DNA of 64,000 nucleotides, from contig NZ_JASHIU010000009.1 of assembly GCF_030733545.1 (NCBI RefSeq), positions 62,001-126,000 of the forward strand, given 5' to 3'. A program made the position numbers and the translations under genes. The stretch comes from Oceanicaulis sp. MMSF_3324. GTDB lineage: Bacteria > Pseudomonadota > Alphaproteobacteria > Caulobacterales > Maricaulaceae. Each line of letters starts with the position of its first letter. Position 1 is the first letter of the stretch. The notes beneath the pieces were generated by a model. It did not search any database and was not told where the DNA came from. It was given only the letters and a program-made list of their open reading frames with translations. This document shows positions 1-64,000 of the stretch, piece after piece.

Positions 1-1
1 G

Positions 2-319
2 TCGCTGCTGGACAAGGAAGAGAGCACGTCCGATGCGCCGGAGATCTTCGCCATGGAGCTGCCCGCTTCCATGTCCATTTCTTCCAAGGAGGGCGCAGCC
101 AAGGCGCTGGAAGCGCTGAGCAAGGCCCAGTCCGTCATTCAGCGCGCCTATCGCGACCTGACGACGGACCCGGCGCTGAAGGCGCTGCTGGAGGGCCCGC
201 AAGCGGGCAAGCGCGGCGGGACCGCGCCGGCCTATCTCACCGCGCAGGTGGCGAATTACCAGGCGGGTCTGGATCGTCTTCTGGGCGGCAGCGGCAGCAC
301 CACGCTGGGCCTGTTCTAG
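2..319 (+). CDS. C-terminal fragment of an unrecognised protein (cut by window edge)
   Basis: The reading frame is open from the first bases of the window, so the ATG at 53 is probably internal and the gene starts outside. The 105 visible residues are mostly helical (a KALEALSKAQSVIQRAYRDL stretch) and end in a glycine/serine-rich tail, GGSGSTTLGLF. No signal peptide or membrane segment is visible. It is convergent with the flbY-flgJ-flgI operon and separated from it by a shared hairpin terminator. Its position suggests a flagellar role, but I do not recognise the family. Confidence 0.6.
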   Translation, partial: SLLDKEESTSDAPEIFAMELPASMSISSKEGAAKALEALSKAQSVIQRAYRDLTTDPALKALLEGPQAGKRGGTAPAYLTAQVANYQAGLDRLLGGSGSTTLGLF

Positions 320-338
320 AGAGCCAGCATTGCGATAC

Positions 339-373
339 AAAAAAGCCCCGGAGCTTGGCTCCGGGGCTTTTTT
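339..373. terminator. Bidirectional intrinsic terminator between the partial gene and flbY
   Basis: An A-run, the stem GCCCCGGAGC, a short loop, GCTCCGGGGC and a T-run form a hairpin that ends transcription from both sides. It serves the plus-strand partial gene and the minus-strand flgI-flgJ-flbY operon. Confidence 0.9.
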
Positions 374-387
374 GATAAGTCGTCCGC

Positions 388-828
388 TCAGACCGTCTGA
401 TTATAGGCGAGGGCGGAGACGCTGGCGCTGGCGGCGCCCGGGCCATACCCGACCTGGGATTGTTTCTGGCGCGCGGCTTCATCCGCAATCGCCTTCACAA
501 GCCCTTCGGTCAGGGTCTTCAGCGCTTCCACCGCATCCCCATTCCGCGCCAGGGCCGCCTCGAACGTCCGGGTGGAGGCCTTCAGGCGCGCCTTGAGCTC
601 GGGATCCAGGCCGCCCAGACGTGAGCGATCCTTGCTGGCGAGCTTGGTTTCGGTGCGATACAGCGTGGCGAGCTTGGTCTTCTCGGCCTGGAAATCGACG
701 GCCTTGTGCGGCATGTGCGCTTCAAACAGCTCGGTTTCCTGGTCCAGCAGCTCGGTCAGGCGACCGGTCAGCTGGATCAGCGCCTTGGCGCGTTCAGTCG
801 GATTGGCGGCGGCCAGTTCGGTCATCAT
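388..828 (-). CDS. flbY: Flagellar protein FlbY (FlgN-like)
   Basis: The product is 146 residues and almost entirely helical: an N-terminal region (RAKALIQLTGRLTELLDQET) followed by a long coiled-coil-like middle and a short C-terminal tail, AYNQTV. This fits the small FlbY family found beside flgI in Caulobacter relatives, which resembles FlgN-type flagellar export chaperones. It is the last gene of flgI-flgJ-flbY. Its ATG overlaps the flgJ stop (ATGA), with GGAGG just upstream, so it is translationally coupled. The FlbY assignment comes from context and sequence character. A chaperone role is inferred. Confidence 0.75.
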   Translation of the reverse strand: MMTELAAANPTERAKALIQLTGRLTELLDQETELFEAHMPHKAVDFQAEKTKLATLYRTETKLASKDRSRLGGLDPELKARLKASTRTFEAALARNGDAVEALKTLTEGLVKAIADEAARQKQSQVGYGPGAASASVSALAYNQTV

Positions 829-1148
829 TCGCCTCCTTCTTGCAGGGCGAGCATTTCACGCATCACGGAGTCGGCCAGGCCGATGCCGCCTGCCTTCGCC
901 ATCACCTTGGCGTATTCTTCATTGAGCATGGACTTGAAGGCGCTTTCACCCGGCCCGCCGCCAAAGGTGGACTCGGTGGTCTCCCCCAGCATGTGCTCCA
1001 TCATCTGCGCCAGGAAGACCGCTTCGAAATCCTCCGCGGTCTTGCGCATCTGTTCGGGCGTCTGCGCGCCGTTCGGCCGTGATGTCGATCCCGGCCCGCG
1101 GGCTGCGAGCAGGGCGTTCTGCATCTGGGCGTCCAGCATTCCGTCCAT
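825..1148 (-). CDS. flgJ: Rod-binding protein (FlgJ N-terminal domain only)
   Basis: The 107 residues contain the rod-binding domain signature: KTAEDFEAVFLAQMMEHML, then a GGGPGESAFKSMLNEEYAK segment. FlgJ of enteric bacteria carries an additional C-terminal muramidase domain. That domain is absent here, as is usual in alphaproteobacteria, so peptidoglycan opening must be supplied by another enzyme. The protein is expected to cap or scaffold rod assembly in the periplasm. Its start overlaps the flgI stop (TAATG), so expression is coupled to the P-ring gene. Confidence 0.85.
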   Translation of the reverse strand: MDGMLDAQMQNALLAARGPGSTSRPNGAQTPEQMRKTAEDFEAVFLAQMMEHMLGETTESTFGGGPGESAFKSMLNEEYAKVMAKAGGIGLADSVMREMLALQEGGE

Positions 1149-2272
1149 TACAGCACCTCGATCTCAGCTTGCAGCGCGCCGGCCGCCTTGATGCTTTGCA
1201 GGATGGTGATCATGTCGCGCGGGCTGACTCCGAGGGCGTTCAGGCCGTCCACGAGTTCACGCAGGCTGACCGTGCCATCGAGGACGCCGAACTCACGCAG
1301 CTCTTCCTCGGCGGTGATGTTGGTGCGCGGCACTTCAATGGCCTCGCCGCCTTCTGCGAAGGGCAGAGGCTGGCTCACTTCCGGGCTTTCGGTGACGGTG
1401 ATTGTCAGGCCGCCCTGGGCGATGGCCACGGTGGAGACACGGACATCCTCGCCCATCACGATCGTGCCGGTGGATTCGTCGATCACCACCCGGGCGCGCA
1501 TATCCGTCTCGACGCGCAGCTGCTCGACTTCGGCCAGCAGCGCGACCATGTCGCCCTCAAAATAGAGCGGGCGGGTCAGCGCAACGGTGGAGGGGTTCTG
1601 CGCCGCAGCCGCTTCCGCGCCCAGATAGGCGTTGATCGCCTGGGCCATGCGGCGGGCCGTCGTGAAATCGGGGTTGCGCAGGGCTAGCCGGATCTGCGCC
1701 TGACCGGCCAGATCCCATTCCAGTTCGCGCTCGATCACGCCGCCATTGGCGATCCGGCCATTGGTGGGCACGCCGCGGGTGATGGAAGCGCCATCGCCTT
1801 CAGCCGCAAAACCGCCGACCGCCAGCGAGCCCTGGGCCACGGCGTACACATCGCCATTGGCGGCCATGAGCGGGGTCGCGATCAGCACGCCGCCCTGCAG
1901 GCTGTCTGCGTCGCCCAGTGCCGAGACGGTCACGTCAACGCGAGAGCCCTGCATGGCGAAGGGCGGCAGTTCGGCAGTAACGATTACGGCGGCGACATTG
2001 CCGGTCCTCAGATCGGCTTCACGCACATTGATGTTGAAGCGCTCCAGCATCGAGTTCAGCGCTTGCCGGGTGAAGACGGCGTTGCGCAGCGTATCGCCCG
2101 AACCGTCGAGCCCCACGACGAGGCCATAACCGACGAGCTGGTTGTCACGAACGCCCTCCACATCCGCAATATCCTTGATTCGCGGATTGGCCTCGGCGAG
2201 CGGGGCCATAAGGCAGAACATCAGGGCGAAAGCGACGAAAAGGCGGGTCATGCTGGCGGAGTTCTCCGACAT
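1148..2272 (-). CDS. flgI: Flagellar P-ring protein FlgI
   Basis: FlgI forms the periplasmic P-ring around the distal rod. The 374-residue frame has a signal peptide (TRLFVAFALMFCLMAPLAEA), then the family hallmarks RIKDIADVEGVRDNQLVGYG and GLDGSGDTLRN, and near the C-terminus LVDGLNALGVSPRDMITILQ. Length is normal for the family. Two starts are possible: ATG at 2272, which has no clear ribosome-binding site and lies only about 14 bases after the predicted sigma-54 start point, or ATG at 2251, which directly precedes the signal peptide and has GGAG 12 bases upstream. I favour 2251. It is the first gene of flgI-flgJ-flbY and divergent from fliX. Confidence 0.95.
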   Translation of the reverse strand: MSENSASMTRLFVAFALMFCLMAPLAEANPRIKDIADVEGVRDNQLVGYGLVVGLDGSGDTLRNAVFTRQALNSMLERFNINVREADLRTGNVAAVIVTAELPPFAMQGSRVDVTVSALGDADSLQGGVLIATPLMAANGDVYAVAQGSLAVGGFAAEGDGASITRGVPTNGRIANGGVIERELEWDLAGQAQIRLALRNPDFTTARRMAQAINAYLGAEAAAAQNPSTVALTRPLYFEGDMVALLAEVEQLRVETDMRARVVIDESTGTIVMGEDVRVSTVAIAQGGLTITVTESPEVSQPLPFAEGGEAIEVPRTNITAEEELREFGVLDGTVSLRELVDGLNALGVSPRDMITILQSIKAAGALQAEIEVL

Positions 2273-2295
2273 GGAAAGTTTCTACATCTGTCCCA

Positions 2296-2312
2296 TTGCG
2301 AGAAACATGCCA
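2296..2312 (-). promoter_or_regulatory. Sigma-54 promoter of flgI operon
   Basis: Read on the minus strand, TGGCATGTTTCTCGCAA has GG and GC dinucleotides exactly 10 bases apart and matches the -24/-12 consensus TGGCACG-N4-TTGCA at most positions. The predicted start of transcription is near 2286. P-ring operons of Caulobacter are sigma-54/FlbD dependent, which agrees. Confidence 0.75.
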
Positions 2313-2419
2313 GTTCGTTTGGTCTTAAGTGATTGATTTTTTGTGCCGACTGGTGGGTAAAGCTTGCCTCCCAATCAGCCTTTCCTGCGCGCTAGGCAAA
2401 ACATGCCCATAGGCGTCGT

Positions 2420-2434
2420 TTAAGCAGTCATTAA
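2420..2434 (+). promoter_or_regulatory. CtrA-type binding box upstream of fliX
   Basis: TTAAGCAGTCATTAA is an exact TTAA-N7-TTAA site, the full CtrA recognition sequence, placed 51 bases before the fliX ATG. A third TTAA lies at 2441-2444, six bases after the second, which may strengthen or modulate binding. In Caulobacter fliX is an early, CtrA-controlled flagellar gene. Confidence 0.8.
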
Positions 2435-2484
2435 GTTTGATTAAGCACACTGAAGACATGCTTTGAGAGGATTCGAAGGGCATC

Positions 2485-2904
2485 ATGAAGGTCAATTCTT
2501 CCCGGCCCGTTCAGGGCGCGTCGAGCGCGAAGCGCAAGGACGCCGCATCAAGCGCTTCGGGATTCGCGCCCGAGAGCACGACTTCGTCAGGCGGCGCGGT
2601 GTCGACCACGGCGCTCAGCAGCGCTTCTGCCATTGGTTCGGTGGATGCACTGCTGGCCCTGCAAGGCGCAGGCGATTCCCTGTCCGGCAAACGTCAGGCG
2701 ACTGAACGCGCCTTTTCCCTGCTCGACATCCTCGACGATCTCAAGCTGGCCCTTCTGGATGGCGTCCTGCCCCAGGAAACGCTGGCGAAGCTCATGGAAA
2801 CCCTTCAGAGCCGCCGTGACGCGACTCACGATCCGCGCCTGGAAGCGGCGCTGGATGAAGTGGAGATCCGAGCCGCGGTCGAGCTGGCCAAGCTAGGCGC
2901 CTGA
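2485..2904 (+). CDS. fliX: Flagellar assembly regulator FliX
   Basis: FliX is a small membrane-associated regulator in Caulobacter that couples early flagellar assembly to activation of FlbD and thus to sigma-54 flagellar promoters. The 139-residue product has a low-complexity Ser/Ala N-terminus (residues 1-50) and a helical C-terminal half with SLLDILDDLKLALLDG and the characteristic ending DEVEIRAAVELAKLGA. Its size and divergent arrangement with flgI match Caulobacter. GAAGGG lies 4 bases before the ATG. Confidence 0.92.
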   Translation: MKVNSSRPVQGASSAKRKDAASSASGFAPESTTSSGGAVSTTALSSASAIGSVDALLALQGAGDSLSGKRQATERAFSLLDILDDLKLALLDGVLPQETLAKLMETLQSRRDATHDPRLEAALDEVEIRAAVELAKLGA

Positions 2905-2985
2905 TCTCTTTGTGACTAAGGCGAATGCGTTCGTCACATCTTGTTCATGGCGCTGTTGAAATTACTCCGCAACCGTATGAGCAGA

Positions 2986-3013
2986 TTGACTTGACCTTGA
3001 CGGTCGATATTCT
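2986..3013 (+). promoter_or_regulatory. Candidate housekeeping promoter of dksA
   Basis: TTGACT and TATTCT are separated by 16 bases in the 153-base gap between fliX and dksA, leaving a leader of about 40 bases. The -35 element is good and the -10 element is moderate. No other function is visible in this gap. Confidence 0.4.
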
Positions 3014-3057
3014 CCGCCGCGCTCAGGCCGGCGGGGGCTGCATACGGAGACGGTCTC

Positions 3058-3489
3058 ATGAGTGTTATGGATTCAAGCATCGAGCTGCCGACGGGTTACC
3101 GTCCCAGCGAGTCCGAACCCTTCATGAATGAACGCCAGAAAGAATATTTCCGGCGCAAACTTTTGGCTTGGAAGGACGAAATCCTTCGCGAGAGCCGTTC
3201 GACCCTATCAAATCTTCAAGAAGATATCGGCGCCTTGCCCGATCTCGCGGACCGGGCGTCCACCGAGACCGATCGCGCGCTCGAGCTCCGGGCTCGGGAT
3301 CGACAGCGCAAGCTGATCTCGAAGATCGAAGCGGCCCTGCGCCGGATCGAGGAAGACGAGTACGGCTATTGCGAGGAGACGGGCGAGCCGATCTCTCTGG
3401 CGCGTCTGGATGCGCGTCCGGTCGCCACCTTGAGCCTGGAAGCCCAGGAGCGTCATGAACGCTCTGAACGGGTCCATCGCGACGACTAG
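3058..3489 (+). CDS. dksA: RNA polymerase-binding transcription factor DksA, single-cysteine type
   Basis: DksA binds in the RNA polymerase secondary channel and, with ppGpp, adjusts rRNA and stress-gene transcription. The 143 residues contain the coiled-coil (residues ~25-95; the tip region includes DLADRAS) and the C-terminal globular domain with YGYCEETGEPI and ARPVATLSLEAQERHE. Of the four zinc-ligand cysteines of classical DksA only the first remains; the others are Thr, Ser and Ala. Such cysteine-poor DksA is known in alphaproteobacteria. GGAG lies 8 bases before the ATG. Confidence 0.93.
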   Translation: MSVMDSSIELPTGYRPSESEPFMNERQKEYFRRKLLAWKDEILRESRSTLSNLQEDIGALPDLADRASTETDRALELRARDRQRKLISKIEAALRRIEEDEYGYCEETGEPISLARLDARPVATLSLEAQERHERSERVHRDD

Positions 3490-3505
3490 CGATCAGTCTC
3501 TAACG

Positions 3506-3907
3506 TCAGACGGCTTCAGCGCTCTGCTCGGGCGCCTGTTTCAGAAATTCCAGCGCGTCTTCGGCGTTCGGGAAAGCGCGCGCCTCAATGCCCGAGGTGT
3601 TGAGCACCTTGGTTGCGCGCGCCGACACCACAAAAGTCTGTGCATTGAAGACATAGGCGAGTCTGACCCGACGCGGGAAATGCTTAATGGCGTATTCCAG
3701 CCGCTCGTTGAACTCTGTGAGCGTGTAGCTGATCTGAGACTGGCTGTGATCAAACAGCACTCCTGTCCAGTGCCGTTCAATCTCCAGACGCTTGCAGATC
3801 TGCACCAGACCGGGCTCGGTCTGGGCGTTGGTTTCAAGCCCGGTGATGTTGTATCGCAAGACCCCGATCTCCGGCATTTCAATGCGTTCAAAGGAGTAGG
3901 GTGTCAT
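3506..3907 (-). CDS. Small STAS-like protein of unknown function (paralogue A)
   Basis: I do not recognise a named family. The 133 residues begin with a beta-strand-like GVLRYNITGL and later carry RRVRLAYVFNAQTF and GIEARAFPNAEDALEFL. It aligns along its whole length with the product at 4079-4510 (shared VL..ITGL, C.R, P..R.AYV, G..ARA...ALAF). The alternating short strands and helices resemble the SpoIIAA/STAS-like fold; that is an inference. It is a soluble protein with no signal peptide. It is separated from its paralogue by a terminator, so it probably has its own promoter in 3908-4020, where I could not identify one. Confidence 0.7.
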   Translation of the reverse strand: MTPYSFERIEMPEIGVLRYNITGLETNAQTEPGLVQICKRLEIERHWTGVLFDHSQSQISYTLTEFNERLEYAIKHFPRRVRLAYVFNAQTFVVSARATKVLNTSGIEARAFPNAEDALEFLKQAPEQSAEAV

Positions 3908-4020
3908 TCTGGATCTATCCGTCTGGCCGCTTGCGATTTCGAAAGAAGTCTTAATCCAGACCTTCTTGATAAAGCCTTACAGTGAATGGACTTAGCGACG
4001 TTCTATCAGCGCTTGCATGA

Positions 4021-4052
4021 AAAAAGCGCACCCCGCGAGGGATGCGCTTTTG
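4021..4052 (-). terminator. Intrinsic terminator after the flgF-flgG-flgA-flgH operon
   Basis: The stem AAAGCGCA/TGCGCTTT with an inner CCC/GGG pairing is followed on the minus strand by six T residues. It closes the operon after paralogue B and separates it from paralogue A. Confidence 0.8.
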
Positions 4053-4078
4053 AGGGGGCTTGAGAACGGCCGGACTAC

Positions 4079-4510
4079 CTAGTCGAGTATTTTGGGCTGA
4101 ACCGGACTTGCAGCCTGCACCGGGGCGGCGCTGCTGATCTCTTCCCCGGATGCAAAAGCCAGAGCGCTTTCGAAACCACCGAGCGCTCGCGCGTTCAGTC
4201 CGGCCGACTTCATCAGGCGTGTGATGTAGGCGGCGTGGATCAGATTGGTCTGGTCGTAGACATAGGCGATCCGCAAGGACGGGGGCATGCCTTCGCTCAG
4301 GATCTCGGCCACCTTCGCGAACTGGCTGACGGTGTGATCAAACCGGCAGCCCTGATAGTTCATGATCAGGCCTTCATACTCGTTATCACGGATACGGGCG
4401 CACAGCTTGGGCGCATTGGAGAGGCTGTCCTGAGCCTTGTTCAGGCCGGTAATGTGAATGCTCAGGACGCGTCCATCCGCATAATCACGACGTTCGAGCG
4501 ACAGGGTCAT
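4079..4510 (-). CDS. Small STAS-like protein at the end of the flgFGAH operon (paralogue B)
   Basis: This 143-residue soluble protein is a diverged copy of the one at 3506-3907. It begins MTLSLERRDYADGRVLSIHI and carries LRIAYVYDQTNLIHAAYITR and GLNARALGGFESALAFASG, plus a Pro/Ala-rich tail of about 20 residues not present in paralogue A. It starts 9 bases after the flgH stop with AGGGAG in front, so it is the fifth gene of the sigma-54 flagellar operon. Its role is unknown. A regulatory or anti-sigma-antagonist-like function would fit the fold guess, but no catalytic motif is visible. Confidence 0.75.
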   Translation of the reverse strand: MTLSLERRDYADGRVLSIHITGLNKAQDSLSNAPKLCARIRDNEYEGLIMNYQGCRFDHTVSQFAKVAEILSEGMPPSLRIAYVYDQTNLIHAAYITRLMKSAGLNARALGGFESALAFASGEEISSAAPVQAASPVQPKILD

Positions 4511-4519
4511 GTGCGCTCC

Positions 4520-5320
4520 CTAAAACGGCCAGAGCAGGTTGTAGAGCTCCTGGCCCACGGGCGGACGCTGCATCTCTGAGATGTGTCCACGACCGCCATA
4601 GGAAATCCGCGCTTCGGCGATCTGCTGGTGATCAATCGTATTGTCCGCGGCGATGTCCTGCGGACGGACAATGCCGGAGATCAGCAGCTCGCGCACTTCA
4701 TTGTTGATGCGCACTTCCTGGCGTCCATGGATGACCAGATTGCCGTTCCACAGAACGTCGACCACGATCGCGGCGGCGGTCATGGTGATGCTTTCAGAGC
4801 GATTGATATTGCCGGCGCCCTGAGTGGAAGAATTTGATCCGAAGCTCGCCAGGCTGGCCGGGTCCACCGCATCGTTGAAGAACTGGTCCAGAGCGGCCTC
4901 GCCGCCAAAGAAGTTCGTCAGGTTGGAATCCTCGGATGTGGCGCGCGAACGTGTGGTCTGATTGGAGACCTGTGCGCTGTCGGAGATGTCGATATTCACC
5001 GTCAGGATGTCGCCCACATGGGCGGCGCGAGGGTCGCCAAAGAAGGTGGTCGAGTTGGTCGCCCGCCAGAGTGAGTTGGGATTGCTGCTCTGCGCACGAG
5101 CTTCGGCGATGGCGCGAGCGCGGGCCAGCCGTGCCGCTTCGGCCTGTCCTGCCGTCGGGCCGTTGGCGCCGGACTGACCCGTCAGCGCGGCGGCGTTGTC
5201 GATGTCGTTCATGGGCGGGGTCTGGCCCACATAGGACAGCCGGTCCGTGGTGGCGCAAGCCGACAGGGAAAGGGCGCCCAGAATGGCGGCGCTGCTCAAC
5301 AGGAGACGTTTGGGAAACAT
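4520..5320 (-). CDS. flgH: Flagellar L-ring lipoprotein FlgH
   Basis: FlgH forms the outer-membrane L-ring of the basal body. The 266 residues start with a lipoprotein signal ending LSLSAC (lipidated Cys22). Conserved FlgH segments follow: SLWRATNSTTFFGDPRAAHV, GDILTVNIDISDSAQVSN, and the C-terminal GNLVIHGRQEVRINNEVREL and SGIVRPQDIAADNTI. Family length is normal. The start lies 3 bases after the flgA stop, within flgF-flgG-flgA-flgH. Confidence 0.97.
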   Translation of the reverse strand: MFPKRLLLSSAAILGALSLSACATTDRLSYVGQTPPMNDIDNAAALTGQSGANGPTAGQAEAARLARARAIAEARAQSSNPNSLWRATNSTTFFGDPRAAHVGDILTVNIDISDSAQVSNQTTRSRATSEDSNLTNFFGGEAALDQFFNDAVDPASLASFGSNSSTQGAGNINRSESITMTAAAIVVDVLWNGNLVIHGRQEVRINNEVRELLISGIVRPQDIAADNTIDHQQIAEARISYGGRGHISEMQRPPVGQELYNLLWPF

Positions 5321-5323
5321 GGC

Positions 5324-6271
5324 TCAGGACTCCACGGATGAGGCGCCGGAACGGCCGCCGAGCACGCTGGCGCGGCCCGGGCCTTCGACCCAGGCTTCGA
5401 CCGTGCGGTTCGATTGAAGATTGACGAAGCGAATGAACTGGCCTTCGCCGCCGTTTTCCAGCGCGCGGGCTTGCGCGCTCAGGGTCAGCGGGCCGACTTC
5501 GTACACGAGAGAGACCAGCTCGCCGCGTTCCACAACGACAGGCGGTTCCACATCATAGCTGCGCACCGGGCGGTCCGGGCTCAGCGCCCGTTTGGCGGCC
5601 ATCCCGATCAGGGAGTCCTGGGCCAGAATGATTTCGCCGCGCACCTGGCTCTCGGGCAGGCGCACCCAGTCTACATCCGCTGCGGTGATGGTGTCGCCGC
5701 GTGCAATGGTGCGGTTCAGGACCGGCACGTCAGCGACGCGCTGCGCTCGCCCGGACACGGTCAGGGTCTCACCGCCCGGATAGGGCGCGATCTGAGCGCG
5801 GAACAGGTTGGAGCCGGCGTCATGGTCGAAACTGATCAGCTCGGGGCCGCCCAGCGTGTCGAGCGGCGCATAAAGGTCCTGACGCAAGTTCGACAGGTTG
5901 ACCGCAAAGGCGTGGCCGGTTTCCACGAACAGGGCCTCTTCCACCATGGCCGTGATCTCAGATGTGCTGACCGTACGCGCGGCGCGTTCAACGGTGACGC
6001 GCAGGACGCCGCCGGCATTGGCCCAGTGCAGTCCTTCGCGGGCTGCGGCGTTTCTGACGAAATCAGGATCCAGCGAGATCGACCGGCCCGGCGCGGGCGC
6101 CCGGGCCAGCTGAACGTCGCCTGCGTCGCCGGCCATATCGAACAGGTCGGACAAGGTGATGACGCCGTCTGCGCTGACCAGGCGCTCCTTGAGCACCACG
6201 GACGCGGCCGTGTCCTGGGCCTGCGCCGCGCCGGAGGACAGCGCCAGAATGAGAGCAAGGGTGCGAAGCAT
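5324..6271 (-). CDS. flgA: Flagellar P-ring chaperone FlgA
   Basis: FlgA is a periplasmic chaperone needed for P-ring polymerisation. The 315 residues have a signal peptide (MLRTLALILALSSGAAQAQ), an N-terminal region of ~150 residues, and a C-terminal SAF domain: VPVLNRTIARGDTITAADVD, LIGMAAKRALSPDRPVR, then VERGELVSLVYEVGPLTLSA. The N-terminal part is longer than in short FlgA proteins, as is common in Caulobacterales. It lies 14 bases after flgG. Confidence 0.93.
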   Translation of the reverse strand: MLRTLALILALSSGAAQAQDTAASVVLKERLVSADGVITLSDLFDMAGDAGDVQLARAPAPGRSISLDPDFVRNAAAREGLHWANAGGVLRVTVERAARTVSTSEITAMVEEALFVETGHAFAVNLSNLRQDLYAPLDTLGGPELISFDHDAGSNLFRAQIAPYPGGETLTVSGRAQRVADVPVLNRTIARGDTITAADVDWVRLPESQVRGEIILAQDSLIGMAAKRALSPDRPVRSYDVEPPVVVERGELVSLVYEVGPLTLSAQARALENGGEGQFIRFVNLQSNRTVEAWVEGPGRASVLGGRSGASSVES

Positions 6272-6285
6272 GATCTATCGCGTCC

Positions 6286-7071
6286 TCAGCGCAGGTTCGA
6301 AGAGGTGGCGAGCATTTCGTCCGCGGCAGTGATCACCCGGGCGTTCATTTCATAGGCCCGCTGCGCCTGGATGAGCGAGGTGATCTCGGTCACCGCGTCG
6401 ACATTGGAGACTTCCACAAAACCCTGGCGAACCTGACCGAAGCCGGGATCGGTGGGGGCGCCCAGATTGGGCGCGCCGGACGCGGCGCTCTCCAGCAGCA
6501 GGTTATCGCCGATCTGCTCAAGCCCGGCTTCGTTGGGGAAGGTCGCCAGTTCAATCTGTCCGACGACCTGAGGCTGGGGTTGTCCGTCGAGCAGGACCTG
6601 CACCTGACCCTGGGTGTTGATCGCCACCTGGCGCGCTTCTGCGGGCACCACGATGCCGGGCATCACCGTATAGCCGTCGGCGGTGACGATCTCGCCATTG
6701 GGGCTGAGCGAGAAGTTGCCGGCGCGGGTATAGGCGTCATTGCCGTCCGGCATTTGCACGCGGAAATAACCCTGGCCGGAAATGGCGACGTCATAGCGGT
6801 TTCCGGTTTCACTCAGGCCGCCCTGTTCAGCGATGCGATAGACCGAGCCGGCGTTCACGCCCAGGCCGACCTGAACGCCGGTGGGCACGATCGTGCCGGC
6901 GTCCGACGAATTGGCGCCCGGCTGGGAGACGGTCTGGTACAAGAGGTCCTCGAACTCCGCGCGCTGACGTTTGAACGCGACGGTGTTCATGTTGGCGAGG
7001 TTGTGAGAGATCACCTCGACGGCCAGAGACTGGGCTTCCATCCCGGTGGCGGCGGTAGACAGTGCGCGCAT
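6286..7071 (-). CDS. flgG: Flagellar distal rod protein FlgG
   Basis: FlgG builds the distal rod that crosses the outer membrane. The 261 residues open with RALSTAATGMEAQSLAVEVI and NLANMNTVAFKRQRAEFEDL, contain the rod-specific insertion QTVSQPGANSS, and end with the basal-body C-terminal motif FVEVSNVDAVTEITSLIQAQ followed by RAYEMNARVI. GGAGG lies 8 bases before the ATG. It is the second gene after flgF. Confidence 0.97.
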   Translation of the reverse strand: MRALSTAATGMEAQSLAVEVISHNLANMNTVAFKRQRAEFEDLLYQTVSQPGANSSDAGTIVPTGVQVGLGVNAGSVYRIAEQGGLSETGNRYDVAISGQGYFRVQMPDGNDAYTRAGNFSLSPNGEIVTADGYTVMPGIVVPAEARQVAINTQGQVQVLLDGQPQPQVVGQIELATFPNEAGLEQIGDNLLLESAASGAPNLGAPTDPGFGQVRQGFVEVSNVDAVTEITSLIQAQRAYEMNARVITAADEMLATSSNLR

Positions 7072-7098
7072 GCGAGCGCCCTCCTTCAGAATAGAAAA

Positions 7099-7833
7099 TT
7101 ATGGCCGGCCGAGGCGATCAATCGCCTTGCGGCTGAGCTCGTCGGCATCCTTGATCATGCGGGTCACCGAGGCGTAGGCCCGGCTCACTTCCATCATGGT
7201 CGTGATTTCCAGCATGGGGCGAACATTGGAGCTTTCGAGAAAGCCCTGTTTGATCTGGGGCAGGTCTTCGATGACGCGCTCGGCGTCTTCCGGCGCCACA
7301 TAGCGATTGTCGCCGGTCTTGTTGAGCACGCCCTGGTCGGCGAATTGAGCCACGCCCACCTGGGCGATCTGCTGGCCGTTCTGGGTGATCACGCCGCTCT
7401 CGCCGATGGTGATCTGACCGGCTCTGGGATCCAGCAGGATCGGTGCGCCGTTATTGTCCAGAACCCGTGCGCCATCGCTGGCCACCAGCTCGCCCTGGGG
7501 GCTCAGGGTAAAGGCGCCGTCCCGGGTGAAGCGCTCTCCCGCGTCGGTTTCCAGCATGAAGAAGCCGTCGCCCTGAAGCGCCAGGTCCAGAGGCCGGCTG
7601 GTGTGGGTGAGGGCGCCCTGGCTGAAATCGCGGCCCATCGCCCATTCATCGACGAATTTGGCGCGGTCCGGGCCGTCCTGATGACGGGCGCGCATTGAGG
7701 TGTCCGGCTCGAGCATCATGCGCTCGGCCTTGAAACCCTGCGTGTTGGCGTTGGAAATGTTGTTGGCGACCACATCCATCTGCCGACGCAGGGTCAGCTG
7801 GCGGGTCAGTCCGATCAGCATGGTGTTGTCCAT
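7099..7833 (-). CDS. flgF: Flagellar proximal rod protein FlgF
   Basis: FlgF is a proximal rod subunit. The 244 residues have the FlgF/FlgG fold: an N-terminal rod motif (VVANNISNANTQGFKAERMM), a central FlgG-like domain (LALQGDGFFMLETDAGERFT), and the C-terminal FLESSNVRPMLEITTMMEVS. It is the first gene of the minus-strand operon behind a near-perfect sigma-54 promoter. Confidence 0.95.
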   Translation of the reverse strand: MDNTMLIGLTRQLTLRRQMDVVANNISNANTQGFKAERMMLEPDTSMRARHQDGPDRAKFVDEWAMGRDFSQGALTHTSRPLDLALQGDGFFMLETDAGERFTRDGAFTLSPQGELVASDGARVLDNNGAPILLDPRAGQITIGESGVITQNGQQIAQVGVAQFADQGVLNKTGDNRYVAPEDAERVIEDLPQIKQGFLESSNVRPMLEITTMMEVSRAYASVTRMIKDADELSRKAIDRLGRP

Positions 7834-7891
7834 CGCCTGTAGTCCTTCTGAACGCGATTGCTGCGGCTTCTGGCAGCATCACCAGACTCAT

Positions 7892-7907
7892 GGCAAACAC
7901 CGTGCCA
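7892..7907 (-). promoter_or_regulatory. Sigma-54 promoter of flgF operon
   Basis: On the minus strand TGGCACGGTGTTTGCC matches the consensus TGGCACG-N4-TTGC at every defined position. Predicted transcription starts near 7881, giving a leader of about 48 bases before flgF. Confidence 0.9.
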
Positions 7908-8097
7908 TGGTTAACGCATTGAAAAATATAGAAGCGATTGGTGGGCGCGGTGGTTTGGGCGGCGAGGCTTGCCTGCTGGCGCTGCATCGAGGGGAAAAAT
8001 CTGCCCACTGGCGCCGTTTCCAAACGGATCGTTAACCGCAGCACTGATTAATCGTTGGCGGAACTGTGCAAATCCGCAAGCCAAGGGAATCAGCTTG

Positions 8098-8682
8098 ATG
8101 GCTGAAGACACCGAAGACGAAACCCGCGAAGACGGCGTTGAAGGCGAAGAAGGTGAAGAGGAAGCCAAGAAGGGCGGCCTCAAGAAGATGATCCTGTTCA
8201 TCGGCTTGCCGGTGATCCTCGTTATCCTGGCCGGGGTGGCGGGCGCCTTGTTCTTCCTGGGCGGCGGCGAGGAAGAAGTCGTCGCTGAAGGCGAGCATGG
8301 CGAAGCCCATGGTGAGGCGTCGGCGGATGGCCATGGCGATGGACATGCCGAGGAAGAGGCGCATCTCGCCGAACTGTTCCGGTTTGAAGAGCCGCTGATC
8401 GTGGACATGTCCGGCCCGGACAATCGCTCAGTGCTGCTCGAAGTGCAGATCGCGCTCGCCTATTCCGACCACGATGTGGGCGAAATGCTGGCGCGCGAGG
8501 ACGTCCAGATGCTGCTGCGCGACGAATATGTGGAATTCTTCCGGGCCTTGCGGGTGGAAGACATTGACGGTTCGACCGGATCACACCGCATTCGGATGGA
8601 GTTGATCCGGCGCACCAATTTGGTGCTGGCCCCGAAAACTGTGGACGGCGTGCTGCTGCCCAGTTTCGTGATGCAGCAATAG
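8098..8682 (+). CDS. fliL: Flagellar basal-body associated protein FliL
   Basis: FliL is an inner-membrane protein next to the stator. I place the start at 8098 (ATG after AGGGAA), giving 194 residues. There is a very acidic cytoplasmic N-terminus (residues 1-24), one membrane segment (~31-54), a His/Glu/Gly-rich linker (~60-90) and the periplasmic FliL domain with FEEPLIVDMSG, NRSVLLEVQIALAYSDHDV and ARE-containing helices, ending TNLVLAPKTVDGVLLPSFVM. It begins the plus-strand operon fliL-fliM-DUF6468-motE-like-TPR. A longer upstream frame exists but lacks a ribosome-binding site. Confidence 0.93.
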   Translation: MAEDTEDETREDGVEGEEGEEEAKKGGLKKMILFIGLPVILVILAGVAGALFFLGGGEEEVVAEGEHGEAHGEASADGHGDGHAEEEAHLAELFRFEEPLIVDMSGPDNRSVLLEVQIALAYSDHDVGEMLAREDVQMLLRDEYVEFFRALRVEDIDGSTGSHRIRMELIRRTNLVLAPKTVDGVLLPSFVMQQ

Positions 8683-8694
8683 CGGAGTTCGGAA

Positions 8695-9852
8695 TTGAGC
8701 GACGAAATCGATCAGGATGCGATGGCGGCTGAATGGGAGGCCGCGGCAGCGGGCGAACAGCCTGATTTCGACTCCCTGGGCGATGACGGCGACGACCTGG
8801 CCTCTGAATGGGAGGCGATGGTCGACGGGGATGGTGAAACCTTTCTGCCGTCCCAGCAGTCTTCCGGCCCTGAGCGCATCCTCAATCAGGAAGAGATCGA
8901 CTCCCTGCTCGGGTTCTCGGTTTCCGATGATGACGCCAATGAGCGCTCGGGCATCCGGGCGATCATCAATTCGGCGCTGGTGTCCTATGAACGCCTGCCG
9001 ATGCTGGAGATCGTCTTTGACCGCCTTGTGCGGCTGATGACGACCAGCTTGCGCAACTTCACCTCCGACAACGTGGAAGTGAGTCTGGACAATATTTCCT
9101 CGATCCGCTTCGGGGACTATCTGAACTCGATCCCGCTGCCGGCCATTCTGGCGGTGTTTCGCGCCAAGCAGCTCGACAATTACGGCCTGCTCACGGTGGA
9201 CTCCAACCTGATCTATTCGATCGTGGACGTTCTGCTGGGCGGACGCCGCGGCACTTCCGCCATGCGGGTCGAGGGCCGCCCCTACACCACCATCGAACGT
9301 ACGCTGGTGCAGCGGATGATCGAAGTGGTGCTGGCCGATGCGCGTCAGGCGTTCGCGCCGCTGACCGAAGTGGATTTCGATCTGGATCGGGTCGAGACCA
9401 ATCCGCGTTTCGCCGCCATTGCGCGTCCGGCCAATGCCGCCATCCTGGTCAAGCTGCGGATCGACATGGAAGACCGCGGCGGACGCATCGAGCTGTTGCT
9501 GCCTTACGCGACCCTCGAACCCATCCGGAAAATGCTGCTGCAGCAGTTCATGGGTGAGAAGTTCGGCCGCGACAATATCTGGGAAAGCCACCTGGCGACC
9601 GAGCTGTGGTCCACCAAGATGGAGGTCAGCGCGGTCCTAGACGAAATGCGCAAGCCCTTGGGCGAGGTGATGAATCTCAAGGTGGGCGACACGCTGATGC
9701 TGGATGCCGGCCCCGATGGATTGATCGAGCTGCGATGCGGCACGGTTCCTTTGGCGCACGGCCATATGGGCCGAATCGGGCACAACATAGGCGTTCGTCT
9801 GGATCGCCCGCTCAGCGCGACGGCGAAGAAAAGTTTGATGGGGTTCTCATGA
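8695..9852 (+). CDS. fliM: Flagellar motor switch protein FliM
   Basis: FliM is the C-ring switch protein that binds phospho-CheY. Translation begins at a TTG codon with GGAG 7 bases upstream. The 385 residues have an acidic N-terminal extension (1-60), the CheY-binding motif ILNQEEIDSLLGF (residues ~62-74), the middle domain (SIRFGDYLNSIPLPAILAVF, LLGGRRGTSAMRVEGRPYT) and a C-terminal SpoA domain (LKVGDTLMLDAGPDGLIELR). The N-terminal extension before the CheY motif is unusually long compared with enteric FliM, where the motif is at the very start. Confidence 0.96.
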   Translation: MSDEIDQDAMAAEWEAAAAGEQPDFDSLGDDGDDLASEWEAMVDGDGETFLPSQQSSGPERILNQEEIDSLLGFSVSDDDANERSGIRAIINSALVSYERLPMLEIVFDRLVRLMTTSLRNFTSDNVEVSLDNISSIRFGDYLNSIPLPAILAVFRAKQLDNYGLLTVDSNLIYSIVDVLLGGRRGTSAMRVEGRPYTTIERTLVQRMIEVVLADARQAFAPLTEVDFDLDRVETNPRFAAIARPANAAILVKLRIDMEDRGGRIELLLPYATLEPIRKMLLQQFMGEKFGRDNIWESHLATELWSTKMEVSAVLDEMRKPLGEVMNLKVGDTLMLDAGPDGLIELRCGTVPLAHGHMGRIGHNIGVRLDRPLSATAKKSLMGFS

Positions 9853-10247
9853 CGCTCGCCGGTATCGCCTTTGAAGCGCTTGTCTGTGTTCTTTTGTTGA
9901 TGGCGGTCATCATGTGTTGGCGGGTCGACAGACGGTTGCGCGCGTTGCGCAGCGGTCAGGACGGGCTGGTCGGCACGATCACCGCGCTCAATGACGCCGT
10001 GGAGCGGGCGCGCGCCACGCTCAGCGCGCTGGACCGCGCCACTCGCGATGGCGGCGAGACCTTGCGCGAAGAAGTCGATCGGGCGCGCAAGCTGGCCGAT
10101 GAATTGCGGTTCCTCTCCGGTGAGGCCGATGTCAGCGCGGAGCGGTTGAGCCATCGCCCGCGCCGCGAAACGCCGCGCCCTGACGAAGACGATCCCGAAG
10201 CCACGCGCTCGCGTCGGCGACTGAATGCGTTGAAGGCGCTGCGCTGA
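9849..10247 (+). CDS. DUF6468-type membrane coiled-coil protein
   Basis: This 132-residue protein has one N-terminal membrane helix (AGIAFEALVCVLLLMAVIMC) followed by a coiled coil (~residues 25-90, with repeated RA/LD heptads) and a charged Arg/Asp/Glu tail. The ATG overlaps the fliM stop (ATGA), so it is coupled to fliM. Small proteins of this build follow fliM in Caulobacterales, but their function is not established. A motor- or stator-associated role is inferred from position only. Confidence 0.75.
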   Translation: MTLAGIAFEALVCVLLLMAVIMCWRVDRRLRALRSGQDGLVGTITALNDAVERARATLSALDRATRDGGETLREEVDRARKLADELRFLSGEADVSAERLSHRPRRETPRPDEDDPEATRSRRRLNALKALR

Positions 10248-10249
10248 TC

Positions 10250-10948
10250 ATGACGCCTGTTCGTCCCCTCATGCTGTTGACTGTGGTGCTGGCAGGCCTT
10301 CTGGGCCTGAAGGCGCTATCGCTGGCTGATGAGGCGGCGACGCTGATTTCCGAACGGGCTGACGCTGCTGCGGCGGCGCCGCCTGCTCAAGAAGAGGAAG
10401 AGCCCGAAGAGGAAGTGGATGAAGGCCCGGCGCCGCCGGCGGCGCCGCCGCCTTCGGCCAATCCGGCTCTGCGCGCAGCCCCCACAACGGCCCAGCTGGG
10501 CCTTGAACGGCGCCTTGCGGAACGCCGCCGGTCCCTGGACCAGCGCGAAGCCGAACTCGATACGCGCGAGCAATTGCTGACCGTCGCCGAACAGCGCGTC
10601 GACGACCGGGTGAGTGAGCTGGAAGCCCTGCGCGATGAGGTGCGGGGCCTTCTGGGGATGCTCGACGAGCGTCGCCAGGAGCAGATCGACGCCATCGTGG
10701 CGGTCTATTCCCAGCTCGAACCGCCGGCTGCCGCCGATATTCTCACCTCCATGCGGGAGACCGATCAAACCACGCTTCTTCTGGTCGCCGAGCAGCTGCA
10801 GAACACCAATGCGCGCAAGTTCGCCGCCATCATGGCGGAGATGCAGCCCAATTTCGCAGCCGAGCTGACCTATATGTTGCGCATGCGCGCCGAACCGCCT
10901 GAAACCACCGCGGAAGCGGAGGCCCGCCTTGATGCGACGGCGGGATAA
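10250..10948 (+). CDS. MotE-like flagellar motor protein (MgtE-N type domain)
   Basis: The 232-residue protein has an N-terminal membrane helix or signal (LMLLTVVLAGLLGLKALSLA), an acidic/proline-rich linker (~45-80), a long coiled coil (~85-150) and a C-terminal helical domain with YSQLEPPAAADILTSMRETD and LQNTNARKFAAIMAEMQPN, the pattern of the MgtE N-terminal-like domain found in MotE. MotE acts in the periplasm as a chaperone for motor proteins in rhizobia. The gene starts 2 bases after the DUF6468 stop. The homology call is good; the exact function here is inferred. Confidence 0.8.
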   Translation: MTPVRPLMLLTVVLAGLLGLKALSLADEAATLISERADAAAAAPPAQEEEEPEEEVDEGPAPPAAPPPSANPALRAAPTTAQLGLERRLAERRRSLDQREAELDTREQLLTVAEQRVDDRVSELEALRDEVRGLLGMLDERRQEQIDAIVAVYSQLEPPAAADILTSMRETDQTTLLLVAEQLQNTNARKFAAIMAEMQPNFAAELTYMLRMRAEPPETTAEAEARLDATAG

Positions 10949-13900
10949 GCGGCTCTCACTGCTTGCCGGAGCGGCGCTCAGCGTCGTCATGTCCGCGTCC
11001 GCGCTGGCCCAGGCGCCGGCGCGGATTGATGTGTCGCGCCAGGGCGCTACGGCGCGTGTCCAGATCATCCTGCCTGAACTGGACGGAGACGGGCTGACCG
11101 CCAATGCGGAAGTCGCGGCGGGCGCCGTGCTGGTCGCGAACCTGTCCGAAGCGATTGATGCGGACGCCACCGAGATCACCGAGGCCTTGCCCGAGTATGT
11201 CGCCATGGCGCGACTGGATCCGGATGGACGCACCTTGCGCCTGGCGCTCAACCAGACGCTGGAAGGCCGGGTTTCGGTGTCTCACAACATCGTCGCCATA
11301 GATATCGCTCCGCCCGGTACTGAGCCCTTGCCCGATGTGGTCAGCCCCTATGAGCTGGCCCAGCGTGAACGCGATCGCCAGGCGCAGGCGCGCGCCGCTG
11401 CGGCTGCCGCGGCCGCCGCCGCGCCGCCGCCCGCTCTGCCCGTTGATCTTCGTATTGGTGAAGCTGCGGAATACACGCGCCTGGTCTTCCAATGGCCCGA
11501 AGAGGTGACCTATGCCCTGGAACAGGGCGATGATCGCGCGGTGCTGACTTTTTCGCGAGCCGCTGATGGGGATTTCTCCGAACTGTTCGCGGCGCCGCCA
11601 CGCTATATCGATGCTGTGACGCAGCGTGACGCAGACAGCCTGTCCCTGTCTTTCCTGCTGGGTCCTGGTGCGGAAGCGCGGGTCTGGTCCGATGAGCCGG
11701 GCCGTGTGGTCTTTGACGTATCCATGACCGCGTCCGGTGGTGCGGATTCGGTGATAGCGGCGCTTTCTGAATACGCTGATCAGCTCGAGGCCCAGTCCGG
11801 CGAGGAATCGAGCGGAGAAACGATCACTGAAGAGGCGAGCGCGCTGGATACGGATCCGGCGTCAGAGGCTGGTGAGCCGGCCATGCTCGAGCCTGCGGTC
11901 GATCCTGTGCCCGCCTCCGGCATCGTGCCTCTGGAAGCGCGGCGCAGCGGCACCGATGTGGTGCTCAGCGTGCCGTGGGAAGCACTGCCGGGCGCGGCGG
12001 TTTTTCGGCGCGGCTCGGCGATCTGGATCGTGTTTGACGCCGCGGCGGAACTCGATCTGGGCGAAATGAACGCGCTCGCTGGTCGGCATATCCGCAGTTA
12101 TGACGTTCTGACCGGGCCCGACTACACCGCGATCCGCATCGAGGCGCCGAACTCGACCCAGACCGATGTCCGGGCCGTGGGTACGAGCTGGGTGTTCACC
12201 TTTGGCGAAACCGTGGACCGCCCGCCATCACCGATCCGCGTCATGCGCGAGACGGGCGTCAACCGGCCTGCACGCTTGCGCTTCAATTTCGGCGGCGCGC
12301 GCAGCGTGCGTGAAGTGACGGACCCCGTGGTGGGCGACACGCTTCTGGTCCTGACCAGTGATGGCGAGAAGTACGGGGTGATTTCCCCGCGCCAGTATGT
12401 GGAAGCGATCATGCTGCCCTCGACACAGGGCGTGGCGCTCCAGCCATTGGCCGATGATCTGGAGTTCACCGTGCGGGCGGGCGGCGCCGATCTGACCCGG
12501 CCGGGCGGGCTGGCCCTGACCCGGGCCGCCAGCCCCGGCCTGTCTGGCTCTCTGGATCGGCCGGTCACGCCGGGCTTTCTGGATCTGGCGTCCTATCGCG
12601 GCGCTCAGCCCTATCGGGACACCAAGGTGCAGCTGCAGAGGCGCGCCTCTGACCTCGACCCCGAGGCCATCCTGAATCTGGCGCGCTTCCAGCTGGGCTG
12701 GCAGCTGGCCGCGGAAGCGCTGGGGCTGGTGGAGCTCGCAGTGGAGGAAAACCCGTCTCTGGATGCGACCCCGGAGATCGCCGCTCTGCGCGGTGTGGCG
12801 AGCTATATGATGGGCCGGTATGACGATGCGGAACGGTATCTGTCCAATCCGATTCTGGTAAACGACCCGGCCGCTCAGCCCTGGCGCGGCGCGACGGCGG
12901 CCCAGCTTGGTGACTGGCCGCTGGCGCGGCGCCGCTTCGAACAGGGCCGCGAAGCCTTGTACTTCATGGATCCGGTCTGGCGAGCGCGTCTGACATCGCT
13001 GCACGCCATGTCTGCGCTGAAGACCAATGATCTGGGCGCGGTCGAGCCCTTGCTCAATGTGGTGATCGCCGAGGACTATGATCCTGAAGCGCGCGCCCAG
13101 GTCGGGCTGGTCGAAGCCGGGCTCGCCGCCGCGTCCGGTGATGCGGACCAGGCGATCGCGCTTTATGACGAGCTCACAAATTCGGACTGGCGTCCGACGC
13201 GGGCCCGGGCGCTGCTTGAAAAGGTCCGGCTGGAAGTCGCGGAAGATCGTATCCCGCTTGATGAAGCCGTGGAATTGCTCGAAAGCCTGCGCTTTCGTTG
13301 GCGCGGCGATGATGTGGAGGTCGAGGCCTCCACCATGCTGGGCGAGGTGTATGCCGAAGCTGGCCGGTACGCCGAGGCGCTCGACACCATGTCGAATGCT
13401 CTGTCGCGGTTTTCCGAAACTCCTGAGGCGCGCCGTCTGAGCGTCAGGCTTGAAACCCTGTTCCGCGACATCTTCCTGAACGGTGACGGCGACCGGATGG
13501 ACCCAATGGCGGCGCTGGCGCTGTGGTACGAGCATCAGGACCTCACCCCGCCAGGCCCGGATGGTTTGCGCATGGCGCGCCGGATTGCAGCGCGACTGGT
13601 CGAGGTCGACCTGCTGGAGCCGGCGTCGGAGCTGTTGGCGCACCAGGTCTTCGAGCGTCGCATCACCATGACGTCATTGGCCCGCGCCCAGGTGGCTGCG
13701 GATCTGGCGCGGGTCTATCTGATTGATAACCGCGCCTCTGACGCCTTGCGGGCGCTTGAGAGCACGCGAATCGCCGGATTGCCTCAGGACCTTGTGGACG
13801 AACGCCGGGTGCTCCAGGCGCGCGCCCTGGCCGCGCTGGGCCGCACCGAACATGCCCTTGAGCTGGTCGCATATGATCAGGGCCCCGAAGCGGACCGGCT

Positions 13901-14267
13901 GCGCGCTGATATCGCCTGGGATGGGCGCAACTGGTCAGAGGCGGGCCGTCTGATGGAAGCGCTTCTGGGCGAGCGCTGGCGGCAAGAGCGTCCGCTCACG
14001 CCGGCCGAGGCCCATGATGTTCTGAGGGCGTTGATCGCCTATGCGCTGGTGGAAAACGAGGCCGGCATGGACCGGGTTGTGGCGCGCTATGGCCAGGCCA
14101 TGGGGCAGACCGAACACGCCGCCGCCTTCTCCACGGTCGCCAACCGCACCGTGGCGCCGGGCGATACCCGTCTCAGTGCGATGGTGGGCCAGATCGCCAA
14201 TGTGCAACGAACCGACGCGCTCATGGCCGGGTTTGGTCAGTACGACCAGGCCGGGCCCGAGAGCTAG
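10932..14267 (+). CDS. Large exported TPR protein downstream of motE-like gene
   Basis: The protein has about 1111 residues. A signal peptide (LSLLAGAALSVVMSASALAQ) is followed by three beta-rich repeats resembling AMIN-like modules (~30-115, ~175-270, ~330-430), joined by Ala/Pro and Glu-rich linkers. From ~residue 570 to the end it is a helical TPR array (YMMGRYDDAERYL, AEAGRYAEALDTMSNALSRF, LAALGRTEHALELVAYDQG). The start overlaps the end of the motE-like gene; TTG at 10929 is an alternative. An exported TPR scaffold encoded in a flagellar motor operon suggests interaction with the motor or peptidoglycan; this is not established. Confidence 0.82.
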   Translation: MRRRDKRLSLLAGAALSVVMSASALAQAPARIDVSRQGATARVQIILPELDGDGLTANAEVAAGAVLVANLSEAIDADATEITEALPEYVAMARLDPDGRTLRLALNQTLEGRVSVSHNIVAIDIAPPGTEPLPDVVSPYELAQRERDRQAQARAAAAAAAAAAPPPALPVDLRIGEAAEYTRLVFQWPEEVTYALEQGDDRAVLTFSRAADGDFSELFAAPPRYIDAVTQRDADSLSLSFLLGPGAEARVWSDEPGRVVFDVSMTASGGADSVIAALSEYADQLEAQSGEESSGETITEEASALDTDPASEAGEPAMLEPAVDPVPASGIVPLEARRSGTDVVLSVPWEALPGAAVFRRGSAIWIVFDAAAELDLGEMNALAGRHIRSYDVLTGPDYTAIRIEAPNSTQTDVRAVGTSWVFTFGETVDRPPSPIRVMRETGVNRPARLRFNFGGARSVREVTDPVVGDTLLVLTSDGEKYGVISPRQYVEAIMLPSTQGVALQPLADDLEFTVRAGGADLTRPGGLALTRAASPGLSGSLDRPVTPGFLDLASYRGAQPYRDTKVQLQRRASDLDPEAILNLARFQLGWQLAAEALGLVELAVEENPSLDATPEIAALRGVASYMMGRYDDAERYLSNPILVNDPAAQPWRGATAAQLGDWPLARRRFEQGREALYFMDPVWRARLTSLHAMSALKTNDLGAVEPLLNVVIAEDYDPEARAQVGLVEAGLAAASGDADQAIALYDELTNSDWRPTRARALLEKVRLEVAEDRIPLDEAVELLESLRFRWRGDDVEVEASTMLGEVYAEAGRYAEALDTMSNALSRFSETPEARRLSVRLETLFRDIFLNGDGDRMDPMAALALWYEHQDLTPPGPDGLRMARRIAARLVEVDLLEPASELLAHQVFERRITMTSLARAQVAADLARVYLIDNRASDALRALESTRIAGLPQDLVDERRVLQARALAALGRTEHALELVAYDQGPEADRLRADIAWDGRNWSEAGRLMEALLGERWRQERPLTPAEAHDVLRALIAYALVENEAGMDRVVARYGQAMGQTEHAAAFSTVANRTVAPGDTRLSAMVGQIANVQRTDALMAGFGQYDQAGPES

Positions 14268-15031
14268 CCGGGCGGCGGCATTCGCTCAAAGCTCTGCACC
14301 AGCGATCCGATCACCAGAGACCAGCCGTCCACAAGCACGAAGAAGATCAGCTTGAACGGCAGTGAGATGATCACGGGCGGCAGCATCATCATCCCCATCG
14401 ACATCAGGATGCTCGCCACCACGAGGTCGATGATCAGGAAGGGGATGAACAACAGGAAGCCGATCTCGAAGGCGCGCCTCAATTCCGAAATCATGAAGGC
14501 GGGCGCCACCACGTGAACCGGGGTGTCCTGGGCGGTTTCGGGTTCTTCTCCGGAGATGTTCAGGAACAGGCCCAGATCTTCTTCACGGGTATGGGCCAGC
14601 ATGAAGGTTTTCACCGGCTGGGCGGCGGCGCTGAAGGCTTCCTGATTGCTGATCTGACCCGCCAGCAGAGGCTCCACGCCATCTTGATAGGCCTGAGTGA
14701 AGACCGGCGCCATGATAAAAGCGGTCAGGAACAGGGACAGCGAGATCAGCACGGCGTTTGGCGGGCTTTGCTGCAGGCCGATGGCGGTGCGCAGCAGAGA
14801 CAAGACGACCACGATTCGGATGAAGCTGGTGGTCATGATCAGGATGGAGGGCGCCAGGCTGAGCACGGTCAGCAGCGCAATCATCTGCAGGACGCGCTCG
14901 GTCAGCGCCGTGTCATTACCGCCCAGTGAAATGGACAGGCCCGGTCCGGCCGATGCATGTGCATCGGGGGCGCCCAGCAGCGCCAGAGCGCCGAGCGCGA
15001 GCGCGCCCGCCAGATAGAGCCAGCGCTTCAT
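14264..15031 (-). CDS. fliP: Flagellar type III export protein FliP
   Basis: FliP forms the core of the export gate with FliQ and FliR. The 255 residues have a cleavable signal peptide (to ~residue 26), then the family signatures TTSFIRIVVVLSLLRTAIGL and PPNAVLISLSLFLTAFIMAP, and a C-terminal pair of membrane segments with LSMGMMMLPPVIISLPFK-like sequence and FVLVDGWSLVIGSLVQSF. Its stop overlaps the TPR gene stop tail to tail by 4 bases. fliO lies immediately upstream with a 4-base overlap. Confidence 0.97.
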   Translation of the reverse strand: MKRWLYLAGALALGALALLGAPDAHASAGPGLSISLGGNDTALTERVLQMIALLTVLSLAPSILIMTTSFIRIVVVLSLLRTAIGLQQSPPNAVLISLSLFLTAFIMAPVFTQAYQDGVEPLLAGQISNQEAFSAAAQPVKTFMLAHTREEDLGLFLNISGEEPETAQDTPVHVVAPAFMISELRRAFEIGFLLFIPFLIIDLVVASILMSMGMMMLPPVIISLPFKLIFFVLVDGWSLVIGSLVQSFERMPPPG

Positions 15032-15402
15032 TGACCGCCTCCCAGCCGGGTGATGGATGCGGGAGCGTCATCTGAATCGGAAGCGCTGTCTTCAGGCTCT
15101 ATTGGCTCGAAAACCGCTTCTTCCCTGGCCGGTCCGCTTTCGAGCACTTGCTCGCGTTCACCGCCCAGCAGCAGCACATGCTCGGTGTCATCGACCTTGA
15201 CGATGACCACCTTGCGACGCGGATCGAGGATCAGGCTTTCGGTGACCGATAGCCGGCGTTTGCGCAATTGCGGCGACCAGCGATCAAAGGCGGGCAGGGC
15301 GCCGGTCCATCCGGCGCGTCTGGCCAGCACGGCGAATCCGCCTAGAAGGCCCAATACAAGGATCAGGGCTGCGAAATATCGAATGATATCAAGCTGGTCC
15401 AA
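15028..15402 (-). CDS. fliO: Flagellar biosynthesis protein FliO
   Basis: FliO assists assembly of the FliP ring. The protein has one membrane helix (IIRYFAALILVLGLLGGFAVLARR) and a cytoplasmic beta-rich domain (LRKRRLSVTESLILDPRRKV, VDDTEHVLLLGGEREQVLE), then an acidic tail. No ATG start is available. TTG at 15402 places the membrane helix at the N-terminus as in homologues and has a GGACGAAG-like ribosome-binding site; TTG at 15453 would add 17 residues. It is the first gene of fliO-fliP and divergent from flgB. Confidence 0.85.
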   Translation of the reverse strand: MDQLDIIRYFAALILVLGLLGGFAVLARRAGWTGALPAFDRWSPQLRKRRLSVTESLILDPRRKVVIVKVDDTEHVLLLGGEREQVLESGPAREEAVFEPIEPEDSASDSDDAPASITRLGGGQ

Positions 15403-15485
15403 AGTCGCTTCGTCCTGTGCGCGGGGCCGTGAGACACGAGCGTGTCTATCCAAGCCTCAAGCCCTAACGGGAGTCGGCGGGCGAG

Positions 15486-15500
15486 TTAAGCTCTCCTTAA
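15486..15500. promoter_or_regulatory. CtrA-type box between fliO and flgB
   Basis: TTAAGCTCTCCTTAA is an exact TTAA-N7-TTAA site in the divergent region between fliO (minus) and flgB (plus), so it could control one or both early flagellar operons. It lies 52 bases from the preferred flgB start and about 84 from the preferred fliO start. Confidence 0.8.
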
Positions 15501-15551
15501 CCGGCGCAGCGCAGGGTGATGAATGCAAAGTTAACTCTGGCGGAGGCGCCG

Positions 15552-15971
15552 ATGCGCCCGGACGACATACCGCTTCTGGCCATGCTGCGTGACACGATGG
15601 GCTATCACGGCGCCCGTCAGCGTGTGATCGCAGAGAATGTGGCCAACGCCAATACGCCCGGTTACACGCCCAACGACATCCCGCGCAGCGAGTTCGAGCG
15701 GGTGCTGGCGGGGCAACAGGCCCAGGGCGCGACCGGCCTGCGCACGACCCATGCGCAGCATTATGGCGGAGACCAGGGCGGAGGCGGTTCCGCCCAGTTC
15801 AAGACCGAGCGCGCGCCGGACAGCGAAACCACCGCCAACGGCAACTCGGTCGTGATTGAAGAGCAGATGGTGGACGCCAACGAGAACCGGATGCGGTTCG
15901 AGACGGCGCTCAGCCTCTACCAGAAAAGCCTGAACATGATCCGCATGGCGAGCCGCTCGCCGGGTCAGTGA
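15552..15971 (+). CDS. flgB: Flagellar proximal rod protein FlgB
   Basis: FlgB is a proximal rod subunit. The motif RQRVIAENVANANTPGYTP and the C-terminal NENRMRFETALSLYQKSLNM identify it. I choose ATG 15552 because GGCGGAGG lies 5 bases upstream and the protein (139 residues) then starts as usual for the family; GTG 15516 or ATG 15519 would add 11-12 residues. It opens flgB-flgC-fliE. Confidence 0.93.
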   Translation: MRPDDIPLLAMLRDTMGYHGARQRVIAENVANANTPGYTPNDIPRSEFERVLAGQQAQGATGLRTTHAQHYGGDQGGGGSAQFKTERAPDSETTANGNSVVIEEQMVDANENRMRFETALSLYQKSLNMIRMASRSPGQ

Positions 15972-16001
15972 TCCTAAGCAACGCCAGAAAGGCAAACGGC
16001 T

Positions 16002-16418
16002 ATGGTTGATCGCGTTTCTGAAACCCTGCAGATCTCTGCAGCAGGCCTGCGGGCGCAATCCTCGCGCATGCGGGTCATCGCCGAGAACGTGGCGAATGCG
16101 GAATCGACCGCGCAAACGCCCGAAGCAGACCCGTATCAGCGCCAGATCCCGGTGTTTGAATCCGAGTTCGACCGTCAGGTGGGCACCGAGCTGGTGCGCA
16201 TGAACGATGTCACGCTCGATGACTCTGATTTTCGCATGGTCTACGAGCCGGGCCACCCGGCTGCGGACGGCGAGGGATATGTGAAATATCCCAATGTCTC
16301 TTCCCTGGTCGAGCTGATGGACATGCGCGACGCACAGCGGTCCTACGAAGCGAATCTGACCATGGTGGAAGGCACGCGTCGCATGCTCGAGCGGACGCTC
16401 GACCTGCTGCGTCGCTAA
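16002..16418 (+). CDS. flgC: Flagellar proximal rod protein FlgC
   Basis: The 138-residue rod protein starts with QISAAGLRAQSSRMRVIAEN (rod motif), has PYQRQIPVFESEFDRQV, and ends with the classic C-terminal YPNVSSLVELMDMRDAQRSY then EANLTMVEGTRRMLERTLDL. An AAGG motif lies ahead of the ATG. The gene follows flgB by 30 bases. Confidence 0.95.
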   Translation: MVDRVSETLQISAAGLRAQSSRMRVIAENVANAESTAQTPEADPYQRQIPVFESEFDRQVGTELVRMNDVTLDDSDFRMVYEPGHPAADGEGYVKYPNVSSLVELMDMRDAQRSYEANLTMVEGTRRMLERTLDLLRR

Positions 16419-16455
16419 ACACCGGATCTTTCCGGCTCTAGAAAGGGGCTGACCC

Positions 16456-16770
16456 ATGGATCTCGCCGCCATACGCGCCTATACCGCCGCCGCCCAACAG
16501 GCGGCCGGCGTTCAACCCTCCGCCGAGACCAATCCCGTCGCCAGCCCGGAAGGCGGCGATTTCGGGGATATGGTCATGAATGCGGTGGAGTCGGTTCAGC
16601 AGACCCTGCAGCAGTCCGAGACCCTGACCTCCCAGGCCGCCACCGGACAAGCCGAGCTTGTGGATGTGGTGACCGCGGTCGCTGCCGCTGAGGTTCAGCT
16701 TGAAAGCGTGGTCGCCGTTCGTGACCAGGTGATACGCGCCTATCAGGAAATCCTGCGCATGCCGATCTAG
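16456..16770 (+). CDS. fliE: Flagellar hook-basal body complex protein FliE
   Basis: FliE joins the MS-ring to the rod. The 104 residues have a variable Ala/Thr-rich N-terminus and the conserved C-terminal half: FGDMVMNAVESVQQTLQQSE and TAVAAAEVQLESVVAVRDQV then IRAYQEILRMPI. AAGGGG lies 7 bases before the ATG. It is the last gene of flgB-flgC-fliE, followed by a strong terminator. Confidence 0.95.
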   Translation: MDLAAIRAYTAAAQQAAGVQPSAETNPVASPEGGDFGDMVMNAVESVQQTLQQSETLTSQAATGQAELVDVVTAVAAAEVQLESVVAVRDQVIRAYQEILRMPI

Positions 16771-16810
16771 GGCAGGGCCGCTTGAGACTTTCTGACCTGA
16801 GGGTCGACGA

Positions 16811-16846
16811 AAAAAAGCCCCCGGAGCCTGGCTCCGGGGGCTTCTT
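16811..16846. terminator. Bidirectional terminator between fliE and the TonB receptor gene
   Basis: The stem GCCCCCGGAGC/GCTCCGGGGGC with a 3-base loop has TTCTT after it on the plus strand and at least six T residues on the minus strand. It ends both convergent operons. Confidence 0.9.
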
Positions 16847-16865
16847 GTTGGCGGTTGACCGCGGT

Positions 16866-19800
16866 TTAGAACGTGGCGTTCACGCCGGCGAAGAAGAAAC
16901 GACCCCGCGGCCCGGCCGGACGCGACAAGGTGCCCAGATAAGGCTCTTCGTCAAACGCGTTGTTGATGCCGCCATAGACTTCAAGCTTGTCGGTGAAGAG
17001 ATAGCCGACCGAGAAGTCATGGACCCAGGACGACCCGGTGTGAGTCCGGTCCACGAAATCAGGGTCATTGGCGATATCCTCAAGGCCAAGGCCCGGCAGC
17101 AGCTGGTCGCCCTCAAAGCGCGCGCCCCAGCCCAGCGACAGATTGCCGATCATCCAGTCTGCGTTGAGGTTGAAGATCCAGTCCGGGCGCGTGAACGTGC
17201 CCTGCACATCTGTGATTTCATCGGGCGAGGAAACGTCACGGGTTTCATCGTTCTTGATGAAATGTGTGCCCAGCGTTGAAAGGGTGATTTCACCCGGATC
17301 CTCGAACGGCAGGAAGCTGGGCGCATCAAAGCTGTAATCCACACGCCAGTCTACGCCACTGACCTCCACGGCGGCGAGGTTGATGATGCCAGCGCGGAAA
17401 TCGGTGATGAATCCGTTGACGGGATCACGATCCACAGCGGCGCAGAACTGGTTGTTGATGGTCGGTGCATCCACGCAGTTTGATGCAATGTCGAAGCCGG
17501 ACAGGCTGTCGATCAGGCCGTCAATCTGGATATCGTAATAATCCAGCGTAACGATGAGGCCATCAAGGAAACCGCTGAATTCACCCTCGGGACGCCATAC
17601 AGCGCCCAAGGTGAGGGTTTCCGCTTCTTCAGGGTCGAGATTGGGATTGCCGCCCGTCGTGCCCGAAACAAAGGCGGACAGGAACTGGGTGGAATCATAG
17701 GTGCCGTTAGCAACCGCATCGCCAATGAGAGCGATACAGTTGGCTTCCCGGAATTCCGACCCCGCATTGATGAAGTTCTGGTTGCACGGGTCATCGTCGG
17801 CCCCAAGCGAAGCGGCGAAAGTCGGCGCAAAGGCTTCACCGATATTGGGCACCCGAACAGCTTGTGAGTAAGTGCCGCGCAAGGTCAGCGTATCGACCGG
17901 CATCCAGCGAGCACCAACGGTCCAGGTATCGGTCTCGCCGAACGGATCGTAATCCGAGTAGCGATACGCACCTGTCAGTTCCAGATCTTCGATGAATGGC
18001 AAGTCTGACAGGACGGGCACCAGCAATTCACCGAAGAATTCGCTGACTTCATAGCTGCCCGAGGACGGGTTGGTGGGGCCGGAACGTGAGTCCAGCGTGC
18101 CGAAAGTCAGACCGGCGGCCGAGTAGTTGTCAGGCCGGAAAGAGCTCGATTCCTTACGCCATTCGTAACCCGCAGCGAAGCTGACTGGGCCGGCAGGCAG
18201 GTTCAGGAAGGCGGAGGTGTCGCCGGCAATGCTAGCGACAATATTCTCTTGTTCGATCTCGTTCTGGGATGTGGCGGGCTGATAAATAAAGTCCGCGCCT
18301 TCCTGGGAGATGGAGTTCGGCCCGAAAATGCTGATCGGCACACACTGACCGTCGCCGGCGTTGAACGTGTTGAAACCGAAATTGCTGTTAGCGGCCGGGA
18401 AGGGCGAGGTGGGCGGCACGGCTGTCGGATCCAGATCCGAGCGGCAGACGACCTCTCCCGTTGCGGGGTCAACCACAGCATCAATGGCGGCGAAGTAACG
18501 ATCTTCAAGCCGGACGCGTGAGGTGATGTCAGCGTCCGTGCGGCCATAATTGTAGCTGATGGAGTAATCGAGACCCAGTTGTGGAATGAAGCCTTCAAAG
18601 CCGGTTACGATACGGAACATCTTGCGTTCAGCGACCGGGTTCGACCGTGCTGTCGTATCCAGGACGTCACGGGAGACAACCAGGTTGACCGGCACGCCTT
18701 CGCTTTGCAGCTGGCTGATCTGAGCGGACAACGCGGCCGGGATATAGGGGTTGTCCAGTGAGATCGGGATGTCATCGTTAAAGCCGTTGACCTGGTTGCT
18801 TTCCGTGGTCTCGGTGAAAACGTATTTGGCGTTTGCAAAGAACTGGATGTTGTCGGTGAGGTCATATTCCATCACCGTCTGGAACAGGGTCCGTTCGGTT
18901 TCCGGCAGGATCAGCTCGTCATCAGGCTCCGCCGGAACACCGTCGCCGCCGCTTGCGTTAAACGCAGTGATAAACACATCGCCCGGATTATAAGGGCGTA
19001 GGGTTGTGCCATCGAAATACTGACAGGTCGGAACGTTTTGAGATCCCAGCGGGAAGTCGCAGCCCGGCACACCGCCAGACAAGGCGGCGTCCAGGAAGGC
19101 GCTGCCGGAAAGAGAGATGACGCCGCCGCCTGAGGAGATCGGCAAGCGGAAATCGGGGACCCAGGTATTGGCGAAGCGCGGGTCCACGCCGAAAGCGTCC
19201 ACAGTTGCCTGATTGTTGGGCACAAAGCTGAACAAACCGGAGCCGGCGAAGTCACGATCTCCGGCAAAGATCGCTTCAGTGGTCTGATATTCCCCGGCGA
19301 AGACTATGGAGCCGCGACCATCGGCGGTCTCAAAGCCGTTAGCGACGGACACGAAGAATTCTTCGGCGTCGCTTTCATCTGAAATGCCAGCCTGCGTGCG
19401 CACTTCCAGGCCGTCAAACGAGCTGCCATCCCGCAAAATGAAGTTCACAACCCCCGATACGGCGTCTGCGCCGTAAACGGCCGATGCGCCACCAGTCAGA
19501 ACTTCCGTCCGGGCCAGCAAGCCGGTTGAAATGGTGTTCACATCGACCGAAGCGGTGCCCTCAATCGCTGAGACATGGCGCCGACCATCCTCGATTACCA
19601 GGGTTCGAACAGTGCCCAGATTGCGCAGGTTCAGAAGGCTCGCGCCCAGCGGTGTGCCATTGAAGGCAGAGAAGCTTCCCGGCAAAGACGCCTGAAGCTG
19701 CGGGGATTCACGCAACAGAGCGCCGATATCCAGCTGGCCTGAAGTGCGGATGTCGTCGCCGCCCAGCGCGACGACCGGGCTGGGCGCATCCAGCGTGTTG

Positions 19801-19967
19801 TCGGTCTGGATCCGAGAGCCGGTCACAACAATCGTATCAGTTGATGAGCGCGTTTCGGCCGATTCCTCATCTGATTGCGCGTAGGCGGGCGCTCCCATGA
19901 GCACGCCCAGTGAAGCGCCAGCGAGGGCGAAAGCGCGCAGCCCGAGTGTTTTGGTAGTCTTTGTCAT
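16866..19967 (-). CDS. TonB-dependent outer-membrane receptor
   Basis: The protein has about 1033 residues. After a signal peptide ending GAPAYAQ comes the plug domain (TDTIVVTGSRI, LLNLRNLGTVRTLVIEDGRR, VLTGGASAVYGADAVSGVVN) and a ~800-residue beta barrel ending with the outer-membrane C-terminal signature RFFFAGVNATF. The size fits the long receptors of caulobacteria and sphingomonads, which take up peptides, oligosaccharides or other large substrates. The substrate cannot be read from sequence. ATG 19967 is chosen because GGGGAA precedes it; an ATG at 19979 lacks a site. It is flanked by flagellar operons and followed downstream by a terminator. Confidence 0.95.
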   Translation of the reverse strand: MTKTTKTLGLRAFALAGASLGVLMGAPAYAQSDEESAETRSSTDTIVVTGSRIQTDNTLDAPSPVVALGGDDIRTSGQLDIGALLRESPQLQASLPGSFSAFNGTPLGASLLNLRNLGTVRTLVIEDGRRHVSAIEGTASVDVNTISTGLLARTEVLTGGASAVYGADAVSGVVNFILRDGSSFDGLEVRTQAGISDESDAEEFFVSVANGFETADGRGSIVFAGEYQTTEAIFAGDRDFAGSGLFSFVPNNQATVDAFGVDPRFANTWVPDFRLPISSGGGVISLSGSAFLDAALSGGVPGCDFPLGSQNVPTCQYFDGTTLRPYNPGDVFITAFNASGGDGVPAEPDDELILPETERTLFQTVMEYDLTDNIQFFANAKYVFTETTESNQVNGFNDDIPISLDNPYIPAALSAQISQLQSEGVPVNLVVSRDVLDTTARSNPVAERKMFRIVTGFEGFIPQLGLDYSISYNYGRTDADITSRVRLEDRYFAAIDAVVDPATGEVVCRSDLDPTAVPPTSPFPAANSNFGFNTFNAGDGQCVPISIFGPNSISQEGADFIYQPATSQNEIEQENIVASIAGDTSAFLNLPAGPVSFAAGYEWRKESSSFRPDNYSAAGLTFGTLDSRSGPTNPSSGSYEVSEFFGELLVPVLSDLPFIEDLELTGAYRYSDYDPFGETDTWTVGARWMPVDTLTLRGTYSQAVRVPNIGEAFAPTFAASLGADDDPCNQNFINAGSEFREANCIALIGDAVANGTYDSTQFLSAFVSGTTGGNPNLDPEEAETLTLGAVWRPEGEFSGFLDGLIVTLDYYDIQIDGLIDSLSGFDIASNCVDAPTINNQFCAAVDRDPVNGFITDFRAGIINLAAVEVSGVDWRVDYSFDAPSFLPFEDPGEITLSTLGTHFIKNDETRDVSSPDEITDVQGTFTRPDWIFNLNADWMIGNLSLGWGARFEGDQLLPGLGLEDIANDPDFVDRTHTGSSWVHDFSVGYLFTDKLEVYGGINNAFDEEPYLGTLSRPAGPRGRFFFAGVNATF

Positions 19968-20122
19968 GCTGTTCCCCATCTGAGCCCGGTTCCATTGAAC
20001 TTCAGGCGAAAATTAAAATTTGGTCAGGTTGGGGTTTGGGGGGCAACCGGAAATTTGTCCGTATGTATAGAAATATACGTCATGCTCGAGTTTGTGGCGC
20101 CCTTGCTCGCAAAGCGAACATG
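19968..20122. other. Upstream region of the TonB receptor gene
   Basis: This AT-richer stretch has an imperfect inverted repeat, GTATA-gaaa-TATAC, at 20065-20078, which could be part of a promoter or an operator for the receptor gene. No gene is seen in it, and no clear -35/-10 pair was identified. Confidence 0.35.
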
Positions 20123-20156
20123 AAAAACCCCGCAAGGCTGCAGTCCTTGCGGGGCT
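20123..20156 (-). terminator. Intrinsic terminator after the DUF885 gene
   Basis: The perfect 10-base stem CCCCGCAAGG/CCTTGCGGGG has a 7-base loop and is followed on the minus strand by five T residues. Confidence 0.88.
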
Positions 20157-20187
20157 TCACGTGTGAAAACGGGCAGGTTTGAGGGGG

Positions 20188-22062
20188 CTAACCCGCCTTC
20201 ACGCTGTCGATCCAGGCGTTCACGCGCTCTTCCAGCATGGGAAGCGGCAGCGGACCGGCAGTCAGAACCGCATCATGAAAACCGCCCCAGGTGAAATCGT
20301 CGCCGAGTTCGTCCTGAGCGCGGAAGAGCAGATCCTGGATGAACATCATACCGGTCTTGTAGGATACCGCCTGGCCCGGCCAGACGATGTAACGCTCGAC
20401 TTCAGGCGTAATGTCACCTTCCGTCATTGGCGTGTTTTCCAGCATGTAGTCAATGGCTTGCTCGCGGGTCCACTGATAATGGTGGATACCGGTATCCACC
20501 ACCAGGCGCACGGCGCGGAAGACTTCGTAGGAGAGACGGCCGAAGTCCGAATACGGATCTTCGTAAAAGCCCATCTCCTTGCCCAGCCACTCGGTGTAGA
20601 GCGCCCAGCCCTCGCCATAGGCGGAGTTCCAGGCGAAGCGCTGGAACATCGGCACGTTTTCCAGTTCCTGGGTGAGTGCGATCTGGAAGTGGTGGCCCGG
20701 CGCGCCTTCGTGCAGGGACAGGCTTTCCAGCAGGTAGGTCGGATTGTCCTGCATCTGGGACAGGTTGACGTAGTAATAGCCCGGGCGGGAGCCATCGAGC
20801 GCAGGCTGGTTGTAGAACGCGCCGGTGGCGGTGGCTTCGCGCCAGGGTTCGACCGCACGCACTTCCAGCTCGGCTTCGGGCAGGGTGTCGAAATAGGCCG
20901 GTGCGACCTCCATCACGTCCGCGATCACCGCGGTGGCGCGATCAAGATATTCCTGGCGGCCTTCGGGCGTGTTGGGCAGCTGGAATTGCTCGGCGGTGCG
21001 CATATAGGCGAAGAAGTCCTGCAAGGAGCCTTCAAAACCCACCTCAGCCATGATCTCGCGCATTTCGCCATGAATGCGTTCGACTTCCGACAGGCCCCGT
21101 TCGTGGATCTGCTCGGCGGTCATCTCCGGGATGGTCGTGAACTGGGCCAGGGAGGCGGCGTAGGCGGCTTCGCCATTGGGCAGTTTCCACACGCCGGCGC
21201 GATCATCAGAGATCGCTTCCATGCGGTCGAGCGCCGCCATGTAGCGCTCCATCGCCGGCACATAGACGTTCAAAAGGGCGTCTTCGGCGGCCATGATCAG
21301 CTCGGCCTTGGCCGCGTCATCAATATCCAGCGCATCCACCTTGGACTTGAAGTCCGCAAACAGGGCGCTGTCCTCTTCACCTTCCTGGAACGGCGCGCCG
21401 GTCAGCTGGGACTGGGCGGCGGCGGTCAGGCGCGGATAGGCGAAGAGCGGCAGGGTAACGCCGTTCTCGGCGCGTTCCTCGGCCTGTGCGCTCAGGGTGT
21501 CGATGACCGTGCCGATGCCTTCAAGCCGCGACACATAGGCCTGGGCGTGTTCGGGCGCGTCCACACGGTGATTGTTGATCAGGAAGGTGGTCAGGCTCGA
21601 AACGGCGTCTCCCATGGGCGAGAAGACATAACGGCTGTCGCGCACTTCGAATTGGCGGGCGTCGTTTTCCGCAATCTGGATCGCGAAATCATAAGAGACC
21701 TTGCCCGCATCGGTGAGGGCGTCCCGGTCAAACTCGGCCTGCATCTGTTCGGTGCGACGCTGACCGCGTTCGTAATTCTCGATCTGGGCGGCTTCGGACA
21801 TGTCATCCCATTGGCCGTAAGCCTCGGTGTCGGCGATCATGCCCAGATAGGTCTGGGTTTGCGGCGAACGCGACACCTCGTCCATGAACGCTTCCTGGAA
21901 GAAGGCGTACAGGCGTTCGGTTTCGGTCTGCTCAGCCTCGGCCTGGACGGATGTTGCATGGGTCGCGGCGGCGCTGACGGACATATGGGCGCCGTCATGC
22001 GCAACAGCGCCGGCGGTCATGAGCGCTGCGGTGGCTGCGCTGCAAAGAAGCATCTTGATCAT
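20188..22062 (-). CDS. Secreted DUF885-family metallopeptidase-like protein
   Basis: The 624-residue protein starts at ATG 22062 (AGGGGAG 8 bases upstream) with a signal peptide (LLCSAATAALMTAGAVA). It is a DUF885 member: the zinc-peptidase-like motif HEGAPGHHFQ is at about residue 450, followed by NSAYGEGWALYTEWLGKEMG, then RLVVDTGIHHYQWTREQAID and YIVWPGQAVSYKTG, all typical of the family. The HExxGHH-like arrangement implies a metal-dependent carboxypeptidase-type activity in the periplasm. It lies 221 bases upstream of the TonB receptor on the same strand but behind a terminator, so linkage in peptide uptake is only a possibility. Confidence 0.93.
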   Translation of the reverse strand: MIKMLLCSAATAALMTAGAVAHDGAHMSVSAAATHATSVQAEAEQTETERLYAFFQEAFMDEVSRSPQTQTYLGMIADTEAYGQWDDMSEAAQIENYERGQRRTEQMQAEFDRDALTDAGKVSYDFAIQIAENDARQFEVRDSRYVFSPMGDAVSSLTTFLINNHRVDAPEHAQAYVSRLEGIGTVIDTLSAQAEERAENGVTLPLFAYPRLTAAAQSQLTGAPFQEGEEDSALFADFKSKVDALDIDDAAKAELIMAAEDALLNVYVPAMERYMAALDRMEAISDDRAGVWKLPNGEAAYAASLAQFTTIPEMTAEQIHERGLSEVERIHGEMREIMAEVGFEGSLQDFFAYMRTAEQFQLPNTPEGRQEYLDRATAVIADVMEVAPAYFDTLPEAELEVRAVEPWREATATGAFYNQPALDGSRPGYYYVNLSQMQDNPTYLLESLSLHEGAPGHHFQIALTQELENVPMFQRFAWNSAYGEGWALYTEWLGKEMGFYEDPYSDFGRLSYEVFRAVRLVVDTGIHHYQWTREQAIDYMLENTPMTEGDITPEVERYIVWPGQAVSYKTGMMFIQDLLFRAQDELGDDFTWGGFHDAVLTAGPLPLPMLEERVNAWIDSVKAG

Positions 22063-22264
22063 GTGTTGGTCTCCCCTTTGGCGGTCACAGCCGCTCATCG
22101 CGCGACATGCTGCACCTTTGAGAGCGCTGCGCCAATCTGAGCGAACATGACAAATTCTTTAGCCGGGCCAGCATTTCACACTTACGGCCTTACGCTTTGC
22201 GCTCGAGACCAGAATCCGTGCATGAGTATCAGACCAGTGGGCGCGCATCAGAAGGAAGCGCATC

Positions 22265-22528
22265 ATGACGGCGGGCGAAGTCCTTGATATCGGCGCAGAA
22301 GCGATCTGGGTCATGCTGGGCATGGCGGCGCCCGTCATGTTGATCGGGCTGGCCGTCGGCGTCTTGATCGCCCTGTTTCAGGCCCTGACGCAAGTACAGG
22401 AGATGACGCTGGTCTTCGTGCCGAAAATCATCGTGATCTTTCTGGCGCTGTTGATCTTCCTGCCCATGATGGGCGCGCTCCTGAACGGCTTCATGCAAAC
22501 CATCGCCGACCGAATCGTCGCAGGCTGA
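22265..22528 (+). CDS. fliQ: Flagellar type III export protein FliQ
   Basis: The 87-residue export-gate subunit has two membrane hairpin helices: WVMLGMAAPVMLIGLAVGVL and KIIVIFLALLIFLPMMGALL, with the conserved ALFQALTQVQEMTLVFVPK between them. It begins fliQ-fliR-flhB, with GGAA before the ATG. No CtrA or sigma-54 site was found in the 200 bases upstream. Confidence 0.96.
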   Translation: MTAGEVLDIGAEAIWVMLGMAAPVMLIGLAVGVLIALFQALTQVQEMTLVFVPKIIVIFLALLIFLPMMGALLNGFMQTIADRIVAG

Positions 22529-22533
22529 CGGCC

Positions 22534-23292
22534 ATGTTGGCCGGTTTCGACCTTTCCCTGACCATTTTCGCCGCCGCGATGGTCTTCGCGCGCATGGGCG
22601 GCATCCTCATGCTGATGCCGGGGATTGGCGAAACCTCGATCCCGGTGCGCTTGCGCCTGGCGTTTGCGCTGGCCTTTTCCTTCGTGATCGGGCCCATCGT
22701 GGCGCCGTCCCTGCCGGCGCCGCCGGAAACGCTCGCCGGCATCGGCATCATCGTCGGGCTTGAAACCCTGATCGGGGTGATGATCGGCGCCGCGTCGCGC
22801 ATATTGCTGACGGCGGGTGCGATCGCCGGCCAGATCATCGGCTATCAGACCGGCCTGGCCATGGCGCAATCCTTTGACCCGGCCCAGGGGCAGGCGGGCG
22901 TGCTGCCGGCCCAGTTCCTGAACCTCATTTTCATCGTCATCGTCCTCGTTACGCCCCTGCATCAGGAAATGCTGCTGGCGGCGGCCGGCTCATACGAGCT
23001 GATGCCGGCGGGCGAACCGCCCATGTGGGGGGATGCGGCCTATTGGGCGCTCGACCTGTTCATCGACGCCTTCATCATCGGGGTGCAGATCGCGAGCCCG
23101 CTGATCGTGTTCGGCCTCGTCTTCTATCTGGGGCTCGGCGTGCTTTCGCGCCTGATGCCGCAGGCGCAGATCTTCTTTATCGCCATGCCGCTCAACATCC
23201 TGATCGGCTTTTCCATCATGGCCATGTCGCTGGGCGCCATGGTGATGCTCTGGGCGGACCGGTATGAACGGTTCGCCTCGACTCTGAACTGA
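22534..23292 (+). CDS. fliR: Flagellar type III export protein FliR
   Basis: The 252-residue polytopic export-gate protein has about six hydrophobic segments. Family features include FARMGGILMLMPGIGETSIP, GLETLIGVMIGAASRILLTA, and QIIGYQTGLAMAQSFDPAQG. It starts 5 bases after the fliQ stop. Confidence 0.96.
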   Translation: MLAGFDLSLTIFAAAMVFARMGGILMLMPGIGETSIPVRLRLAFALAFSFVIGPIVAPSLPAPPETLAGIGIIVGLETLIGVMIGAASRILLTAGAIAGQIIGYQTGLAMAQSFDPAQGQAGVLPAQFLNLIFIVIVLVTPLHQEMLLAAAGSYELMPAGEPPMWGDAAYWALDLFIDAFIIGVQIASPLIVFGLVFYLGLGVLSRLMPQAQIFFIAMPLNILIGFSIMAMSLGAMVMLWADRYERFASTLN

Positions 23293-23302
23293 GGCGAGCG
23301 CG

Positions 23303-24379
23303 ATGGCGGAAGGCGAAGACAAGTCAGAAAAGACAGAAGAGCCGACAGACCGCAAACTCCGGCAGGCGCGGGAAGAAGGCGACGTTCCCAAATCCCAGGA
23401 AGTGTCCGGCTGGTTCACTCTGGCCGCGGGGCTCGCCATGCTGGCCTTTCTGGCGCCGGGCATGTCGCGCAGCCTCGCCGAGATGCTGCAGGTGTTCCTG
23501 GCGCAGCCCCATGAGCTGGCGGTGGACCCCACGGGGGCGCTGACCCTGGTGGCGGCGACGGCCATGCGACTGGTCATGGTGGTGGGGCTGGCTTTCGTCA
23601 TGCTCCTGATCGCGGCGATCTTCGGCAACATCGTCCAGACGGGGGTGATGTTCACGCCCAAGAAGATCGCGCCCAAGATCGACAAGCTTGATCCGATCAA
23701 GGGCGTCACGCGCATGTTCGGCCCCGAGGGCTGGATGAATTTCTTCAAGGGCGTGGGCAAGATGACCATTGTCGGGCTCGCCATTGCGGCGGTGCTCTGG
23801 CCCCGGCGCAATGAATTGGCCGTGCTGCCTGGCGTCGCGCCGGTGGGCATCTTGCAGGAAGTCTATTCCGCCGCCATCCAGCTGATGATCGCGGCGCTCA
23901 TCGCCTACACCGTCATCGCGGTTCTCGATTTCCTGTTTCAGCGCAAGCAGTACATCGACCGCAACAAGATGAGCCGGAAGGAAATCCGCGATGAGATGAA
24001 GGACACCGAAGGCGACCCCATGATCCGCGCCAAGCTGCGCCAGATCCGGCAGGAGCGGGCGCAGCGCCGGATGATGGCGCGGGTTCCGGACGCTGCAGTG
24101 GTGATCACCAACCCGACGCACTATGCCGTGGCGCTGGAATATGAGCAGGGGCGCACGCCCGCGCCGATCTGTATTGCGAAAGGCACCGACGAGGTCGCCC
24201 TGCGCATCCGGGCGCTGGCCGAGGAACACGATATCCCGATCGTCGAGGACCCGCCGCTGGCGCGCGGTCTGTTCGCCAGCGTGGAGCTTGAAGAGGTCAT
24301 CCCCGCCGAACATTTCACTGCTGTCGCCAAGGTTATCGGTTATGTTCTCATGCTGGCGGGCAAGGGACCGAAATCCTGA
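23303..24379 (+). CDS. flhB: Flagellar export switch protein FlhB
   Basis: FlhB switches the export apparatus from rod/hook to filament substrates by self-cleavage. The 358 residues have the N-terminal KTEEPTDRKLRQAREEGDVP motif, four membrane helices (to ~residue 215), a charged linker (KEIRDEMKDTEGDP), and the cytoplasmic domain with the autocleavage motif NPTH at residues 270-273 and the following HYAVALEYE strand. It is the last gene of fliQ-fliR-flhB, with cckA 139 bases downstream in the same orientation. Confidence 0.97.
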   Translation: MAEGEDKSEKTEEPTDRKLRQAREEGDVPKSQEVSGWFTLAAGLAMLAFLAPGMSRSLAEMLQVFLAQPHELAVDPTGALTLVAATAMRLVMVVGLAFVMLLIAAIFGNIVQTGVMFTPKKIAPKIDKLDPIKGVTRMFGPEGWMNFFKGVGKMTIVGLAIAAVLWPRRNELAVLPGVAPVGILQEVYSAAIQLMIAALIAYTVIAVLDFLFQRKQYIDRNKMSRKEIRDEMKDTEGDPMIRAKLRQIRQERAQRRMMARVPDAAVVITNPTHYAVALEYEQGRTPAPICIAKGTDEVALRIRALAEEHDIPIVEDPPLARGLFASVELEEVIPAEHFTAVAKVIGYVLMLAGKGPKS

Positions 24380-24518
24380 GCGCGCGAGTGAAAATGCGCA
24401 GGACGGTCATTTCCGCCACTCACGCTGAAGTATGGTTAACTTTAACCTGTGATGCTGCGCGCTCGAATCGTGGACTCGCCACCGCGCCGATCCCGGCCTG
24501 AACTCATCGGAGCCTGTC

Positions 24519-27122
24519 ATGTCAGACCTCCCGCTTTCTGCGCACCGCGCGCCTTCCGCAGCAAATCCGGCGCCCGATGGCGCGCCTGCTTCCGAAACAG
24601 ACGCTGCGCAGGCTGAAAGCCCGCTGACACGGCCCTTGACCCGACTCATTTTCTGGACGGCCAGCCTGGGGGCGCTGATTGCAGCGGCGGTCGCGATTTT
24701 CGCCGGGGCAGGCGCCGGCTGGAACGGAGTCATCCTTCTGTCGGGCATCGCTTCTGTGGCCTTGTTGTTGATGTACGCGCTGGCGGCGGGCGAGACCGCC
24801 GGACGCTCACTCATCGAAAGCGGTGAACGCAAGCGCGCCAATGCGGGCCAGGCGGCGCACGCCATGGCGGTCTGGCCGGACCCGGTGCTTATCACCGACC
24901 CGCAAGGGCGCGTGTCCTGGGCCAATGCGGCTTACGTGAAACTCGCCGAAACGCTGTCCGGCGCAACAGGCAAGGGCGCGCCGGCCGCGCCCGAATGCCT
25001 GTTCAGCGGCGCCGGCGCCGGGGCGATCTATCGGTTGAACCGCGCCGCAGGCGCGGGCCTAGCCGCGCGCGAAGTGGTGGGTCGCATCCCGCTGGGCGGC
25101 GGCGAAAGCGTGGTCTATGCCGCCGATGTCTCCGTGCTTGATGATGGCGGCGTCCTGTGGCGCTTTTCCGAACTGCGCGATGAGGGCCCGTTCGAGCCCG
25201 AAGACACGCCCGACTGGGCCGATCACGCGCCGGCCGGTCTGTTCAGCGCCGATGCGGAAGGGCGCATCCTGGCCGCGAACGCCACCCTGCGCCGCTGGCT
25301 CGGCGTCAGTGAAGAGGCTGCGCTCAAGCTTCAGGACATCACCTCGGGCGACACTGCCGCAGCCTTTGCGCAATCGCGCGGCGCGGAAGGCGTGATGCGT
25401 CTGGATGCCCGGCTCAAGCACGCCGATGGCGAAGAAAGCCCGGTGGTCATCTGCGTGAGTTGGAACGAGGACCGTCCCGCCAAGGCGCGGGCGGTGGTCT
25501 ATGAACTGTCTGCGACCGGTGCGCCGCCGGCGGTTGCTGGCCCGGCCTCTGTTCAGGACGCCTCACCGGTCGGCACGGCGCTCGCCGGCGGCTCGTTTGA
25601 TGAAATGTTCGCCACCGCACCGTTCGGCGTGGCGCGGCTCGATGACGCCGATCCCGCCGTGGCGGTGGTCGAGGACGCCAACCCTGCGCTGTTGAAGCTG
25701 TCCGGCGGCGCGGCCGTGCCGGGCGCCGCGTTTGAATCCCTGTTCGAGATTGGCGGAGATGGTCGCATCGACAATGTGCTGGGCTCTGCGCTCGCGGGTC
25801 GGGGCGAGCCCAGCGAGGTGCGCCTGAAGGCCGGCGAGGATGGCGAGCGCGCGGTCCAGGTCTTCCTGTCGCCCTCACGCGAGGGCAAGCGCGTCGCCTA
25901 TGTGGTCGACATTTCGTCCTGGAAAGCGCTGGAGCAACAGGTCGCCCAGGCAGGCAAGATGCAGGCTGTGGGCCAGCTCGCCAGCGGCGTGGCGCATGAT
26001 TTCAACAACATGCTCACCGCCATTCGCCTCAATGTGGGCGAGCTTCTGAACCGCCACCCGGTGGGCGATCCCTCCTATCAGGACCTTCAGCAGATCAATT
26101 CCACAGTGACGCGCCAGGCGGGCCTGGTGCGCAAGCTGCTGGCCTTCTCGCGCAAACAGACCTTCCGCAATACCGTCTTTGATATTTCCGACGTGCTGTC
26201 GGATTGCTCGATCATGCTAGGGCAGATTCTCGAAGAGACCGTGCGTCTGGACATCAAGCATGGCCGGGATCTGCCGTTGGTGCGCGCAGACCGCAACCAG
26301 ATCGACAACATTCTCGTCAATCTCGCCACCAATGCGCGCGACGCCATGAAATCACAGGGCGGCGGCGTTCTGACCATCACCACCGAGGCGGTCAGCGCGG
26401 CGGATGTGGCCCGCGCCGGGGCGCCCAATCCCAAGGATGGCGACTGGGCCGCGATCCATGTGTCCGACACCGGCACCGGCATGGATGAGGCGACGCTGAA
26501 GAAGATCTTCGAGCCCTTCTTCACCACCAAGGAGGCCGGCCAGGGCACCGGGCTGGGCCTCGCCACCGTCTATGGCGTGGTCAAGCAATCGGGCGGCTTC
26601 CTGTTTGTGGATTCCGAGCTGGGGCAGGGCACCACCTTCCATATCTATCTGCCCGGCCATGTGCCGAGCGAAGAGGAAGAGACCGAGCTGGCGCGGGAAG
26701 AGGCTGCCAAGACCGCCGAACCCGAACCCTCCGATCTCGCCGGCAAGGGGCGGATCCTGTTCGTCGAGGACGAGGATGCCGTGCGCGCCATCGCCGCCAA
26801 GACGCTCGTGCGTCGCGGCTATGAGGTCGTGGAGGCCTGTGATGGCGAGGAAGCGCTGGAGATTCTCGAGGAGGAGCCGGAAAGCTTCGACCTTCTGATT
26901 TCCGACGTGGTGATGCCGGGGCTGGATGGCCCGGGCCTGCTCAAGCAAGGGCGTCATCTGCTGGGCAATGCGCGAATCGTCTTCATTTCCGGCTACGCCA
27001 AGGAAGAGTTCTCCGACACCTTGTCGGACGATCTCGAGATTTCCTTCCTGCCCAAGCCGTTTGATATCCAGCAGCTTGCAGAACGGGTGAAAGAGGAGCT
27101 TGCGGCGCGCCAGCGCGCCTAA
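24519..27122 (+). CDS. cckA: Cell-cycle hybrid histidine kinase CckA
   Basis: CckA phosphorylates the phosphotransferase ChpT and thereby CtrA. The 867-residue protein has two membrane helices (~43-65, ~70-92), a region of about 400 residues fitting PAS-like sensor domains (~115-225, ~235-330, ~370-470), a DHp domain with [13 protein letters not shown] (phospho-acceptor His493), a catalytic ATPase domain (N-box [49 protein letters not shown]), and a C-terminal receiver (LFVEDEDAV, acceptor Asp796 in [17 protein letters not shown]). The DHp-to-receiver part closely follows Caulobacter CckA. The N-terminal part is longer and apparently has an extra PAS-like module. Its gene follows flhB. Confidence 0.93.
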
Positions 27123-27171
27123 GGCTCTGATTGCATTCACAAGGCATGGCTTGCCCGCGTCGGCCATAAAT

Positions 27172-27186
27172 GTTCTGCTTGCGTTC
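27172..27186 (+). promoter_or_regulatory. LexA (SOS) box of recA
   Basis: GTTCTGCTTGCGTTC is an exact GTTC-N7-GTTC direct repeat, the LexA recognition site of alphaproteobacteria, 71 bases before the recA start. Confidence 0.85.
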
Positions 27187-27257
27187 CGGGAACAAAATAA
27201 GTACGGTCGCCTTCATTGCTCGACTCGGTCGGGCGTGAAATAAGGAGGGCCGACCTG

Positions 27258-28340
27258 ATGGCACAGTCAAATCTGCGCGTGGTGAAAGACGGCGACATGG
27301 ATAAACAAAAAGCGCTTGAAGCGGCCCTGACTCAAATCGATCGCGCCTTCGGCAAAGGCTCGGTGATGAAGCTGGGCGCCAAGCCGAACCAGGACATTCA
27401 GGCGATCTCCACCGGCTCTCTGGGCCTGGACATCGCATTGGGCGTGGGCGGTCTGCCCAAGGGCCGGATCGTGGAAATCTACGGCCCGGAAAGCTCGGGC
27501 AAGACAACGCTCGCCCTGCACACCGTGGCGGAATGCCAGAAGGGCGGCGGCACCGCGGCCTTTGTGGACGCCGAGCACGCGCTCGACCCGGTCTATGCCC
27601 GCAAGCTGGGCGTGGATGTGGGCGAGCTCCTGGTGTCCCAGCCTGACGCGGGCGAACAGGCGCTTGAAATCGCCGATACCCTGGTGCGTTCGGGCGCCAT
27701 TGACGTGCTGGTGATCGACTCCGTGGCCGCGCTGACCCCGCGCGCCGAACTGGAAGGCGATATGGGCGATTCCCTGCCCGGTCTTCAGGCGCGTCTGATG
27801 AGCCAGGCGCTGCGCAAGCTGACCGCCTCGATCTCCAAGTCCAACTGCCTGGTGATCTTCATCAACCAGATCCGCATGAAGATCGGCGTGATGTTCGGCT
27901 CGCCCGAGACCACCACCGGCGGCAATGCGCTGAAATTCTACTCTTCGGTGCGTCTTGATATCCGCCGCATCGGCGCGATCAAGAACCGCGACGAGGTGAT
28001 CGGCAACCAGACCCGGGTCAAGGTCGTGAAGAACAAGGTCGCGCCGCCCTTCCGCGAGGTGGAGTTCGACATTCTTTATGGCGAGGGCATCTCCAAGACC
28101 GGCGAACTGCTCGATCTCGGCGTGAAGGGCAATATCATCGAGAAATCGGGCTCGTGGTATTCCCATGACTCCGAACGGATCGGCCAGGGCCGCGAGAATG
28201 CGCGCCAGTTCCTGCTCGACAATCCCCAGATCGCCGACAAGATCGAAGCCCAGGTGCGCAAGAATGCCGGCCTGATCGCTGACGAATTGCTGGTGGGTCC
28301 GGGCGAGGATGATGATCTGGACGACGAAGCCACCGGCTAG
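27258..28340 (+). CDS. recA: Recombinase RecA
   Basis: RecA catalyses homologous strand exchange and activates LexA self-cleavage. With the start at ATG 27258 (AGGAGG 8-9 bases upstream) it has 360 residues. Visible features are [20 protein letters not shown], Walker [25 protein letters not shown], Walker [11 protein letters not shown], loop-L2 region [20 protein letters not shown], and an acidic C-terminal tail ([12 protein letters not shown]). It is monocistronic with its own SOS box. Confidence 0.98.
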
Positions 28341-28358
28341 GCTGCGTTGAAACTGCCG

Positions 28359-28419
28359 CATCACCCCTGATTTCGGTGATGAATCTACAACGGGCGCTTG
28401 GCTTGACCGGGCGCCCGTT
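28359..28419. other. Two hairpins between recA and alaS
   Basis: CATCACC/GGTGATG (28359-28381) and AACGGGCGC/GCGCCCGTT (28389-28419) are potential stems in the recA-alaS gap. Neither is followed by a T-run, so they may be weak terminators of recA or leader structures of alaS. Confidence 0.35.
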
Positions 28420-28511
28420 CGTATATGGGGGTGAACCGACTTTCAAAGGCCGCCGCGTGAGCGCGCGGCCTTCCTCTCAAACGCCGCGCGCCAGCGCCCG
28501 GAGTGCCCCAC

Positions 28512-31166
28512 ATGACCGCCTTGCGCGATATCCGAAGCCAGTTCCTCGATTTCTTCGCCAAAGAAGGCCATGAGATCGTCCAGTCCGCGCCTCTGGTGCC
28601 GCAGGATGATCCCACCTTGCTGTTCGTGAACGCGGGCATGGTGCCGTTCAAGAATGTCTTCACCGGCGCCGAGCGTCGCGACTATGTGCGCGCGACCACG
28701 TCGCAGAAATGCGTGCGGGCGGGCGGCAAGCACAATGACCTTGATAATGTGGGCTATACGGCGCGCCACCACACCTTCTTTGAAATGCTGGGGAATTTCT
28801 CCTTTGGCGACTATTTCAAGGAAAACGCGATCGAGTTCGCCTGGAAAATGGTCACCCAGGAATTCGCCCTGCCCAAGGACAAGCTGCTGGTCACGGTCTA
28901 TTCCGAGGATGACGAGGCGGCGGCGCTGTGGCGCAAGATCGCCGGGCTTTCCGATGACAAGATCATCCGCATTTCCACCTCGGACAATTTCTGGTCCATG
29001 GGCGATACCGGTCCGTGTGGTCCGTGCTCAGAAATCTTCTTTGATCACGGCCCGGATATCTGGGGCGGCCCTCCGGGCACGCCGGAAGAGGATGGCGACC
29101 GGTTCATCGAGATCTGGAATCTCGTCTTCATGCAGTACGAGCAGCAGGCGGGTGGTGAGCGTATCAATCTGCCCAAGCCCTCCATCGATACCGGCATGGG
29201 TCTGGAGCGGATCGCGGCCGTGCTGCAAGGCGTGCACAACAACTATGATGTCGACCTGTTCAAGACGCTGATCAACGCGTCCGAAGACGCGCTGAAGGTG
29301 AAGGCCGAGGGTGATGCGCTGGCGAGCCACCGGGTGATCGCCGACCATATGCGCTCGTCATCGTTCCTGATTGCTGACGGCGTCACCCCCTCCAATGAGG
29401 GTCGGGGCTATGTGCTGCGCCGGATCATGCGCCGCGCCATGCGCCATGCGCACCTTCTGGGCGCCAATGAGCCGGTTCTGTACGGCCTGGCGAAAACCCT
29501 GTCGGACGAGATGGGCGAAGCCTTCCCCGAGCTGCCGCGCGCCCTGCCGGTGATCGAGGAAACCCTGCGGGGTGAGGAAGAGCGCTTCCAGCGCACGCTG
29601 GGCCGCGGCCTGACCCTGCTCGATGAAGCCACCGCCAATCTCAAGGAAGGCGATGCGCTGCCGGGTGAAACCGCGTTCAAGCTCTATGACACCTATGGCT
29701 TCCCGCTCGATCTGACCGAGGATGCGCTGCGCACCCGCGGGCTCAATGTGGACCATGCCGGGTTTGACGCCGCCATGGAGCGCCAACGCGCGGATGCGCG
29801 CGCCAGCTGGACCGGCTCGGGGCAGGCGGCGCCCGAAGCGCTCTGGTTTGAGGTGCGGGACCGTCTCGGCGCGACCGATTTCACCGGCTATCAGTCCCAT
29901 GACGGGCAGTCCGAGCTCACCGCCATCGTCGCCGAGGGCGCTGAGCAATCTGAACTGTCCGCTGGCGCGGGCGCCGAGCTGATCTTCAAGTCCACGCCGT
30001 TTTATGCCGAAGGCGGCGGTCAGATCGGCGATGCGGGCGTCATCACCTTTGACAATGGCGCCGTGTTCACGGTCAACGATGTCCAGAAACGCGCCGGCGA
30101 GATCTACGCCCATATCGGTGTGCTCGAGAGCGGCGCCATCAAGATCGGCGACGCCGCCAGCCTGAAGGTGAATGCGGAACGCCGCACCAAGGTGCGCGCC
30201 AATCACTCCGCCACGCACCTGCTGCATGCCGCTTTGCGCGATGTACTGGGCCCGCACGTCACCCAGAAGGGCTCCTATGTGGGCCCCGATAGGCTGCGGT
30301 TCGACTTCTCCCATGCCAAGGCGCTGACGGAGGCGGAAACCGCCGCCATCGAGGCGCAGGTCAATGCGGTGATCCGGCAGAATGCGGCGGCGAAGATTGC
30401 TGAAATGTCGCCGGAAAAGGCGATTGAGGCCGGCGCGCTGGCTCTGTTCGGTGAAAAGTATGGCGAGAGCGTGCGCGTGCTGGCCATGGGCGAGTCCCTC
30501 AAGGACGACGACAAGGCCTATTCGGTCGAGCTGTGCGGCGGCATCCATGTGGACCGCACAGGCGATATCGCCCTGTTCAAGATCATTGGTGAAAGCTCTG
30601 CTGCTGCAGGCGTTCGCCGCCTGGAAGCCGTGACCGGTGAAGCCGCCCGTCAATGGCTTGAAACCGAAGCGAACAAGGCCAAAGACGCCGCCGCGGCGCT
30701 CAAGGTGCCGACTGTCGAGCTAGTCGAGCGCATCGAAGGCCTGCAGGCCGAGCGCAAGATGCTCGAACGCCAACTGGCCGAAGCCAAGAAGCAACTCGCC
30801 ATGGGCGGGGGCGGCGGCGCGGCGCCGGCGGGCCCGGAAGAGATCAACGGGATCAAGCTGATTGCGCGCGTCGTCGAAGGTGTTGGCGGCAAGGATTTGC
30901 GCGGTCTTGTGGACGAGGCGCGCAAGCAGATGGGTTCGGGCGTGGCCGCGTTCGTCGGCGTCAATGAGGGCAAGGCGGCGCTCGCCGTGGGCCTGACCGA
31001 GGATCTGACAGGCTCGATGAGCGCGGTCGATTTCGTGCGCGCCGGCTCCGCTGCCGTGGGCGGCAAGGGCGGCGGCGGTCGTCCCGACTTTGCCCAGGCT
31101 GGCGGGCCGGATGGCGACAAGGCCGAAGACGCGTTGGACGCCATTCGTCAGGTTCTGGCGGGCTGA
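28512..31166 (+). CDS. alaS: Alanyl-tRNA synthetase
   Basis: AlaRS charges tRNA-Ala. From ATG 28512 (GGAG 8 bases upstream) it has 884 residues. The class II catalytic core includes [38 protein letters not shown] and [15 protein letters not shown]. The editing domain has the zinc ligands HSATH and CGGIH ([37 protein letters not shown]). A C-terminal coiled coil and Gly-rich C-Ala domain ([20 protein letters not shown]) end at QVLAG. Full length and intact. Confidence 0.98.
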
Positions 31167-31606
31167 TGGTCAAGCGAGCCAAACCCGGCGCGGTTGTTCA
31201 GCTGACAGGTGACAAGGCGGCGGCGAAACAGATCGCCGCCGCCCGCACCGCGTTCAATCAGGCGCTGAGCGATCGCGATTACAGCGGCATCGAAGCGGCC
31301 TTGTGCGAAGATTGCACGCTGGTGCCCGGCGATGACGCCGAGCTGATGGCGGGGCGTTCGGCCCAGCTTGATGCCTGGCGCTCCATTATCGGTCAGGCGC
31401 CCGATGTCAGCTATGTGCGCACGCCCATGCGGATTGATGTGGGCGAGGACGGTTTGCTCGCCGCCGAGACGGGTCGCTGGAAAGGCCAATGGTCCGCTCA
31501 CGGCGTCGCTGTGCGCTATTCGGGGCGCTATTTCGCCAAATGGCGTCTGGACGGGGATGGCTGGCGTATCGCGTCGGAAGTCTTCGTGACGCTGAAGCGG
31601 GGATAA
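31166..31606 (+). CDS. NTF2-like (SnoaL/DUF4440-type) protein
   Basis: The 146-residue soluble protein has the cone-shaped NTF2-like pattern: a first helix ARTAFNQALSDRDYSGIEAA followed by LCEDCTLVPGDDAELMAGR and strands ending YFAKWRLDGDGWRIASEVFV. The ATG overlaps the alaS stop (TGATG), so it is co-translated with alaS. No catalytic residues can be assigned. It sits directly before the ECF41 operon, but the ECF41-type promoter begins after its stop. Confidence 0.75.
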   Translation: MVKRAKPGAVVQLTGDKAAAKQIAAARTAFNQALSDRDYSGIEAALCEDCTLVPGDDAELMAGRSAQLDAWRSIIGQAPDVSYVRTPMRIDVGEDGLLAAETGRWKGQWSAHGVAVRYSGRYFAKWRLDGDGWRIASEVFVTLKRG

Positions 31607-31618
31607 ATACAGCCCCGC

Positions 31619-31645
31619 CGTCACAGCCGGACAGGCTGATCCGTC
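31619..31645 (+). promoter_or_regulatory. ECF41-type promoter
   Basis: CGTCACA and CGTC are separated by exactly 16 bases, matching the TGTCACA-N16-CGTC pattern described for ECF41 sigma factors except at the first base. It lies 26 bases before the start of the operon that encodes the ECF41 sigma factor, as expected for autoregulation. Confidence 0.65.
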
Positions 31646-31671
31646 AGATCTTCCAGCAAAGGGAGACTGAC

Positions 31672-32598
31672 ATGTTTTCACGACTGACCGTATACGCCTG
31701 CGCCCTGATCCTGATTGCGCTCGGGCTGGCCATGCTGCTGGACGGCGCGCTCTGGTACGCGCTTACCCCTGGCGTCATCGCGACGGGACCATACAACCCG
31801 CATTTCGTTGCCGATATCGGATTTGCGTTTCTGGCGTCGGGCATGGTGCTGGGCATCGGCGCCTGGATGGGCCATCGCGCCTTGATGCTGGCCGGGATCA
31901 GCTGGCCTGCGCTTCATGCGGGGCTTCATGTGTTCGGACTGGTCACCATGGGCCCTGCCAGTACAGCCGCGCTCTGGGCCGAGCTCCTGGGGGTGATTGC
32001 GCCTGTCATCGCGGCCGGCATCGCCCTCTTTCGTGTGCCGGCTTTCAGCCCGGGCTTTGGCGGACGAACCCTGCAGCACAGGCTGACGGAACAGTTTGAA
32101 CGTCAATGGTCCTACGACGCCAGCTATCTGCACGAGATTTCCGAAATGGCGCCGGACACCCTGGTGCGATTTCAGACCTTCCAGGGGCTTGCAGCTTATC
32201 AGGGCGCGGCGCCGTCGCTTCTGCTGGCGGGCGCGACGCTGGGCGCAATGCTGGAAGAAGATTGTGGTCCCTGCGCCCAACTGACTGTGGACATGGTGCT
32301 GGCCCGGGGCGTCAGTCCGTCAGTCGTGCGCGCGCTCATTGATGGCGATCACGAGAACACCGAGCCGAGTGCGGTACTGGGGTTTCGCTTTGCACAGGCG
32401 CTGATGCAGGGAAATGAGGCTCTTCCGGAATTACGACATGCCATTACTCGGCAATACGGCAAGAGCGCTGTTTTGGCGGCGGCCTATGCGGTGCTGGTCG
32501 CGCGGAGTTATCCTCTGCTCAAGCGCGCGCTTGGTCATGGACAGGCATGCCTGCGTCTGAGCGTGGATGGTGAAACTCTCAATGTGAAACCCTCATGA
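31672..32598 (+). CDS. Membrane-anchored carboxymuconolactone-decarboxylase/AhpD-like protein (ECF41 partner)
   Basis: The 308-residue protein starts at ATG 31672 (GGGAGA upstream). Residues ~5-125 form about four membrane helices (VYACALILIALGLAMLLDGA, FVADIGFAFLASGMVLGIGA, and further). Residues ~140-300 form an AhpD/CMD-like helical domain with the redox-type pair CGPC (Cys198, Cys201) inside MLEEDCGPCAQLTVDMVLAR. ECF41 sigma factors are normally encoded beside a carboxymuconolactone decarboxylase, oxidoreductase or epimerase. Here that partner carries its own membrane anchor. The sigma gene overlaps its stop by 4 bases. Substrate unknown. Confidence 0.82.
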   Translation: MFSRLTVYACALILIALGLAMLLDGALWYALTPGVIATGPYNPHFVADIGFAFLASGMVLGIGAWMGHRALMLAGISWPALHAGLHVFGLVTMGPASTAALWAELLGVIAPVIAAGIALFRVPAFSPGFGGRTLQHRLTEQFERQWSYDASYLHEISEMAPDTLVRFQTFQGLAAYQGAAPSLLLAGATLGAMLEEDCGPCAQLTVDMVLARGVSPSVVRALIDGDHENTEPSAVLGFRFAQALMQGNEALPELRHAITRQYGKSAVLAAAYAVLVARSYPLLKRALGHGQACLRLSVDGETLNVKPS

Positions 32599-33479
32599 GC
32601 CAGAATACGTCCGTTTCTGTCTTTGAAGCGCAGCGCCCCGCGCTTGTGGCGCTGGCCTATCGGATGCTGGGCGAGCGCGCGCTTGCAGAGGATGTCGTCC
32701 AGGAGGCCTGGTTGCGCTGGCGCACGGTCGAGGTGGAGGACCTCGACCAGCCCGCCGCCTGGTTGCGGACCGTGACGACGCGCCTTGCGATTGATGCCTT
32801 GCGGCGCGCGCGATCGCGTCGTGAAGCCTATATCGGTCCCTGGTTGCCCGAGCCCTTGATGGAAGATCCGGCCAGCGACTTCACCGCGCGGCTGGAAACC
32901 GTCCAGCAGGCCGAGCTTGCGCTTGTCTGGGTGATGGAGTTCCTGACGCCGGACGAACGCGCCGCCTTTGTCCTGCACGACACCTTCGAAGAGCCCTATT
33001 CGGCGATCGCAAGCGTGCTGGACAAGAGCGAGGCGGCCTGCCGCAAGCTTGTCAGCCGGGCGCGCGCCAAGACCGGCGCTGCGCCCATGCAGATCGGCGC
33101 CTCGCGTGAGGTAGTGATGGGCTTACTGGACAGGCTGATGCAGGCGAGTGCTACCGGTGACCTTGCAGTGATCCGTGATGTGCTGGCCGAGGATGTGGTG
33201 GCCATCTCTGATGGTGGGGGCAAGGCGCGCGCCGCGCTACGACCACTCTATGGCGCGGATGAAACCGCCCAGGTCATGCATGCGCTTGCGACCCGCAAGC
33301 AAATCGGCGCCGCGCCGGTATGGGTCAGCGTCAATGGCGCGCCGGCCATCGCCATTCTGGAGGGCGGTTCGCTGGACCATATTACCACCCTGGCGCCGTC
33401 ACGGACTGATCCTGCGCGCATTGGCTGGCTCTACACCATGCGCAATCCGGACAAGCTGCCCGTGCGGGCTGCTGACTAG
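32595..33479 (+). CDS. ECF41-type RNA polymerase sigma factor with SnoaL-like C-terminal domain
   Basis: The 294 residues comprise sigma region 2 (RPALVALAYRMLGERALAED), a linker with the ECF41 signature WLPEP (83-87), region 4 (FLTPDERAAFVLHDTFEEPY, AIASVLDKSEAACRKLVSRA), and a SnoaL-like C-terminal domain with DGGGK (~205) and NPDKL (284-288). These three motifs define ECF41, in which the C-terminal domain controls sigma activity instead of an anti-sigma factor. The ATG overlaps the stop of the CMD-like gene (ATGA). Confidence 0.92.
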   Translation: MSQNTSVSVFEAQRPALVALAYRMLGERALAEDVVQEAWLRWRTVEVEDLDQPAAWLRTVTTRLAIDALRRARSRREAYIGPWLPEPLMEDPASDFTARLETVQQAELALVWVMEFLTPDERAAFVLHDTFEEPYSAIASVLDKSEAACRKLVSRARAKTGAAPMQIGASREVVMGLLDRLMQASATGDLAVIRDVLAEDVVAISDGGGKARAALRPLYGADETAQVMHALATRKQIGAAPVWVSVNGAPAIAILEGGSLDHITTLAPSRTDPARIGWLYTMRNPDKLPVRAAD

Positions 33480-33588
33480 CGCCGGGGCGCTTTCGTCGCA
33501 GTCTTTTCGTACCCTGCGTTCATAAAGCGTCTGGATTTTCCCGTTTAAGGTTAACCTCAAGGCCAAATCGGGCGAACAGGGGCGCATT

Positions 33589-35322
33589 ATGGAACACGGA
33601 CACGGCTATGAAATCTGGTTGAAGGATGCGGTGGTCTTTCTGATCGCCGCCGGCGTCGTGGTGCCGCTCTTCCGCCTGTTCAAGCTCAGCTCCGTGCTCG
33701 GTTTCCTGATCGCCGGGCTGGCCTTGGGGCCGTTCGCTCTGGGCGGTCTTGCGGAGCGCTTCACCGTGCTCGAATGGGTGACCATTTCAGAGCCGGAGGC
33801 CGCCAAGCCCTTCGCCGAACTGGGCGTGCTCTTCCTTCTGTTTCTGCTGGGGCTCGAGCTGTCCTTCAAACGGCTCTGGCAATTGCGCCGCGCTGTCTTC
33901 GGCGCAGGCGGGCTTCAGGCTTTTGGCAGCGCGGCTGTCTTGGGCGTGGCCTGTTTTCTGATCGGTCAGACAGCGCCCACAGCATTGGTCATCGGTCTGG
34001 CGCTGGCCCTGTCTTCTACAGCGATCGTCATGCAGATCATGGCTGAAGAGCGTCGTACGGCGGCGCCCGTGGGGCGCGCCTCCCTCGCCGTGCTCCTGAT
34101 GCAGGACATTCTGGTCGCCCCGATTCTGATCCTTGTAGGGTTTCTGACCCGGGATGCGGGCGCGGATATTGGCGCAGCGCTGTTGAGCGCCCTGTTCCAG
34201 GGTTTGCTGGCGCTGGCCTGGATCTTGTTGCTGGGGCGTCTGGTGCTGCGCCCGGTGTTCCGTCTGGTCGCCAAGGCGGGCGGCCGGGACTTGTTGATGG
34301 CGCTGACCCTGGCCGTGGTGGTGGGCGCCTCCATGCTGACGGCGGGCGCCGGATTGTCGCTGGCGCTGGGGGCGTTTCTGGCTGGGTTGATGCTGGGCGA
34401 GACTGAATTCAAGCATCAGGCCGAGATTGATCTTGAGCCCTTCAAGGGGCTGCTTCTGGGCGTTTTCTTCATGACCGTCGGCATGGGGCTCGACCTCGGC
34501 GCGGTCTGGCAGAATGGCGCCGTGGTGCTTGCCGGGCTTGTCGTGATGCTGCTCGTCAAGGCCGCGCTGGTCTATCTGGCGTGCCGCCTGTTTGCGGGCG
34601 ACCATCGTCTGTCGCTGGAAGCTGCGTTCCTGCTCGCGCCGGCGGGCGAGTTCGCCTTCGTCGTGCTGGCCGCGGCGAGCAGCGGGGATGTCATTCCCGC
34701 CGAGGTCTCGACCCTGGTCGCCGCGATAGCGGGGCTGTCCATGCTGATGACCCCGGCGCTCGCCGCCATCGGGCGCAAGCTCGCCGCCGAGCCCGATGAC
34801 ACCACCGGGCAGGGGGAGTTGCCCGCGGACCTGGTGGAAATGGAAGGTCATGTGATCATCGCAGGCTTTGGCCGGGTCGGCCGCACCATGGCGCGGGTGC
34901 TGGAAACCGAGAATGTGTCCCTGATCGGTCTGGACATGAATACCCAGAAAGTCGCCGATGGCCGCAAGGAAGGCTGGCCGGTCTATTACGGCGACGCCGG
35001 TCGGGAGGAGTTTCTCGAACGGGCGGGCGCGGCCCGGGCGGACATGTTCGTGGTGACCGTCGACAATCCCCAGAAGGCGTCCGACATGGTGCGCGTTGCG
35101 CGCAAGCTGCGCCCTGACGCCCTGATCCTCGCCCGTGCGCGCGACCGGCGTCACGCGCGTGAACTGGAAGCGGCGGGCGCCAGCCATGTCACGCTGGAAA
35201 CCGCCGAAGCGGCCTTGCAGCTGGCGGGACGCGCGCTGGAGGATATGGGGCTGACCGCGGATACGGTGCGCGACCGGCTCGCCGCCGAGCGCGAGGATGT
35301 CTACGCCTCGGAGACGGCCTGA
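33589..35322 (+). CDS. CPA2-family cation/proton antiporter with TrkA-N domain (KefB/KefC-like)
   Basis: The 577-residue protein has about 12 membrane helices (residues ~10-395) with the CPA2 core motifs SVLGFLIAGLALGP, ELGVLFLLFLLGLELSFKRL, ALSSTAIVMQI and LLMQDILVAPILILVG, then a cytoplasmic Rossmann TrkA-N/RCK domain from ~residue 418 (IIAGFGRVGRTMARVLE, GDAGREEFLERAGA, ARARDRRHARELEAAGASHV). Such proteins exchange K+ or Na+ for H+ under nucleotide or thiol control. AGGGG lies 7 bases upstream. A 10-base palindrome AGGTTAACCT at 33548-33557 precedes it. The cation is not certain. Confidence 0.93.
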   Translation: MEHGHGYEIWLKDAVVFLIAAGVVVPLFRLFKLSSVLGFLIAGLALGPFALGGLAERFTVLEWVTISEPEAAKPFAELGVLFLLFLLGLELSFKRLWQLRRAVFGAGGLQAFGSAAVLGVACFLIGQTAPTALVIGLALALSSTAIVMQIMAEERRTAAPVGRASLAVLLMQDILVAPILILVGFLTRDAGADIGAALLSALFQGLLALAWILLLGRLVLRPVFRLVAKAGGRDLLMALTLAVVVGASMLTAGAGLSLALGAFLAGLMLGETEFKHQAEIDLEPFKGLLLGVFFMTVGMGLDLGAVWQNGAVVLAGLVVMLLVKAALVYLACRLFAGDHRLSLEAAFLLAPAGEFAFVVLAAASSGDVIPAEVSTLVAAIAGLSMLMTPALAAIGRKLAAEPDDTTGQGELPADLVEMEGHVIIAGFGRVGRTMARVLETENVSLIGLDMNTQKVADGRKEGWPVYYGDAGREEFLERAGAARADMFVVTVDNPQKASDMVRVARKLRPDALILARARDRRHARELEAAGASHVTLETAEAALQLAGRALEDMGLTADTVRDRLAAEREDVYASETA

Positions 35323-35675
35323 TGAGCGAACCCGTCAGTTTTCAGGGAGTGGCGAGCGATGCGCTGGTCTTCTGGGAGCGTGGACGCGTCTTCTACAACC
35401 TGCTCCTGCTTGTTGCGGTGGTCGCCGTGCAGGGGCTCGATGTCATGCACTGGAACGCGGACGGCCTGAGCCTGCCCGAGCTGATCGTCATGGCGATGGG
35501 CGCCAATGTGCTCTATTGCGCCGGCTACCCGGCAGACCTTCTGGTACAGATGTCGCGATTTCGCGCCCCGTGGCGGCATGGCCGCTGGTTGCTCTGGGCG
35601 CTGGGAACCGGGTTCGCGCTGATGCTGGCCTTGATGATCCTGCTCGCGCAGCAGCCCGAAGGCCTCTCTAGCTAG
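35322..35675 (+). CDS. Small polytopic membrane protein
   Basis: The 117 residues contain about three hydrophobic segments (YNLLLLVAVVAVQGLDVMHW, LPELIVMAMGANVLYCAGYP, WLLWALGTGFALMLALMILL). Family unrecognised. The ATG shares bases with the antiporter stop (TGATG), so it is co-translated and may be an accessory subunit. It converges with the lipoprotein gene, overlapping by 4 bases. Confidence 0.7.
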   Translation: MSEPVSFQGVASDALVFWERGRVFYNLLLLVAVVAVQGLDVMHWNADGLSLPELIVMAMGANVLYCAGYPADLLVQMSRFRAPWRHGRWLLWALGTGFALMLALMILLAQQPEGLSS

Positions 35676-35983
35676 TTCTGGCTGTCATCCAGTATGTCGC
35701 TGGGGCGACGTCCTGCGAGGTCTTCGGGCACGCCCATGGCGCGATCGCGGGCATAGCGATCCTCGAACTCTTCACGGCGTCGCTGGGCTTCTTCCGCCGC
35801 TTCATAGCGCTCGTTCCGGGCGTCCGCCATAGTGCGGTCGATGCACACATCCCGCGCTGCCTTGTCGCTGATCTCACGACACTCGCTATAGGCGGCGCGT
35901 CGGTCATAGGTGTCCACGGACACGCAGGCGCCCAGGGCGAGCGGGAGGGTGAGACTGGCGAGGAGAACGGTGCGAGCGGCCAT
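35672..35983 (-). CDS. Small lipoprotein of unknown function
   Basis: From ATG 35983 (GGAG 6 bases upstream) the product has 103 residues with a lipoprotein signal ending LALGAC. The mature part has two further cysteines (SECREISDKAARDVCIDRTM) and a charged helix (RYEAAEEAQRRREEFEDRYA). No family recognised. It is transcribed toward the antiporter operon. Confidence 0.72.
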   Translation of the reverse strand: MAARTVLLASLTLPLALGACVSVDTYDRRAAYSECREISDKAARDVCIDRTMADARNERYEAAEEAQRRREEFEDRYARDRAMGVPEDLAGRRPSDILDDSQN

Positions 35984-36071
35984 GGAACACTCCTGTCGAT
36001 TAAAGTCAGACTTTAACATGTGGGGCCCGGACTCTGGCGAATTAATTCTTGTTCAGCTCACCTGCGGTAAC

Positions 36072-36102
36072 AAAAAAGGCCGGGCGATCGCCCGGCCTTT
36101 TC
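36072..36102 (-). terminator. Intrinsic terminator after icd
   Basis: The self-complementary stem GGCCGGGCGATCGCCCGGCC is flanked by A-runs and T-runs; on the minus strand it is followed by six T residues. It closes the isocitrate dehydrogenase gene. Confidence 0.88.
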
Positions 36103-36129
36103 CATTCAATATGTGAGAGGCGAAGCGCC

Positions 36130-37353
36130 CTACACCTTGTCTTTCATGACTTCGGCGAAACGCTCGGCCACGGTGTCCAGGAAGCCCTCGGTGGACAGCC
36201 AGCCTTGCTGGTCGCCGACCAGAAGCGCCAGGTCCTTGGTCATGTAACCGGCTTCCACCGTCTTGATGATGGTGTCTTCCAGGCTCTCGGCGAAGGCTTC
36301 GACCTGCTCGTTGCCGTCCATCTTGCCGCGATATTTCAGACCGCGGGTCCAGGCGAAGATCGAGGCGATGGAGTTGGTAGAGGTCTTCTCGCCGCGCTGG
36401 TGCTGGCGATAGTGACGGGTCACGGTGCCGTGGGCGGCTTCCGCTTCCACGGTTTTTCCATCCGGCGTCATCAGCACGGAGGTCATCAGGCCCAGAGAGC
36501 CGAAGCCCTGCGCCACGGTGTCGGACTGCACGTCGCCATCATAGTTCTTGCAGGCCCACACAAAGCCGCCGGACCATTTCATGGCGGCCGCCACCATGTC
36601 GTCGATCAGGCGGTGCTCATAGCTGATGCCCAGCTTTTCGAACTCGGCCTTGAACTCGCTGTCATAGATTTCCTGGAAGATATCTTTGAAGCGGCCGTCA
36701 TAGGCTTTCATGATGGTGTTCTTGGTGGACAGGTAGACCGGCCATTTGCGGTCGAGGCCGTAGCGCAGCGAGGCGCGGGCGAAGTCCTTGATGGACTCGT
36801 CCAGGTTATACATGCCCATGGCGACGCCGGCGCTCGGGAAGTCATAGACCTCGTGCGTGATCGGCTCGCCGCCGTCGGACGGGGTGTAGGTCATGGTCAG
36901 CTTGCCCGGACCCGGCACTTTCATGTCGGTGGCGCGATACTGGTCGCCGAAGGCGTGACGGCCGATGACGATCGGCTTGGTCCAGCCCGGCACAAGCCGC
37001 GGCACATTCTTGATCACGATCGGCTCGCGGAAGACCACGCCGCCCAGAACGTTGCGGATGGTGCCGTTCGGGGACCGCCACATCTTCTTGAGGTCGAATT
37101 CCTCGACGCGGGCTTCGTCGGGGGTGATGGTGGCGCATTTCACGCCGACACCGTAATGCTTGATGGCCTCGGCGGCCTCTACGGTGATCTTGTCGTCTGT
37201 CTCATCGCGCTTCTGCACCGACAGGTCATAATATTTCAGGTCGATGTCCAGATAGGGCAGGATCAGCTTTTCCTTGATCAGCGCCCAGATGATGCGGGTC
37301 ATCTCGTCGCCGTCGAGTTCGACGACCGGATTGTCGACTTTGATCTTGGCCAT
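36130..37353 (-). CDS. icd: NADP-dependent isocitrate dehydrogenase (eukaryote-like homodimeric type)
   Basis: The enzyme oxidises isocitrate to 2-oxoglutarate in the TCA cycle, making NADPH. With the start at ATG 37353 (GGAAG upstream) it has 407 residues. Features are [20 protein letters not shown], the substrate-binding segment [58 protein letters not shown], and [20 protein letters not shown]. These match the ~400-residue homodimeric IDH common in alphaproteobacteria, not the monomeric or E. coli-type enzyme. Monocistronic. Confidence 0.97.
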
Positions 37354-37508
37354 GAAGCGTGTCTTCCATGTTCTGTGGGCATGAGGTGACGCACATGGGA
37401 TGTGCGACATGCCGCGTCGAGGGGTGGACGAATGTGTGGCGGGTGTCTAGCACCGCCTCGCGCGAAGAGAAAGAGGGCCAGCCCAAGTCATAACGCTAGC
37501 TTGACACC

Positions 37509-40055
37509 TCACATCTCGCGAAGCGCCTCATCGGTGAGCCTGGGCTTGAAGCCCGCATCCATGTCACCGATGGAGAAGGGGGTGTATTCTCCCTGAATGC
37601 GCAGGAACAGCGTGACGCGCAATCCCTCCTGATCGTCAGGCAGATCGAAACTCTGGGCGACCGGAAGGGCCGCCGCATCCTCCTCCCCCTGGCAGGGTTG
37701 GAAGGTGCGTTTCTCATCTACCGTGTCTGCACCGCGCCGCAAGGCGATATGGATCTGGAAGGTGCTGTCAGCGGGGCAACTTGCATCAAAGCTGACCCGA
37801 AAGGCTTCCATGTCTCCAGCTGGAACCGGGAAGGTGAAGTCCAACCTGTCCTCATCCTGCAGCCGGGAGTCCTCCCGGCTTTGGGCGATAAAGTCCGCAG
37901 TGGTCCGGTCACCCATGCTTTCGACCGGGTAGGCGATGGAGTTGTCCATGAGGAAGACGAGATGGTTATCGTAATCCAGGACCGTCTCGGCATGCGCACG
38001 CAAGATATCGTAATAGCTCACGTTCAGCCATCCGCGCCTGCGATGGGTTCCCATCACGATGGCGTCGGGCGCCAGACTCTGCAGTGTGGCGAGGACGGTT
38101 TCTTCGGAATCCGCGCGGTACAGGTCTTGTCGGGTTCGGAAGGTATACCAGCCGTCCTCGAAATTGGTTGCGGCGGAAGGGCCAATCTGCGTGGACAGGA
38201 ACAGACGGCGATCCACGCCGCCAGGCCAGTTGTCCAGCATTCGGTTGATCAGGGCGATTGGCGCGTGTTCCGCCTGCAGCCTGTGCGCCTGATCGGGAAA
38301 GAGAGCCTGACCCAGATGCGGGCGCGTCAGCGCGACGCCGCCTGTCGGCAGCAATGCCAGCTGACCCATGACGGCGACCCAGATCGAGGCCTGCGCCAGT
38401 CTGCGTGAAGGCGTCCGGGTCTGGCTGGCCGCGATCACGATGGCGGCGGACAGGGCGTACAGGCTCGCCATGACCGTCCAGAGCAGGCGCAAATCATTCT
38501 GCATCAGGCTGAGCAAGACCCAGGTCAGGGTGAGCACGCTGAGAATAAAGGCCCAACGCCTTAAGCCCGGCGTCAAAACGCCGCCGATCAGGGCGGGAAG
38601 AATGAATACAAGGCCCAGCCCGGCAGCGCCCCGCAGGTCCAGGGGGGAGAAGCGACGCGTGTCAAAGATCGCCGCCAGCAGCATATCCCAGTCGTGATAG
38701 CCCTGATGGGGCGTGAAGTGTTGTTCGAAGGCATAGAACGGGGATTCAAATATCTGATTGTAGTATGGAAATACCGGGTTTCCGCTTTTCAGGTAAGCGA
38801 CGATCACCAGCGGCAAGACCAGGACCGCCATGCCCGCTACGCCCGACAAGATCAGGGTGAGCAGGCTGCGCACGGGCCGGTCGTGACAGGCGAAAAAACT
38901 CACGGCCGCCGCTGTCCCCAGGGTCACGGTCATGATCCAGGCCGTATGCTTGGTCGCCGAGGCGCCGCTCAGACACAGGGCGAAGGCCAGGATATAGACC
39001 GCAGACTGTGCTGATGACCGGTCCTTCAGACTGCTTGCCCACGCAAGCACGGCGCTGGTCATGAACAGGGTGACGACATTGTCGTAATAAAAATCACCCG
39101 TCAGTTTCAGAAGGAGCGGTGCAGTGCCGGCCAGCGCTGCAGCGGCCCAGAAGCCCAGACGGGAGCCTGCAATCAGGCGGCCCATCTGTCCGGCCGCCAG
39201 CACATATACGATGAGACAGGCCAGATTGAAGAAACGCGGGCCTTGCTCACCGCTGATCAGAAATTGAGAGCCCGCGAGATGCAACCCGCCCAGAGGCTGC
39301 AATCCCCAGGCGGCGAGCGCAGGGTTGTGATGCCAGTGCAAATGCGCCTGAAGATGTTCGAAATAGGCGGCGTAGGCGGCGGTGCTGTCGGCGCCCAGCT
39401 CAGGCAGGGCGGCCAGTCCGGTGAGCGTGAACACGATCACAAGAGCCGGCGCGGCGAGCCAGGGCAGCCTGGACTGAAGCGAGGGCAGAAGGGCCTTGGG
39501 CAACGCCGCGAGGCCGGCGCGAACGTGTGGGGCCATAAGCCATAAGGCGATCAGCCCTGTTGCGGCGTGCAGCAGGATATGGCTGGCGCGTGTGTTGACC
39601 GGAAAGTGGGTGAGCGCCCAGAGCATTCCCGATTGCAGGGCCAGTCCGACGCTGAGCGCCAGGATGCCATCCCCGGGCTGGAGCGGTTGGTTGGCGAGGC
39701 TCGTCCTGAACCGGGTCAGCAGCAATAAGCCGAGCAGGAAGGCAGATCCCAGTTGCAGGATCAGTCCCGCCAACACGCCCAGACCGGCGAAAATGGCGGC
39801 CAGCGCCAGAGGCGGCAAGAGGGCGAAGGCCCGGTTCCCGCCGACGGGCCAATGGTTCAGCGCATAGCTGGCCAGCATGGTCAGGACGGCTAGGCCGACA
39901 AAAGAAGTGATGTTGTCGGGGCCGTCGAGCCAAATCGACAGCTGGGGCGAAGGGGCGAGGACATAGGCTGCAGCCGCGGCCAGGATGACAACAAGGCTTG
40001 CCCCGCCCGTAAGCGATGCGCGGTTCAATATCTGTGTGAGATCACGCATCGTCAT
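37509..40055 (-). CDS. Large GT-C-like polytopic membrane protein
   Basis: The ~848-residue protein has about 14 hydrophobic segments in the first ~600 residues and a soluble C-terminal domain (~600-848) ending FKPRLTDEALREM. LKSGNPVFPYYNQIF resembles the loop motif of bacterial GT-C lipid-linked-sugar glycosyltransferases, and LTGDFYYDNVVTLFMTSAVL lies in the membrane core. It partly overlaps the end of the GT2 gene (translationally coupled, probably ATG 40055 or 40049). Together they suggest transfer of a sugar from an undecaprenyl carrier at the cell envelope. The acceptor is unknown. Confidence 0.75.
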   Translation of the reverse strand: MTMRDLTQILNRASLTGGASLVVILAAAAAYVLAPSPQLSIWLDGPDNITSFVGLAVLTMLASYALNHWPVGGNRAFALLPPLALAAIFAGLGVLAGLILQLGSAFLLGLLLLTRFRTSLANQPLQPGDGILALSVGLALQSGMLWALTHFPVNTRASHILLHAATGLIALWLMAPHVRAGLAALPKALLPSLQSRLPWLAAPALVIVFTLTGLAALPELGADSTAAYAAYFEHLQAHLHWHHNPALAAWGLQPLGGLHLAGSQFLISGEQGPRFFNLACLIVYVLAAGQMGRLIAGSRLGFWAAAALAGTAPLLLKLTGDFYYDNVVTLFMTSAVLAWASSLKDRSSAQSAVYILAFALCLSGASATKHTAWIMTVTLGTAAAVSFFACHDRPVRSLLTLILSGVAGMAVLVLPLVIVAYLKSGNPVFPYYNQIFESPFYAFEQHFTPHQGYHDWDMLLAAIFDTRRFSPLDLRGAAGLGLVFILPALIGGVLTPGLRRWAFILSVLTLTWVLLSLMQNDLRLLWTVMASLYALSAAIVIAASQTRTPSRRLAQASIWVAVMGQLALLPTGGVALTRPHLGQALFPDQAHRLQAEHAPIALINRMLDNWPGGVDRRLFLSTQIGPSAATNFEDGWYTFRTRQDLYRADSEETVLATLQSLAPDAIVMGTHRRRGWLNVSYYDILRAHAETVLDYDNHLVFLMDNSIAYPVESMGDRTTADFIAQSREDSRLQDEDRLDFTFPVPAGDMEAFRVSFDASCPADSTFQIHIALRRGADTVDEKRTFQPCQGEEDAAALPVAQSFDLPDDQEGLRVTLFLRIQGEYTPFSIGDMDAGFKPRLTDEALREM

Positions 40056-41094
40056 TCGTCTTTTCAAACTGGGGCAGGGGGCGGGCGGCGCGATGCTTCA
40101 GCCGCGATGAAATGGCGGTCCTCGGCTCGCGGCTGATGTCAAAATTCAGAAATCCGACAAGGAATATCGCCGCCAGAATGATGAGCACCTCGACCATGGC
40201 CAGGGCGCCGCCAGAGCGGGGGATGCCGGTCACGGTGCTCTGGAACCAGGCGATAAGAGCGCCGCCGACGCCGAAAAAGCCGCAAACGAGCCCGGCTAGC
40301 AGGAACAGGCTGCCAACATTGAAGTCACGCAACGCGTACTGATAAAACAAGCGTTTGAAATACGTTGATAAATTGCGGCCTAAAAAGCTCAGGAATTCCT
40401 TGCGCGCATCCAGGCCGCTTTCTTCGTCGCCATAAAACGCCTTGTGCGGCACTTCCAGCACGCGCGCGCCCAGTGTGTTGATGCGGAACAGAAGATCGGT
40501 TTCGAAGAAATATCGCTTGGCGATCTTGTGAACGGGCAGGTTCTGAGCGAGCGGCGCGGATATGGCCAGATACCCGTTCGTGGGGTCGGACGCGGAAAAA
40601 TAGCCCGTGGAGAAGCGGCTGATGAAGGTCAGGCCCAGATTGCCGATGCGCCGTGCGATCGGCATGGTCTCGGACGCATCCATATAGAAGAACCGATTGC
40701 CCTTCACGTAATCGGCGTCACCCTCGAGAATGGGTTCTGCAAATTGCGGGGCGAGCTGGGGGTCCATCTGGCCGTCGCTGTCTATCTTGATCAAGACATC
40801 GGCGCCGTGTTCAAGGCCGGTCTTGAAGCCTGCCAATACCGCGCCGCCAACGCCCTGGTTTTCCTCAAGGCGGACTAGCTTCAGGCGGGGATCGTGGAAG
40901 TTTTGCTCCACATAGTCTCCCGTCTGCACCGGGCATGCATCATCGACGACAATGATGAGCCCGATCTCCTCCGGCATCCGTGTCAGGACGCCCAGAATAT
41001 GATCGCGCGCCTTGTAAGCGGGGAGAACCGCGCACAGAAGCGGAGGCGTTGCAGAGGCGGGAGCAGAGACTGTCATAGGGTGCGGGCAAGCCAT
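40042..41094 (-). CDS. GT2-family glycosyltransferase (dolichyl-phosphate-sugar synthase-like)
   Basis: The 350 residues have a GT-A catalytic domain: LLCAVLPAYKARDHILGVLT, GLIIVVDDACPVQTGDYVEQ, LVRLEENQGVGGAVLAGFKT, and the DXD-like IKIDSDGQMDPQL. They are followed by two C-terminal membrane helices (NVGSLFLLAGLVCGFFGVGG; MVEVLIILAAIFLVGFLNFD). This fits enzymes that make polyprenyl-phosphate sugars. ATG 41076 is an alternative start; neither start has a strong ribosome-binding site. It is the upstream partner of the GT-C-like gene. Confidence 0.9.
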   Translation of the reverse strand: MACPHPMTVSAPASATPPLLCAVLPAYKARDHILGVLTRMPEEIGLIIVVDDACPVQTGDYVEQNFHDPRLKLVRLEENQGVGGAVLAGFKTGLEHGADVLIKIDSDGQMDPQLAPQFAEPILEGDADYVKGNRFFYMDASETMPIARRIGNLGLTFISRFSTGYFSASDPTNGYLAISAPLAQNLPVHKIAKRYFFETDLLFRINTLGARVLEVPHKAFYGDEESGLDARKEFLSFLGRNLSTYFKRLFYQYALRDFNVGSLFLLAGLVCGFFGVGGALIAWFQSTVTGIPRSGGALAMVEVLIILAAIFLVGFLNFDISREPRTAISSRLKHRAARPLPQFEKTNDDA

Positions 41095-41238
41095 TCAGAG
41101 TGGGGAAGTGGCCGATCCATATTCCCCTCAGGAGCGCTCTTTAAAGAAAGAAAATACAAGATTAAAGAGTTCGCGCCTTGCCATCGCCAGGTTTTTCAAC
41201 GCATTGAGGCCTGTCGGCGCGCGCGATGGGGACGTTTC

Positions 41239-41586
41239 ATGATCGAATATCTCAAACTGCTGGGTTTCTCCTGCCTTCTGGCCAGCGGTCAGGTCGCGTT
41301 CAAATACGCAGCGATCGACATCAAGGCGCGTCTGGCGGAGTCACAAGGCCTTTGGGCGTTTGTCTCCGTGCCGTTGATCGGAGCTCTGGCCCTTTACGCC
41401 GTCGCGACCGGATTGTGGGTCTGGATCCTGATGAGCACGCCTCTGTCCAAGGCCTACCCGTTCGCACTGCTGGGCGCTGTATTTGTCCCCATCGCCTCGG
41501 TCCTGTTGTTTGGCGAACGTTTGTCGCTCACCTATCCAGTGGGTTTGTTGCTGGTCTGTGTCGGCGTGTATCTGTGCGTGCGCTGA
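41239..41586 (+). CDS. SMR/EamA-like small membrane transporter (flippase candidate)
   Basis: The 115 residues form four membrane helices (LLGFSCLLASGQVAFKYAAI, LIGALALYAVATGLWVWILM, LSKAYPFALLGAVFVPIASV, TYPVGLLLVCVGVYLCV). The second-half PLSKAYPFALLG motif is typical of the EamA/SMR-like subunits such as ArnE/ArnF that flip undecaprenyl-phosphate-linked sugars. It is divergent from the GT2 gene, which supports a polyprenyl-sugar pathway. A drug-export role cannot be excluded. Confidence 0.8.
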   Translation: MIEYLKLLGFSCLLASGQVAFKYAAIDIKARLAESQGLWAFVSVPLIGALALYAVATGLWVWILMSTPLSKAYPFALLGAVFVPIASVLLFGERLSLTYPVGLLLVCVGVYLCVR

Positions 41587-41631
41587 GATCGGGCTCTTGA
41601 TCAGCTGGATGGCTCGCGGCAAGAGCTATGC

Positions 41632-42390
41632 ATGAGTGATCCAATGCAGACATCCGAAGCCACCCCTGTATTCATCCTGGTCGAGCCCCAGATGGGCGAG
41701 AATATCGGCGCGGCGTGCCGGGTGATGGGCAATTTCGGGATTTCCGAGTTGCGGATCGTCAAGCCTCGTGATGGCTGGCCGAACCCCAAAGCCGTGTCCA
41801 TGGCGACCGGGTCTCCGGTGCTGGATAACGCTCAGGTCTTTGAGACGCTCGAAGAAGCGGTGGCCGATTGCCAACTGCTCTTTGCGTCCACCGCCCAGCC
41901 GCGCAACATGGTCAAACCGGCCTTCACCGCACGTGCGGGCATGGCCGAGATCCGGGGGCATATTGAGGCGGGTCAGCGCGTGGGCGTTCTGTTCGGGGCG
42001 GAAAAGTCCGGCCTGCCCAATGCCGCGATCACCTTGTCGAACGCCATTATCACCTTGCCTGTGGATCGCAGCTTCAGTTCCTTGAACCTGTCGATGGCGG
42101 TTGGCGTGTTCGCCCATGAATGGCGCGCCGGTGATCCGGCGCCGGCTGAGTTCAAGCCGCTGGACGAACGGGCGCCCGAGCAGGAAATGACCGCGTTCTA
42201 TAACCATCTTGAAGAGGAACTGGAGCGGGCCGGCTTCTTCTATCCGCCCGAAAAGACACCCCTGATGATGCAGAACCTGATCAACGCGTTTGCACGCGGA
42301 GGGTTAACGCAGCAGGAGGTTCGCACCCTGCGCGGTGTCATAAAAGCGCTCGCAATTGGACGCGGAAAAGCCCGTATTGAACGCGATTAA
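41632..42390 (+). CDS. trmJ: tRNA 2'-O-methyltransferase TrmJ (SpoU family)
   Basis: TrmJ methylates position 32 of tRNA anticodon loops. The 252 residues contain the SPOUT knot: FILVEPQMGENIGAACRVMG, MGNFGISELRIVKPRDGWPN, VGVLFGAEKSGLPNAAI (motif 2) and TLPVDRSFSSLNLSMAVGVF (motif 3), with a C-terminal helical extension typical of TrmJ. It is followed by 145 bases without a gene before the chemoreceptor. Confidence 0.93.
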   Translation: MSDPMQTSEATPVFILVEPQMGENIGAACRVMGNFGISELRIVKPRDGWPNPKAVSMATGSPVLDNAQVFETLEEAVADCQLLFASTAQPRNMVKPAFTARAGMAEIRGHIEAGQRVGVLFGAEKSGLPNAAITLSNAIITLPVDRSFSSLNLSMAVGVFAHEWRAGDPAPAEFKPLDERAPEQEMTAFYNHLEEELERAGFFYPPEKTPLMMQNLINAFARGGLTQQEVRTLRGVIKALAIGRGKARIERD

Positions 42391-42535
42391 TCAAGCATAT
42401 CCAGAAGTTGAGTATTTCGGGCGAGTGATCGTTTAGGGCGATCCCCTGCTGCGTGAACCTGCGCAGGTGATTTACAATCCTGAGCCGAATTTGCGTCATC
42501 CTGCAAGCCTGTGAAGTGCTTACAGGGAGAGCACC

Positions 42536-44632
42536 GTGTTAAACGCATTGTCGCTGCGGACCCAGCTGTTTGGCGGGTTCGGCATGATGGCTTTTATCGT
42601 CATCATCATGGTTGTGGTTGGATTTTTGTTCGCTTCGAAAAGCGGTTCCAATTTTGACCGCTTCCGAACGATCTCCCAGGTTTCTGTGGACATGGCGGAC
42701 ATTCAGGAAACGGTCGCGAGCTTCCGAAATGACACCTATGTCTATCGCGTGACCGGTGACCCGTTAATCGCCGATCAGGCGCGGAACCAGCGCGAATTGC
42801 TCGAGACCGAAATTGTCGCGGCCCAGAGCCGTCTCGCCAATGACACGGTGCGTGAAGATCTGGCGCGCGTGGAAGAGTTTGGCGATCAGTATGCGGAAGC
42901 CTTCGAGCAGTATATCACCCGACGGCAATTGCTGGACGACGAAATCAATGCGTTGACGGATTTCGAGGATCGTCTTCTGGGTCAGCTTGGCGACACGCTG
43001 GCCGTTGCGGAGATGATGGGCGCGGACCAGTCGATGCTGCTCATGGCGGAAAGCATCCGCTCTCTCCTGCAAGCGCGGTATTACGGCCGCCGCGCGCTCA
43101 CTGAAGGATATGGCGCCAGCTTTGACCGTTCTCAGTCCGAGCTTGAAACCACGCAGCGCATGCTCTCCCGCGTGCTGCAGTCTGATGGACAGATCATGAA
43201 TGGCGCGGTCCAGCCCATTCTCGATGATGTGGTGACGTATACGGCCCGTTTTGAAGCCGCAGTGAACATTACCGAGGAGCTCAATGCCCTTGCGCGCAAT
43301 GAGCTCGACCAGCTGGGTCCGCAAATGGCGGGCGCCGTGAGCACGGTCGTGAGCGATGTCGTGCATCTGCAGGACCAGACCGGCAATGAAATCGAGGCGG
43401 CCTTCACCCAGCAGAAATTCGTCAGCACGGTTTTGGGCTTTGTGGGCCTTGGCCTGGCGGTGCTGGGCGCCTTTATGGTGGTTCGCCTGATCATGTCGAA
43501 TGTGAAGGCGGTGGTGAACGGGATTGCGCGCGTACGGCGCGGGGATCTCGAATTTGAAGTCACCGGCGCCGAGCGACAGGACGAGCTTGGAGACCTGTTC
43601 CGGGCGGTCGAGGATCTGCGCAAGGGCGAGATCAACCGGATCCGGATGGAAGAAGAGGCGTTGGCGTCCTCCAAGGAGCGTGAGGCGCGCTCGCTGGCGA
43701 CCCACAACGCCATCGATGTCTTCCGCAACAAGGTTGAAGCCATTCTCAAGGTTCTGGGCGAACGCACACACGAGATGCGTCACACGGCCGGCCGTCTGAA
43801 CTCGCAGGCGACCTTCGCCAACGAGCAGGCCAAGACCGCGGACGGCGCGGCCAGCGAAACCGCATCCAGCGTCGAGACGGTGGCGGCGGCGGCCGAGGAA
43901 CTGGCCAGCTCCATCCAGGAAATCGCGCGTCTGACCGAGAGCGCCTCGGAGAAAGTCTCTGATGCAGGGGAGCGGTCCCAGCAATCGGTCAACCAGATCG
44001 AGGCTCTGGCTGATCGGGTATCGAGCATCAACGACGTCATCGACCTCATCAATGACATTGCCGAACAGACCAACCTGCTGGCGCTGAACGCGACAATCGA
44101 GGCGGCGCGTGCAGGCGACGCCGGCAAAGGCTTTGCCGTGGTGGCGAGCGAGGTGAAGGATCTCGCAGAACAGACCAGCAAGGCGACCGACAGCGTGGCT
44201 GGCCTGGTCCGCGATATTCAGAATTCCATGAGCGGATCGGTGGATTCCATCCGGGGCATCGCGAAGATGAGTGAGGAGATCAACGAAGCCACGGCTTCGA
44301 TCGCCAGCGCCATCGAAGAGCAGGGCGCCGCGACGCGGGAGATTTCCGCCAGCACGTCCCGGGCGGCGGACAGCACGTCCACCCTGGCCAAAGGCGTGCG
44401 TGATGTGGGCGAGGCCGTCGCGGACACGGAAAGCGCGGCGGGCATGCTGGAGCAGACCTCGGATGCCTTCACCAGCCAGTCCGACACGCTGCGCGAGGCG
44501 GTCGAGCAATTCTTCGAAGCAATCAAGGAAGGCCCGCTCAATCGCCGTGAGGGCGATGACCCGAGCTATGAAGGGCCTGAACGTCGAAAGTCGAAGCAGC
44601 CCGAAGCCCGGACAATTCCTTCAGCCGCCTGA
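42536..44632 (+). CDS. Methyl-accepting chemotaxis protein
   Basis: The 698-residue receptor starts at GTG 42536 (AGGGAGA upstream). It has a membrane helix at ~12-34, a helical periplasmic ligand domain (~35-295), a second helix at ~296-320, HAMP (~320-372), and a cytoplasmic coiled-coil signalling tip with [20 protein letters not shown] and [20 protein letters not shown]. The ligand domain is long and all-helical; its ligand is unknown. The C-terminal tail [20 protein letters not shown] has no CheB/CheR pentapeptide. Confidence 0.95.
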
Positions 44633-44655
44633 CCCCCGAAAGGTGATGCTGCAGA

Positions 44656-44686
44656 CAGGCCGTTCTTTCCTTGAAAGGGCGGCCTG
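44656..44686. terminator. Hairpin after the chemoreceptor gene
   Basis: CAGGCCGTTCTTTC pairs through a 3-base loop with GAAAGGGCGGCCTG, using two G-T wobble pairs if transcribed from the plus strand. There is no T-run after it, so it may be a Rho-assisted terminator or an RNA-stability element. Confidence 0.45.
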
Positions 44687-44777
44687 ATGCGTGCTGACGC
44701 CAGGTTGCGCCAGACGGTATCCAGACGCACCGATATCCTTTACGAAGGAAGGCTTTGAAGGATCCGCTGCCCGCGTC

Positions 44778-45458
44778 ATGGCCCAGACTGACACTTCCTC
44801 GCCGAATTGGCTTACCGCACTTGTTCGCCGCTCGGGCCGCTGGTCGCCGCCCGACTGGGTGTTCCTGCCTGCATCCGTTGTGGTGACGGCTGCGTTGATT
44901 GTGCTGGCGTTCAATCTGCGTCCGGGGACCGTGGAGCCGGAAATCAGCGACTCTCAATTCGTGATGGAGGCCGAAGCGCTGGCCCAGCTTATTCCTGGTC
45001 CGGGCACGCGGTTTGAGCTGACTTACGGCCCGGCGGGCGAACCGCTTGCACGGCTCAGCGCGACTGCATCCTTCGAGGCGGCAGGCCTTTTGTCTGCAGG
45101 AGTGGGCGCAGCGCTTCCAGCAGAGTGGGAAGCGAACGCCATTGGCCGGATCGTTCGGTTCGAAGTGGAAGCGCAAGCGGCCCAGGATTCCGATGTGGAC
45201 CAGATCCGTCTGGGATACTTCACGGTGGGGCATGGTGATTCCGAACGCACCCTGCGACCGGTGAGCCGTGGCTGGTCCACGACCGGCATCTGTTATCAGA
45301 TCTCTGCGTCCGCCCAGCCCAATGGCGCGGAATGGCTGGGCATCTGGCCCGGTGATGCAGGCGACGGGCAGGGCGTGCTGGTGCGCTCGATCCGGCTGAC
45401 CCTGGAACCGGAAGGTGAAACACTGGCGCAGTGTGAAGCGCGCCTGACTGAAAGCTGA
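44778..45458 (+). CDS. Unrecognised single-pass membrane protein
   Basis: The 226-residue protein has one membrane helix (VFLPASVVVTAALIVLAFNL, ~residues 29-48) and an extracytoplasmic beta-rich domain with a pair of cysteines (ICYQISASAQPNGAEW and LAQCEARLTES). The start at 44778 is tentative because the ribosome-binding site is weak. It is followed 16 bases later by another membrane-protein gene in the same direction, suggesting one unit. I do not recognise the family. Confidence 0.65.
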   Translation: MAQTDTSSPNWLTALVRRSGRWSPPDWVFLPASVVVTAALIVLAFNLRPGTVEPEISDSQFVMEAEALAQLIPGPGTRFELTYGPAGEPLARLSATASFEAAGLLSAGVGAALPAEWEANAIGRIVRFEVEAQAAQDSDVDQIRLGYFTVGHGDSERTLRPVSRGWSTTGICYQISASAQPNGAEWLGIWPGDAGDGQGVLVRSIRLTLEPEGETLAQCEARLTES

Positions 45459-45474
45459 AGCGCAGGAGCGTAGC

Positions 45475-46950
45475 ATGACGCTCTGGCGCGTCGCGCTGGC
45501 GACAATCAATCATGGTCTCGGCCCCGCCTGGCGTCGCATGCTCCTGGGCGTGTTTCTGGCAGGGCTGGGCTATCTTGCTTTTCTGCCAACCTTCGAAGCG
45601 CGCCAGGAGGCGGCTCATACAGCTGCGCTGATCGCTTTCACGACCAACGGTCATATTGCTCTTGACCAGAGCGACGCCTTGCATCCTGACAGCCTCGGCT
45701 TCGCAGGGCCCTGGCCAGCCGGTCTCACCGGGCCGGGGCGCCTGGGCTATGCGGGAGAAGAGGACACCCTTTCGAATCAGCTCTTGGACGCTCCCTCTCA
45801 GAGATATCGGGCGCATCCCTTGGCCCTGGTGTTCCTGGCGCCTGCGCGCCTGGTTGCTCAGGACTGGAGCTGGCCTGCCCAGGTCCGGTTTTACAGGCTG
45901 CTGATCTGGACGATCGCCATGTTGGGTTTCGGTCTCGGCGTGGCCAGCGCATTGCGGTTTGGGTATGTGGATCGCAATGCGGCCGTGGTTATGGCGGCCT
46001 GGCCCTTCCTGTTTCCGCATTTCTTTTCACAAATGACAGCAGTCAGCGGCGCTGGGATCGCTCTGGGCTGCTTCGGGGTCACGAGCGCTGCGTTGATGGC
46101 TTTGTCGCGGCGCAATGATCTGACCGCGAGTCTGGTTCTGGGGCTGGCGCTGGGACTGAGCATCTGGGCGGATACGCTCATGGTGACGGTCTGGGCGGGA
46201 CTGGCGCTCTATCTGGGCTGGCGTGGCTGGCGACTTCACAAATACGATGCGCTCGATAGTGAATGGCTGATCCTGCGCATCTTCCCCATGGGATTGGCGC
46301 TGCTGATCGGGTCGGGATGGCTGATCTATCTCGTCACAAGCGGCGAGGGACAGACCATGACACCGGTTCTGGGCGAGGGGATCCTGACCCGCCTGTGGTC
46401 GAACCTGGCGAGCTTCTCCGCCGATGGCGGCGCTTCCCTGATCCTGCCTGGGCCGGGATGGCGTCTGGTCTCGCTTCTCCTGTTGCTCCTGATCCTGATG
46501 CGCTGGGAGTTTCATTGGAGAGCGCTGCCCGACCTGGCAAAGGCGCCGGCTTTCATCCTGCCGATCTTCACGCTGTCCGTGCTGCTGATGGGGTTGCAGG
46601 GGTATGCCGCCGGCTTTGACGATCTGCATATGCTCGCGCCTGTGTTGGCGCTCATCGTGGGCCTGTGTTGCCGTTCATCCGCGCTGGTCATTGCGCTGGT
46701 GGTGCTGGGTCTGTTCGGGGCTGTCGCCCATGGAGCGTTCCAGGCCTCGGTTTATGCCGGCTGCGCCCTCTATGATCCGCAACTGGGGCGGTATGGATAT
46801 GGCGCGGCGGAGTGTTTGCTGGATTGGGCGGCGCTGGAGCAAGTCAGCGCGCCGGGGTTTGCGCTCAAATCATTTGCTGTGGGCGGGTTGAGCGCTCTGA
46901 CTGCGCTTTATAGCCTGTGGCGGCAGGCCTCATGGCAGCACGATGATTGA
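45475..46950 (+). CDS. Polytopic membrane protein, possibly GT-C-like
   Basis: The 491-residue protein has roughly 10 hydrophobic segments and a loop after the first helix (residues ~35-115) containing TFEARQEAAHTAALIAF and YRAHPLALVFLAPAR. The helix-loop-helix layout is reminiscent of GT-C glycosyltransferases, but no DXD or NP motif is clear. AGGAG lies 6 bases before the ATG. It forms a unit with the gene upstream. Function unknown. Confidence 0.65.
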   Translation: MTLWRVALATINHGLGPAWRRMLLGVFLAGLGYLAFLPTFEARQEAAHTAALIAFTTNGHIALDQSDALHPDSLGFAGPWPAGLTGPGRLGYAGEEDTLSNQLLDAPSQRYRAHPLALVFLAPARLVAQDWSWPAQVRFYRLLIWTIAMLGFGLGVASALRFGYVDRNAAVVMAAWPFLFPHFFSQMTAVSGAGIALGCFGVTSAALMALSRRNDLTASLVLGLALGLSIWADTLMVTVWAGLALYLGWRGWRLHKYDALDSEWLILRIFPMGLALLIGSGWLIYLVTSGEGQTMTPVLGEGILTRLWSNLASFSADGGASLILPGPGWRLVSLLLLLLILMRWEFHWRALPDLAKAPAFILPIFTLSVLLMGLQGYAAGFDDLHMLAPVLALIVGLCCRSSALVIALVVLGLFGAVAHGAFQASVYAGCALYDPQLGRYGYGAAECLLDWAALEQVSAPGFALKSFAVGGLSALTALYSLWRQASWQHDD

Positions 46951-46988
46951 CTCAAGGCCTGTGTTTGCTCATAACCCGCGCTTCCCTC

Positions 46989-47020
46989 GCTCGCCGGCTT
47001 GCCGGACGAGCCTTGTTTTC
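46989..47020 (+). terminator. Probable terminator upstream of rpsD
   Basis: GCTCGCCGGC pairs with GCCGGACGAGC (one mismatch or bulge) and is followed by CTTGTTTTC. It could end the membrane-protein unit, or fold in the rpsD leader, where ribosomal protein S4 might act on its own mRNA. Confidence 0.45.
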
Positions 47021-47103
47021 ATGGCAACGGACGATGCGTGGACCGCCGTTTGAATTGCTCTGACCGAGGGATCAGGGCCGGGCCGCGTCATGAAGGAAAG
47101 ACT

Positions 47104-47721
47104 ATGTCAAAGCGTCATTCGCAGAAATACAAAATTGACCGCCGCATGGGCGAGAACATCTGGGGCCGTTCGAAGTCCCCGGTGAACAAGCGCGCCTACG
47201 GCCCGGGTCAACACGGCCAGCGCCGCGCCGGCAAGATGTCGGACTTCGGTCTGCAGCTGCGCGCCAAGCAAAAGCTCAAAGGCTATTACGGCAACATCAC
47301 CGAGAAGCAGTTCAAGCGCATCTACACCGAAGCGCAGCGCCTCAAAGGCAACACGGCTGAAAACCTGATCGGTCTGCTGGAAAGCCGTCTGGACGCGATC
47401 GTGTATCGCGCCAAGTTCGTGCCGACCGTTTTCGCCGCTCGCCAGTTCGTCAACCACGGCCACGTCCGTGTGAACGGCAAGCGCGTCAACATCGCTTCCT
47501 ACATGGTCAAGCCGGGCGATGTGGTTGAAGTGCGCGAAAAGTCCCGCTCCATGGCTCTGGTGCTCGAAGCACTGGGCTCGCCGGAGCGCGACGTGCCGGA
47601 ATATCTGGACCTCGATCCGAAGGGCATGAAAGCCACCTACACCCGCAAGCCGGAATTCAATGAAGTTCCGTACCCGGTGAAGATGGAACCGAACCTCGTG
47701 GTCGAATTCTACTCCTCGTAA
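47104..47721 (+). CDS. rpsD: 30S ribosomal protein S4
   Basis: S4 nucleates 16S rRNA 5'-domain assembly. The 205 residues start [20 protein letters not shown] and carry the S4 RNA-binding domain with [20 protein letters not shown] and [20 protein letters not shown]. The ATG at 47104 follows AAGGAAAG; a longer in-frame extension upstream is not coding. It is monocistronic between two terminators. Confidence 0.98.
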
Positions 47722-47748
47722 TCGCTCGAGGACGAAACGACTTGGAAA

Positions 47749-47775
47749 AGCCCGCTGCCACGCAGCGGGCTTTTT
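47749..47775 (+). terminator. Intrinsic terminator of rpsD
   Basis: The stem GCCCGCTGC/GCAGCGGGC with a 3-base loop is followed by TTTTTC. Confidence 0.9.
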
Positions 47776-47800
47776 CTTTGAGCGCAGTCCGTCAGATACG

Positions 47801-47826
47801 AAAAAGCCCGCCTCAGGAGGCGGGCT
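47801..47826 (-). terminator. Intrinsic terminator of grxD
   Basis: The stem GCCCGCCT/AGGCGGGC with a 4-base loop is followed on the minus strand by five T residues, ending the glutaredoxin gene. Confidence 0.85.
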
Positions 47827-47848
47827 CTTGCTTGGCAAGGTGAGGCGG

Positions 47849-48181
47849 TTACGCCTCCACGAGGCCTTTCTCCTTGAAGAGCTGTTGCAGCTCTCCGGCC
47901 TCGAACATCTCCTTGATGATGTCGCAGCCGCCCACGAACTCACCCTTCACATAGAGCTGGGGGATGGTCGGCCAGTCCGAATAGACCTTGATGCCTTCAC
48001 GCACGGCGTGGTCTTCCAGCACGTTCACGGCGGCGTATTCCACGCCCACATGATCAAGCACGCGCGCCACCACCGAGGAGAAGCCGCATTGCGGGAAGGT
48101 GGGGGTGCCTTTCATGAACAGGACGACGTCGTTCTCGGTGACGGCTTTCCTGATCGCTTCCTGGGTGGCGTCGTCAGACAT
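47849..48181 (-). CDS. grxD: Monothiol glutaredoxin Grx4/GrxD family
   Basis: The 110-residue protein carries the active-site motif CGFS in KGTPTFPQCGFSSVVARVL, then WPTIPQLYVKGEFVGGCDII. CGFS glutaredoxins bind and transfer [2Fe-2S] clusters with glutathione, often in a complex with BolA. AAGGA lies 9 bases before the ATG. The bolA-type gene lies 69 bases upstream in the same direction. Confidence 0.96.
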   Translation of the reverse strand: MSDDATQEAIRKAVTENDVVLFMKGTPTFPQCGFSSVVARVLDHVGVEYAAVNVLEDHAVREGIKVYSDWPTIPQLYVKGEFVGGCDIIKEMFEAGELQQLFKEKGLVEA

Positions 48182-48250
48182 GAGAGAGGTTCCTTATGGT
48201 GCGTTCGCCCTGAAATGGGTGGGCGGACGGGAAAGTTCAATTGCGCGGCG

Positions 48251-48484
48251 TCAGTCCGGCGTGCGGGTCTCCAGCGCCAGGGCATGCAGTTCGCCGCCCA
48301 TCCGGCCTTTGAGCGCGGCATAGACCATCTGGTGCTGTTTGACGCGGGGCATTCCGGCGAAGGCGTCAGAGATGACCACGGCCTTGTAGTGGTCGCCATC
48401 GCCCGCAAGATCGGTCAGTTCAACCTCCGCGCCGGGAACGCCTTCCTTGATCAGGCTGACAATATCATCCGCATTCATGGGCAT
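48251..48484 (-). CDS. bolA: BolA-family protein
   Basis: From ATG 48484 (AGGAGA upstream) the product has 77 residues: ADDIVSLIKEGVPGAEVELT, DLAGDGDHYKAVVISDAFAG, and RVKQHQMVYAALKGRMGGEL. It has the BolA fold with the conserved DGDHY and the C-terminal helix with VYAAL. The ligand His of BolA proteins is probably HQMVY. Adjacent to grxD, it likely forms a Grx4-BolA iron-sulfur complex controlling iron homeostasis. Confidence 0.93.
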   Translation of the reverse strand: MPMNADDIVSLIKEGVPGAEVELTDLAGDGDHYKAVVISDAFAGMPRVKQHQMVYAALKGRMGGELHALALETRTPD

Positions 48485-48579
48485 GGCGTCTCTCCTGCGC
48501 AGTGCTAGGGTGAGACTTACCATCACACCGGGCGTGCCCGGAACCCTAGCTTTCACAGGGATATTACGGAGATTCGCCC

Positions 48580-49530
48580 ATGCTGCTGTCCGCCTTTCTT
48601 CTGACCACGGCTCTGACCGTTCCGTCCGCATCCGATTGCGCCGGACTGGAGCCGCAGCCTTGGGCTGATCTGTGCGTGATCAGTTCGGATGAGATGAAAG
48701 GGCGGATGGTGCAGAGCGAAGGCAATGCACGGGCCCGCGCCTATATCATCAACCGGTTGCAGGAGATCGGAGTCCAGCCGGTCGGTGAGAGCTTCGAGCA
48801 GCCCTTCAGCTTTGAGCGGGCCATCGATTTCCGTGACGAGAATTCGCCGCGCGAGACCATCAATGCGGTCAATGTGATTGGCGTCATCCCCGGGCGGGAC
48901 CGTTCGCGCGCGATCGCCGTGACCGCCCATTATGATCATGTGGGACAGACCGAAGAGGGCGAGATCTATAACGGCGCCGATGACAATGCGTCCGGCGTCG
49001 CCGCGATTCTGGCGGCGGCGGAGCACTTTATCGCCAACCCGCCCGAACATGACATCCTCATCATGGCGTTTGACGCCGAAGAGGGCGGTCTGAACGGTGC
49101 GCGTGAGGTGGTCGCCAATCCCGTGGACGGCGCGGCGCCGGTCGTGTTCAACCTCAATTTCGACATGCTCGGTTACAGCCCCGACAATGATATCTGGGCG
49201 GCGGGTCCGTATCACACGCCGGCCCTTCACCCGATTGTGGAAGAGGTCGCGGCGGACGCGTCCATCACGCTGGCGGCCGGTTATGACAGCCCGGACGGTG
49301 ATCCGCGCAATGACTGGACGCTTCTGTCAGACCAGGGCGCTTTCCATATGGCGGGGATCCCCTTCCTCTATCTCGGGGTCGAGGATCACGAGCACTATCA
49401 CCAGACCTCTGATGAATTCGAGACCATTGATCCCGACTTCTTCCTGGGTGCGGTGAGCGTGGCCGTAGCGCTGGCCGAGCGGATCGACGCGGATCTGGAC
49501 ACGGTGCTGGAGACGCCCAGTACTGACTAG
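48580..49530 (+). CDS. Secreted M28-family metallopeptidase
   Basis: The 316-residue protein begins with a signal peptide (LLSAFLLTTALTVPSAS). Zinc ligands and catalytic residues of M28 aminopeptidases are seen: VTAHYDHVG (~residue 116), IYNGADDNASGVAAIL (bridging Asp), MAFDAEEGGLNGAREV (catalytic Glu pair), NLNFDMLGY, and the last ligand in DHEHYHQTSDEFETI. Active aminopeptidase expected in the periplasm or outside. Divergent from bolA. Confidence 0.94.
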   Translation: MLLSAFLLTTALTVPSASDCAGLEPQPWADLCVISSDEMKGRMVQSEGNARARAYIINRLQEIGVQPVGESFEQPFSFERAIDFRDENSPRETINAVNVIGVIPGRDRSRAIAVTAHYDHVGQTEEGEIYNGADDNASGVAAILAAAEHFIANPPEHDILIMAFDAEEGGLNGAREVVANPVDGAAPVVFNLNFDMLGYSPDNDIWAAGPYHTPALHPIVEEVAADASITLAAGYDSPDGDPRNDWTLLSDQGAFHMAGIPFLYLGVEDHEHYHQTSDEFETIDPDFFLGAVSVAVALAERIDADLDTVLETPSTD

Positions 49531-49686
49531 GCGTCCAAGTGATTGATGCGACGCAAAAATTTTCACGCGTTATGAATTGAGAATAAAAATAAACAGCGTT
49601 CACTTTTCAAAGCGCGGTGACATACCTATGTATGCGTCGTAATCAGCGGCGCATACCCGGTCCGGGGCGCCATCAGGGAGAGATTC

Positions 49687-50157
49687 ATGTCCATCGCACT
49701 TCGTTCTGTTTTCGCTGGCGCAGCACTCGCTCTGGCCGGCTTCGGCGCCGTCCAGGCGCAAGACTGCCCGACCGAGCCGATGTTTGTCGGCGTGTCCGGC
49801 CCGAACTCTGATGTGCGCCAGTCCGCACGTCGGGTCGACCGGGGTGACTGGCGCACGGCGGCGCACTTCGCCTCCGAAGCGCTCGAATCCGGCACGTCGA
49901 ACCGCAACAAGAACGCCGCCGCCATCAATCTGTGCGCAGCGCTCGCGAATGAAGGCGATGCCGGCACGGCCGAGGCTTGCGGCATGGCCATCGAACGCAA
50001 CGGCGACAGCTGGGAAGCCTACACCAACCGGGGCGGCGCTTACTGGCTCGCCGGCAATCCGGACGCCGCCATCGCCGATTTCGCGCGTGCGGCCGAGCTC
50101 GGCGCCGGTGAAGACGCCGTGGCGCACAATTCCGCGCTGGCGCAGTGCAACAGCTAA
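49687..50157 (+). CDS. Small exported TPR-repeat protein
   Basis: The 156 residues begin with a signal peptide (LRSVFAGAALALAGFGAVQA). The mature protein has four cysteines (QDCPTEP, LCAAL, EACGMA, LAQCNS) and two or three TPR-like helical pairs (DWRTAAHFASEALESG, SWEAYTNRGGAYWLAGNPDA, AIADFARAAELG). GGGAGA lies before the ATG, preceded by a 156-base AT-richer gap that holds no other gene. Periplasmic role unknown. Confidence 0.82.
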   Translation: MSIALRSVFAGAALALAGFGAVQAQDCPTEPMFVGVSGPNSDVRQSARRVDRGDWRTAAHFASEALESGTSNRNKNAAAINLCAALANEGDAGTAEACGMAIERNGDSWEAYTNRGGAYWLAGNPDAAIADFARAAELGAGEDAVAHNSALAQCNS

Positions 50158-50178
50158 TCGGCTGACAGGCTGAAACGG

Positions 50179-50205
50179 AAAAGGCCGGGGCGTCGCCCCG
50201 GCCTT
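50179..50205. terminator. Bidirectional terminator between the TPR gene and purL
   Basis: The stem AAGGCCGGGGC/GCCCCGGCCTT with a short loop is followed by T residues on each strand. Confidence 0.88.
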
Positions 50206-50227
50206 TCTTGTTGGCGCCTGGCGCAGC

Positions 50228-52471
50228 TTATTCGGCGACGCGCGCTTCGGGCTCGCCGTCCATCAGGGCCGGCATGAAGCCTTCATGGGCCTGTTTGAGG
50301 CGGATCAGATCGACGGCATGGCCGCCATTGATCGAGATGAAGCGACCGCCGGCCAGACCCACAACCTCGACCGGCACGTTCGCGGCCTTGGCGTCTGCGC
50401 GCAGCGCTTCCGCATCATTGGCGTCCGCCGCGATCAGGTAGCGGCCCTGATCCTCACCGAACATCCAGGCGAAGACCGGCAAATTGCCGGTATAGGCGAG
50501 CTTGATGCCCACGCCCGCCGCCATCGCCATGTCGGCGGCGGCGCAAGCAAGACCGCCATCAGAGAGGTCATGGACAGCGCTGACCTGGCCCGCGCGGATC
50601 GCGCTGCGGACAAAATCGCCATTGCGTTTCTCAACCGCCAGATCCACGCGCGGCGAGGCGCCTTTCTCCTGGTTCTCGATTTCACGCAGATAGAGCGAGG
50701 CGCCCAGCTCGCCGCGGGTTTCACCCACCAGCAGCAGCACCTGGTTCTCTTTCATCCCGCCATAGCCCATGCGCTGGCTCATATCCGGGATCAGGCCCAC
50801 GGCGCCGACCGCCGGGGTGGGCGGAATGGCGACGCCGTCGGTCTCGTTGTAGAGCGAGACATTGCCCGACACGACAGGGAAGTCGAGCGCCTTGCAGGCT
50901 TCGGCCATGCCTTCCACGCAGCCCACGAACTGGCCCATGATCTCGGGACGTTCGGGATTGCCGAAGTTCAGGCAATCGGTGATGGCGATGGGATCGGCGC
51001 CCACAGCGGTGAGGTTCCGCCAGGCTTCCGCCACCGCCTGCTTGCCGCCCTCGAACGGGTCGGCGAAGCAATAGCGCGGGGTGCAGTCGGTGGTGATCGC
51101 CAGCGCCTTTTCGGTGCCGTGGACCCGCACGATGGCGGCGTCCGCCGGATCTTCCGAGCTGGCGGCGGTGTCGGCCATGACGTGACGGTCATACTGACGC
51201 CAGATCCAGCGCTTGGACGCCATGTCGGCGGAACCCATGAGGCCGGCGAGCACTTCGCCCAGATGTTCGGGTTGGTGCAGCTCGCGCGGGTCGATGGAGC
51301 CCCGCGCTTCGGCGGGGAACCAGGGACGGTCGTATTTCGGCGCGTTTTCGCCAATCGGGTCGAGCGGCAGATCGCAGACCACCTCGCCCTGGTGACGCAG
51401 CACCAGACGGCCATGCGGCGCGGTCTTGCCGATGGTGGCCACATCGAGATCCCATTTGCGGAAGATGCGCTCGGCCACATGCTCACGGCCCGGCTTGATG
51501 ATGATCAGCATCCGCTCCTGGGATTCTGACAGCATCATCTCATAGGCGGTCATGTTCTCTTCGCGCTGGGGCACATGATCGAGATCAAGCTCGATCCCCA
51601 GACCGCCTGACGAGGCCATTTCCACAGACGAGGAGGTGAGGCCGGCCGCGCCCATGTCCTGGATCGAGCTAATGGCGTCTTCGCTCATCAGTTCCAGGCA
51701 GGCCTCGATCAGCTTCTTCTCGGTGAAGGGGTCGCCGACCTGGACGGTCGGGCGGTTCTCTTCAGAACCTTCGCCGAATTCCGCCGACGCCATGGTGGCG
51801 CCGTGAATGCCGTCGCGGCCGGTCTTCGCGCCCACATAAAGGACGGGATAATCCGGTTCGCGGGCTGCGGCGGTGAAGATCTTGTCGGTGTCCGCCAGGC
51901 CCACGGCCATGGCGTTCACCAGGATATTGCCGTTATAGCCCTTGTCGAAATTGGTCTCGCCGCCAACCGTCGGCACGCCCACGCAATTGCCATAACCGCC
52001 AATCCCGGCGGTGACGCCCGCGACCAGCTGGCGGGTCTTGGGGTGCTTGGGATCACCAAAGCGCAGCGCATTCATCAGCGCCACCGGGCGCGCGCCCATG
52101 GTGAAAACGTCGCGCAGAATGCCGCCCACGCCCGTGGCCGCACCCTGATAGGGCTCGATATAGCTGGGGTGGTTGTGGCTCTCCATCTTGAAGATGGCCG
52201 CCTGACCGTCGCCGATGTCAATGACGCCGGCGTTCTCACCCGGGCCATAGATCACCTTGTCGCCCTTGGTGGGGAATTTGGACAGGTGCAGGCGCGAGGA
52301 TTTGTAAGAGCAGTGCTCGGACCACATGACCGAGAAGATGCCGAGCTCCACAAGGTTCGGCGCGCGGCCAAGCTCCTTGAGGATGATCTCGTATTCGTCA
52401 GCGGTGACGTGATCGAGGACGATCTCTTCGGTGATGCCCTCGGCGTAACGCGGGTTCACAGCTTCGCTCAT
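50228..52471 (-). CDS. purL: Phosphoribosylformylglycinamidine synthase subunit PurL (small type)
   Basis: This is the ATP-dependent synthetase subunit of FGAM synthase (purine step 4). The 747 residues match the small bacterial Pur[60 protein letters not shown], a second half-repeat starting [30 protein letters not shown], and [20 protein letters not shown]. The ATG overlaps the purQ stop (ATGA). With purS and purQ it makes the three-subunit enzyme. Confidence 0.98.
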
Positions 52472-53133
52472 GACAGTTTCCCCAGCACGCTTTCAAACAG
52501 GGCCAGCCCATCGGTTCCGCCATGATCGGCGTCCACGGCGCGTTCGGGGTGGGGCATCATGCCCAGCACATTGCCCGCCGCATTGGTGACGCCAGCGATG
52601 TCGCGGGCGGAGCCATTGGGATTGTTGGCGTAGCGGAAGGCCACCTGGCCTTCGCCTTCGATCCGGTCGAGCGTCGCCTCGTCGGCGAAGTAATTGCCGT
52701 CATGGTGCGCCACCGGAATGACGATCTCCTTGCGGTCGGCATACCCTTTGGTGAAGCGGGTGTTCGCCGTCTCCACCAGCAGCGGCGCTTTCTCGCAGAC
52801 AAAGTGCAGCGAGGCGTTGCGCATCAGCGTGCCGTCCAGCAGCCCCGCTTCGGTCAGGATCTGGAAGCCGTTGCACACGCCCAGCATGGGCACGCCGGCT
52901 TCCGCCTTGGCCTTGAGATCATTGACGATCGGCGAGCGCGCAGCGACCGCGCCAGAGCGCAGATAGTCGCCATAGGAGAAGCCGCCCGGGACCATGATGA
53001 AGTCCAGCCCCTCGGGCAGTTCGGTCTCTTCGTGCCAGACCATGGCCGGCTTGACGCCGGTGACGGCTTCGAGCGCCATGGCCGCGTCGCGGTCACAGTT
53101 CGAGCCGGGGAAGACGATGACGGCGGTTTTCAT
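52468..53133 (-). CDS. purQ: FGAM synthase glutaminase subunit PurQ
   Basis: The 221-residue class I glutamine amidotransferase supplies ammonia to PurL. The sequence shows [40 protein letters not shown], the nucleophile in [19 protein letters not shown], and the catalytic His/Glu pair in MMPHPERA. Intact and of normal length. Confidence 0.97.
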
Positions 53134-53163
53134 ATCGGATCCGCTTCTTGCTCGCCGGGGCGC

Positions 53164-53406
53164 CTAGGCGCTCAGCTCGATGTCGTAATTTTCGATGACC
53201 GGATTGGCGAGCAGCTTGTCGCACATCTCGGCCACGCGGCTGTGCGCCTCTTCGGCGTCAGCAGTGTTGAGATCGATCTCGATCAGCTTGCCCTGACGCA
53301 CGCCCGCCACCTCGTCGAACCCCAGATGGTTCAGCGAGTTGGAGACAGCCTGGCCTTGCGGGTCCAGAACGCCGGGTTTGAGGTAGACATGAATGCGCGC
53401 TTTCAT
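53164..53406 (-). CDS. purS: FGAM synthase subunit PurS
   Basis: The 80-residue PurS bridges PurL and PurQ. It reads [20 protein letters not shown], then [20 protein letters not shown] and [19 protein letters not shown], a full-length PurS. The ATG overlaps the purC stop by 4 bases, and purQ starts 30 bases further on. Confidence 0.96.
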
Positions 53407-54164
53407 TCCGGAGACCCCTCTTCGGTAACGGAACCGTTTTCTTTCATGATGCCGAGGCGGCGGGCCACCTCTGCGTAGGCTTCGGTCACATTGCCGAGGT
53501 CGCGGCGGAACCGATCCTTGTCGAGCTTCTCATTGGTGTGGGCGTCCCATAGACGGCAGCTATCGGGGCTGATCTCGTCGGCCAGGATCACCCGCGGCAT
53601 GTCGTTCTGGTCATAGACGCGACCAAATTCGAGCTTGAAGTCCACAAGACGAATGCCGACAGCCATGAACATGCCCGACAGATAGTCGTTCACCCGCAGC
53701 GCCATGGCGATCATCTCGTCCATATCCTGGGTGGTCGCCCAGTTGAACGCGGTGACGTGTTCTTCGGCCACCATCGGGTCTTCCAGCGCATCGTTCTTGT
53801 AATAGAACTCGACGATTGAGCGCGGCAGCGGCTCGCCCTCGGTCAGGCCGAAACGCTTGGCGATGGAGCCGGCGGCGACATTGCGCACCACGACTTCAAG
53901 CGGAATGATCTCGACTTCACGCAGCAATTGCTCGCGCATGTTCAGCCGTTTGATGAAGTGGGTCGGGATGCCCATGCGACCCAGATTCTCCATCACATAT
54001 TCGGAGATCCGGTTGTTCAGAACGCCCTTGCCCTCGAGCACGGCTTTCTTCTGGGCGTTGAAGGCGGTGGCGTCGTCCTTGAAATACGCCACGACGGTGC
54101 CCGGTTCGGGCCCTTCGTAGAGGATCTTGGCCTTGCCTTCGTAAAGCATCTTGCGGCGGGACAT
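53403..54164 (-). CDS. purC: SAICAR synthase PurC
   Basis: The enzyme condenses CAIR with aspartate (purine step 7). From ATG 54164 (GAGCGAGG upstream) it has 253 residues with [79 protein letters not shown] and [21 protein letters not shown] longer in-frame extension to 54263 lacks family similarity. It is the first gene of purC-purS-purQ-purL. Confidence 0.97.
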
Positions 54165-54477
54165 CGGCAGCCTCGCTCCGGCTAATGGCGCGCTGCAAGC
54201 GCGCGAGTGGGGCGTTGGCCCGCTGTGATGTCGCTGGGAACAGAGACGCCGCGCCCGGGCCATGCCATGAGAAACGCGAAACGGCCCGTCGCCGCGGGCC
54301 GCTATCGTGGCGCCTACATACGCGAGGCGGGTCTTTCTATCAATATCTGTGCTGACCCTCGCGGTGAAGTCTGAGGTTTGAGGATCCGGTATTGCAACTC
54401 ATAGTTTGTTGATCGAGTATGAATGTTCCTATAGCGATATTTATACGCAGCTTTTGCGTGCTTTAGGGAGGAAGAAT
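54165..54477. other. Divergent intergenic region purC / small peptide gene
   Basis: This 313-base region has no gene. Two hairpins lie in the purC leader: GCGCGC-tgcaa-GCGCGC (54188-54204) and CGGCCCG/CGGGCCG (54282-54301). The right third (after ~54390) turns strikingly AT-rich (tatagcgatatttatacg) and probably holds the promoter of the small peptide gene. No known riboswitch or PurR box was recognised. Confidence 0.5.
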
Positions 54478-54630
54478 ATGACTATTGTAAAAGCATTCGT
54501 TGCCGCACTGGCGCTGGTTTCATCTGCCTTGCCGATGTTTCAAGCATCGTCCATTTATGAAGTTCCGGCGCAAGCCAACTGGTGGAACATCTGCGAGATT
54601 CTGCCAAACCCTCTTTGTGACAAACACTAA
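54478..54630 (+). CDS. Small exported peptide (50 residues), AT-rich gene
   Basis: The start at ATG 54478 is supported by an excellent ribosome-binding site (AGGGAGGAAG, 5-6 bases upstream). The peptide has a signal-like hydrophobic N-terminus (TIVKAFVAALALVSSALPMF) and a short remainder, VPAQANWWNICEILPNPLCD, with two cysteines 8 positions apart and a Trp pair. Codon use and base composition are clearly AT-richer than the neighbours. It is followed by a long perfect hairpin. I recognise no family. A secreted signal, toxin or bacteriocin-like peptide is possible but unproven. Confidence 0.6.
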   Translation: MTIVKAFVAALALVSSALPMFQASSIYEVPAQANWWNICEILPNPLCDKH

Positions 54631-54640
54631 ATAAGCGCAT

Positions 54641-54685
54641 CAATGGCGTAAGGCGTGATGCACTCCATCAAGCCTTACGCCATTG
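54641..54685. repeat. Long perfect inverted repeat (hairpin) after the small peptide gene
   Basis: CAATGGCGTAAGGC and GCCTTACGCCATTG are perfect 14-base arms; inside them TGATG and CATCA extend the stem after one mismatch, leaving a 5-base loop (CACTC). There is no T-run on either strand, so it is not a typical intrinsic terminator. Confidence 0.8.
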
Positions 54686-54737
54686 AAATAACCCGGCACT
54701 TGGCGTACGAAATTCCAGTCAACAGAGGACTGCCGCC

Positions 54738-55058
54738 ATGTCAGGTTTTGAGGATCGCGAAAACGCGTTCGAAAACAAATTCGCTCATGATCAAGAGCTT
54801 GAATTCAAGGCTGTTGCGCGCCGCAACAAGCTTCTGGGTCTTTGGGCCGCCGAACTTATGGGTCTGACCGGTGAGGACGCCGAAGCTTACGGCAAGGACG
54901 TCGTCAAAGCCGATTTTGAAGAAGCCGGTGATGACGATGTGTTCCGTAAGGTGCGCGGTGATTTTGACGCGCGCGGCATCGAGCAGAGCGACCACCAGAT
55001 TCGCAACAAGATGGCGCAGCTTCTCGAAGAAGCGCGCGGCCAGGTTCGCGAATCCTGA
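54738..55058 (+). CDS. F1-ATPase inhibitor zeta subunit-like protein (DUF1476)
   Basis: The 106-residue, highly charged helical protein reads SGFEDRENAFENKFAHDQEL, EFKAVARRNKLLGLWAAELM, and ends in NKMAQLLEEARGQVRES, matching DUF1476. In Paracoccus denitrificans this family is the zeta subunit, which inhibits ATP hydrolysis by the F1FO-ATP synthase through its N-terminal helix. It is specific to alphaproteobacteria. Not near atp genes here; monocistronic, with a strong terminator. Confidence 0.9.
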   Translation: MSGFEDRENAFENKFAHDQELEFKAVARRNKLLGLWAAELMGLTGEDAEAYGKDVVKADFEEAGDDDVFRKVRGDFDARGIEQSDHQIRNKMAQLLEEARGQVRES

Positions 55059-55075
55059 TCGCAATGATTGGAATG

Positions 55076-55110
55076 GAAAACGGCGGCGCAGGCTCTGCGC
55101 CGCCGTTTTC
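55076..55110. terminator. Bidirectional terminator between DUF1476 and thioredoxin-like genes
   Basis: The 15-base perfect stem GAAAACGGCGGCGCA/TGCGCCGCCGTTTTC has a 5-base loop and T residues on both strands. Confidence 0.9.
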
Positions 55111-55123
55111 ATGTCTGGGGCGG

Positions 55124-55606
55124 TTAGAGTCCAAACGCCTCCCGGTCTTCAATGATGTCGAGGGCGTAATCGAGGGCGCCAGCGATATCGTCCTCGGAAT
55201 ACCGGGCTGTGATCCGCGCCAGAACATCCTGGGTCTCGCGATCGATCAGCAATACGAAGCCTGTGCGGCCTGACGCGGCGTCATATGCCGAGGCGATGCC
55301 GGCCTCACGGGCGCGATCGGCGAGCGCATCCCGTCGTCCAAACGAACTGTCAAACCGGACGCGGTCCAAGGGCGCATCGGCGTATTCACTGATGACCCGC
55401 TCATATCGCGGTTCGAGTATCTTGCAGGGTCCGCACCAGTTGGATCGAAAGAGAGCGGCCACGAGACGCGGCGGAGCAGCCTCGGCCTGCATATCTGTTT
55501 GGGCTGCGGCCGATGAGGGCATGGTGAGCAGCAATGCCCATGCAAGCAGGAGCAGGCTTGGCCAGGCGATGGGGTTACGCATGGATATGGCGGCGACCTT
55601 TGTCAT
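55124..55606 (-). CDS. Exported thioredoxin-like protein (WCGPC)
   Basis: The 160 residues have a signal peptide (WPSLLLLAWALLLTMPSSAA) and a thioredoxin-like domain with the classical active site FRSNWCGPCKILEPRYERVI, then FDSSFGRRDALADRAREAGI and TGFVLLIDRETQDVLARIT. The cis-Pro loop expected in thioredoxins is hard to see (GRTGFVLL), so activity may be unusual. The start is only 4 bases after the stop of the aspartyl-protease gene, indicating one operon. ATG 55582 is an alternative start. Confidence 0.82.
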   Translation of the reverse strand: MTKVAAISMRNPIAWPSLLLLAWALLLTMPSSAAAQTDMQAEAAPPRLVAALFRSNWCGPCKILEPRYERVISEYADAPLDRVRFDSSFGRRDALADRAREAGIASAYDAASGRTGFVLLIDRETQDVLARITARYSEDDIAGALDYALDIIEDREAFGL

Positions 55607-55610
55607 GCTG

Positions 55611-56552
55611 TTATTGGTTCAGACTGACCAGATCACGTCTGCCTGAACACGCGTACCGGTCCGTGCCGTCCATGGCCACATGTCCTGTTGCATAGTCCAC
55701 GGTGATCATCGCGTCCTTGAGGACATCCATGCCGAGGATGATGGCGGGCTGGTCGCTCCAGCCATGATGGTCGAAGGCGTAAACATCAGAAACCGTGATT
55801 TCGAACAGGCGGATGCACAAATTATCGAGCTGAAAGCGGCTGAACCATTTGCGCATCTCGGCTTGAGCCGTCGGACCCGAGACGCCTGACACGGAATTGT
55901 CGCCGACTCGTACGGACCCATTTCGGGCCTCCAGCAGCGCCGTATTCACGATCGACGCTGTGGCGCCAGTATCCACGAGGACCAGAACCGGCTCATCAAC
56001 GCCGCGGATGTTGGCTTCACCCATGATCAGGCCATTGCGGATCCACAAATCCTGACTGCCATTGGTAAAGGCGCTATCCAGCAGAGTAAGGCGCTGGCTG
56101 GGGAAATCGATCTGAATGGCTTCGTCCGGGAATGCGTTTGCTCCCAAGAGCCCGGCCGCACTCATTACGGATCCATATGCGTCTTCAAACACGGCGACCT
56201 CAACCTCACGCGGGCCCAGTCCGAAGTCCAGCTGGTCAACGAAGATCAGGCTGGTGTCGAACTGACCGGTCAGGCCGTGACCGATATCGTCGAGTGAAAT
56301 GAGCGCATTATCGACCAGTTGTTGGGCGATCAGCCGCGGTACGGCGGTATGGCTCGCAGCGGTGTCGACAATGAAGGGGACGGGGTCAGCTTCAGGATCT
56401 CCGGAGAACAGCACTTGCCGACCGATACTGGTTTCGACGGTATACAGCCCGTAATTGTTCAGTGTCAGCGGGGTCGATCGCAGCTCGATTTCAGGCGCGC
56501 TTTGCTGCACGCCCAACAGACTGGCAACAATCAGGCTCGCCAGAACACTCAT
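55611..56552 (-). CDS. Retropepsin-like aspartyl protease, exported
   Basis: The 313 residues begin with a hydrophobic signal (LASLIVASLLGVQQSAPEIE). Two aspartyl-protease-like halves are visible: FIVDTAASHTAV (~residue 60, DTA in place of DTG) with a following GLLGANAF, and VLVDTGATASIVNTALL (~195) with IILGMDVL. Pepsin-like pairing within one chain is suggested, or one active and one degenerate half. It shares an operon with the thioredoxin-like gene. Confidence 0.85.
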   Translation of the reverse strand: MSVLASLIVASLLGVQQSAPEIELRSTPLTLNNYGLYTVETSIGRQVLFSGDPEADPVPFIVDTAASHTAVPRLIAQQLVDNALISLDDIGHGLTGQFDTSLIFVDQLDFGLGPREVEVAVFEDAYGSVMSAAGLLGANAFPDEAIQIDFPSQRLTLLDSAFTNGSQDLWIRNGLIMGEANIRGVDEPVLVLVDTGATASIVNTALLEARNGSVRVGDNSVSGVSGPTAQAEMRKWFSRFQLDNLCIRLFEITVSDVYAFDHHGWSDQPAIILGMDVLKDAMITVDYATGHVAMDGTDRYACSGRRDLVSLNQ

Positions 56553-56630
56553 CCTGTCTCCTCATCTCCCCCACGCATCACACTAGTGGCGACGCACGAG
56601 TGTGGAAAGGCCTGCGGGATCGACCATACG

Positions 56631-56658
56631 AAAACGCCGCCCATAGGGGCGGCGTTTT
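56631..56658. terminator. Hairpin terminator between purB and the aspartyl protease promoter region
   Basis: The stem AAAACGCCGCCC/GGGCGGCGTTTT has a 4-base loop and T residues on each strand. It lies downstream of purB and upstream of the protease gene, both on the minus strand, so it mainly terminates purB. Confidence 0.85.
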
Positions 56659-56681
56659 GTGTCTCAGTCTAGGCCCTGGCT

Positions 56682-57986
56682 TTAGCCTTGATCAAAGACA
56701 CGCTCGAAAATCGTGTCCACATGCTTGAAATGATAGTCCTCATCAAAACACGCTTCGATCTGGGCATCGGAGAGCAGGGCGGTCACGCCCTCATCCGCCT
56801 TGAGGTGCTCGACGAGCTTGCCGCCTTCATCCCAGGTTTTCATCCCGTTGCGCTGGACCAGGCGGTAGGAGTCCTCACGCGAGGCGCCCGCCTGGGTCAG
56901 GGCGAGCAGGACGCGCTGGGAATTGTGGATGCCGCCATAGGCTTCCAGATTCTCCCGGCAGCGATCTTCATGCACGATCAGGCCTTCGATCATGGACGCT
57001 GTGCGGTGGAGGGCGAAGTCCAGATGGACGGTCGCGTCCGGGCCGATGCCGCGCTCGACCGAGGAGTGGGAAATGTCCCGCTCATGCCAGAGCGCCACGT
57101 TCTCCATCGCGGGGGTGACGGCCGACCGCACCAGCCGCGCCAGACCGGTCAGGTTCTCGGTCAGGATCGGGTTGCGCTTGTGCGGCATGGCCGACGAGCC
57201 CTTCTGACCTTTGGAGAAGTATTCCTGCGCCTCGCGCACTTCAGAGCGCTGCAGATGGCGTACCTCGATGGCGATGTTCTCGATCGAAGACGCGATCAGC
57301 CCCAGCACCGCAAAGAAGGCGGCATGGCGGTCACGCGGAATGACCTGGGTGGAAATCGGTTCGATCGCGAGGCCCATCTGTTCGGCCACATGCGCTTCCA
57401 CGGCCGGGTTCACATTGGCGAAGGTGCCGATTGCGCCGGAAATGGCGCAGGTGGCGATTTCTTCACGGGCAGCGACCAGGCGGGCGCGGCTGCGATCGAG
57501 CTCGGCGTAGAAGCGTGCGAACTTCAGGCCCATCGTGGTCGGCTCGGCATGGATGCCATGACTGCGGCCGATGCAGGCGGTCAGCTTGTGTTCGAAGGCC
57601 CGCGTCTTCAGAGCAGCGAGCAAACGGTCCAAACCGTCCAGCAGCACGTCAGAGGCGCGCTTGAGCTGAACCGCGAGGCAGGTGTCCAGAACATCAGAGC
57701 TGGTCAGCCCCTGGTGCACGAAGCGGGCGTCTTCGCCCACCAGCTCGGCCAGATGGGTGAGGAAGGCGATGACGTCGTGCTTCACCTCGCGTTCGATCTC
57801 GTCGATCCGGTCGACGTTGAACTCCATGTCCTTGGCTTTCCAGACCGCCTTGGCGGCGTCAGCGGGCACGACGCCCAGCTCGGCCAGCTTATCGGTGGCG
57901 TGGGCCTCGATCTCGAACCAGATGCGGTATTTCGATTGGGGCGACCAGATATCGGCCATTTCAGGCCGGGTATAGCGAGGGATCAT
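56682..57986 (-). CDS. purB: Adenylosuccinate lyase
   Basis: PurB acts at two steps of purine synthesis. The 434 residues show IPRYTRPEMADIWSPQSKYR, HDVIAFLTHLAELVGEDARF, QGLTSSDVLDTCLAVQLKRA, the fumarase/lyase signature GSSAMPHKRNPILTENLTGL, and DISHSSVERGIGPDATVHLD. Normal length and intact. It is not in the purCSQL operon. Confidence 0.98.
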   Translation of the reverse strand: MIPRYTRPEMADIWSPQSKYRIWFEIEAHATDKLAELGVVPADAAKAVWKAKDMEFNVDRIDEIEREVKHDVIAFLTHLAELVGEDARFVHQGLTSSDVLDTCLAVQLKRASDVLLDGLDRLLAALKTRAFEHKLTACIGRSHGIHAEPTTMGLKFARFYAELDRSRARLVAAREEIATCAISGAIGTFANVNPAVEAHVAEQMGLAIEPISTQVIPRDRHAAFFAVLGLIASSIENIAIEVRHLQRSEVREAQEYFSKGQKGSSAMPHKRNPILTENLTGLARLVRSAVTPAMENVALWHERDISHSSVERGIGPDATVHLDFALHRTASMIEGLIVHEDRCRENLEAYGGIHNSQRVLLALTQAGASREDSYRLVQRNGMKTWDEGGKLVEHLKADEGVTALLSDAQIEACFDEDYHFKHVDTIFERVFDQG

Positions 57987-58055
57987 GGGGCGCGGCTCTC
58001 ACGTCTAGCGAAACGGTGCGGTTTGCGCGCAAACAGCGCCAACCGGCCCGCCGCG

Positions 58056-59342
58056 TCAAGTCCGCTGCTTCAGATCACGCCTGAGGGCGTAGCCGGCGGC
58101 CACGAACAGAACAGCGGCCAGGGCGAAGGCGGAGCTGCCCGCCATCAGCGCCAGACGCAGCGCTTCACCCTCCCCATGGCTGGGGCGCAGTAGGTCTGAC
58201 AACGCGCCCACCGCCAGCGGTCCCAGACCAATGCCGATGAGATTGTTGAAAAAGCCGATGATGGCCGCCACGGCCGCGCGAGAGGCCGGCGGGGTCAGGG
58301 TCTGGGTCGCGGCCAGCCCCGGACCGATCCACGCATAGCTCAGCAGCAGCGGGATCGCGAAAAAGAGCAGGCTCATGCCGCCATCGCGCACTATCAGACC
58401 GGCCAGGAAGAAGGGCACCGTCAGTAAAAGGGTGATCCCCGGAATGACGCCATAGGCTTCCGGACGGCCAGGGCCGATACGGTCGGCGATCCAGCCGCCC
58501 GCCACTGACCCGACGAGCCCCAGGGCGAACAGGGGAGACAGGCCGGCGCCCACTTCCTCCAGTGTCATGCCCTGGGACCGTATCAGAAAGGACGGCGCCC
58601 ATTGATACAGGCTGTAGCCGGCAAACGACGTCACCGCCGCGGCCGCCGTGAACAGGCGCAGGGAGGGGGTGGCGAACACCAGCTTCAAGGCGCTCAGGGC
58701 GTTGGCTTTCTGATTGCGCAGCGCTTCGGTGTCGAACATGCCCCGGCGTGGTTCCTTAACCAGAACCAGCAAGACCAGAGCCAGCAGCACGCCAGGCAGG
58801 CCCACCAGAATAAAAGCCCAGCGCCAGTTCAGCGCATCCGCGATGAAGGCGCCCAGCGCCGAGCCTGCCGTCAGGCCCAGTGGTGCGCCGACGGAAAACA
58901 GGCCGATCGCAAAGGCGCGCTTGGAGGGCGGGAAATAGTCTGACAGCACCGAATAGGAGGGGGATACGCCACCGGCTTCACCAGAGGCGACGCCGATCCG
59001 CGCCAGCAGCATCTGGATGAAATTGGTCGCCATACCTGACAGGGCGGTGAAGACGCTCCAGACCACACAGGCCGCCGCAATCAGGCGCACCCGGTTCGTG
59101 CGGTCCGCCAGAATGGCGATGGGGATTCCCAGCGTGGCGTAGAATAGCGCAAAGGCGGTCCCGCCCAGCAGCGCCAGCTGGCTGTCGCTGAGATTGAGGT
59201 CGGTGCGGAATTCCTCTTGCAGGACTGCAAAGACCTGCCGGTCCATGAAGTTGACGAGATAGACCACCAACAACACGCCCAGCGCGGTCCAGGCATTCCT
59301 GGCGGCGGGGCGTTTCGCAGTAAAGGGCGCGGGGGAGCTCAT
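58056..59342 (-). CDS. MFS transporter (spinster-like)
   Basis: The 428-residue protein has 12 membrane helices. Motifs include VYLVNFMDRQVFAVLQEEFR in helix 1, the loop-2 motif GIPIAILADRTNRVRLIA, GVASGEAGGVSPSYSVLSDY in helices 4-5 and FPPSKRAFAIGLFSVGAPLG. These resemble the spinster-like MFS subfamily. Substrate unknown. It follows the threonine-synthase-like gene by 107 bases on the same strand. Confidence 0.93.
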   Translation of the reverse strand: MSSPAPFTAKRPAARNAWTALGVLLVVYLVNFMDRQVFAVLQEEFRTDLNLSDSQLALLGGTAFALFYATLGIPIAILADRTNRVRLIAAACVVWSVFTALSGMATNFIQMLLARIGVASGEAGGVSPSYSVLSDYFPPSKRAFAIGLFSVGAPLGLTAGSALGAFIADALNWRWAFILVGLPGVLLALVLLVLVKEPRRGMFDTEALRNQKANALSALKLVFATPSLRLFTAAAAVTSFAGYSLYQWAPSFLIRSQGMTLEEVGAGLSPLFALGLVGSVAGGWIADRIGPGRPEAYGVIPGITLLLTVPFFLAGLIVRDGGMSLLFFAIPLLLSYAWIGPGLAATQTLTPPASRAAVAAIIGFFNNLIGIGLGPLAVGALSDLLRPSHGEGEALRLALMAGSSAFALAAVLFVAAGYALRRDLKQRT

Positions 59343-59449
59343 GGCGTTCCGTCAGGGCGGCTCAAAAGAGGCCGGGTTATGCGATAGGGGCGTGATTCAG
59401 TGAAAGGCTCGTCTTCATTACAATTCAGCTAGGTTGCACACGCTTACGC

Positions 59450-60694
59450 TCAGGGCGCCAGCATGGCCGGCGTGATGGGCTGGGTGCGGTCTAGGGTGCG
59501 CGCCAGATCCGGAAGCGGGTATTTCAGGCCAGATCCACAATTGAACAGAACGACTTCAGCGTCCTTCTCGATCAGGCCGCGGGACAGGGCGGACTGACAG
59601 GCGGCCAGCGTTGCGGCCCCTTCAGGGCACAACAGCAGCCCGTCTTCACGTCCGCACAACTGGCGCGCCTCTTCAATCTCGGTATCGGAGACGGACACGG
59701 CGGCGCCGCCGCTTTCCCGCACCGCACGCAGAATCAGGAAATCGCCAATGGCCTTGGGCACCCGGATGCCGGACGCGACCGTATGAGCGTCCAGCCATTC
59801 GGGCGCATGCTCTTCGCCCTCCTCATACGCCTTGACGATCGGGGCGCAACCCTCGGCCTGAACCGCAAACATCTTGGGGCGCTCCGAACCGATCCAGCCG
59901 AGCTTTTCCATCTCGTCGAACGCCTTCCACATGCCGATCAGGCCGGTGCCGCCGCCCGTGGGGTAGAAGATCGCATCGGGGAGCTTCCAGCCCATTTGCC
60001 AGGCCAGCTCGACCCCCATCGTCTTCTTGCCCTCGATCCGGTAGGGCTCCTTGAGGGTGGAGACGTCAAACCAGCCCATCTCCTCCTTGAGCGCGCCCAC
60101 AATCGCGCCGCACTGGTGGATCAGGCCGTTGACCCGAAAGACCTGCCCGCCCTGCGCCGCGATCTCACGAACATTCACGTCCGGCGTGTCCTCGGGGCAG
60201 AACGAATAGGTGGTCATCCCGGCGCGTGCGCCATAAGCGGACAGGGCGGCGCCGGCATTGCCATTGGTGGGCATGGCCATGGTTGTGACGCCAAAGGATT
60301 TGGCCATGGAGACCGCGAGCGCCAGGCCGCGCGCCTTGAAGCTGCCCGTGGGCAAGCGGCCTTCATCCTTGACCCAGAGCGGCGCCTTCAGTCCGATCGA
60401 TCCCGCGACCCGAGGCGTCTCGATCAGGGGCGTGTCCACTTCGCCCAGAGAGACGACATCTTCATTTCGCGCCACGGGCAAGAGTTCGCGCCATTTCCAG
60501 AACCCGGCCTCTTCTTCTGCGGGGCGCGCCGCGATCGCATCGCGATCAACCGCGTCTTTCATCCTGTCGAGATCATAGCGCGCCAGTAGCGGCCATCCCT
60601 CGGGGGAGAGATTGTGCGCCACGTCCTTGTCCAGCCTGGCCCCCGTCATCGAGCACTCAAGGTGGGTGAAAAAATTGGACGGGGCAGGGCGCAT
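59450..60694 (-). CDS. thrC: Threonine synthase-like PLP enzyme
   Basis: The 414 residues belong to fold-type II PLP enzymes. The N-terminal FFTHLECSMTGARLD is the family lead-in with a Cys, supporting the start at 60694. PLP lysine is in LPTGSFKARGLALAVSM; also seen are TNGNAGAALSAYGARAG, the phosphate loop PTGGGTGLIGMW and GLLLCPEGAATLAACQSAL. This matches the thermophile/archaeal-type threonine synthase. Other amino-acid lyase activity within the family cannot be excluded. Confidence 0.82.
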   Translation of the reverse strand: MRPAPSNFFTHLECSMTGARLDKDVAHNLSPEGWPLLARYDLDRMKDAVDRDAIAARPAEEEAGFWKWRELLPVARNEDVVSLGEVDTPLIETPRVAGSIGLKAPLWVKDEGRLPTGSFKARGLALAVSMAKSFGVTTMAMPTNGNAGAALSAYGARAGMTTYSFCPEDTPDVNVREIAAQGGQVFRVNGLIHQCGAIVGALKEEMGWFDVSTLKEPYRIEGKKTMGVELAWQMGWKLPDAIFYPTGGGTGLIGMWKAFDEMEKLGWIGSERPKMFAVQAEGCAPIVKAYEEGEEHAPEWLDAHTVASGIRVPKAIGDFLILRAVRESGGAAVSVSDTEIEEARQLCGREDGLLLCPEGAATLAACQSALSRGLIEKDAEVVLFNCGSGLKYPLPDLARTLDRTQPITPAMLAP

Positions 60695-60728
60695 GGGTCA
60701 CCGTATGAAGGGAAAAGTGGAGGTGGAC

Positions 60729-61121
60729 ATGCCGGTCTTGGGCATAGGTGGCGTTTTTGTGAAGTCTTCCGATCCTGACCTGAGCCGACGTTGGTATCAA
60801 GAGGTTCTGGGTTTAGAGCTTAATTCTTATGGGGGATTTGATTTCTCCCATGCCAAAGCAGCGGACGCCTTCGGCGACGGCGCCCGCACCATACTGGCGC
60901 GTTTTGAAGACGGCTCCGATTACTTCGCCCCGTCCCAACAGCCCTTCATGATCAATCTGATCGTTGAGGACATGGACACCCTGCTCGCACGCATTGAGGC
61001 GTCAGGGACCCAGCTGGTCGGCGACCCTCAGAGTTTCGATTACGGGCGCTTCGCCTGGCTGGTCGATCCGGATGGCGTGAAGATCGAGCTCTGGGAGCCG
61101 CCGGCGAAGACGGCCGCCTGA
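60729..61121 (+). CDS. VOC (glyoxalase/bleomycin-resistance fold) protein
   Basis: The start ATG 60729 follows GGAGG by 5 bases, giving 130 residues. The two beta-alpha-beta-beta-beta modules are PVLGIGGVFVKSSDPDLSRR (with WYQEVLGLEL) and PFMINLIVEDMDTLLARIEA (ending FAWLVDPDGVKIELWEPP). The Glu in KIELWEPP is the usual metal ligand position, but the first-module ligand is not obvious. Substrate unknown. Divergent from the threonine-synthase-like gene. Confidence 0.88.
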   Translation: MPVLGIGGVFVKSSDPDLSRRWYQEVLGLELNSYGGFDFSHAKAADAFGDGARTILARFEDGSDYFAPSQQPFMINLIVEDMDTLLARIEASGTQLVGDPQSFDYGRFAWLVDPDGVKIELWEPPAKTAA

Positions 61122-61153
61122 AGCCTGAAGTGTGTTGCCGTTTCAAAGAGGAG

Positions 61154-61852
61154 CTAAAGCAATCCCAGACTTTTGAAGCTGGCGGTGCGCTCACGTCCGA
61201 TCACCAGATGATCGTGAACCACGATGTTGAAGGGCTTGGCGGCGCTGATCACCAGCTTGGTCATCTCGATATCGGCATGGGAGGGTGTGGGGTCGCCGCT
61301 GGGATGGTTGTGCACCAGGATCAGGGCGCTGGCGTCGAGCGCCAAAGCGCGCTTGACCACTTCGCGCGGATAGACCGGCGCATGGTCCACAGTGCCGCGC
61401 GCCTGATGCTCGTCGGCGACAAGCCGGTTCTTCTTATCAAGATACAGCACCCGGAACTGTTCGGTGGCGGCGTGCTGGAGCGCGGTGCGCAGATAATCCA
61501 GCAGCGCCGACCAGCTCGAGAGGACCGGGCGGCCGACGACCTGTTCACGCGCCATGCGCACCGCCAGCGCCTCGACCAGTTTGAGATCCAGCGCGGTCTT
61601 TTCAGACACGCCCTTGATGTCGGTTAGTTGATGGAGGTCCGCTGCACAGACGCCGCCTAACCCGCCGAAGCGCGCGATCAGCGCCTTGGCGAGAGGTTTG
61701 ACATCGCGGCGCGGGATGGACCGGAACAGCGCCAGCTCCAACAGCTCGTAATCGGCCAGACCCTGTCCGCCCGCTTCAGAGAAACGCGCCCTCAGCCGGT
61801 CGCGATGACCGGCATGATGAGGGGTCGAAGAGGTCTGCAGGGTGTCTCGCAC
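61154..61852 (-). CDS. radC: RadC family JAB-domain protein
   Basis: RadC-like proteins have an N-terminal helix-hairpin-helix region and a C-terminal JAMM domain. Visible are [40 protein letters not shown], the core [19 protein letters not shown] and the JAMM motif [20 protein letters not shown]. No ATG is available within the likely limits; GTG 61852 gives 232 residues, near family size. The DNA-repair role once claimed for RadC is doubtful. The gene is divergent from the DUF2059 gene. Confidence 0.9.
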
Positions 61853-61922
61853 GGTGGGCTCGCCAACTTGCTGTTCGCCTGATAGGAGAATAACGACAAT
61901 CTGGAAAACGTGGAGGGGAAAT

Positions 61923-62396
61923 ATGCCGCGTATCGTTCTGGCTGCCGCTGCAGCCTTGATTCTGTCGGCGCCGTCGCTGGCGCAATCGGACTCTGAAGCG
62001 CGTCTTTCTGCGGCCGAACGCACCATGCAACTGTCCGGCGGTGCGGATATGGGGCAGCAGATGATGGCGATGATGATGCCCAGCATCGAGCCCTCGTTGC
62101 GCGCCCAGTACGGGTCCGCGACAGATGCGCAGATTGCCGAAGCGATGGCGCTTGTCGAAGAAACGCTCAATGACCTGTTTCCCGAGATCATTGATGAGAG
62201 CGCCCGGGCTTATGCCGATGTTTTCACGCTTGAAGAGCTTGAGCAGATCAACGCGTTCTATGAAACCGACACAGGTCGCAAGCTCGTCGAGACCATGCCG
62301 CAGCTGATGGATCGGGTCGGGCGAATTTCCCAGCAGAACGCCATTGAGGCGATGCAGGCCATCCAGCCGCAGATCGACGCCATCATGGCCGAGTAA
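61923..62396 (+). CDS. Exported DUF2059 protein
   Basis: The 157 residues start at ATG 61923 (GGAGGG upstream) with a signal peptide ([20 protein letters not shown]). The C-terminal half, [20 protein letters not shown] then [20 protein letters not shown], is the DUF2059 signature. A periplasmic protein of unknown function. Gap of 97 bases to gor. Confidence 0.88.
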
Positions 62397-62442
62397 GCGG
62401 TTTCCCCATCTTCCGTACTCGTGTGATTTGACCTAACCGGTG

Positions 62443-62454
62443 TGTGTGCACACA
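62443..62454. promoter_or_regulatory. Palindrome upstream of gor
   Basis: TGTGTGCACACA is a perfect 12-base palindrome inside a TG/CA-rich stretch (62441-62460), about 40 bases before the glutathione reductase start. It may be an operator; no regulator is known here. Confidence 0.35.
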
Positions 62455-62493
62455 TACGCACACGACCGAGACGGAATCATGGAAGGGCGCGCA

Positions 62494-63897
62494 ATGGCCG
62501 ATCACGAGTTTGACTATGACCTGTTCACCATCGGGGCGGGGTCTGGCGGCGTGCGGGCCTCGCGGCTGAGCGCCATGAAGGGTAAGAAGGTCGCGGTGGC
62601 CGAAGAGTATCGGCCCGGCGGCACCTGCGTGATCCGCGGCTGCGTGCCCAAGAAGTACATGGTCTACGCCTCGAACTTCTCCAAAAGCTTCAAACAGGCC
62701 AAGGCCTATGGCTGGGATGTGGGCGAGCCCGAGTTCAACTGGACTCAGTTCCGCGACACCATGAATGCCGAGGTGGACCGCCTGTCGGGCATTTATGCGC
62801 GCAATCTCGCCAATGCCGGGGTCGAACTGATCGAGGACCGCGCCGAGCTTGAAGGGCCCAACACCATTCGCCTGGTGAACCAGGACCGCACGGTGACGGC
62901 GAAGCATATCCTGATCGCCGTGGGCGGGGCGCCGAACAAGGATGAGTCCCTGAAGGGGGTGGAACACACCATCACCTCCAACGAATTGTTCCACCTGCCT
63001 GAATTGCCCAAGCACATCGTCATCGCCGGCGGCGGCTATATTGCGGTGGAGTTTGCCCAGGTCTTCGCCGGGCTCGGGGTCGAGACCTGCCTGGTCTATC
63101 GCGGCGAGACCGTGCTGCGCGGCTTTGACGATGACGTGCGCACGGCTGTCCATGAAGGTCTGAAGGAAGCCGGCGTGCGCGTCATCACCCACACGGTGTT
63201 CGACAAGATCGAGCTGACCGATGAGGGGGCGAAGACCAAGCGCGTCACGCTCAAGAACGGTGACGTGATCGAGGATGTGGACCAGGTCGTCTTCGCGATT
63301 GGCCGCGATCCCTATACCGAAGGGCTGGGTCTTGAAAACGCGGGCGTCGAGGTCAACGACAAGGGCGCCATCAAGGTCGATGAATACTCAAAGACCAATG
63401 TGGACAATATCTATGCGGTCGGTGACGTGACCGATCGGGTCAATCTGACCCCCGTGGCGATCCGCGAGGGCGCGGCATTTGTCGACACCGTCTATGGCGA
63501 CACGCCCAATGCTTATGATCACGCAACGATCCCGAGCGCGGTCTTCACCCAGCCGCCGGTGGGCACGGTGGGCCTGACAGAGGCCGAGGCGCGCCACGAG
63601 TATGGCGAAGTGGATATCTACAAATCCCAGTTCCGTCCGATGAAGGGCATCATCACCGATCATCCCGACAAGATGATGATGAAGATGATCGTTCGACAGT
63701 CCGATCAGGTGGTCATCGGCGTGCATCTGGTGGGCGATGACAGCCCTGAGATCATCCAGGCCGTCGGCATTGCGGTGAAGGCGGGGCTGACCAAGGCTCA
63801 GTTCGACGCCACGTGCGCGGTCCATCCCAGCGTCGCCGAAGAACTGGTGACCATGAAGGAAAAGTGGATCCCGCCTGAATTGCGCGCTGCGGAATAA
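62494..63897 (+). CDS. gor: Glutathione-disulfide reductase
   Basis: The enzyme reduces GSSG with NADPH. From ATG 62494 (GGAAGG upstream; 62479 is an alternative) it has 467 residues. Features are FAD-binding DLFTIGAGSGGVRASRLSAM, redox-active GGTCVIRGCVPKK, NADPH site HIVIAGGGYIAVEFAQVFAG, second FAD contact YAVGDVTDRVNLTPVAIREG, and the dimer-interface catalytic His in TCAVHPSVAEELVTMKE. The redox motif with IRG is the plant/alphaproteobacterial form. Confidence 0.95.
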   Translation: MADHEFDYDLFTIGAGSGGVRASRLSAMKGKKVAVAEEYRPGGTCVIRGCVPKKYMVYASNFSKSFKQAKAYGWDVGEPEFNWTQFRDTMNAEVDRLSGIYARNLANAGVELIEDRAELEGPNTIRLVNQDRTVTAKHILIAVGGAPNKDESLKGVEHTITSNELFHLPELPKHIVIAGGGYIAVEFAQVFAGLGVETCLVYRGETVLRGFDDDVRTAVHEGLKEAGVRVITHTVFDKIELTDEGAKTKRVTLKNGDVIEDVDQVVFAIGRDPYTEGLGLENAGVEVNDKGAIKVDEYSKTNVDNIYAVGDVTDRVNLTPVAIREGAAFVDTVYGDTPNAYDHATIPSAVFTQPPVGTVGLTEAEARHEYGEVDIYKSQFRPMKGIITDHPDKMMMKMIVRQSDQVVIGVHLVGDDSPEIIQAVGIAVKAGLTKAQFDATCAVHPSVAEELVTMKEKWIPPELRAAE

Positions 63898-63956
63898 GGC
63901 CCGGATCAGGCGCGACGGATTAACCCGCGCGTCACCCTTATCGTTGCTTTTTTGCA

Positions 63957-63995
63957 CGCAGTGCGCCCCGAAGCGGTCCTTCGGGGCTTACTGCG
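63957..63995. terminator. Long hairpin after gor
   Basis: The inner stem GCCCCGAAG/CTTCGGGGC with a 5-base loop is extended by outer arms CGCAGT/ACTGCG across a small internal loop. It lacks a T-run on the plus strand within the window; it could terminate gor. Confidence 0.45.
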
Positions 63996-64000
63996 TTGCA

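Follow-up and report, generated by a model that had tools for sequence, protein, structure and literature searches.

An AT-rich insertion between purC and the F1-ATPase inhibitor zeta gene carries a candidate orphan gene for an exported peptide

Background

The divergent pair formed by purC and the gene for the F1-ATPase inhibitor zeta encloses a short segment that raises a simple question in the genome studied here: is the small open reading frame (ORF) within it a gene, and how did it and the long hairpin that follows it come to lie between two conserved neighbours? The original prediction, made from the letters of the window (the whole 64-kb stretch of DNA that was analysed), had described this segment as AT-rich, as unlike anything else in the window, as resembling small secreted peptides in its product, and as the best candidate there for an undescribed element. 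The genes that flank it are:

53403..54164, minus strand: purC (SAICAR synthetase), conserved divergent neighbour; family match at E 3.2e-84
54738..55058, plus strand: gene for the ATPase inhibitor subunit zeta (PF07345), conserved neighbour; E 4.5e-45

On balance, we favour an account in which some 300 bases inserted in this lineage alone contain a young orphan gene whose product is exported, and in which the hairpin derives from the promoter flank of the neighbouring zeta gene. The finding is real but modest, and is not a new kind of system.

Results and discussion

Composition of the segment and the empty site in relatives

The AT-rich character of the segment in a GC-rich window was borne out. 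The G+C content of the insert is 0.468, against 0.625 for the window as a whole, and scans of the entire 64 kb in steps of 10, with scan lengths of 150, 250 and 312 bases, all placed their minimum in the insert region (0.42, 0.44 and 0.45, respectively), which is hence the AT-richest stretch of the window. In composition, then, the segment is indeed unlike anything else there; the same claim fails for the length of its perfect stem, as longer perfect stems of 17 pairs (338-374) and 16 pairs (55076-55110), A/T-flanked and terminator-like, occur elsewhere in the window.

For the comparison of spacers, 94 zeta loci were used: the window's own, 13 from genus relatives and 80 from contigs (the best 80 of 505 confirmed candidates), with at least L047 and L085 duplicating the genus relatives L036 and L042. 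Within the genus, the zeta gene was found in 14 of 15 genomes, the present one included. Retention of the loci with a divergent purC within 1500 bases gave 85 of the 94, leaving out eight without a purC match in the stretch examined (including the genus relative L046) and L064, with its gap of 2662 bases. The genus is thereby represented by 12 comparable relatives, with one genome per species.

The gap between the starts of purC and zeta measures 573 nt in the window and 195-292 nt in all 12 of these relatives; in the other 72 retained loci it is 146-368 bases, with the exception of L062. The spacers of L034 and L035, the nearest relatives, closely match that of the window as far as CTGTGCTGA (window 54347-54355), as does the start of the zeta gene, and the distance from the predicted -35 box of purC to that of zeta (TTGA) is 39 nt in both, as opposed to 339 nt in the window. 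This difference in spacing, combined with the shorter gap in every comparable genus relative, indicates that the ORF lies within a net insertion of some 300 bases that is specific to this lineage:

54356..54665, no strand: net insertion specific to this lineage, about 300 bases long and flanked by the promoters of purC and zeta; its right boundary is approximate
54683..54711, plus strand: predicted zeta promoter, TTGAAA-N17-TACGAA, with a -35 box in which the right arm of the hairpin ends

The comparison was anchored on the promoters in preference to a MAFFT alignment of the three spacers, which had put the gap inside the ORF and the zeta leader. A TTGA...TA box is found upstream of zeta in all 13 genus regions, the window included (N17 in 12 of them, N18 in L041), and, at a spacing of 15-19 within the last 130 bases, in 48 of the 85 regions, a figure that comes without a chance control. 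A strict sigma-70 scan yielded no promoter on either strand of 54100-55200 and missed the predicted purC and zeta promoters too. If these predictions are right, the insertion left both flanking promoters in place.

Two minor observations concern the spacer. The gap of 1176 bases in L062, an alphaproteobacterial MAG, implies that extra DNA has been taken up by this spacer elsewhere too. Near the left end of the insert, 54365-54384 bears an ungapped 20-base resemblance to the zeta leaders of L034 and L035, equalled by 10 and 13 of 500 shuffles, respectively; it might be a trace of partial duplication, or chance.

The small ORF

The features at the start of the ORF, and the ORF itself, are as follows:

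54409..54435, plus strand: weak promoter candidate upstream of the small ORF, TTGATCG-N12-CCTATAGC, from a scan with a Caulobacter-type consensus
54465..54473, plus strand: Shine-Dalgarno (SD) sequence AGGGAGGAA, with its GGAGG core 6 nt from the ATG
54478..54630, plus strand: small ORF of 50 aa, signal-peptide-like and orphan, read from the sequence, with no family match and no convincing homologue

The frame of 50 residues with a signal-like start was confirmed, as was the ribosome-binding site that had been called excellent. The ORF is complete, running from an ATG at 54478, preceded by the SD sequence, to a stop codon at 54628-54630; a TTG at 54406 in the same frame would give an alternative product of 74 aa. 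The candidate promoter, found with a consensus for Caulobacter-type promoters, is not significant, in that 80 of 300 shuffles score equally well.

Codon use in the ORF is unusual for the genome: its GC3 is 0.52, compared with a mean of 0.76 for the 37 long ORFs of the window, and values as low occur in 0.6% of 3000 sampled native stretches of 50 codons. The zeta gene (54738-55058) likewise has a low GC3 (0.60) for the genome.

To gauge how far such a frame might arise by chance, 54354-54737 was dinucleotide-shuffled 2000 times. ORFs of 45-90 aa appeared in 1174 of the shuffles, a 5-base SD match in 27 and a signal-like start in 36, and all three together in one. Of the window's 201 ORFs that start with ATG and measure 40-90 aa, the small ORF is the only one with both an SD sequence and a signal-like start. 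The rule for these two features was our own and was fixed after the small ORF had been seen. We conclude that the ORF is probably translated, as judged from its sequence.

The predicted peptide

The original prediction of a secreted product finds its counterpart in a lysine at position 5, a hydrophobic core and an AQA cleavage-like site at residues 31-33, from which the following product would result:

54577..54627, plus strand: predicted mature peptide of 17 residues (34-50) with two cysteines, following the AQA site

These features suggest that the peptide is probably exported, with the 50-residue precursor passing through the Sec pathway and being cut after Ala33 to release the 17-residue peptide, whose two cysteines could pair in a disulfide bond, either in the periplasm or extracellularly. 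A single-sequence AlphaFold model of the peptide was poor (pLDDT 61) and was set aside. Small Sec-exported peptides with a disulfide are a general kind, and the predicted product shares with them a short N-region, the hydrophobic core, an AQA-like site and two cysteines in a short mature part. It differs from them in having no family match, and its gene adjoins purC and zeta instead of exporter, immunity or processing genes.

Searches for relatives of the peptide and the insert

Searches of Pfam, NCBIfam, PHROGs and PADLOC assigned the peptide to no family, and no PDB sequence matched it at E<=10. Viral contigs and phages yielded no relative, and plasmids gave a single match, at E=4. In 385 genomes of the class and 398 of the phylum (overlapping samples), it recovered itself alone at E<=0.01. 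Within the collections searched (genomes, phages, plasmids and viral contigs), the ORF is thus without a detectable homologue.

Among 99 relatives, matches at E<=1 were obtained in 25 genomes, the present one included, in 31 rows besides the ORF itself, the best at E 0.03. Of these rows 29 were read, none of them convincing, the other two being without a locus, and the weak plus-strand rows outside the six that were read in context were judged by eye. The C-terminal resemblance extends to WW and the following cysteine in L014 and L020, and to both cysteines in L014. The matches in L014, L020, L012, L006 and L007 were rejected as chance, because a far longer open frame runs across each of them, in a different frame or on the opposite strand; that in L028, overlapped by two longer frames, was rejected likewise.

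At the DNA level, 137 family genomes were searched with the insert, and 15, its own included, gave a match at E<=0.1. The matches in the other family genomes cover 18-35 bases at E 0.003 or weaker and were taken as chance, among them those of 23-25 bases to 54630-54657 in G105, G106, G176 and G035 (E 0.003-0.06), which were examined in their surroundings. There was no plasmid match, and the one phage match, 23 bases of a Prevotella phage identical to 54638-54660 (E 0.1), has no hairpin partner there and was also taken as chance. Rfam gave nothing at gathering scores across the whole window and nothing at E<=1 in 54160-54740.

The original prediction had spoken of a recently acquired or fast-evolving small secreted peptide. 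What stands of this is an insertion absent from 12 genus relatives, an unusual codon use, and an SD sequence and signal-like start beyond chance; what does not is conservation of the frame in relatives, the lack of which had been named beforehand as decisive against the proposal, and of which none has been found so far. What the compared relatives lack is the whole insert, and that is a different matter from losing the frame.

It is possible, and in our judgement distinctly less probable than a gene, that the insertion is real and the ORF a chance frame, that is, non-functional AT-rich DNA in which a purine run happens to look like an SD sequence and the frame happens to encode hydrophobic residues. 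The missing homologues and the unconserved frame agree with this, as do a promoter candidate no better than shuffles and a length that on its own is common in shuffled DNA (1174 of 2000). Against it stands the conjunction of length, SD sequence and signal-like start, seen in one of 2000 shuffles under post hoc criteria. The chance reading keeps its place because there is a single genome, which affords no test of selection on the frame.

The hairpin

The ORF is followed by the two arms of a long hairpin:

54640..54660, plus strand: left arm, which we infer to be a probable inverted copy of the right arm
54666..54686, plus strand: right arm, resembling the ancestral sequence beside the zeta -35 box

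The inverted repeat does begin 10 bases past the stop codon, as had been claimed; its perfect outer run is uninterrupted for 15 pairs and not 14, and over its full length it forms 20 of 21 pairs around a loop of 5. Folded as DNA, 54625-54700 gives -23.4 kcal/mol (z -8.9), and none of 200 shuffles folds as well.

The right arm is identical to the zeta flank at 15 of 21 positions in L035 and 11 of 21 in L034, with 9 of the last 10 bases identical in both, and at 9-12 of 21 in the other ten genus members. An alignment of 54630-54737 to L035 outscores all 500 shuffles, while that to L034 is equalled by 19 of 500. The left arm, taken as its reverse complement, fares similarly (12 of 21 in L034 and 14 of 21 in L035, against 11 and 15 for the right arm). 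Since the right arm occupies the proper position of the flank, it is read as ancestral and the left arm as its inverted copy; that the left arm is such a copy is thus probable, mainly from the comparison with L035, the direction being taken from position. Template switching can make quasi-palindromes and inverted copies, and the present case resembles these in that one arm is like the ancestral flank, and the other, separated from it by 5 bases, is very nearly its reverse complement. It differs from them in arriving with about 300 bases of unrelated DNA.

A standard intrinsic (Rho-independent) terminator was ruled out: none was found on either strand of 54100-55200, and the right arm is followed by AATAACCC, which has no T-run. 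A search for the hairpin elsewhere in the genome, as had been suggested, returned no further copy, the second of its matches being the same hairpin read on the opposite strand, and a multi-copy repeat (REP, MITE) is thus not in evidence. Six exact matches to the hairpin pattern in viral contigs, a count without chance control, were discarded, as none had the other arm alongside on folding. Being single-copy, and with no repeats or mobile-element ends about it, the hairpin is better explained as the zeta promoter flank copied in inverted orientation than as the undescribed element that had been proposed.

The same data make it unlikely that the segment is a small non-autonomous mobile element or cassette (MITE, integron cassette or REP-like) ending in a hairpin. 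The compactness and AT-richness of the insertion, its terminal hairpin and its absence from relatives would suit such an element. Its hairpin, though, occurs once and has a right arm that looks like neighbouring DNA; the sole other match of the insert in its own genome (31 bases, 84%, E 0.04, within the ORF region) was taken as chance, and the 136 other family genomes gave the short, weak matches described above. Nor was there a flanking direct repeat of at least 8 bases around the insert, or an inverted repeat joining its ends. The core boxes of attC are RYYYAAC and GTTRRRY, neither of which occurs on the plus strand of 54601-54730; as the two are mutually reverse-complementary, this search covers both strands.

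A type I toxin-antitoxin-like module, with a small hydrophobic peptide, a structured mRNA and an antisense RNA, is very improbable: the size, the hydrophobic N-terminal half, the intergenic place and the strong hairpin near the stop would fit, but the databases of protein families and Rfam are silent at the thresholds given above, the N-terminus is better read as a cleavable signal peptide, and the sigma-70 scan was promoter-free on both strands (which counts little, the purC and zeta promoters having been missed as well).

A proposed history of the locus

Under the account that we favour, an AT-rich net insertion of about 300 bases would, in this lineage only, have separated the -35 boxes of purC and zeta, which had stood 39 bases apart, and it would carry a young or recently acquired orphan gene. 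The hairpin would have arisen by inverted duplication of the zeta -35 flank, for instance through template switching in replication, and would now lie between the new gene and zeta. In RNA, it would form a strong stem right after the stop, which may protect the 3' end of a small mRNA or slow read-through into zeta. The origin of the inserted DNA, the direction of copying, the disulfide and the role of the hairpin are points that we infer. A more ambitious version, in which the insertion brought a gene for a secreted disulfide peptide, the same event copied the zeta -35 flank, and the hairpin couples the gene to expression of the F1-ATPase inhibitor, so that its birth is datable to one species, seems to us quite improbable.

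If the ORF is translated, this is a clean instance of one lineage gaining an exported micro-peptide within a core locus, with the empty site in the nearest compared species, and it would be useful for studying the origin of small secreted genes; if it is not, the segment is ordinary inserted intergenic DNA. The hairpin, for its part, illustrates that a promoter flank copied in inverted orientation can resemble a regulatory element when read by eye.

Taxonomically restricted (orphan) bacterial small ORFs are the subject of a report on E. coli O157:H7 (PMC4765031). Such ORFs are likewise short, with no homologues found and with a plausible start and SD sequence; the present one, a prediction from sequence, differs in its signal-like N-terminus and the clear empty site in relatives.

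A further hairpin lies on the purC side of the spacer. On the minus strand, at 54280-54301, just downstream of the predicted purC promoter, a G+C-rich hairpin is followed by a T-rich stretch, and by eye this motif is present in the 13 genus regions; a role as purC leader or attenuator is possible.
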